A stretch of 25,193 nucleotides of DNA, from IMG/VR virus record IMGVR_UViG_3300043313_001003, positions 1-25,193 of that record, one strand, 5' to 3'. This document shows positions 1-25,193 of this stretch, in pieces. Every line of letters starts with the position of its first letter. The stretch's first letter is position 1. Origin of the DNA: a virus. The notes beneath the pieces are model-generated. The model did no database searches. It was given only the letters and a program-made list of their open reading frames with translations, and was not told where the DNA came from. A program made the position numbers and the translations under genes.

Positions 1-40
1 ATCGGCGGAAGCCGCCCCCGGACGCGCCCCCGCCCCCCCG

Positions 41-126
41 CATTCAGCTTGCCGCCCCCGAATATGAATATTCAGGCTGGAGGCCTCGTCCCTGAACATT
101 CAGCTTCGAGCCCCCGTTCCTGAACA
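41..126. repeat. Direct-repeat cluster in non-coding left end
   Basis: Two 20-nt copies, at 41-60 and 97-116, share the form CATTCAGCTT-nnn-CCCCCG (the three variable bases are gcc-like and cga-like) and lie 56 nt apart. Interleaved with them are two copies of CGTYCCTGAACA at 87-98 and 115-126, and a related TATTCAGG at 69-76. The block sits downstream of the HNH gene and outside any convincing reading frame. I infer a protein-binding region, such as a terminase-binding/cos site or an operator; the sequence alone does not say which. Confidence 0.55.
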
Positions 127-140
127 GCTATTGAGAGGGG

Positions 141-170
141 CTCGCAATGCGAGGGGTTCGCAAATGCGAG
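141..170. repeat. Tandem palindromes, possible operator or cos element
   Basis: CTCGCAATGCGAG at 141-153 is a perfect inverted repeat (6-bp arms, 1-nt centre). It is followed after 3 nt by the near-copy TTCGCAAATGCGAG at 157-170. Two adjacent similar dyads suggest a site for a dimeric protein. With the direct repeats at 41-126 they make up most of the recognisable structure in the 295-nt stretch left of the HNH gene. I see no convincing gene in positions 1-295; the reading frames there are low-complexity Pro/Arg shadows. Confidence 0.5.
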
Positions 171-295
171 GCCCTTGCCGCTGCCATGCTCGGGCCTGTC
201 GTTCGGCTGGTCCGGGGGCCGAGGGCGGGGCCGGGCATAGCAGCGGGGCGCCTGTCCAATAGGGCAGGGGAGCCGACAAGGGGGAGGCCGGGGCC

Positions 296-631
296 CTAGG
301 CATCGAGCCCTAGGCGGCGGCGGTTTTCCTCGGCGGTCTTGCGCGCATGGCATTCCCTATTGAGGTGCTGCAAATTATCAAGCCCATCGCCGCCGCCATC
401 CCATAGGGGCACGATGTGATCGAACTCCTCGGCTGGCAGGCGGGAGCCTTGGCTACATGCTAGGCATTCACAATAGCCGCCCGAGCGCTTGGCTACTGCC
501 CGCTTGAGCTTGGTCATTTCCTTGCCCCGTAGGCGCTGCGTGCCCGAGACTGTCAGCATGCGCGCAGGCCCTAGCCTAGCCATCCCCACGCTAGGGGAGA
601 GCATGACAAGGCGGGAGCGCTTTCGTTTCAT
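296..631 (-). CDS. HNH endonuclease
   Basis: This 111-aa protein has a compact HNH/McrA-type nuclease domain in residues about 50-101. It shows a Cys cluster C54/C56/C59, the core D71-H72 followed by VPL, a Gly-rich turn (residues 79-83), N86 in NLQ, and C94-H95 leading into ARKT. This is the beta-beta-alpha-metal fold that nicks or cuts DNA. The N-terminal 50 residues are basic. The ATG at 631 overlaps the stop of the preceding lipoprotein gene (ATGA), so translation is probably coupled. HNH proteins of this size usually lie next to terminase genes and assist cutting of packaged DNA in cos phages; here it is the last gene before a repeat-rich non-coding region. That packaging role is an inference from family knowledge and position. 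The family call is firm. Confidence 0.9.
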   Translation of the reverse strand: MKRKRSRLVMLSPSVGMARLGPARMLTVSGTQRLRGKEMTKLKRAVAKRSGGYCECLACSQGSRLPAEEFDHIVPLWDGGGDGLDNLQHLNRECHARKTAEENRRRLGLDA

Positions 632-828
632 TGCCTAATCTGAATCTCGATCGGGCCCTTGCCCTTGGCCTTGCCGGGGGGCTGGACGGTTCCTTGCTCA
701 TATTTGCAAAAAGCAAGGCAATTCGGGTTTATGATCGTGCCGATCCCGGGCTCGTGGGCAGCATCGATCGTGGTAGTGCAGGCCCCGAGCAAGAGGAGGA
801 TTGCTAGTCCTCCTCCATGCCCTTTCAC
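628..828 (-). CDS. Small lipoprotein
   Basis: A 66-aa protein is predicted from a GTG at 828. The start is chosen because GTG overlaps the stop of the upstream PDQGLP gene as GTGA. Longer in-frame starts give a Pro/Arg-rich extension that looks like a shadow of that gene. Residues 1-17 form a short lipoprotein signal peptide: a Lys/His N-region, a hydrophobic run (residues 8-14) and a lipobox LLGAC with the lipidated cysteine at position 17. The mature part has two more cysteines (C37, C41) and a Gly/Lys/Pro-rich tail. Phages often encode small outer-membrane lipoproteins, either Rz1 spanins or surface-exclusion proteins. No Rz partner is visible in an overlapping frame, so I do not call a spanin. 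Export as a lipoprotein is well supported; the role is unknown. Confidence 0.7.
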   Translation of the reverse strand: MKGHGGGLAILLLLGACTTTIDAAHEPGIGTIINPNCLAFCKYEQGTVQPPGKAKGKGPIEIQIRQ

Positions 829-1208
829 TTTGGCTGCGCAGTAGGCGGGAGCCCTTGATCGGGGCGCGCGCCGCTGCCCGGGAGGCCCTGATCGGGCTTG
901 GGCTGCGAGCCGGGAAGGCCTTGATCGGGCCGATCGCCGCTGCCCGGGAGGCTCTGATCGGGGCGCGTGCCGTCCCATGCCTGCCCGCAAACCGGGCATT
1001 TGCCGTCTCGAGTTGGCAGCGCATTGTCGGGATAAACAGGCGCCGGGCGCCCGGGCGCGGGCAGCGTGTTGTCGGGCTTGCTGCCCTCGCCGCTCGGAAG
1101 GCCCTGATCGGGATGCACGGGCTCGCGCTGCCCGCGGCGATCCTCGCGATCATCCTCTCGCCGATCGCGGCGGTCTTCGCGGCGGTCTTCGCCTTTTCTG
1201 TCGTCCAC
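825..1208 (-). CDS. PDQGLP-repeat protein with CPxCG motif, unknown function
   Basis: A 127-aa protein is predicted from a GTG at 1208, preceded by a strong AGGAG Shine-Dalgarno seven bases upstream. An ATG at 1280 would extend it by 24 residues but overlaps the preceding gene and lacks such a site. Residues 2-30 are almost entirely Asp, Glu and Arg. From residue 34 on, the motif [RKHY]PD(Q/N)xLP occurs seven times. The last four copies are spaced at exactly 11 residues, matching a 33-nt DNA repeat. Between the third and fourth copies lies CPVCG, half of a typical zinc ribbon. It is the first gene after the tail fibres and is translationally coupled to the lipoprotein gene. I recall similar PDQGLP-rich phage proteins but know no assigned function. 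A structural or surface role is only a guess. Confidence 0.7.
   Translation of the reverse strand: MDDRKGEDRREDRRDRREDDREDRRGQREPVHPDQGLPSGEGSKPDNTLPAPGRPAPVYPDNALPTRDGKCPVCGQAWDGTRPDQSLPGSGDRPDQGLPGSQPKPDQGLPGSGARPDQGLPPTAQPK
850..962. repeat. 33-bp tandem repeats inside the PDQGLP gene
   Basis: TGATCGG occurs at 856, 889, 922 and 955, exactly 33 nt apart, and the flanking GCCGCTGCCCGGGAGGC recurs every second unit (870 and 937). The 33-nt unit encodes an 11-residue RPDQGLPGSG-type repeat, so copy-number change would keep the reading frame. Confidence 0.85.
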
Positions 1209-1257
1209 TTTCTCTCTCCTCTTTGATCGCTTGGAAGCGCGGCGATCTGCGCGCAGC

Positions 1258-3153
1258 TTAAACCTTGTTCTCAAGCGCATGGATCCGCGCCTCTAGCTCT
1301 TGGCAGGCGGCGACAAGCGCGGCGACGATCGGGGTAGTATTGAGCCCGAGCATGGTTTCGTCGCCTTCCATGGAGCGCGGCATTTCCACAACTGCCGTGG
1401 GAATATGGGGCTCCACTTCCTGCGCGACAAAGCCGGTTTCGAGCTCCTCGCCGCCAAGCATGGTGTAATCGACCGCGCGCAAGGCGAGAATCGCCTCCAG
1501 CCCGTAGGCGCTCGCGACAATATCGCTCTTGAGCGCCGCGTCCGATGTCGCCGCATAGGCGCCGCTTGCGCGGTTGAAGGCGCCAATATTGACGCCGCTG
1601 TCGTAAAGCTGGACGTTCGCGGAATTGGAATACCAGCCGCCCCATGCGGTATTAGCGCCCGCGACAATATCGCGATTCTCGAAAAACAGGCCCGCGGATC
1701 GGCCTGCCGAGAATAGCTCGGAGCCGACTTGAAACGAGGGCGTGCCGATCGCCGCCGCGGTCTGCCCGACGCCCGCTGTCCTGATCGTGCCTTGATTGGT
1801 TATCAGGAAGCGCAGCGTGCCGAGCGTGTAGAGCTCGACGCCGCCCGGATTGGGGCTCGCCTGCGTGCTGCCGCGCATGACAACAACGCCGCCATCGGTA
1901 AGCGCCGTGCCGCCGCTCAGATTGAGCGAGCCCGCGGTCGTATCCTTGACGATGTTAGAGCCGCTTTCCATCACGACAAGGGCGCCCGCCGCGCTAATCC
2001 GCAAGCGCTCGGTCGTGCCGCCGCTGCACAAGCGCAGATCGCTGCCGCCGAGCATTAGCGGCTGGTAGCTGGCGTTCAGCGTGTTATCGACGGCCTGAAA
2101 CGCAATAGCCGTAGCATCGGCGCTAACCCGCACGCCCTTTGTCGCCCCGCTTAGTCCGAAAATATAGCCATCGGGCGCTACAACATGGAGCGGGGCAAAA
2201 GGGGAGGCCGTGCCGATGCCCACTCGCCCATTAGTCAGCACGCTCAGACATTCCAGCCCGCCCGCAACATTGAACAGTGACCAGCGGGACCAGCTTGGTT
2301 GCCCGAGCATCCCCATCGCCCAACTCGTCAGCGTATTGGCGCAATAATAGAACCCATCGCCCGCGTGATCGGAGACGAGATTGCAGCGCGCCGCGTTGAT
2401 TGTCGGGACGCCGTTGAAAGTCGGGCCCGCGCTTGTGGTGAGCGCAGCAAGCGAAGCGTTGCCACTTTGAAAAACAAAATCGGCATCGGTGCAGGCCGCG
2501 TTAAATGTCGCCGCGGTGCCGCTCGCCACGCCCGTTGGGCCCGCGGGCCCTTGGATTCCTTGCGGGCCTTGCGGCCCTGCGGGGCCCGGGACGGTGCTCG
2601 CCGCGCCTGCGGGGCCTGCGGGCCCTTGGGGGCCGGGCACCGTCGAAGCTGCGCCTGCGGGGCCTTGCGCCCCGGCATCGCCTTTCGCGCCCGTTGCCCC
2701 GACCGGGCCTTGGGGCCCCGCGGGGCCTTGCGGCCCCGGGACAGTGCTCGCCGGGCCTGCGGGCCCCGGGGGGCCCTCGATCCCGGGCACGAGATTCCAA
2801 GCGCCGAGGGCATCGAACACGAGGAGATCTCCCGCATCGGCAAATAGGCCAGCCGCGGGCGGGCCATAGGCGGCGGCGACAACGCCCGAGACGCTCGCCG
2901 AATAGGCATCGCCCGAGCGCGCAGGCGGCGGGGCGGCTGTCGGATCCCGGCTCCCGCGATAGGTAAAGGCGGTGCTCGGGCTCCCGAGATAGGGCGCCGC
3001 CGAAAAGGGCAGGCCCGCGCCTACTTTCGCAAAGATCTTGCCATCGCTGCGCCGCTCGATCGCGAGCTCGCCATCGCCGAGCGCGAGATCATTCGCCGCC
3101 CATGCATCGGTGCTGCCGATGATTTGGCGCATGCGGGCTAGTTTATCGGCCAC
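1258..3153 (-). CDS. Tail fibre with collagen-like stalk and C-terminal S74 chaperone
   Basis: This 631-aa protein has four parts. Residues 1-57 and about 64-122 are modules shared with the neighbouring tailspike and probably attach it to the tail. Residues 124-208 are collagen-like Gly-X-Y repeats broken three times by ASTVPGP. Residues about 215-530 are beta-rich. Residues 536-631 form a peptidase S74 intramolecular chaperone. It has the expected S537 and K542 in SDAALKSDI, the GFVAQEVE segment, and a final helix. In known S74 fibres this domain drives trimer folding and then cleaves itself off at the serine. The start is a GTG at 3153 with AGGAG eight bases upstream; it aligns with the N-terminus of the tailspike. 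The gene follows the spike by 11 nt. Role: trimeric receptor-binding fibre or side fibre. Confidence 0.88.
2529..2760. repeat. Collagen-like repeat DNA
   Basis: GC-rich imperfect repeats (units such as GGGCCTTGGGG and GGGCCTGCGGG on the plus strand) encode the Gly-X-Y stalk of the fibre, including three ASTVPGP interruptions. Such tracts are prone to in-frame length variation by recombination. Confidence 0.8.
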
Positions 3154-3164
3154 GGCCTCGGCTC

Positions 3165-5462
3165 CTATCCTGTCACGCCCAAAAGCACATTATGAGCGGC
3201 GGCGAATGCGGGATCGCTGCGGGCATCGCTCGTGCCGTTCCAGCGGACTTTATAAGCGGCATCGACGGCGATGAACGCGCCCGGATTGAACGCGGTGGTA
3301 TCGAAAGAGCAAAATTCGACGGTGTTGCTCGCCTCGACGCCCATCGAAAAGCGATTCGGCGAGCCCGAGAGCGAGCCCTTGATTGCGCAGCGCGAGCAAG
3401 CGGCGGTGAGGACAAAGCCGGGCCCATCGGCATTGTAATTCGTATTATTGACTTGCGCGTCAATCTGACTTTGCAGGCAATTCGCCAGAAACACCGGGTG
3501 CAAGAGATCGCGGATCTTGAGCCCCGAGACGAAAAGCCTTGCCACAGATTCCGCCTTGAGCCCCCAGCTTGTGCCCGAGGCCGCGATCTGCCCGCCGATC
3601 ACGCTCACTTGCCCGAGCGCCTGATATAGCTGGATCCCGCTGCCGTCGCCGAGCGGCGTGCAATATGGATCTTGAAGCTCGATCAGGCCGTGGGCGTTGG
3701 TGTTCAATATCAGGATTCCGCCCGCGCTATGGGCGTCGATCGTCGCGCGATGGATCCGAACATCGGTTTGCGCAGTAGGATCGCCGATCACCGCCCCGCG
3801 CATGGCAAGATTGCTATTGTCGCCCGATAGATCGGTGCCATCGATCACAAGCCCGAAAGCGATCTGCGCGGTTTCAAAATCATCGATGAACTGGTCGGTG
3901 GCATAGCCCCATAGGAGCATCCCTGTCGGCAGGATCCCGGGGCCGACCACTGCCGTATTGCGCACAGCGCGCAGGCTCGCATTTGCCCCGGCAAAGCCGA
4001 ACACGCGGCGATCGCCGCCGAGCATATAGCCCACGCGGTAATCGTGCGGCGGGCTCGTGCTGTCGCCATTATGCCCGTTATATTCGCAATCGGCGATGTC
4101 GGTCGCCACGCAGCCAAACATGAAAAAGCCGATCCGGCTCCCTTGGCATTTGAGCCGCCGAAACCGGCAGTTGAACAAGTAGAGCGCGACGAATGCCTTG
4201 TCGCAATCGACTATCTTGGGATTGACGGGGGGCGGGGGGCGGAACGTCCCATAATCGCGCAAGAGCCCGATATTATCGACATGCACGCCCTGCACCGCCC
4301 CGTAAACACTCGCGGGCTCGGCCAAGAGCCCTACATGCATCACGCTATCGCCGCGCGCCGCGGCGGGGCCGGTCAGCACAAGCCGCGTGCCCTCGTTGTG
4401 GTCAATGTCGGAATCAACCCCGATCAAAGAGCGAAAGCTCACGTTGAGTATTACCGTCGATTTCGTCCAGTAATCGCCCGCCATAAGCTGCGTGATCGGC
4501 GCAAGGGCAAAGCTCGCCGTGATCGGCGGGGCATTGTCCACGCTACTGTCGCCGCGCTTGGCGCCGAACCATTCGGCGCGCGCATGCACGCCGTCCCAAT
4601 CGCGGGCCCAATAGCCGCCGAAAGAGGAGGCAATATAAAGCCCTTGGCTTGGATCGGCAGGCGCGGCGCCCGCGGTATAATTGAACAAGCCGCGGCGCCC
4701 GGGCTCTTGCAGATAGCAGACCGCGCCTTGCGCGGGATCGAAAGCCGCAAGCACGAGGCGATCGGCGACAATAGCCACGCGCTTGGCGATCGCGGCCTCC
4801 AGCGCTGCCATATCGGCGCCTTGCGCGCTGTCGGCGGCTTCGAGCGCGGCGAGCGCCTCCTCGACCGTATCGCCGCTGGCAGTGCCTACCATGCCCGCGC
4901 CCCCGGGCCCGGCAAGATCGATCTCTTGCACAAGCCCGGCTAGATCGAAGGTGCCCGTTATCAAGGCCCATTGCCCGGCATCGCCGAGCACCAAGAGATC
5001 GCCCTCGCTTGCGGCTCGGCCCGCTACAGGCGCCCCCCAAGCGGGGTCGATTATCCCGGCAGGCGAGAGCGCCCAAACATCGCCCGCGATCGCCCCGGGC
5101 GGCGGGGGCAAGGCCGGATCCGTAACGCCCTTGTAATGGAGCACGCCGGGCAGGCCCAAAAGCGAAGGATCGAGCTTGCCGTTGGCCGATAGCCGCGGCC
5201 ACTTATTCGCCGCGGGCACGCCGCCGATTGTCACGGTTAGCGCTTGCTGGACATAGCGGGCATCGGCGGCGGCCTGATCGAACGGGCCGCTCAGATAGGG
5301 CGCCTCGGAATATTTCTTGACGCCATCGCCGATCCGCGCGCGGACAGTGTTCGCATTAACCCGCTCAAGCGCGAGCTCGCCATCGCCGAGCGTCAGATCA
5401 TTGGCGTTCCATACCGCGGGAGAGCCGACGATCTGTCGCATGCGGGCAAGTTGGTCAGCCAT
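3165..5462 (-). CDS. Tailspike-like protein, beta-helix type
   Basis: This 765-aa protein carries the shared N-terminal modules at residues 1-57 and about 109-170, with a 50-residue insertion between them that its paralogue lacks. A short helical segment (about 198-228, Ala/Glu-rich) follows. Then comes the pattern GRRGLFNY (residues 255-262), a YIASSFGG...W segment and [14 protein letters not shown] (297-310). In phage spikes this pattern marks entry into a pectin-lyase-like right-handed beta-helix. Residues about 320-700 show irregular short hydrophobic strands with Asn/Gly turns, as expected for a beta-helix. I cannot pick catalytic residues, so whether it degrades a capsule or only binds is open. 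ATG at 5462 has AGGAG nine bases upstream. It lies between an unknown tail gene and the S74 fibre, as a receptor-recognition protein would. Confidence 0.8.
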
Positions 5463-5474
5463 GGCAAAGCGCTC

Positions 5475-6080
5475 CTAATAGCTCGAAGGAAAGGCAGGCG
5501 TGCCCGCCTCGATCCAATCGGGCGAGGGATCGGGCGGCAAGCCTGCGCGCACCCAATCGGGCGAGGGAAAATCGGGGCGCCCGCCGACCACCCAGCCCCC
5601 GAGGCCGATCGGCGGCGCATTGGTCTGCGCATCATTCGAGAGCTCGGCGGCGACCGAGACGGCCATCCAATCCCAGCCGTCGGCGCTGATCGAAAGATCC
5701 GAGGCAAAGCGCAGGATCTCATATCGCAAGTTGCCCGGGATCGGCGGCTCGCCTGCGAACATTGTCGAGACCGGGCAATGGAAAAACGAATAGGCGAATT
5801 GATTGACCCACGTTTGCCAGCCGAAAAGCTCCTCGACGCGCATATGGAAAGAGAGCGCGAGGGCATGGGGCATAATGTCGTAAAGCCGCCGCTGCCGCGC
5901 ATTGCCCGCGCTAAAATCGGAGCGCAGCACGCCCATATCGACGTTGTAGGAATAGGGCGAGCGATCGGCCACGGGGAAGACCGAGGGGTAAACCGGCAAG
6001 CCATCGGTAAAGCTCGGGATCGGCAGGATCGGCGCTGCGAGGGCAGCCGGGACGGCAGGGGGGAGGATCGCTCTCGGCAT
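5475..6080 (-). CDS. Unknown protein of the tail-fibre region
   Basis: This 201-aa protein is not assigned to any family with known function. The ATG at 6080 is chosen because it overlaps the TipJ stop as TAATG and has GGAAAGG about ten bases upstream. An ATG at 6101 would add seven residues with a weak ribosome site. Residues 1-30 are Pro/Ala-rich and hydrophobic but not a clear signal peptide. The middle (about 50-150) looks like a globular domain with many aromatic residues. The C-terminus contains a short tandem repeat, PSPDWVRAGLP then PSPDWIEAGTP, visible in the DNA as a repeated CCAATCGGGCGAGGG. Its position directly after the tip gene and before the spike suggests a baseplate or fibre-adaptor role, which is an inference from synteny only. 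Confidence 0.8.
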   Translation of the reverse strand: MPRAILPPAVPAALAAPILPIPSFTDGLPVYPSVFPVADRSPYSYNVDMGVLRSDFSAGNARQRRLYDIMPHALALSFHMRVEELFGWQTWVNQFAYSFFHCPVSTMFAGEPPIPGNLRYEILRFASDLSISADGWDWMAVSVAAELSNDAQTNAPPIGLGGWVVGGRPDFPSPDWVRAGLPPDPSPDWIEAGTPAFPSSY

Positions 6081-8566
6081 TAGATCGGCCTTTCCAGCCA
6101 TGGCAGCGTGCCCGCATAGACCGCGGGATTATAGGCCAGCGCCTCGATCGCCACGGCAGCGCCGCCGCGGTGCTCGATATTGGCAACGCTAAAATCGGCG
6201 ACTTGCTCGGCGGCGGTGCCGATCGCGTAGTGTGTCGGCTCTTGCGTGCCATTGCCGAAAATCGCGAAAGGCGGGAGCGCGGCGAGGACAATCTCGTTGG
6301 GCTCGAAGCCCGGGCTTATCGCGATCGGCGCCGAGGGCTCGCCATATTCATTGCGCAGCACAATGACCCAGCCGCCCGCGGCCCAATCCTCGGGCCACTC
6401 GGGCGCGGCATCGAGCGTGAGCGTGAGGCCCTCGGCCCGAGCGACAAGCCCCGCCTTGCTCCAGCGCGGAAGCTGGACGGCAATCGCCACGCGATCGCCG
6501 AGCCGCGGGATCAAGCCCTCAAGCTCAGTCTCGAATTGCGCGCTTTTGCGCTGCCCTATGCGCTTTTGCCAAAGCAGCTTGGCGAAGCTCAAGGCTTGCC
6601 CGGGATCGGCGCAGCCGAAAAGCGTGATCGCATCGGGATCGAGCGCCTCGGCGGGCCACTGCTGATAGGCCTGATTCCACGTTGCCGGATCGCGATATTC
6701 AACGCGGATCCCGTCGCTATCGCCGGGCTTGTCGAAAGAATAGCCGATCGAGAGCGAGCCCTTGCGGATATTGGCATCGCTGAACAACTGCGTGCGCAAG
6801 GCCTTCACGCCATCCTGCGCCGCGCTCATCAATTGTCCGAGCGGCAGCGGCGCCGCGGCGGCGGTCTGCAAGGCGATCGTCAGCGCCTCCCATATCGTTG
6901 ATTTTTGCGCAAAGCCGCCGTCGAATCTGGCCTCGCCCGCCCAATGCGCTTGCAAGCGCTGGAGCTCGGCGAGATCGAGCTCGGCGAGCGGGCGCCGCGC
7001 GCCGTATGTCGCATTGCAATAAATATCGGCGAAGGCCTCGGCGGGATCGCGGCTCGGCCTTAGCGCCCCCGCGGCATCGCCGAGCGCGGGCAGCATGCGC
7101 GTGACATCGGCGGTGATTCGCGAGCTCGCATTTGCCGCGATCCCATTAGTGGCGCGGATCCGCACGGCGAGGAGCGTGGTTTCGCCATAGACCGGGCGCG
7201 CGACATTAAGCAGGCGGAATTTCAGCCCGGTCCACACCATACTATTCGATTGCGAGCCGTTGGCAGGCGCCGGGGAATAGCGATGCACTTGCACGCGGTA
7301 GCGCCCGGGCGGGACATCGATCGACTCGGTAACGCGAACGGGCGTGTTGCTTGCCCGGCTAATGAACACCGGGTGATCGCTCCAGCCGCCAATCGGCGAG
7401 CCATCGGCGGCGACTAGCTGGAATTGGATTGTCAGGGAAACGCCAAGCTCCAGCAAGCGCCCGGTCTTGTCGTCCACTTCAAAGAGGCCCTGCGGAAAGA
7501 CAAAATCGCACATTATCCGGTCGCCATCGGCGCCCGGCTTGGAAGTGACAAAGGGGCCGCTGTCATATGTCGAGCCCTCTTGATTGTAATAACTGAAAGT
7601 AATGGTGCCGCTCGGTGTCTCGTTCGAGATCGAGCGCTCCACGACAATCAGGGATTTGACCACGCCGCCCACGGTTTCATAGCCCGCGATAGTATAGATT
7701 CGATCGTTGTTGCCCGAGCCCGAAACCTTGACAGAAAGCAGCCCGGGCGGGGGCACGTGGGTAATATGGATATTGCGATCGGCGACAAATTTGGTGCCAT
7801 TGTCGGTCAGCACAGTCGCGGGGCCGGTATCTGTCGGGGCCCCCGAGAGCTCTTGATCTGCGACCTCGGGCGAGCTCACGACATTTTCCATAATGCCGGT
7901 GAGCGCCTCGATCCGCCCGATCGCCTGCGCATGCGTGGCGGGATCAATCAGCCAATATTGCACGGCATTGGATTCCAGCGCCGACACCGGGGTTGTGCCG
8001 ACGCGAATGTCATTCAGCACAAAGCGCCCGTGGCCGATGCATAGGATCTGCGCGAGATATTGATCGTTGGAATCAAAATAGACGTAGGGCTGCGAGGCAT
8101 AATCGGGCGTGGTCAACATGCGCCCATAAAGCGCCGGGATCGGCTCGCCGAGCCGCGCCGCGTTCTGCGCGCCGCTGATCGAATAGATCGGATCGGGCGG
8201 CGGGACATTGCCCGAGCTCGGGCCCTTGGGCTTGCCGAATATCAGGTTGAAAAGCAGCGTGGTGGCCGCGCCGATTATCGCGCCGATTATCGCCTCGGCG
8301 ATCAGCGTGCCTAGGGCAATATGCGCGCCGGGATGGACTAGCAGCGTGACAACATCGCCCGCCTCTAGGCGCAGATCCAAGTCGGCGATCTCGATCTCGC
8401 GCCCATTGCGCGCGAGCGTGATCCCTGCGCCGAATCCCTTGGGGTAATGCGCTTGCAGCCAATCGATCAGCCACTCGCCTTCCTCGGCCTCGTGGAGCTC
8501 GCGCCGGGCGGGCTGGAGCGGATTGCGCACAATCGCGATTGTCGGGGGCGGGATCTCGTCAGCCAT
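6080..8566 (-). CDS. TipJ-like host-specificity / tail tip protein
   Basis: This 828-aa protein corresponds to the central tip protein of lambda-like tails (gpJ/TipJ family). The start at 8566 (MADEIPPP) overlaps the previous gene by 8 nt (ATGGCTGA) and has a G-rich ribosome site. Upstream in-frame starts only add a shadow of the peptidase gene. Residues about 1-75 contain a small ubiquitin-like segment ending in a LEAGDVVTLLVHPG pattern. Residues about 83-110 are a long hydrophobic Ala/Ile-rich stretch of the kind common in TipJ proteins. The GEPIPALYGR segment, the repeated beta-rich domains and the C-terminal LGDRVAIAVQLPRW segment also fit the family. It would close the tail tube and contact the receptor or attach the fibres. 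It follows the NlpC/P60 and DUF1833 genes, the usual tip order. Confidence 0.85.
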   Translation of the reverse strand: MADEIPPPTIAIVRNPLQPARRELHEAEEGEWLIDWLQAHYPKGFGAGITLARNGREIEIADLDLRLEAGDVVTLLVHPGAHIALGTLIAEAIIGAIIGAATTLLFNLIFGKPKGPSSGNVPPPDPIYSISGAQNAARLGEPIPALYGRMLTTPDYASQPYVYFDSNDQYLAQILCIGHGRFVLNDIRVGTTPVSALESNAVQYWLIDPATHAQAIGRIEALTGIMENVVSSPEVADQELSGAPTDTGPATVLTDNGTKFVADRNIHITHVPPPGLLSVKVSGSGNNDRIYTIAGYETVGGVVKSLIVVERSISNETPSGTITFSYYNQEGSTYDSGPFVTSKPGADGDRIMCDFVFPQGLFEVDDKTGRLLELGVSLTIQFQLVAADGSPIGGWSDHPVFISRASNTPVRVTESIDVPPGRYRVQVHRYSPAPANGSQSNSMVWTGLKFRLLNVARPVYGETTLLAVRIRATNGIAANASSRITADVTRMLPALGDAAGALRPSRDPAEAFADIYCNATYGARRPLAELDLAELQRLQAHWAGEARFDGGFAQKSTIWEALTIALQTAAAAPLPLGQLMSAAQDGVKALRTQLFSDANIRKGSLSIGYSFDKPGDSDGIRVEYRDPATWNQAYQQWPAEALDPDAITLFGCADPGQALSFAKLLWQKRIGQRKSAQFETELEGLIPRLGDRVAIAVQLPRWSKAGLVARAEGLTLTLDAAPEWPEDWAAGGWVIVLRNEYGEPSAPIAISPGFEPNEIVLAALPPFAIFGNGTQEPTHYAIGTAAEQVADFSVANIEHRGGAAVAIEALAYNPAVYAGTLPWLERPI

Positions 8567-9020
8567 CGGCGGCGCCCCCGATATAGCGCCCGAGCTCATA
8601 GCGGGGATTCCGAGCCGCAAAGCGGGCGAGCGCATGCCACACAACGCCCGCGCGCTCGTCGGCATGGAGCACGCCGCCGCGCCAGAATATCCCGAGGTGC
8701 GCAGGCCGCGCCGCGGGCAGCGTCAGCACAATGGCGTGCGGCTCGGGCTTGTCGAGCTTGTGCCAATGCGCGGCGTGCTCCTCGGCGATGATACGGTGCG
8801 CCCAGCCGCGCGAGCGATTGCCCTTGATCCAATCGGGGAGGGCAAGCCCGAGACAATCGCGGTGCCACAGCCAAACCAGCCCCCAGCAATCGACGCCCTC
8901 GCGCGAGCGCCCATCCCAGCGGAAAGGCGTGCCGATCCAATTATTGACAAAATCGTCGGGATCGATCCGCCAAGGGGCCGGGGGCATCGGGGCCGAGGGC
9001 ATAGGATCCGGGCCGCTCAT
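8559..9020 (-). CDS. NlpC/P60-family tail tip peptidase
   Basis: This 153-aa protein has the NlpC/P60 cysteine peptidase signature. The catalytic cysteine is C45 in VDCWGLV, preceded by the WIGTPFRWDG segment. The histidine is H108 in AHLGIF, and the following GGVLHA (H119) is the usual polar-residue strand. This family cleaves peptide stems of peptidoglycan; in lambda-type tails the equivalent protein (gpK) sits at the tail tip and helps the genome pass the cell wall. The ATG at 9020 overlaps the stop of the DUF1833 gene as ATGA. The N-terminal 15 residues are Pro-rich and probably flexible. It is shorter than lambda gpK and lacks an extra JAB/Mov34-like half. The family call is firm. Confidence 0.87.
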   Translation of the reverse strand: MSGPDPMPSAPMPPAPWRIDPDDFVNNWIGTPFRWDGRSREGVDCWGLVWLWHRDCLGLALPDWIKGNRSRGWAHRIIAEEHAAHWHKLDKPEPHAIVLTLPAARPAHLGIFWRGGVLHADERAGVVWHALARFAARNPRYELGRYIGGAADG

Positions 9021-9514
9021 CGATCGAGCCCGGGGAAAAAGGTGGTTTCGTAAAGCTGCGAGGGAAAGCGGCGATTCAGCACATCGGTGCGGCTTGCTGT
9101 CGCCTCGACGCGCGAGGCTGTCGCGGAAATGTCGGCGACCGAGAGCGCGATCGGATCGCTGCCCGGGGCCGAGAGATCGCGGCTCGCGAAAGCGCGATAG
9201 ATCACCGAGATCCTTTGTGTCGGATCGGCGCTCGCGTTTTCGAGCTCATCGATTATCTCGCGGTCCACATTATCGATCACGAGCACGAGATCCTGATTCC
9301 CGCCCGAGCTCGCGCCGGGCAGCTTGGCCGAGAACGGCAGCGGCGTGAAGGCGATCAACTGCCCGGTTTCGAGCGTGGCCTCGAAGCTCAGGGGGGCGTT
9401 GGTAATGTAATGCGCTTGGCTAAAGCGGGGGTGGCGCAATTCGAGCGTCTCGAATATTTGCTCGCCCTCGGGGGCGCTCGCGTAAATCCGTTGGAGCTCG
9501 GGGCTTATCGTCAT
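9017..9514 (-). CDS. DUF1833-type minor tail protein
   Basis: This 165-aa protein matches the DUF1833 family in length and pattern. It has an N-terminal helix (LQRIYASAPEG), a segment ELRHPRF followed by a beta-rich region including a hydrophobic ITNAPLSFEATLETG-like stretch, and DLVLVIDNVDREI near residue 80. It ends in an RVEATASRTDVLNRRFPSQLYE-like segment that typically precedes the C-terminus. DUF1833 proteins replace lambda gpM/gpL near the tail tip between the tape measure and the peptidase, exactly its position here. Both ends overlap neighbours by 4 nt (ATGA). The structural role is inferred from family and synteny. Confidence 0.8.
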   Translation of the reverse strand: MTISPELQRIYASAPEGEQIFETLELRHPRFSQAHYITNAPLSFEATLETGQLIAFTPLPFSAKLPGASSGGNQDLVLVIDNVDREIIDELENASADPTQRISVIYRAFASRDLSAPGSDPIALSVADISATASRVEATASRTDVLNRRFPSQLYETTFFPGLDR

Positions 9515-11238
9515 GCGAAGGCCCCCGCATAGCGCCCGACTTTATAGGTGCCTTCGAGCGCGGCGGCGACGGGATTGCCCCCGCGGCGAATATCGTCGGC
9601 GATCTGTCGGCGCAGTATGTCGATTTGCAAGCCTTGATCGGTGTGCTGCACGGCAACATCGGCGCCCGCATAATTGTTCACGGTAACTTTCGGCGCGACG
9701 GCCCCGACGCCCATATTGCCGCTCGCATCGCGGCGCAGCGGCGCGATCACTTCGCTGCCCGCCTCGCCTGCGATGCCGATCCCGCCCGAGTAGCCAAAGG
9801 CCGTGGGGCCGGTGACAATCCCGCCCTGCGCAAAGGCCTGCACTTGTCCGTTCACAAAGGCATTGCCCTGCGCGCTCTTGATATTGAAGCCGGGCAAGAG
9901 CTTGGAAAAAAGCTGATTTGCGATCTTGATCGCTTGCAGGCGGAAGGCCTCGGAAATGATCGTGGCGACCATGCGCCGCATTGCCCGCCCGATCGATTCG
10001 GTGCCCGCGATTATCGAATATGTCGCATCGGCCATGGCATCGGCGACAAAGCCCCATTGCTCGCGAATCTCCTCGACGTGCTTTTTGTGCTCTTGCACGG
10101 CCTTGTCATTTTCCCAGATCGCGACTGTCGCATCTTTCATCGTTTGCAGCGCGCGGTCCTGCGCCATCGCCGCGGCCTCATCGGTGAGCATGCCGCTTTC
10201 TTTCGCCTTGGCGATCTTTTCGAGCTCCTCGCGATAGGCAATCATCGGATCGGCGGCGCGATTGTATTCGTCGGCGAGCTTGGCGTTGGCCGCGAAGCTC
10301 TGGAGCATAAGCAAATTGTTCTCGCCGATTTGGGCGTTGAGCGCGGCGACCGCCTTGGCGTGCTCGGCGGCGGCCTTGGCCGCTTCGCGGGCCGCGCGCT
10401 CGGCCTCGTGATCGGCGCCGCCGCCGCCCTTGGCGCCGCCGCCTTTCTTGCCCTTGCCGGGCTCGGCCACGCCCTTGCCGGTGATTGTTTGCGCATCGCG
10501 ATAGGCTTGGCGAAGCTCGGTGCCGGTCTGCCGCGCGATATTGCCGATATTCTTGAATCGCGTTTGCGCGGCGGTGCCATAATCGCCCGCCGCCTGAAAG
10601 AATTTCTCGGCGCTCTCGCCTTCAAACTTGAGCGAAGCGGCAAAGCCCGCCTTAGCCGCGCTTTGCGCCTTGAGCCCGAGATCCAAGATCTTGAAAAACT
10701 CGGTGAAATAGCGAATCGCCGTGACAACATTGGCGGTGATATCGACCAGCACGCCGCCTATTTGCCTGCCGAGCGCGACAAAATCGGCGCCCGATTGAAT
10801 ATTGGCATTGAAGGTCTTTGCCAGCGCGATCAGCGCCGGGAGCATGCCCGCGGTGATCCCGCGAACGACATCATCGAAGGTCTTTTCGATCTCGGCGAGC
10901 GAGGCGTTAAATTCCTGCGCGGCCTTGGAATATTGCGCGAAAGCCTTCGAGCCGCCGCCCGCCTTGTCGGTCATATCGGCGATCGAGTCGGCGGCCTTTG
11001 TCACTTGCTCGGTGATCTGGTGGAAGGCGCCCGCGATCACCGCCGCGGCGAGGCCCGAGCGCAGGCTTGTGCCCAGCCGCCGCCCCGCCTTTTCCATATC
11101 GTCTAGCGATTTTTGGCTCGCCTGCGCCGATTCCTTCACGCCGCGCAGATCGTTCGCCATGCGCTTTAGCTCGGCATCGCCCGTCGCCTTGAGCACGAGC
11201 TCAACGATCCGTTTCTCGTGGGCGCTGACCGCTGCCAT
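9511..11238 (-). CDS. Tail tape measure protein
   Basis: This 575-aa protein sets tail length and is ejected during infection. It has a charged coiled-coil N-terminus (residues about 5-60), hydrophobic segments around 62-75 and 130-185 that could insert into membrane, and a Gly/Lys-rich linker near 275-295. An Ala/Glu-rich helical section follows. The C-terminal segment runs from ALAQGG-like FAQGGIVTGP through GEAGSEVIAPLRR to VTVNNYAGADV, a classic signature of lambda-type and Mu-type tape measures. From the family rule of roughly 1.5 Angstrom per residue, a tail of about 85 nm is expected. It starts 11 nt after the frameshifted chaperone, as in lambda (G-GT-H). Confidence in the family is high; the length estimate is inference. 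Confidence 0.9.
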   Translation of the reverse strand: MAAVSAHEKRIVELVLKATGDAELKRMANDLRGVKESAQASQKSLDDMEKAGRRLGTSLRSGLAAAVIAGAFHQITEQVTKAADSIADMTDKAGGGSKAFAQYSKAAQEFNASLAEIEKTFDDVVRGITAGMLPALIALAKTFNANIQSGADFVALGRQIGGVLVDITANVVTAIRYFTEFFKILDLGLKAQSAAKAGFAASLKFEGESAEKFFQAAGDYGTAAQTRFKNIGNIARQTGTELRQAYRDAQTITGKGVAEPGKGKKGGGAKGGGGADHEAERAAREAAKAAAEHAKAVAALNAQIGENNLLMLQSFAANAKLADEYNRAADPMIAYREELEKIAKAKESGMLTDEAAAMAQDRALQTMKDATVAIWENDKAVQEHKKHVEEIREQWGFVADAMADATYSIIAGTESIGRAMRRMVATIISEAFRLQAIKIANQLFSKLLPGFNIKSAQGNAFVNGQVQAFAQGGIVTGPTAFGYSGGIGIAGEAGSEVIAPLRRDASGNMGVGAVAPKVTVNNYAGADVAVQHTDQGLQIDILRRQIADDIRRGGNPVAAALEGTYKVGRYAGAFA

Positions 11239-11249
11239 GGCCTTAGATC

Positions 11250-11564
11250 CTACTCATCGGCAGGCGCCGCCTTGCGCATGCGCGAAAGCCAAGCGGAATC
11301 GAGCGAAAAGATTGCGTCAATCGTCCAATCGGGCAGGCGGTAGCGATCGACGTAAGCCCATATCGCGGTGGCCGGGATCGGCCCGAGCACGCCCGCGCCG
11401 ATCGCCCGGCAAGTCGAGAGCTCGAAAAACATTTGCGAAAGCCAATCGGCGCCGAAGGTGGCCGGGCGGCGGTGCTCGGGGCGCAGGCGCCCGCTTTTGA
11501 CAAGGTAGTCATATGATTTTTCTCGGCCTGCCCAATCAGCTTGCCAGCCAATCAGGCTTTCAAT
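11250..11564 (-). CDS. T-frame of tail assembly chaperone, expressed by -1 frameshift
   Basis: This frame is open from 11564 to a stop at 11250 and encodes 104 residues. They begin IESLIGWQADWAGREK and include GPIPATAIWAYVDRY and DWTIDAIFSLDSAW, a pattern typical of the second tail assembly chaperone frame. No good start codon exists at its head: the first ATG (11432) is inside the domain. The frame is -1 relative to the upstream chaperone, whose last codons contain A AAA AAA. Joined there, the product is a 229-aa GT-type fusion starting at 11938. In lambda-like phages G and GT bind the tape measure and recruit tube subunits, and GT is absent from virions. The longer reading in the other frame (11551-11243) is Arg/Ser-rich and looks like a shadow. 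Confidence 0.82.
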   Translation of the reverse strand: MESLIGWQADWAGREKSYDYLVKSGRLRPEHRRPATFGADWLSQMFFELSTCRAIGAGVLGPIPATAIWAYVDRYRLPDWTIDAIFSLDSAWLSRMRKAAPADE

Positions 11565-11938
11565 TTTTTTGTGACTTCGATCGCCTCCTCGTCCTCCATA
11601 TCGGCGAGCGCCGAGGCCTGATCGAATAGCGCCTCCAGCCCCGGGCGGTATTCGGTAGCGAGGAGCTCGCGCGTCATGCCCTTGGGCATTTCGAGCACGC
11701 AGTGCTCTAGGAAGGCTTCGAGCCGCGCCTCTTTCCAGCGGACAAAATCGACCTTGGTAAAATCGGGCCTAAAATCCTCGTCCATCGAGACGCCCATCGC
11801 CCGTTGCTGCGCCGCGGTATATTCGCGGTTGTAGCGCGAGGGCAGGCGCACGAGGAAAGGGGCGCCCTCGGTGCCTTCGAGCTCGATCAGCACGCCCACG
11901 CGCACCGAAGCGGGCAGGCGGTAGCGCTCAAAATCCAC
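11552..11938 (-). CDS. Tail assembly chaperone (G-like)
   Basis: This 128-aa protein is the first of the two tail chaperone frames. It lies between the tail tube and the tape measure, the conserved place for lambda gpG. It is acidic in its C-terminal third (DMEDEEAIEV), begins with a small beta-rich part (VGVLIELEGTEGAPFLVRLPS), and ends VTKKLKA. The start is a GTG at 11938 with a strong AAAGGAG seven bases upstream. The last codons include the slippery run that lets a fraction of ribosomes continue in the T frame. Family assignment rests on position, size and the frameshift architecture more than on a specific motif. Confidence 0.82.
   Translation of the reverse strand: MDFERYRLPASVRVGVLIELEGTEGAPFLVRLPSRYNREYTAAQQRAMGVSMDEDFRPDFTKVDFVRWKEARLEAFLEHCVLEMPKGMTRELLATEYRPGLEALFDQASALADMEDEEAIEVTKKLKA
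11564..11570 (-). promoter_or_regulatory. Slippery heptamer for programmed -1 frameshift
   Basis: On the minus strand the zero frame reads ACA AAA AAA TTG, so the heptamer is A AAA AAA, a perfect X XXY YYZ slippery site. A one-base backward slip changes the reading to AAA AAA ATT GAA AGC, which is the head of the T frame. The zero-frame stop TGA follows four codons later at 11552-11554. A run of seven A is conspicuous in this GC-rich DNA. Confidence 0.85.
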
Positions 11939-11950
11939 GTTGCATCTCCT

Positions 11951-13189
11951 TTACCAATAATAGACGCGCAGCGCCGAGGAGCCCCCGGGGCCGACTTTCG
12001 CCACGCCCGATGCATCGATCATGACCGGGGCGTTCTGCCCGGTAACATTGGGATCGGGAAAACTTAGCTGCGCGGCGGTGATCTCGAAGGCATAGCCGCC
12101 GTCGTCATTCGAGACGACAAAGAGCATGCCGATCGGGGTTTGCTTGAGCTTGGCGGGCATGAACTGGTCATAGGCGGGATCGGCAAGATAAATGCTCGCG
12201 TCGATTGTAATATTTGCCGTGCCCGGGTTGTACTTTGTCGGGGCGGGCTTGCCGAGGCAGTTCTGCGGGGTGTTGCCATTGTCGAGCGTGATCGAAAGCG
12301 TTTCGATGCAGTATTCGGTCGGCATGCCATCGACTGTCACCAGCCCCATATCGATCGAAGCGTTCAGCACATTGGCGGTGCCCGGCTCGGCAACATCGCC
12401 GCCCGCGGCGTCGATCTTTTGCACAAGGCTCGGGTGCTCTTGCACATAGCCGTTGGCGAGAATCGTAAAGGCGACGGTGGCAATCGCGCCATAGGCGAGA
12501 TCTACCTTGAAGCCGTTCACAATCCCGCCCGAATAGCGCTGCGAATGCTGATCGGTGCTCGCAAGGTGGAGAACGTCGAGATAGGCCTTTGAAAATGTCG
12601 CCGAGATTATATCGCTGCCGATCTCGACATATTCGGCGAGCGTGGCCGTCGCCCCGGCTTGAATCGGATCGGCGGTGATCGCCTCGCGCCGCGCGATAAT
12701 CTGCGCCGAGAGCCCCGAGGGATCGATCGAGACGATTTGCGAGGCGCCGTTGCTCGCCTCATCGGCGAGGCCTGCGAGGATAATCATATCGCCGGGCGCA
12801 AAGTCAGCTTCGAGATCGCCCGCGGGGATCTCCAGCGTGGCAAGCTGCGGGTTTATCGCATCCTTGGTAAAGCTGCCGCCATCGAGCACGAGCGGCGCGG
12901 GCGAGAGCTCGGGGCTCGCGTCCATCATCCCCATTTGGAATAGGCGCTGATAAACCGGATCCGGCGAGAGCTCGCCATTGATCGCCCCGCCCACTTCGAG
13001 CCCCGTGACAATCTGCCCGCCGCTCATCCGATCGGTGCGGTTCTCGGCGCTTGTCGTGGTTTGCGGCGTGCCCGAAAGCGATTCGGTGGTGAAGCGGATC
13101 CGGGCGCCTTGCGCGGTATCGAGCGGCGGCGTGGTTCCATATTGCGTCTCGGGCACAAGCGCGAGCTCGACGGCATTAGCGGACGACAT
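11951..13189 (-). CDS. Tail tube protein
   Basis: This 412-aa protein begins VELALVPETQYGTTPP...ARIRFTTESL and continues TTTSAENRTDRMSGGQIVTGLEVGGAINGEL, a pattern typical of large siphovirus major tail (tube) proteins. These proteins polymerise into hexameric rings around the tape measure. At 412 residues it is longer than the lambda gpV class. The middle region (about 110-200) has Ile/Val/Gly-rich strands that could be an inserted decoration domain. The ATG at 13189 has a perfect AGGAGG site, the strongest ribosome site I see among the tail genes, which fits a highly made structural protein. It sits between the tail terminator and the chaperones. Confidence 0.88.
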   Translation of the reverse strand: MSSANAVELALVPETQYGTTPPLDTAQGARIRFTTESLSGTPQTTTSAENRTDRMSGGQIVTGLEVGGAINGELSPDPVYQRLFQMGMMDASPELSPAPLVLDGGSFTKDAINPQLATLEIPAGDLEADFAPGDMIILAGLADEASNGASQIVSIDPSGLSAQIIARREAITADPIQAGATATLAEYVEIGSDIISATFSKAYLDVLHLASTDQHSQRYSGGIVNGFKVDLAYGAIATVAFTILANGYVQEHPSLVQKIDAAGGDVAEPGTANVLNASIDMGLVTVDGMPTEYCIETLSITLDNGNTPQNCLGKPAPTKYNPGTANITIDASIYLADPAYDQFMPAKLKQTPIGMLFVVSNDDGGYAFEITAAQLSFPDPNVTGQNAPVMIDASGVAKVGPGGSSALRVYYW

Positions 13190-13207
13190 AGCGGTTCCTC
13201 CTAATCA

Positions 13208-13639
13208 TCAGGCGCAGACCTCGGTTGTGAATCCGAGAGGCGCGCTCCAGCCATGCCAGCGCCCGTCGAGCTTGATCGCGGCACCGGCAAAATCCGAAAA
13301 GGGATCGAAAAAATCCAAGCGATAGGCGCCGATCCGGCGATTGCGGAAAAGCGCGCGGAGCTCCTCGCCGAGCGTAAGCGCGCGCGCCGAGGGCTCGCCT
13401 GTCGGCATGGCAAGGTGGAAATAGATCACGCCTTGCTCGCGCCATGAATGGAGCTCGGGCGGGCCGATTGTCGCGATCCGCTCGGTCGAAGGCGTGAATT
13501 GCAGCAAGAGCATGCAATCGAGATCGGCTTGCGGGATCTCGGCAAAGGAAATGTAATCGGACAGATCGAACACCGGGCAGGCGCTCCAGCGCGCGGCGAG
13601 CTCGGCCTTGATAGCGCTGCGCAGGCCCGGGCTCGTCAT
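13208..13639 (-). CDS. Tail terminator-like protein
   Basis: This 143-aa protein resembles the phage tail terminator-like (DUF4128) family. It has an N-terminal helix with AELAARW, a segment F(T)PSTERIATIGPPELHSWREQGVIYFHLAMPTGE, then a helix with ALTLGEELRALFRNRRIG and a C-terminal strand pair ending WHGWSAPLGFTTEV. Such proteins (lambda gpU class) cap the finished tail and make the joint to the head. It overlaps the tail-completion gene by 4 nt (ATGA) and is followed by the tube gene after 18 nt, which is the expected order. Confidence 0.78.
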   Translation of the reverse strand: MTSPGLRSAIKAELAARWSACPVFDLSDYISFAEIPQADLDCMLLLQFTPSTERIATIGPPELHSWREQGVIYFHLAMPTGEPSARALTLGEELRALFRNRRIGAYRLDFFDPFSDFAGAAIKLDGRWHGWSAPLGFTTEVCA

Positions 13640-14361
13640 TTGCCCCCCCGTTCTTTCAGATACTTGCGCACAGTCCTGCGATTGCGGCGGCGATTATAGC
13701 CGGGGGTCGAGCGCTTGACGCCGGGCTTTACCGAGGAAACCGGATTCCCGATCGTCAGCACCGGGACATTATAGGGGCGCGCGGGCGCGGGCTTGCCCGG
13801 GCCGATCTCGAAGCCGCCGAATATCGCGGCTTGCGTATAGCGAAAGCCGATCGAAAGCTGCCCGCCGAACGCGCGCTGGAGCATCGTATAAGCGCCATAG
13901 ATCACGCCCGAGGGCACCTGAATCTCTGCCATCGAAGCGTAAGGAGCGAGATCGACAAGCTCCACGTTGCCCTTGATCCCGACCGAGCGGGCAGCGGGAG
14001 CGGCGCCGCGGCGCTGCCCATTGGCGAACCATACGAGCGAGGCCGCATAATGCCCGGTGCGGCGGGGCGCCTTGCTGCGCACGAAAGCATCGGCGGCGGC
14101 GATCGCGGCATCCATCGGCCCCACGCCGCTCACATATTGGATCTCGCCGAAAGGCTTGACCATATCGACCGCGGCCTCGGTGCTCTTTTTGCCGTCAACA
14201 AACACTGTCGGATCTTGCAGATTGCCGCGGGCTTGCTCGGCGGCGAGCTCCTCGTGCGCGGTTTGCGGCAAGAGCTCGGTAAACCACGCGAGGCTTGCCG
14301 TCAGATCATCAATATCGGCGATCGCGATTTTATCGATCAAGGCGGATCCGCTCGTTGCCAT
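13636..14361 (-). CDS. HK97 gp10-like tail completion / neck protein
   Basis: A 241-aa protein is predicted from the ATG at 14361 (MATSGSAL), 4 nt after the previous stop. The ORF extends further upstream but that part is a Ser/Arg-rich shadow of the preceding gene. Residues about 85-115 contain DAAIAAADAFVRSKAPRRTGHYAASLVWF, the family hallmark (a helix, then A-P-x-R-T-G-x-Y and a strand). The PYASMAEI segment around 140 also fits gp10/Ne1 neck proteins. The extreme C-terminus is very basic (RRRNRRTVRKYLKERGGK), perhaps for contact with DNA or the connector. It lies between the head-closure and tail-terminator genes, as expected for a neck component. Confidence 0.75.
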   Translation of the reverse strand: MATSGSALIDKIAIADIDDLTASLAWFTELLPQTAHEELAAEQARGNLQDPTVFVDGKKSTEAAVDMVKPFGEIQYVSGVGPMDAAIAAADAFVRSKAPRRTGHYAASLVWFANGQRRGAAPAARSVGIKGNVELVDLAPYASMAEIQVPSGVIYGAYTMLQRAFGGQLSIGFRYTQAAIFGGFEIGPGKPAPARPYNVPVLTIGNPVSSVKPGVKRSTPGYNRRRNRRTVRKYLKERGGK

Positions 14362-14365
14362 CGTT

Positions 14366-14734
14366 TCACCCACGCAACTGGAGCTCGACGGCAAAGATCT
14401 GCCCAGCGGCAGAATGCGTTGCATCGTCGAATTGCAGGATTGAATAGAGCCGCTCGCGCCACACCAGCCGATCCGCGCGCTCAAGGCGGCGGCCTATGCC
14501 GAGCGCCTCGAAGCTCGGCCAATAGATCATTGCGCGAAAGTCGCCTTGCTCGATCGGCCCCCCGGGCACGAGCTCCTCGCGCCGATAGGTGCGGACAAAC
14601 ACCGGCAGCGGCCCATAATCGATGCCGCCCGCCTTGATCGTGCAAGGCTCGCCGACAACATCGAGCCCCGCGTGTGTCGCGAGCCCATCGGCGATCACTT
14701 GCTCGGCGGAAGGGAAAGGAAGCGGCGCCATCAT
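14366..14734 (-). CDS. Probable head closure (neck) protein
   Basis: A 122-aa protein is predicted from the ATG at 14734, which overlaps the connector stop as ATGA. A second ATG follows immediately, so the exact start is uncertain by one residue. It has an N-terminal helix (AEQVIADGLATHAG) and then a beta-rich part with two arginine-rich strands (PVFVRTYRREEL; RADRLVWRERLYSILQFDD) and a final strand VELQLRG. Size and strand-rich character fit the head-closure (gpFII/gp16-like) class. The assignment rests mainly on position between the connector and the gp10-like protein. I recognise no diagnostic motif. Confidence 0.62.
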   Translation of the reverse strand: MMAPLPFPSAEQVIADGLATHAGLDVVGEPCTIKAGGIDYGPLPVFVRTYRREELVPGGPIEQGDFRAMIYWPSFEALGIGRRLERADRLVWRERLYSILQFDDATHSAAGQIFAVELQLRG

Positions 14735-15348
14735 CCCGCCCCGATCCGAGATTCGCGCCGGTAGGTTTCGAGCGCGCGCACCACCGGGCCCGGCAGCGGC
14801 CCCCATCCCTCGCCCTCATTGGCGCCCGCCTCGCCGATCCCGCCCGATTTGGATTCGATCGAAAAGGCGCCGACCACCGAATAGCGGCCCGTGCTGCCCG
14901 AGCCCACCGGGGGCCCCGGGGGAATCCCGCCGCCCGGCTCCTCGGCCCATAGGACATCAAAGGCGATCTGCACGGCCCAAGTCAGCGCGGGCGGCCAAGG
15001 ATCCCAGCCGCCGACATAGGCGACCTTCGCGCCGCGCCACCAGTAATCGGGCGAGGCGATCATGCCCTTTTCATAATCGACGGCCCAATGCCCCCATGCC
15101 ACCGCCTCGCCCTCGGGGCCGGTGATCTCGGGCGGGGGATCGCGGGCGATAGGCCAGCGGCGCACGAGCATAATCGAGCCCCGCCCGAAAAAGGTTTCCT
15201 CGTCGGGCTCCAGATCGAACTTGCGGTCGCAATAATCCTCGCAAAGCGCCTGCGCCACGGCAGCGGTCTGCGTGATTGCATCATCCTTCGAGAGATCATC
15301 GGGCGGGATCGCGAGGCGTTTCTTGAGAATGTCGAGCGAGAGCGGCAT
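14731..15348 (-). CDS. Head-tail connector (adaptor) protein
   Basis: This 205-aa protein starts at the ATG at 15348, which shares bases with the portal stop (TGATG). Residues 5-45 form the helical pattern LDILKKRLAIPPDDLSKDDAI...AVAQALCEDYCDRKFDLEPDEETF. This is typical of HK97 gp6-type connectors, which form a ring beneath the portal. A strand region follows, with YWWRGAKVAYVGGWDPWPPALTWAVQIAFDVLW, also typical. After residue about 150 there is a Gly/Pro-rich linker (EEPGGGIPPGPP) and a C-terminal piece with ALETYRR. Position directly after the portal supports the call. Confidence 0.8.
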   Translation of the reverse strand: MPLSLDILKKRLAIPPDDLSKDDAITQTAAVAQALCEDYCDRKFDLEPDEETFFGRGSIMLVRRWPIARDPPPEITGPEGEAVAWGHWAVDYEKGMIASPDYWWRGAKVAYVGGWDPWPPALTWAVQIAFDVLWAEEPGGGIPPGPPVGSGSTGRYSVVGAFSIESKSGGIGEAGANEGEGWGPLPGPVVRALETYRRESRIGAG

Positions 15349-17288
15349 CAATCTTGCTCCTCGCTGCCCGGCTCGTGCTCGCCCTCGGGGGGCGCGAGCT
15401 CATCGGGGGGGATTGCGGCTTGCGGCGTGACATCGATCTCTAGCGGGCTCTCAGGGGCCCGAATGATAGCCCCGGGCTTGCCATCGCGCCCGCGGCGCCC
15501 GCGGATCTCGCGATCGGCCCAATCTGCCGAAACATTGGGCCGCGGATTATCGACAAGCGCGGTGCGCTCGATCTCGCCGACGCGGACAATATCGCCGCGG
15601 ATCGCCTTCCAGCCGCGCGCCGCGTAATCGCTCGGCAGGAAGCCCGGCAGCATCGGCGCGCGGGTTTCGTGGGCGCTGCCGTCGCTCATCTGGAAAGCGA
15701 ACACGAGCTCGCGCGCCGCCATATCCTGCCGCGTATCGACGCGCTCCAGCGTGGGCGCGGGCTCGATCGGCTCGGGCTTGGGGGCATCGGGCGGGGGCAT
15801 CGGGGGAGGCATCGGCGGCGGGATAAGCGCGCGGACAATCTCGGGGATCGCGAGGATCAATTCGCGATTCGCTTCGCGGCTGTCGTTTGCGATCGCGGCG
15901 ACGGCCTCGATCATTTTCGCCGCGGCATCGGGCGCGGGCTTGGGCGGCGCATTGTCGTTGGCAGATCCGGGCGGGGCATCGCCGGGGGCGATCGGATTGC
16001 CGGGCGCGGCAGGCGTCGGCGCCGCGGGTTGCTTATCGATCTGCGAGAGCGGGACAACTTGCGCTTGCACGCGCGGCTCATCGCCGAACTTGACATCGCC
16101 GAGGCCCTCTTTGCGCCGCGCCTCGTTGGGCGAATAGAGCCCGCCAATGATTCCCTTGGTCAGCCCGTCAATGCGATCTTTGAACTGCGTGCGAAGCAAA
16201 GTGTCGGTGTCGAGCTCGGTAAATTCGCCGAGCGGCAGGCCGAAGAATTTATCGAAAGCGATCTCGATCGCCTCGACCCAATAGCCAAGCCCCGTCGAAA
16301 GCCAAAGGCCGATCAATTGCTCGGTGTTGTTAAAGGTAGAGGCCGAGAGATCGCCGATAATCGGCAGCGGCACACCGAAGGCGCGGGCAATGTCAGCCAC
16401 CGTCATGCCGAAGGCCTCGACAAGCTGCGCGTCCTGCGCATTGATTCCCATCGGCACCCACTTGAGCCCGCCGCCGAGCACCGGCACTTGCCCCGATGCC
16501 ACGCCCGCCGATTGCTCGCGCCATGCCTCGCGCAGCCGCGTCATTTGCTCTTTCGTCAAAGGCGATTCTGCCGAGAGCACGCCCGAGGGCTGCGAGGCAT
16601 TGGAAAAGAAAGCGGCCTGCGTGCCGGTGATCGCAATATTCGCGGCCTGCGCCGAGAGCGCCCACGAGAGCGGCGAGATCCCGCGCAGCGGCTCGCCGGG
16701 CTTGCAGCGCCCGCGCAAATGCAAAACGTCTCGCTGCGGGACGAGGTAATCGATTTGGCCGAGCATCGGATTAGTCCCGAGCCCGTAAAAGATCGCGCCG
16801 CTCTCGGGCTCGACGTAAGGCATCGTGCCCTTGGCGGGCATCAAGTGGAGCGCGGCCACTTCCTGCCGATCGTTGCGCGAGGCGAAAGCGTAGGCGTTGC
16901 CGCTAAACATTATATCGCTCACGGCATTGGTCATAAAATCGGAGCGGGTTTGATAATCGTTGGGGCTGCGCAGGATTCGCGAGAGCGCGCTTGTCTTGAT
17001 CCGATCGGGCTTGCCCTTGTCGTTCTCGCGAAAGTGCCCGCCCGGAAGCTGCGCGATCGTCTGCGCATAGGCATTGACGCAGGCATTGACCGTGGCGCTC
17101 TCGCCGCCGCCGCCTGTCGGGAGCGCGCGTTGCCACCAGTTCGCCGGATAGCTTGGCGGGATCGCGCCGTCGGCGAGCGGCATAATCGGGCCCGAGCCAT
17201 CGCCGCGCGCGCGGGGCTCGGGGCCGCGGGGGGCTGGCAGCGCGAGCGCCGAGCGAATCCGCGTGAGGAGGCCGGGGCCCTCGGCCAT
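15348..17288 (-). CDS. Portal protein with long C-terminal extension
   Basis: This 646-aa protein contains an HK97-type phage portal in residues about 50-420. Typical segments are WWQRALPTG, AYAQTIAQLPG, DFMTNAVSDIMFSGNAYAF, the wing region, ITGTQAAFFSNASQPSGVLS and FGVPLPIIGDLSASTFNNTEQ. The last is followed by LDTDTLLRTQFKDRIDGLTKGIIGGLYSPNEARRKEGL, the crown/stem end. Most portals of this family stop soon after. Here another 220 residues follow: a Pro/Ala-rich stretch, a helix, a proline-rich section (490-514), a separate domain (about 515-595) and a collagen-like RGRRGRDGKPG (596-606). Portal forms the dodecameric DNA gate. The extension could be an internal or capsid-contacting domain; I do not know its function. 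AAAGGA precedes the ATG at 17288. Confidence 0.9.
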   Translation of the reverse strand: MAEGPGLLTRIRSALALPAPRGPEPRARGDGSGPIMPLADGAIPPSYPANWWQRALPTGGGGESATVNACVNAYAQTIAQLPGGHFRENDKGKPDRIKTSALSRILRSPNDYQTRSDFMTNAVSDIMFSGNAYAFASRNDRQEVAALHLMPAKGTMPYVEPESGAIFYGLGTNPMLGQIDYLVPQRDVLHLRGRCKPGEPLRGISPLSWALSAQAANIAITGTQAAFFSNASQPSGVLSAESPLTKEQMTRLREAWREQSAGVASGQVPVLGGGLKWVPMGINAQDAQLVEAFGMTVADIARAFGVPLPIIGDLSASTFNNTEQLIGLWLSTGLGYWVEAIEIAFDKFFGLPLGEFTELDTDTLLRTQFKDRIDGLTKGIIGGLYSPNEARRKEGLGDVKFGDEPRVQAQVVPLSQIDKQPAAPTPAAPGNPIAPGDAPPGSANDNAPPKPAPDAAAKMIEAVAAIANDSREANRELILAIPEIVRALIPPPMPPPMPPPDAPKPEPIEPAPTLERVDTRQDMAARELVFAFQMSDGSAHETRAPMLPGFLPSDYAARGWKAIRGDIVRVGEIERTALVDNPRPNVSADWADREIRGRRGRDGKPGAIIRAPESPLEIDVTPQAAIPPDELAPPEGEHEPGSEEQD

Positions 17289-17291
17289 CGC

Positions 17292-17564
17292 CTAGGATCC
17301 TTTCGGGGGGCGGCCTCGTTTCTTGGCGGCGGCCTCGCCGGGATCGGGGGGATCGCCGTTCTCGGCTTTCATCTGCCGGTGCTTGTAGGATCGCACCGAG
17401 CCCGGGATCAAAGCCTTGAGCTCAAAGTCGGGATCTTGCGAATAGGGATCCTGCACGGCCCCCGCCTCGATCAGTTCCTCGGCGAGATCATCATCGACCG
17501 ACAAATAGCCGAGCTCGCCGCCGAGCTCCTCGATCGGCTCGAAGGCCCAAACGGTGCGCGGCAT
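17292..17564 (-). CDS. Small unknown protein with AT-hook-like tail
   Basis: This 90-aa protein sits between the capsid terminator and the portal. The first 60 residues are acidic (EPIEELGGELGYLSVDDDLAEELIEAGA). The C-terminus ends KKRGRPPKGS, with the RGRP core of an AT-hook, which binds the minor groove of AT-rich DNA. ATG at 17564 has AAAGGA eight bases upstream. Small acidic proteins with basic C-terminal tails are frequent beside phage capsid genes. A head-decoration, scaffold or DNA-binding role is possible, but I recognise no family. Confidence 0.75.
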   Translation of the reverse strand: MPRTVWAFEPIEELGGELGYLSVDDDLAEELIEAGAVQDPYSQDPDFELKALIPGSVRSYKHRQMKAENGDPPDPGEAAAKKRGRPPKGS

Positions 17565-17581
17565 GGCGGATCCTTTCGCTC

Positions 17582-17617
17582 AAAGAGAAAAGGGCGGGGC
17601 CGGTGAGAGCCCCGCCC
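17582..17617 (-). terminator. Intrinsic terminator after capsid gene
   Basis: GGGCGGGGC at 17592-17600 and GCCCCGCCC at 17609-17617 form a perfect 9-bp stem with an 8-nt loop. On the minus strand the stem is followed directly by TTTTCTCTTT (17591-17582). It starts 10 nt after the capsid stop and lies before the AT-hook gene, so it probably lowers transcription of the portal and tail genes relative to capsid. Confidence 0.85.
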
Positions 17618-17626
17618 CCCCGGCTG

Positions 17627-19672
17627 CTACCAATTGACCGCGGTAAGGGCGGCCACGGAGCCAGCGCGAAGCATGCCCCAAGAGATCGGCATGACCATGC
17701 GGAGAGCCGTGCTCCATGTTTGGAACATCGAGACCGCCTCATAGCCCGCGGTGCCTGCGCCCTGCCCGCCGCCTGCGACCGAGATTCCGAGCCCGGGGCC
17801 CACTTCCTCGGCAACATCGAGCGTGCCATCGGCCTTGACCGATTGTGTCGGAGGCGTGCTGTCGGAGCTCGCCATGGTAAGCGTGGCCTGATCGGACAGA
17901 TCGAAGACGGGCGTGCCATTGCCCGTGGCAAAGTCGGGATTATTCACCGCGATCACGGTCGAAGCGGGGCAATTTTCCGAGACGATCAAAGAGCCCGAGA
18001 AGAAATTCCCGTTCTCAATATCGGTCTTGAAAATGTAGTCGCCCGTCGCCGTGGTCATAAGCGAAAGCCCGAGCGTGCGATCGGGATGCATAATCACCGA
18101 CACGCTTTGCCGCTGCGCGAGCGCCCCGAATAGCGCCTTGATATCGGTGTTGACATTGGCGGGGGTATTGCCCGCGCTCGGGATCCCCACCACGCCAGCC
18201 AGCAAGCCAGCCGGGCGCACGCCCACGCGCTGCGAGAGCGCGGACAAGAGCTTGTAATCGATAAGCTCGGTGGTGTCGGCGCTGATCGAATCCCTGATAA
18301 GTTGCTCGATCGCGGGCGCCGAAAGCGTCTCGAGTTCCTTCGAGAAAGTCGAGATCACGGCGAGCTTGTAGCGCTCAAAGAGCGAGCTCGTCAGTTGGTC
18401 AGACTTGACCGGGATCACGCCGGTTTCGCCGACAAACGTGCCCGCCATGGAGCCCTTTGCGGCGCGGCGCGGAATCACAAGCGTGCCGTTGTTACCGAAT
18501 TGCAGCGTTGTGCCGCGCGAGGCGAGCGCCTGATAGACCGAGAGATTCAGGATGTCGGCGAGGAAAGCGCCGGTCCCTTCACTGACAAGCTCGGCGGCCC
18601 AGCCGGGGCGCGTGGTTGTCGCAATGTCGGTCGCCGAGCGGGCCACCCAATCGAGCCCCGCCTTAACCCGCTCATCATCGCGATAGAGATCGCCGACGAT
18701 CGAATCGAGCGAGCGGTGCATCACGTGGGCAAGCGCATAGCTCGCCGCCATCTTGACGATTAGCGCCCCGGGTTTCTCGAAGGCCTTGGCCTGCGCCGGG
18801 ACTGTCGGCGCGAGCATTGCGGGCACCGCCTTGACGGCAAGCGCGCGCTCCATCGCCACGTTCGCATTGATCGAGCGCACCACAGAATCTTTCTCGTCGC
18901 CGAGGCTTTCGATCTGCGTGCATTCCTCGTCGGTAAATTCGCGGTTGTTGTCGTTCTCGGCGGCGGTCTGAATGCCTGCGAGCTCATCATCGATTGCGAT
19001 CGAGCGCGCTTGCAGCGCGGTGATCTTTTCAGAAATTGGATTTGGCATCGGTCTGGTCCTTGGCGGGGGAGGGGCCTTGCTCGGCAGGCGGGCAGGCGCG
19101 CGGGTGAGCTCGGCGATCCTTTGGGCCCCGCGCGAAACGGAAGGGGGGGCCGCGGCGGGAGCGCCGAAAATTTGGGAATCGATCGGATCGGGGGCGAGGT
19201 GCTTGAGGCGCAGCGCCGTCGCATTGGCGGGCACCGGCACAAGGCTGCACTCCAGAAGCTCGGTCTTGGTAAAGCGCAGGCCGCGGCCCTTGCCGAGCGG
19301 CTCGGGATCGGCGGTCGGCAGGAAGCCCACCGACACCGCGCGCAAGATCCTTTGCTCGATCAGCGCGCGCAGGCGATCGATCAAGGGGCTCGTGCCCTCG
19401 GCGGCGAGGCGCAGCTTGCCGATCAATTGCCCGCCAACTTTGCGCACGGCTTCCCACGTGCCGATCGGCGAGGAGCTATCGTGCCCCCAAAGCGCAATTG
19501 GATTTGCCTTGAAGCTCGCGAGATCGATCCCGCCGATCTCGATAACGTCGCCCATGCGATCGACCGATTCGGACGCCATGATAAATTCAAAGGGATCGCC
19601 AGCCGGGGGAGGCGCCGCCTTGCAGACGCGCGCGAGGGAGCGGGCTCTATTGGCGGGAGCTTGGCGGGGCAT
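17627..19672 (-). CDS. Fused prohead protease and HK97-fold major capsid protein
   Basis: This 681-aa protein joins two head proteins usually made from separate genes. Residues about 25-165 are an HK97-type (U35) prohead protease. H64 lies in LWGHDS, S114 in AVSVGF and E141 in LLECSLVPVPAN, the expected His-Ser-Glu set. Residues 165-208 are a Pro/Ala-rich linker. Residues 209-290 are a charged helical delta-type scaffold domain, and residues about 300-681 are the capsid, with a GWAAELV and IPRRAAKGSMAGTFVGETGVIPV segment and a C-terminal YEAVSMFQTWSTALRMVMPISWGML, typical of the HK97 fold. The protease should cleave the delta domain off, leaving mature capsid. ATG at 19672 has AAGGGA upstream. 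A second ribosome site and ATG within the gene could make capsid alone. A strong terminator follows. Confidence 0.9.
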   Translation of the reverse strand: MPRQAPANRARSLARVCKAAPPPAGDPFEFIMASESVDRMGDVIEIGGIDLASFKANPIALWGHDSSSPIGTWEAVRKVGGQLIGKLRLAAEGTSPLIDRLRALIEQRILRAVSVGFLPTADPEPLGKGRGLRFTKTELLECSLVPVPANATALRLKHLAPDPIDSQIFGAPAAAPPSVSRGAQRIAELTRAPARLPSKAPPPPRTRPMPNPISEKITALQARSIAIDDELAGIQTAAENDNNREFTDEECTQIESLGDEKDSVVRSINANVAMERALAVKAVPAMLAPTVPAQAKAFEKPGALIVKMAASYALAHVMHRSLDSIVGDLYRDDERVKAGLDWVARSATDIATTTRPGWAAELVSEGTGAFLADILNLSVYQALASRGTTLQFGNNGTLVIPRRAAKGSMAGTFVGETGVIPVKSDQLTSSLFERYKLAVISTFSKELETLSAPAIEQLIRDSISADTTELIDYKLLSALSQRVGVRPAGLLAGVVGIPSAGNTPANVNTDIKALFGALAQRQSVSVIMHPDRTLGLSLMTTATGDYIFKTDIENGNFFSGSLIVSENCPASTVIAVNNPDFATGNGTPVFDLSDQATLTMASSDSTPPTQSVKADGTLDVAEEVGPGLGISVAGGGQGAGTAGYEAVSMFQTWSTALRMVMPISWGMLRAGSVAALTAVNW
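19046..19061 (-). promoter_or_regulatory. Internal ribosome binding site and start for capsid part
   Basis: AAGGA at 19061-19057 is followed by 8 nt and an in-frame ATG at 19048 (residue M209, MPNPISEK). It lies exactly where the protease linker ends and the scaffold-capsid part begins. Initiation here would give a 473-aa capsid precursor without protease, allowing many capsid subunits per protease. This is similar in logic to lambda's nested C/Nu3 arrangement. Confidence 0.6.
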
Positions 19673-19825
19673 CGGGCCTATCCCTTGAAGGATGGGCCGG
19701 GATTAAAGTCGCGGAGCTCGCCCGCTTCCAACCGTCGCCGCTCGGCCCTTTGTCTCGCTCGGCCTTTTGCGGGCGTTCGCGGGGGGGCATGCGCGCGGAC
19801 ATAGCACCAGCGAATCGCCGACGAA

Positions 19826-19855
19826 AGAACACTTTTGCGCTTGGGGCTTTGTCAA
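19826..19855 (-). promoter_or_regulatory. Candidate promoter for head operon
   Basis: On the minus strand TTGACA (19855-19850) is a perfect -35 box. With an 18-nt spacer the -10 would be TGTTCT (19831-19826), a weak match, as is common in Alphaproteobacteria. It lies between the strong hairpins and the capsid gene, in the only large gap on the right side, about 150 nt upstream of the capsid start. No transcription data exist, so this is a sequence-based guess. Confidence 0.4.
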
Positions 19856-19867
19856 GTGGGGAAAAGT

Positions 19868-19918
19868 CGGGAGCCCGAGCCGGGGGGTGCAGGGGGGCAG
19901 GCCGCGCGCGGGCTCCCG
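19868..19918. repeat. Inverted repeat upstream of promoter candidate
   Basis: CGGGAGCCCG (19868-19877) and CGGGCTCCCG (19909-19918) are perfect 10-bp inverted arms with a 31-nt G-rich loop. On the minus strand the structure is followed by ACTTTTCCCC, so it might act as a weak terminator of the early operon. It lies just upstream of the TTGACA box. Confidence 0.55.
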
Positions 19919-19964
19919 ATAGGCTAGGCGATCCCGCGGGTCGAATTGCGGGGGCGCCCTATAG

Positions 19965-19997
19965 GCCCGGGCCCCTAGTCTGATTCGGGGCCCGGGC
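19965..19997. terminator. Strong stem-loop after early operon
   Basis: GCCCGGGCCCC (19965-19975) and GGGGCCCGGGC (19987-19997) form a perfect 11-bp GC stem with an 11-nt loop. It lies 16 nt beyond the stop of the last early gene. It has no T-run on the minus strand, so it may be a transcript-stabilising 3' end, a Rho-linked terminator or an operator. The rest of the 340-nt gap 19673-20012 contains no believable gene. Confidence 0.55.
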
Positions 19998-20012
19998 TCT
20001 ATTCACTTTCGA

Positions 20013-20318
20013 TCATTGGGCCTCGGCTTTTTTCTCCTCGATCGCGGCGGCGAGATCCTCGGCGATGCCGCGCAGGATCGCCACGCGCTCGGCCTCGGCC
20101 AAGGCGCCGCAAAACATCCCGACGAGCTCCTCGGGCTCGGTGTTGGCAATGTAGGACACGCGCGCCGCGGGCTCGCCGGATTCGCGCATGACAAGCGCGA
20201 AGCTGATCGCGTGGCCTTCGCGATTGAAAAAGGCGTTGAGCCCATGGACGAGGTGGAGGCAGGTTTCGCGCTCATCGGGCGAGAGCGCGGGGGCCTCGGG
20301 GATTAGCGGCTCGCTCAT
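20013..20318 (-). CDS. Small unknown protein
   Basis: This 101-aa acidic protein matches no family that I recognise. It begins with a Pro-rich stretch, then DERETCLHLVHGLNAFF, a strand-like segment HAISFALVMRE, and a C-terminal Ala/Glu-rich helix ending EEKKAEAQ. The ATG at 20318 overlaps the stop of the previous gene (ATGA), and a strong stem-loop follows its own stop, so it is probably the last gene of the early operon. Codon use matches its neighbours. Confidence 0.72.
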   Translation of the reverse strand: MSEPLIPEAPALSPDERETCLHLVHGLNAFFNREGHAISFALVMRESGEPAARVSYIANTEPEELVGMFCGALAEAERVAILRGIAEDLAAAIEEKKAEAQ

Positions 20319-20578
20319 TGCTCCAGCACTCCTTTAGCCAGGCACTCGATCACGTAGCGGATCGCGACATCGGCGGTGTCGAATAGACCGGCGAGCGGCT
20401 CGGGATCTCGGGCCGCAAGTAAGTCCACCGCCTCGGAAGCGCTCAAGCCCTCGGGCCGGGCATGCCCCGAGCTCGCCTCGATAATCCGGCAAACAAGCTC
20501 GGCGCGATCGACTTCGACCACGATTGTCTTGCGCTTGCCGCCGAGGGCCTCGGCGATTCTGATCGGCTCATCGTTCAT
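20315..20578 (-). CDS. Small unknown protein
   Basis: This 87-aa protein has a strand-like segment KTIVVEVDRAELVCRIIEAS followed by helices (SASEAVDLLAA; FDTADVAIRYVIECLAKGVLEQ). I recognise no family. Both ends overlap neighbouring genes by 4 nt (ATGA), which supports its being a translated gene of the operon. It contains no membrane segment or signal peptide. Confidence 0.72.
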   Translation of the reverse strand: MNDEPIRIAEALGGKRKTIVVEVDRAELVCRIIEASSGHARPEGLSASEAVDLLAARDPEPLAGLFDTADVAIRYVIECLAKGVLEQ

Positions 20579-21267
20579 TGCGGGAGCTCCTCGATCATTT
20601 CCATGACGCGGCGCACGAGCTTTTCGAGCTCCAGCCGGGCGGCGGCGCGCTTGGAAGGCACTTCCATTTCGCAGGCCTCGACAAGCGCGGGGAGCCCGCT
20701 CTCGATCGAAGCGGCAACCTCGGAGCGCAGCGCGGGGCGGCCTTCACAATACCACTCGACGCGCTCGGGATCGCCGAGCTCGAAAAGCAGGCCGTCGCCG
20801 ACGCGGAAGGGCAAGAGCGCGCGGCTCTCGATCCATACCGCGCAGGCGCCCGGATTGCGCTCTAGATGGATTCCCGGGGGCTCGCTGCCGCGCTTGCCGC
20901 CCGGATAGATCCGCGGGGGCACGCGCCGCATATGGGGGTTCGCGAGGAACGGGCAGTGCATCGCCGAAAAGCGCGCGCACTCTAGGTGGCTCGGCGGCTC
21001 GCTGACCGTGCGATTGATCGCGCACATGGGGCCAATGACCGAGGCGTGGAACTTGCCGAGCGGATTCCCGCACACCCAGCACAAGCGCCGCGCCACCGCG
21101 GCATGGAGCTTGAGCGGATCGATCGCGGGAAAGAACGGATCCTTGCCCACCCATGCGACAAACCACGGAACGGGAAAGCCGCGCTTGTCGCGGGGCAAGG
21201 CTTTCATATGGGCGGGCAGATCGGGGAAGCGCTCGCGCCCGGTGGTTGCGGCTGTCGATTTGCTCAC
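20575..21267 (-). CDS. Conserved phage protein with cysteine zinc-binding pattern
   Basis: A 230-aa protein is predicted from a GTG at 21267, with AGGAG seven bases upstream and overlapping the previous stop as GTGA. A longer ORF upstream of this point is a shadow. After a short N-terminus it has LPRDKRGFPVPWFVAW, then C63-x2-C66 (CWVCGNPLG), IGPMC (C82), SEPPSHLEC (H95, C97) and HCPF (C105), a likely zinc-binding unit. The segment NPHMRRVPP and a later IHLERNPGACAVWIESR follow. The C-terminus is a long charged helix. I recall many phage and prophage proteins with this RGYPVPWFVAW/CWVCG/IGPMCA pattern, but none with a demonstrated function. Confidence 0.8.
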   Translation of the reverse strand: MSKSTAATTGRERFPDLPAHMKALPRDKRGFPVPWFVAWVGKDPFFPAIDPLKLHAAVARRLCWVCGNPLGKFHASVIGPMCAINRTVSEPPSHLECARFSAMHCPFLANPHMRRVPPRIYPGGKRGSEPPGIHLERNPGACAVWIESRALLPFRVGDGLLFELGDPERVEWYCEGRPALRSEVAASIESGLPALVEACEMEVPSKRAAARLELEKLVRRVMEMIEELPQ

Positions 21268-21404
21268 GGCTTTCTCCTTTGCTTGGCGCGGGCGCGGCGG
21301 CCCGCCTGCCATCGTTCGCACGCTTGATCCTGTCGGCGGCGGCGCTCCTCGATCTCGCGCAGGATCTCGGCGCGGCGCGGCTTGCGGCGCTCGGGCTCGC
21401 TCAT
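21264..21404 (-). CDS. Short basic helical protein
   Basis: A 46-aa ORF fills the gap between two genes exactly. Its ATG at 21404 overlaps the upstream stop as TAATG, and its TGA overlaps the downstream GTG as GTGA. The product is very basic and mostly helical (EPERRKPRRAEILREIEERRRR, then RARAKQRRKP), so it might bind nucleic acid. Its tail also contains the AGGAG used by the next gene. Without protein data it could be a coupling leader only, but the perfect fit favours a real gene. Confidence 0.6.
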   Translation of the reverse strand: MSEPERRKPRRAEILREIEERRRRQDQACERWQAGRRARAKQRRKP

Positions 21405-21841
21405 TATTCGACCGGCTCCATTTCCTCGCTGCCGTCCGGGCCGCGCATCTCGATAAAAACGAAAATCTCCCGGGCGTGATCAATCTCGCCGCGGGCGCCG
21501 GTTTCCATTTCCAGCGCGCGGCTGCGAAGTTCGCGGTTGCTGCACTCATAAGTCGGGACAACGACAACTCGGCCCTTGCGCCGGATCGAATAGGCTTCGC
21601 GCATATGCTCGAAGCCGGGCAAAAGCGCCTCGGCCTGCGAAGAATTGCGCCGCGTCAACTTGCCCGTGAAGGTGCGCATTTTGTCGCGCAGCCATGCGCA
21701 GCCCAATGCCAGCCAGAACGCGCCATGCGAATGAACGGGGTGTGTCGAGACTATGCCCTCGATAATCGTATCACGGTCGCGTTCCCCGCGCCCAAGGTGC
21801 CCGCGAATAATCTCGCTCACTTCTTTTACAGCGTTATGCAT
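21404..21841 (-). CDS. Unknown early protein
   Basis: This 145-aa protein starts at the ATG at 21841, overlapping the upstream gene by 8 nt. It has an N-terminal helical part (NAVKEVSEIIRGHL), a segment WLALGCAWLRDKMRTFTGKLTRRNSSQAEALLPGFEHM, then strand-rich VVVVPTYECSNRELRSRALEMETGAR. The C-terminus is acidic (GPDGSEEMEPVE). I recognise no family. The conserved order with replication and KilAC-type genes suggests a regulatory or DNA-metabolism role, but nothing in the sequence proves that. Confidence 0.72.
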   Translation of the reverse strand: MHNAVKEVSEIIRGHLGRGERDRDTIIEGIVSTHPVHSHGAFWLALGCAWLRDKMRTFTGKLTRRNSSQAEALLPGFEHMREAYSIRRKGRVVVVPTYECSNRELRSRALEMETGARGEIDHAREIFVFIEMRGPDGSEEMEPVE

Positions 21842-22526
21842 GGCCTATCCTTTCCAAAATCACGGCGTGGGCAGCGTTAATCCGTTCGATATTTTGACGA
21901 AGCGCCGCGCGCTCCTCGGCGATCAGGCACGGGGCTATCTCGTCCAGATCCCATCGATCCAAGTCGCGCAGGTGCTCGGAGAACAATTTGCCGAAGTGCA
22001 GCGCCCGATTAAAATCATGGGGGTCGCGGCCATGGAGATCGACAATCGGCCCGCGGGGCTTTTTGCCGTGCTTGGCAAGCGCGGTCACGGTCGGCGGATC
22101 CTCGCTTTCGTTGAGCTCCTCGAATAGCTCGTCGGGCACATTGGCCACGCGCACCGCCTGCACTTGCTGGTCCTTGGAAAGTCCCGCAGCCTCGGCGGCC
22201 TCGCGCCTACCAAAAATGGGGGCGTCCCCATTTTTGCTTTGATCGCCGCCGCGCGCATCGATCGGCTCAAGCAACTCGCCCATGCGCCGATTTGCGCGGT
22301 TCTTGATTCGCTTCGCCATCTTGCCGAGCTCATCGTTTTTGACTTGCCGCGCATAGGAGGCAATGGCCTCGGCCTTATCCGCCCACTCCTTGCACTCGTC
22401 TATCTCGACGCACATCGAGAGCGCCACGCAGGCGCCGACATATAGTTCGGGCAATTGCCCTTCCTGCGCGGCCTCGGCGATCGCGGGCGTGAGAGCCGGG
22501 CCGTTCAGCGGGATTAGTTGCCCCAT
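21834..22526 (-). CDS. Helix-rich, possibly ParB/KorB-like DNA-binding protein
   Basis: A 230-aa protein is predicted from the ATG at 22526 (MGQLIPLN), with AAAGGA eight bases upstream. The longer ORF upstream is a Ser/Arg/Pro shadow. The N-terminal half has helices with CVEIDECKEWADKAEAIASYARQ and KMAKRIKNRANRRMGELL. After a linker (residues 95-106), residues about 107-160 read REAAEAAGLSKDQQVQAVRVANVPDELFEEL...PPTVTALAKHGKK. This resembles helix-turn-helix domains of ParB-type partition proteins. The C-terminal region is again helical. I recall many phage and alphaproteobacterial proteins with this pattern; the DNA-binding role is inferred. An AT-rich perfect hairpin lies inside the linker codons. 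Confidence 0.72.
   Translation of the reverse strand: MGQLIPLNGPALTPAIAEAAQEGQLPELYVGACVALSMCVEIDECKEWADKAEAIASYARQVKNDELGKMAKRIKNRANRRMGELLEPIDARGGDQSKNGDAPIFGRREAAEAAGLSKDQQVQAVRVANVPDELFEELNESEDPPTVTALAKHGKKPRGPIVDLHGRDPHDFNRALHFGKLFSEHLRDLDRWDLDEIAPCLIAEERAALRQNIERINAAHAVILERIGHA
22211..22236. repeat. AT-rich perfect hairpin inside coding sequence
   Basis: CAAAAATGGGG (22211-22221) and CCCCATTTTTG (22226-22236) are perfect 11-bp inverted arms with a 4-nt loop (GCGT). They sit within codons for KNGDAPIFG, a linker of the ParB-like protein. The T-runs on both sides make it look like a bidirectional terminator or an operator. It stands out strongly in the GC-rich surroundings. Confidence 0.8.
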
Positions 22527-22539
22527 GGGAACGGTCCTT

Positions 22540-22824
22540 TCACGACTCGATCTCGATCGCTTTGATCGCGCGCACGAGCGCTTGGCTCGCAAAGAGATCG
22601 AGCCCGAGCCGGTTCGCGTGATCGTGCACCAGCCGGGCGGCCTCAATGCGCACGAACTCGGCGTCAAGCCGGGCATATTCGAGCGCGGCCCAAACCATGA
22701 CTGCAACCCGATCGGAATCCTTGCCCTTGGTAAACTCGGCGAAGCGTTCGACGTATTCGCCCGGGGTGGCACCGTCGAGCCTAAGCATCGAAGGCTCACG
22801 GGCGGTCCTGCGCAGTTCAACCAT
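22540..22824 (-). CDS. Small helical unknown protein
   Basis: This 94-aa protein starts at the ATG at 22824, overlapping the KilAC gene by 8 nt, and ends 13 nt before the next ATG. It is mostly helical: PGEYVERFAEFTKGKDSDRVAVMVWAALEYARL and AEFVRIEAARLVHDHANRLGLDLFASQALVRAIKAIE. I recognise no family. It carries no membrane segment. Position in the operon is the only functional hint. Confidence 0.72.
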   Translation of the reverse strand: MVELRRTAREPSMLRLDGATPGEYVERFAEFTKGKDSDRVAVMVWAALEYARLDAEFVRIEAARLVHDHANRLGLDLFASQALVRAIKAIEIES

Positions 22825-23209
22825 TGGAATCTCCCTTGGGATTGTCGGTGGGCATTTCGCGCGCGAGCCGGGCGAGGCCCGCCGCTGTCACAAGCACTTG
22901 AGCGGTGATTGTCGCGGTTCCATCGACGCGCGGAATTGAAAGCACTTTCACGAATAAGAGCTTGGCGGCGACTTTCGGGGAATAGGCCTCCAGCCGATCG
23001 CCTTTGCGATAAATCCAGCCGTGGCCGATCATCCAGCCAATCAGGCGCCGCGGCCCGACGCCAAGAAAGTTCGCCGCCTGCGTCAGATTGAGCCCGCCGC
23101 GCGCGTGTGTCAGCCGCCGAAAATCGTCGGCTTGATCCTCGATCGTCTCGGCTTGAGCGATAATCTCAGGCGAGAGCCCGAGCTCGGCGAGGCGCTCGGC
23201 GAATCTCAT
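22817..23209 (-). CDS. KilAC-domain (antirepressor-type) protein
   Basis: This 130-aa protein carries a phage antirepressor KilAC domain in residues about 40-117. The pattern is LNLTQAANFLGVGPRRLIGWMIGHGWIYRKGDRLEAYSP, followed by AAKLLFVKVLSIPRVDG and TAQVLVTAAGLARLAREM. This winged-helix-like DNA-binding domain is usually the C-terminal half of antirepressors (after a BRO-N, KilA-N or Rha half). Here only a 38-residue helical N-terminus precedes it. It may act as a stand-alone transcription regulator of the phage. ATG at 23209 overlaps the previous stop (ATGA). The domain call is good; the target is unknown. Confidence 0.82.
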   Translation of the reverse strand: MRFAERLAELGLSPEIIAQAETIEDQADDFRRLTHARGGLNLTQAANFLGVGPRRLIGWMIGHGWIYRKGDRLEAYSPKVAAKLLFVKVLSIPRVDGTATITAQVLVTAAGLARLAREMPTDNPKGDSNG

Positions 23210-23412
23210 TTGCGTCCAGCCCCCCCGCCGCCGCGGTGAAACAGATCGACGTTCCGGCGAAAGATCTCGGTGCCCTCGCCATAGCCGAGGCGCTCAAGCT
23301 GGAGGCAGACCAGCCGATCGAATAGCCGGTGCCGCTTATCGCCATCATAGGCGGCGACGATCGAGCGGCAGCACTCGGCAAATTCATCGGGGGAAAGCGG
23401 GGCGTCTGTCAT
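23206..23412 (-). CDS. Small unknown protein
   Basis: A 68-aa protein is predicted from the ATG at 23412 (MTDAPLSP), overlapping the stop of the TGT-like gene as ATGA. A longer in-frame ORF to 23475 is a shadow. The middle is helical (DEFAECCRSIVAAYDGDKRHRLFDRLVCLQLERLGYGEG) and the end is Gly/Arg-rich (RGGGGAGRK). I recognise no family. Overlaps on both sides support translation. Confidence 0.7.
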   Translation of the reverse strand: MTDAPLSPDEFAECCRSIVAAYDGDKRHRLFDRLVCLQLERLGYGEGTEIFRRNVDLFHRGGGGAGRK

Positions 23413-24062
23413 GCTGCCGTCCGATCGATCAAGGCCTCTAGGTCGAGTTGCTGCCGCGCGAGCTCCAGCGGCCAAAGCGTGCCCGCGAAGCGCGAGGCGC
23501 TCGTGCCGTCGAAGCTGTCAACGCCAGCCGCGGCGCAAAGCCGGATTCGCCGGGCGGTGTTGACGCGGCCCACATGGCAAAGCGCGTCTCGAGACCGCGC
23601 GAGCGCCGCCCACTGTTTCATTGTGGCCAGCTTCCATTCGGTAGAGCCGCCGACGAATATCCCGAGGAGCGGGCCGATCAGCGCGGCAACATCCTCGGGC
23701 CCGACGCCATCCTGCACCACGAGCATTAGCGCTTGCCCGGCAAAGGCATCGTGCGCGCGCAGGCGGGCAAGCCAAGCGAGCGAAAGCGCGAGGCTATCGA
23801 GCCCGCCGACGACAATATCGGGAAGCGCGATCCACTTAGGCGGGAAAGGCTGGAGCGCAATCCAGCCGAGAAACTCCTCGAAGCGCGGCCCGTCAAAATC
23901 GCGCTTGGCGAGCTTGTCGGACCACGCGCCGTTCTCGGCGGCCCAATGCTCGAAGCCCTTGGTGTTCCATTTGTCGGCGCGCGAGACGAGCAATCGCCAG
24001 TTGGCCGAGCGCAGCGCGGCGAGATTGCGGCGCGAGCCGGTGCGGGAAGCGTAGGCGATCAT
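23409..24062 (-). CDS. tRNA-guanine transglycosylase-like (DpdA-type) protein
   Basis: This 217-aa protein looks like a compact TIM-barrel member of the TGT superfamily. Residues line up with TGT landmarks in order: NGAW (44-47) where TGT has SGGFQ; PDIVVGG (81-87); VVQDG (115-119) for VQGG; GIFVGGS (134-140) for G(I/L)AIGG; HVGRVNTARR (163-172) for the MGVG segment; and VDSFDGTSASR (181-191) for GVDMFDCVxPTR, whose aspartate is the nucleophile in TGT. TGT proper uses a C-terminal zinc site, and that is absent. Short zinc-free TGT relatives in phages include DpdA proteins, which exchange guanine in DNA for 7-deazaguanines. Substrate (DNA or RNA) cannot be told from sequence, and no queC/queD/queE/folE is in the window. 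It is coupled by ATGA at both ends. Confidence 0.68.
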   Translation of the reverse strand: MIAYASRTGSRRNLAALRSANWRLLVSRADKWNTKGFEHWAAENGAWSDKLAKRDFDGPRFEEFLGWIALQPFPPKWIALPDIVVGGLDSLALSLAWLARLRAHDAFAGQALMLVVQDGVGPEDVAALIGPLLGIFVGGSTEWKLATMKQWAALARSRDALCHVGRVNTARRIRLCAAAGVDSFDGTSASRFAGTLWPLELARQQLDLEALIDRTAA

Positions 24063-24244
24063 AGCAGCCGCTCGCCCTCGGCCTGCGCCCGGTAATCCTC
24101 GGCGATCGCGCGCATTAGCGCGAGCTCGCGCCTTGCCTTTTCGACGCTCATATCGCCGCGCTGGATTAGCCGTTCGTAAACCCGTTCGCGTTGCTTGATC
24201 TCGCGCTCGGCGCAGGCGAGCTTATCAGCGGCGGTGATCGTCAT
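24059..24244 (-). CDS. Small helical phage protein
   Basis: This 61-aa protein forms a probable coiled coil: DKLACAEREIKQRERVYERLIQRGDMSVEKARRELALMRAIAEDYRAQAEGERLL. I recall very similar short proteins (EREI.QRERVYPRL...GKM...KA.REIALM.AIA.DYRA) in phages and prophages of Alphaproteobacteria, without known function. ATG at 24244 follows the tiny membrane protein by 3 nt, and the stop overlaps the TGT-like start (ATGA). It may partner with the TGT-like enzyme, but this is only suggested by adjacency. Confidence 0.78.
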   Translation of the reverse strand: MTITAADKLACAEREIKQRERVYERLIQRGDMSVEKARRELALMRAIAEDYRAQAEGERLL

Positions 24245-24247
24245 TTG

Positions 24248-24340
24248 TCAGTCCTCCCGGTTCTTGCGGTCGAGCATGCGCCCGAGGATGAATCCCAAAA
24301 TCAGCCAGCCGAGCGGGCCGAGCGTGTAGGCGCTTTGCAT
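24248..24340 (-). CDS. Tiny membrane protein (30 aa)
   Basis: A 30-aa ORF starts at the ATG at 24340, which overlaps the preceding stop as TAATG. Residues about 8-21 (GPLGWLILGFILGR) form one short membrane segment, followed by a basic end (LDRKNRED), which suggests the C-terminus faces the cytoplasm. A GGGAGG stretch near its end may serve the next gene. Its size is below usual gene-calling cut-offs. Translation is inferred from the tight overlaps. Confidence 0.6.
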   Translation of the reverse strand: MQSAYTLGPLGWLILGFILGRMLDRKNRED

Positions 24341-24447
24341 TACTCATCGTCCCGCGGGCCGCATGCCCGCCCGAAAGCGATCGCGAAGGCGAGCCCGCAA
24401 GCCAGCCAAGCGAGGAGCCCGAGGCCGATCGCGGCGGCGAGCGTCAC
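24340..24447 (-). CDS. Tiny membrane protein (35 aa)
   Basis: A 35-aa ORF starts at the GTG at 24447, which overlaps the previous stop as GTGA, and its TAA overlaps the next ATG as TAATG. Residues about 2-25 (TLAAAIGLGLLAWLACGLAFAI) are one clear membrane helix; the tail (GRACGPRDDE) is polar. With the 30-aa neighbour it makes a tandem pair of single-span peptides in the early operon. No function is known; exclusion, membrane signalling or toxin-like activity are possible but unsupported. Confidence 0.6.
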   Translation of the reverse strand: MTLAAAIGLGLLAWLACGLAFAIAFGRACGPRDDE

Positions 24448-25007
24448 GGCGTCAAGTCCTGCTGCCACCGCTCGCGCTCGCGCTTTAGCCGGGCGAGCGC
24501 CTCCCGGCTTTCCTCGTCGCTTTGCTCCTCCAGCCACTCCAGATAGTCGAGCGCCTGCCAAGCGCCGCCGACGATCCTCCAGCGCATGCGGAAATTGCCC
24601 GCGGCCTTGAGCGCGAGATTGCGCTCGTGGCATTGGACATCGGGCGGGGGCGCCTTGCGGCCCTGCCCGGGCGCGGGGGCTGTCAAGTATTGCTGCGCGA
24701 GCTCGGCGAGCTCGGAAGCCTTGGGCATGTAAGGCCGGGCGATCACCCACCGATCGATTGCATAGCGCAGCGCAGGCGGCGGGAGATCCGAGAGATCGGC
24801 GGCGAGCAATGCCAGCCGCCCCGCGTGCGCCTCGATCTCCTCTTGTAAGCTCGGGCGATAGCGCAGGCCGAGCTCACCGATCAGTGCCCGGATCGCTGCC
24901 GGAATCGATCTCGGCTTGCGCCTGTCGGAGCATGGCAAGGGCAGGATCTCGGCGCACGGCTCGCTGAAAGGCGGAAGCGCCTGCGAAAATGCTTTGGCCT
25001 CGTCCAT
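24444..25007 (-). CDS. Possible replication-accessory protein
   Basis: A 187-aa protein is predicted from the ATG at 25007, chosen for an AAAGGA eight bases upstream; further upstream codons in this frame look non-coding. Residues about 50-110 read YRPSLQEEIEAHAGRLALLAADLSDLPPPALRYAIDRWVIARPYMPKASELAELAQQYL. This helical pattern is seen in phage proteins encoded beside replication initiators (helicase-loader-like or lambda P-position proteins). The C-terminus is a charged helix (LEWLEEQSDEESREALARLKRERERW). Its first 134 nt overlap the end of the upstream replication gene in another frame. The functional guess is weak. Confidence 0.65.
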   Translation of the reverse strand: MDEAKAFSQALPPFSEPCAEILPLPCSDRRKPRSIPAAIRALIGELGLRYRPSLQEEIEAHAGRLALLAADLSDLPPPALRYAIDRWVIARPYMPKASELAELAQQYLTAPAPGQGRKAPPPDVQCHERNLALKAAGNFRMRWRIVGGAWQALDYLEWLEEQSDEESREALARLKRERERWQQDLTP

Positions 25008-25193
25008 TTGGCCGTCCTTTCCTCTCGGCGATCTCCAGCCAGTTCGCCCATGCGCCCTGCCAATCCATTTTTTTTGCATTGGGCGTGGCGCTTGCCGCCC
25101 AATGCGCGCGGAAGTTTTCAAGCGCGTCCTCGACCCAATCGGGGCCCATGCGCTCGGCGCGGAGCGCGGCCTGCGTGCGGGGCCCGAAAGGCT
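24874..25193 (-). CDS. C-terminal part of a replication initiator-type protein (runs off window)
   Basis: The frame is open from the right edge (25193) to a stop at 24874; only the last 105 or so residues are present. They contain WVEDALENFRAHWAASATPNAKKMDWQGAWANWL, the pattern F-R-x-x-W...K-x-D-W-x-x-x-W-x-N-W. This is typical of the C-terminus of phage replisome organisers and DnaT/YdaU-like proteins that load the helicase. The following 50 residues (Gly/Ala/Arg-rich, to GSDPGTDR) overlap the next gene. Its 5' part lies outside the window, so domain order upstream is unknown. It appears to be the first visible gene of the early operon. Confidence 0.72.
   Translation of the reverse strand, partial: PFGPRTQAALRAERMGPDWVEDALENFRAHWAASATPNAKKMDWQGAWANWLEIAERKGRPNGRGQSIFAGASAFQRAVRRDPALAMLRQAQAEIDSGSDPGTDR

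Follow-up and report, generated by a model that had tools for sequence, protein, structure and literature searches.

Among the closest described systems is DpdA of Enterobacteria phage 9g, a 317-aa enzyme (Hutinet et al. 2019, PMC6884629). Its histidine H196 is said to tell DpdA from DpdA2, and the same founding survey called the modification status of phage DpdA singletons "difficult to predict"; one such singleton-DpdA phage, Orion, had no 7-deazaguanine in its DNA, and its host cannot make preQ0 (PMC6884629). A second relative, Cap10, belongs to type IV CBASS, in which a 7-deazaguanine is put on a protein (PMC11996544), and the Cap9 of these systems is mostly found in an operon with a CD-NTase (PMC13329287). 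The third is the classical tRNA-guanine transglycosylase (Tgt, PF01702), a zinc-motif protein of ~375 aa.

We analyzed a virus record of 25,193 nucleotides (hereafter, the window), a 25-kb sequence with portal, head, tape-measure, and tail-fibre genes, and focused on a small gene that resembles these enzymes. We put the probability at roughly 70% that it encodes a compact base exchanger of the TGT/DpdA superfamily, which would place a preQ0-type base into phage DNA and thereby benefit the phage against restriction. The gene and its surroundings, in reading order, are as follows.

24874..25149, minus strand: DnaT/primosomal-protein-like reading at the window edge (phrog_3992 primosomal protein, 1.1e-7)
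24059..24244, minus strand: charged, probably coiled-coil protein of 61 aa, directly upstream of the TGT-like gene
23409..24062, minus strand: compact TGT/DpdA-like gene, 217 aa, PHROG 15826 family, ATG start
23206..23412, minus strand: small protein, 68 aa if begun at the ATG that overlaps the TGT-like stop
22817..23209, minus strand: KilAC-domain antirepressor-like protein (PF03374, 7.1e-16; phrog_63)

The sequence-only reading had placed a gene at 23409–24062, locked between two neighbors by ATGA overlaps and following replication-type genes. The ORF exists, but on the minus strand, where it runs from 24062 down to 23409; the plus-strand reading is interrupted by stops. Both overlaps are present: the 61-aa upstream ORF (24244–24059) terminates in an ATGA that contains the TGT-like start codon, and the ATG of the downstream ORF, at 23412, overlaps the TGT-like stop (a longer start is listed at 23475). 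The upstream protein has a weak match to phrog_19667 (0.014), a PHROG annotated as unknown, and the small downstream protein gave zero family matches in Pfam and PHROG searches. The DnaT-like reading is consistent with the replication-type genes claimed upstream, its PF17948 match (0.0093) being under the cut-off. The antirepressor-like gene is context and stands outside the proposed mechanism; its KilAC domain is a stand-alone one, with just one small ORF between it and the TGT-like gene.

Compared with 9g DpdA, the window protein shares a predicted TGT barrel, counterparts of H196 (H163) and D215 (D185), and the GG motif, and its family is linked to preQ0 genes (39/118 loci), though the window itself is not. 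Unlike the 317-aa enzyme, however, members of the compact family measure ~210 aa, their similarity to it falls below detection by BLAST or curated profiles, and they usually have one adjacent preQ0 gene or none; the window copy also has Glu at the position of 9g D72. DpdA2, as in Vibrio phage nt-1, lacks the H196 histidine and was ruled out by that mark, since H163 is present. The compact family is filed here as DpdA-like and not as DpdA proper.

PHROG 15826, a family of "unknown function," matches the window protein at 2.9e-40 and also matched all 53 relatives tested. The curated models stayed below their cut-offs: PF01702 gave the window protein 14.5 bits against a required 26.3 and produced three weak matches among the 53 relatives (best E 0.0034), while the PADLOC DpdA profile left the window protein unmatched and matched one of the 53 (0.0042). 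An NCBIfam search of the window protein returned zero matches. DUF3151 and other weak Pfam matches among the relatives were below cut-off and were taken as chance.

Annotated relatives were found by tblastn. Erythrobacter phages vB_EliS_R6L (gp10) and ZS04 (gp101) encode proteins with 46–47% identity to the window protein over 97% of its length; they were deposited as "hypothetical" and "DarB-like antirestriction," and their records draw no DpdA link. The same search found actinophage proteins deposited as "DpdA-like tRNA-guanine transglycosylase," namely Mycobacterium GreaseLightnin gp55, Arthrobacter Sonali 81, and Rhodococcus ReqiPine5 gp03. These belong to the same compact family (~40% identity over 75–87 aa, with the key residues in common) and form a separate tree clade from the window protein; "DpdA-like" is their annotators' label. 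The GreaseLightnin and ReqiPine5 copies adjoin yhhQ. In Sonali, another TGT-like gene, 87, lies ~2.4 kb away (L004 5688–6255) and is larger than the compact one.

The family is large. The window protein used directly as query gave no loci; they were obtained by scanning from R6L and then from an alignment. The alignment scans gave 535 viral loci, the best 80 of which were analyzed, and 66 loci in cellular genomes. The set used for gene context comprised 118 non-redundant loci. Searching plasmids by tblastn, we found the compact TGT in 169 PLSDB records, 146 of them from Pseudomonas. Several of these Pseudomonas plasmids measure 380–520 kb, Burkholderiales plasmids carry the gene too, and the plasmid copies (e.g. 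L159 = pND6-1, L160, L161, and L162) are nearly always annotated as "hypothetical protein." Our verdict is that the window gene belongs to a widespread and mostly unannotated compact DpdA-like subfamily of phages and plasmids.

The AlphaFold2 model of the window protein, built from an alignment of 53 sequences drawn only from the scan-derived loci, reached a pLDDT of 95.2 and a pTM of 0.90. Its best Foldseek match in the PDB was murine TGT (3.3e-5), and TGTs form most of the top 50, with a CitE protein and triosephosphate isomerases close behind; the best BFVD matches include viral proteins named queuine tRNA-ribosyltransferase. One BFVD entry, A0A0F7L9Z1 from an uncultured marine virus, is a 499-aa protein that joins a compact TGT domain (40% identity) to an additional part. 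With VIA-align, TGT scored Z 15.5 over 208 residues, and pyruvate kinase tied with it at Z 16.0. When solved structures were searched by sequence or by profile, TGT did not match significantly. The window protein is modeled as a TIM barrel of the TGT kind, as had been anticipated, but such a barrel alone does not prove function, given that pyruvate kinase and further TIM barrels score level with TGT.

The strongest evidence for a DpdA-like role comes from the neighboring genes. We clustered all ORFs around the 118 loci blind to function, and the most consistent neighbor was QueC (PF06508, 2e-41), directly downstream of the compact TGT; another, directly upstream, was PF02592 (Vut_1), to which the preQ0 transporter YhhQ belongs. 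Using models made from the clusters, queC adjoins the gene in 23 of the 118 loci, queD in 7, and yhhQ in 11, for a union of 39, and all 39 have the linked gene on the same strand with a gap of at most 654 bp. Because the longest start was used for some ORFs, the large overlaps (e.g. −522) reflect start-codon choice, with no effect on adjacency or strand. One locus (L073) has TGT, queC, and queD in a row, and queC and yhhQ occurred together in none of the 118. DNA methyltransferase genes lie within 3 kb in 29/118.

This linkage also appears in whole records. In a separate, independent check, a Pfam search found QueC in 18 of 50 virus records bearing the family and in none of 50 control records, which were chosen through an arbitrary DNA word (Fisher p = 5.9e-7, a value to be taken as a guide, as the virus records are related to one another). 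QueD was found in 6 and FolE in 1 of the 50 family-bearing records, and every QueC, QueD, and FolE lay within ~0.7 kb of the TGT gene. The single FolE (GTP cyclohydrolase I), at L025 7573–7974 (G007:26461–26862), is directly upstream of a compact TGT. The tree needs nine changes of the queC label, at least three of which are forced by well-supported branches. Taken with the predicted fold, the match to the 9g DpdA active site, and the annotated actinophage relatives, it is above all the adjacency to queC, queD, folE, and yhhQ that supports the proposed TGT/DpdA kinship.

The choice of partner gene follows what the host can do. QueC was matched in 15 of the 17 host genomes of cellular copies, and 13 of the 17 have their own TGT. 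The compact TGT adjoins yhhQ in Nonomuraea (L152), Microbacterium (L154), and Planomonospora (L156); QueC was found in neither the Microbacterium nor the Planomonospora genome, the Nonomuraea genome gave a marginal, partial QueC match (6e-4), and none of the three matched tRNA TGT. In the Cellulomonas genome (L148), a tRNA TGT match appeared only below the cut-off. The partner gene thus matches what is missing in the host, an indication that the substrate is a 7-deazaguanine.

The window protein itself falls in a clade of 17 rows (SH-aLRT 96) that also holds copies from Sphingopyxis, Sphingobium, and Sphingomonas; queC, queD, or yhhQ linkage occurs in none of these 17 rows. A search for QueC in the window found none. 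The hosts of its nearest cellular copies are four sphingomonads and one proteobacterial MAG, all of which have both QueC and their own TGT. The earlier suggestion of host-made preQ0 fits this pattern, and the data support the view that phages of the window's clade may draw on host preQ0.

The same superfamily and the same precursor genes nearby would also suit an enzyme that exchanges bases in host or phage tRNA, like classical TGT, and retunes translation during infection; tRNA is, after all, the ancestral TGT substrate. We consider this unlikely. The predicted fold and catalytic residue pattern resemble those of Tgt, but the protein is only 217 aa in the window and ~200 aa in general, and the zinc site is missing, as the sequence-only reading had stated: on inspection the window protein's cysteines are single, and the CxCxxC motif occurs in 0 of 149 relatives. 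On this and on the Pfam cut-off, identity as a tRNA TGT was rejected. The window has zero tRNA genes, most hosts of cellular copies already own a TGT, and DNA methyltransferases are often near the compact form. We infer a DNA substrate instead because of the kinship with DpdA, the missing zinc part of tRNA TGT, the location on phages and plasmids, and the nearby methyltransferases.

The key residues of the window protein are E43, D82, Q117, G138–G139, K144, H163, R166, and D185. The six TGT landmarks named before are found in order (ENGAW at residue 43, PDIV at 81, VQDG at 116, VGGST at 137, HVGRV at 163, and DSFDG at 182). These landmarks are not chance: conservation reaches 90% or more in 28 columns of the other 149 family sequences, and at 27 of those the window protein has the conserved residue. 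Profile alignment to 9g DpdA pairs H163 with H196, D185 with D215, E43 with D72, and the G138–G139 pair with the GG at 162. H163 is His in all 146 rows that have the column, and D185, D82, Q117, and G138–G139 are invariant or nearly so in the family, their correspondence to TGT/DpdA sites being that of the profile alignment alone. An equivalent of the nucleophilic aspartate, on which the earlier proposal had been staked, thus appears to be present as D185. The profile–profile comparison was only suggestive (9g DpdA, P 3e-4 and 18% probability; TGT, P 5e-3 and 3%), so it is fold, residues, and linkage in combination that carry the argument.

The sole mismatch among the 28 columns is E43, which stands immediately before the NGAW landmark and replaces a near-invariant Asp (143 of 144 other informative members), a change that the sequence-only reading did not mention. 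This Asp is the counterpart of D102 in Z. mobilis TGT, in TGT enzymology a base-binding residue and the probable general acid/base. The second active-site Asp (9g D72) thus appears, by alignment, to be a family feature that has undergone a conservative change in the window copy, and Glu at this residue may mean poorer activity or altered specificity. Should E43 abolish activity, the window copy would be nonfunctional, even with the other 27 of the 28 conserved columns unchanged. That it belongs to a DpdA-like family but has itself lost activity strikes us as very unlikely, however, since the remaining strongly conserved columns and the ATGA coupling have been retained and the only other Glu, in L028, belongs to the same three-row clade.

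A further reading takes its cue from Cap10 (9ntn), which is among the best Foldseek matches (1.3e-4): the protein would place or read 7-deazaguanine on a protein N-terminus, with the neighboring QueC acting like the Cap9 of type IV CBASS. Cap10 likewise has a TGT-family fold outside tRNA modification and a QueC-family partner, the QueC neighbors here are short, and at least two of them (L073 and L091) show the YxQ(x)5E variant reported for Cap9. The YxQxHxxE motif is variable among these neighbors. They retain the SGGxDS, RN, [YF]xDC, and CxxCxxC motifs (loop, pocket, and zinc) of preQ0-forming QueC, though, and by pattern the Cys-Tyr of preQ0-making QueC is kept in 22 of 24, the other two having a shorter spacer. 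Unlike Cap10, the compact family has no CD-NTase nearby (PF18144 was absent from all 27 records searched, of which 23 have QueC), and other members have queD, folE, or yhhQ as partner instead, the yhhQ-linked forms being without a QueC partner. We regard the chance of such a protein-directed role as slim. A counter-defence glycosylase, one that takes modified guanines or 7-deazaguanines out rather than inserting them, has the slimmest chance of all: the changed acid/base residue, E43, could favor hydrolysis over exchange, but removal needs no adjacent queC, queD, folE, or yhhQ.

By all indirect evidence, then, the compact family acts like DpdA. By analogy with TGT and DpdA, D185 would attack the sugar C1′ of guanosine while E43, D82, Q117, and G138–G139 hold the base; guanine would leave, and a 7-deazaguanine, most simply host-made preQ0, would be inserted. 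The enzyme would most likely act on the phage's own DNA and so probably shield it from host restriction, and plasmid-borne members would do likewise for plasmid DNA. We see an even chance that tailed phages and large Pseudomonas and Burkholderiales plasmids have in common a minimal enzyme of ~200 aa that marks DNA with 7-deazaguanine on its own: with a preQ0-making host it would require no biosynthesis gene, and elsewhere queC, queD, folE, or the importer yhhQ would accompany it.

If true, no DpdA-type enzyme would be smaller and few would be commoner; almost none of the family has been annotated so far. If it marks DNA, modified guanine would have gone unrecognized in part of the phages and large plasmids, with consequences for restriction, plasmid transfer, and sequencing artefacts. 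With hundreds of viral loci and the 169 plasmids, mostly called hypothetical, the family makes the question of DpdA singletons testable.

Two other associations were seen. A PAPS-reductase-family gene (PF01507; seen at L002 8463–9506, L006 3406–4323, L162 9744–11549, L096, L099, L112, L128, L129, L136, and L146) is found no more than 700 bp from the compact TGT in 10 of the 118 loci, and it is also near the TGT in isolated phages and plasmids; like QueC, PF01507 is an N-type ATP pyrophosphatase, and this neighbor could provide a further tailoring step. A fusion occurs in a Gemmataceae genome (L147 9875–10948 and L151 9830–10987), where the compact TGT carries an added C-terminal segment with paired CxxC motifs; by eye, this segment resembles the zinc/helix-turn-helix start of an ISL3-type transposase.
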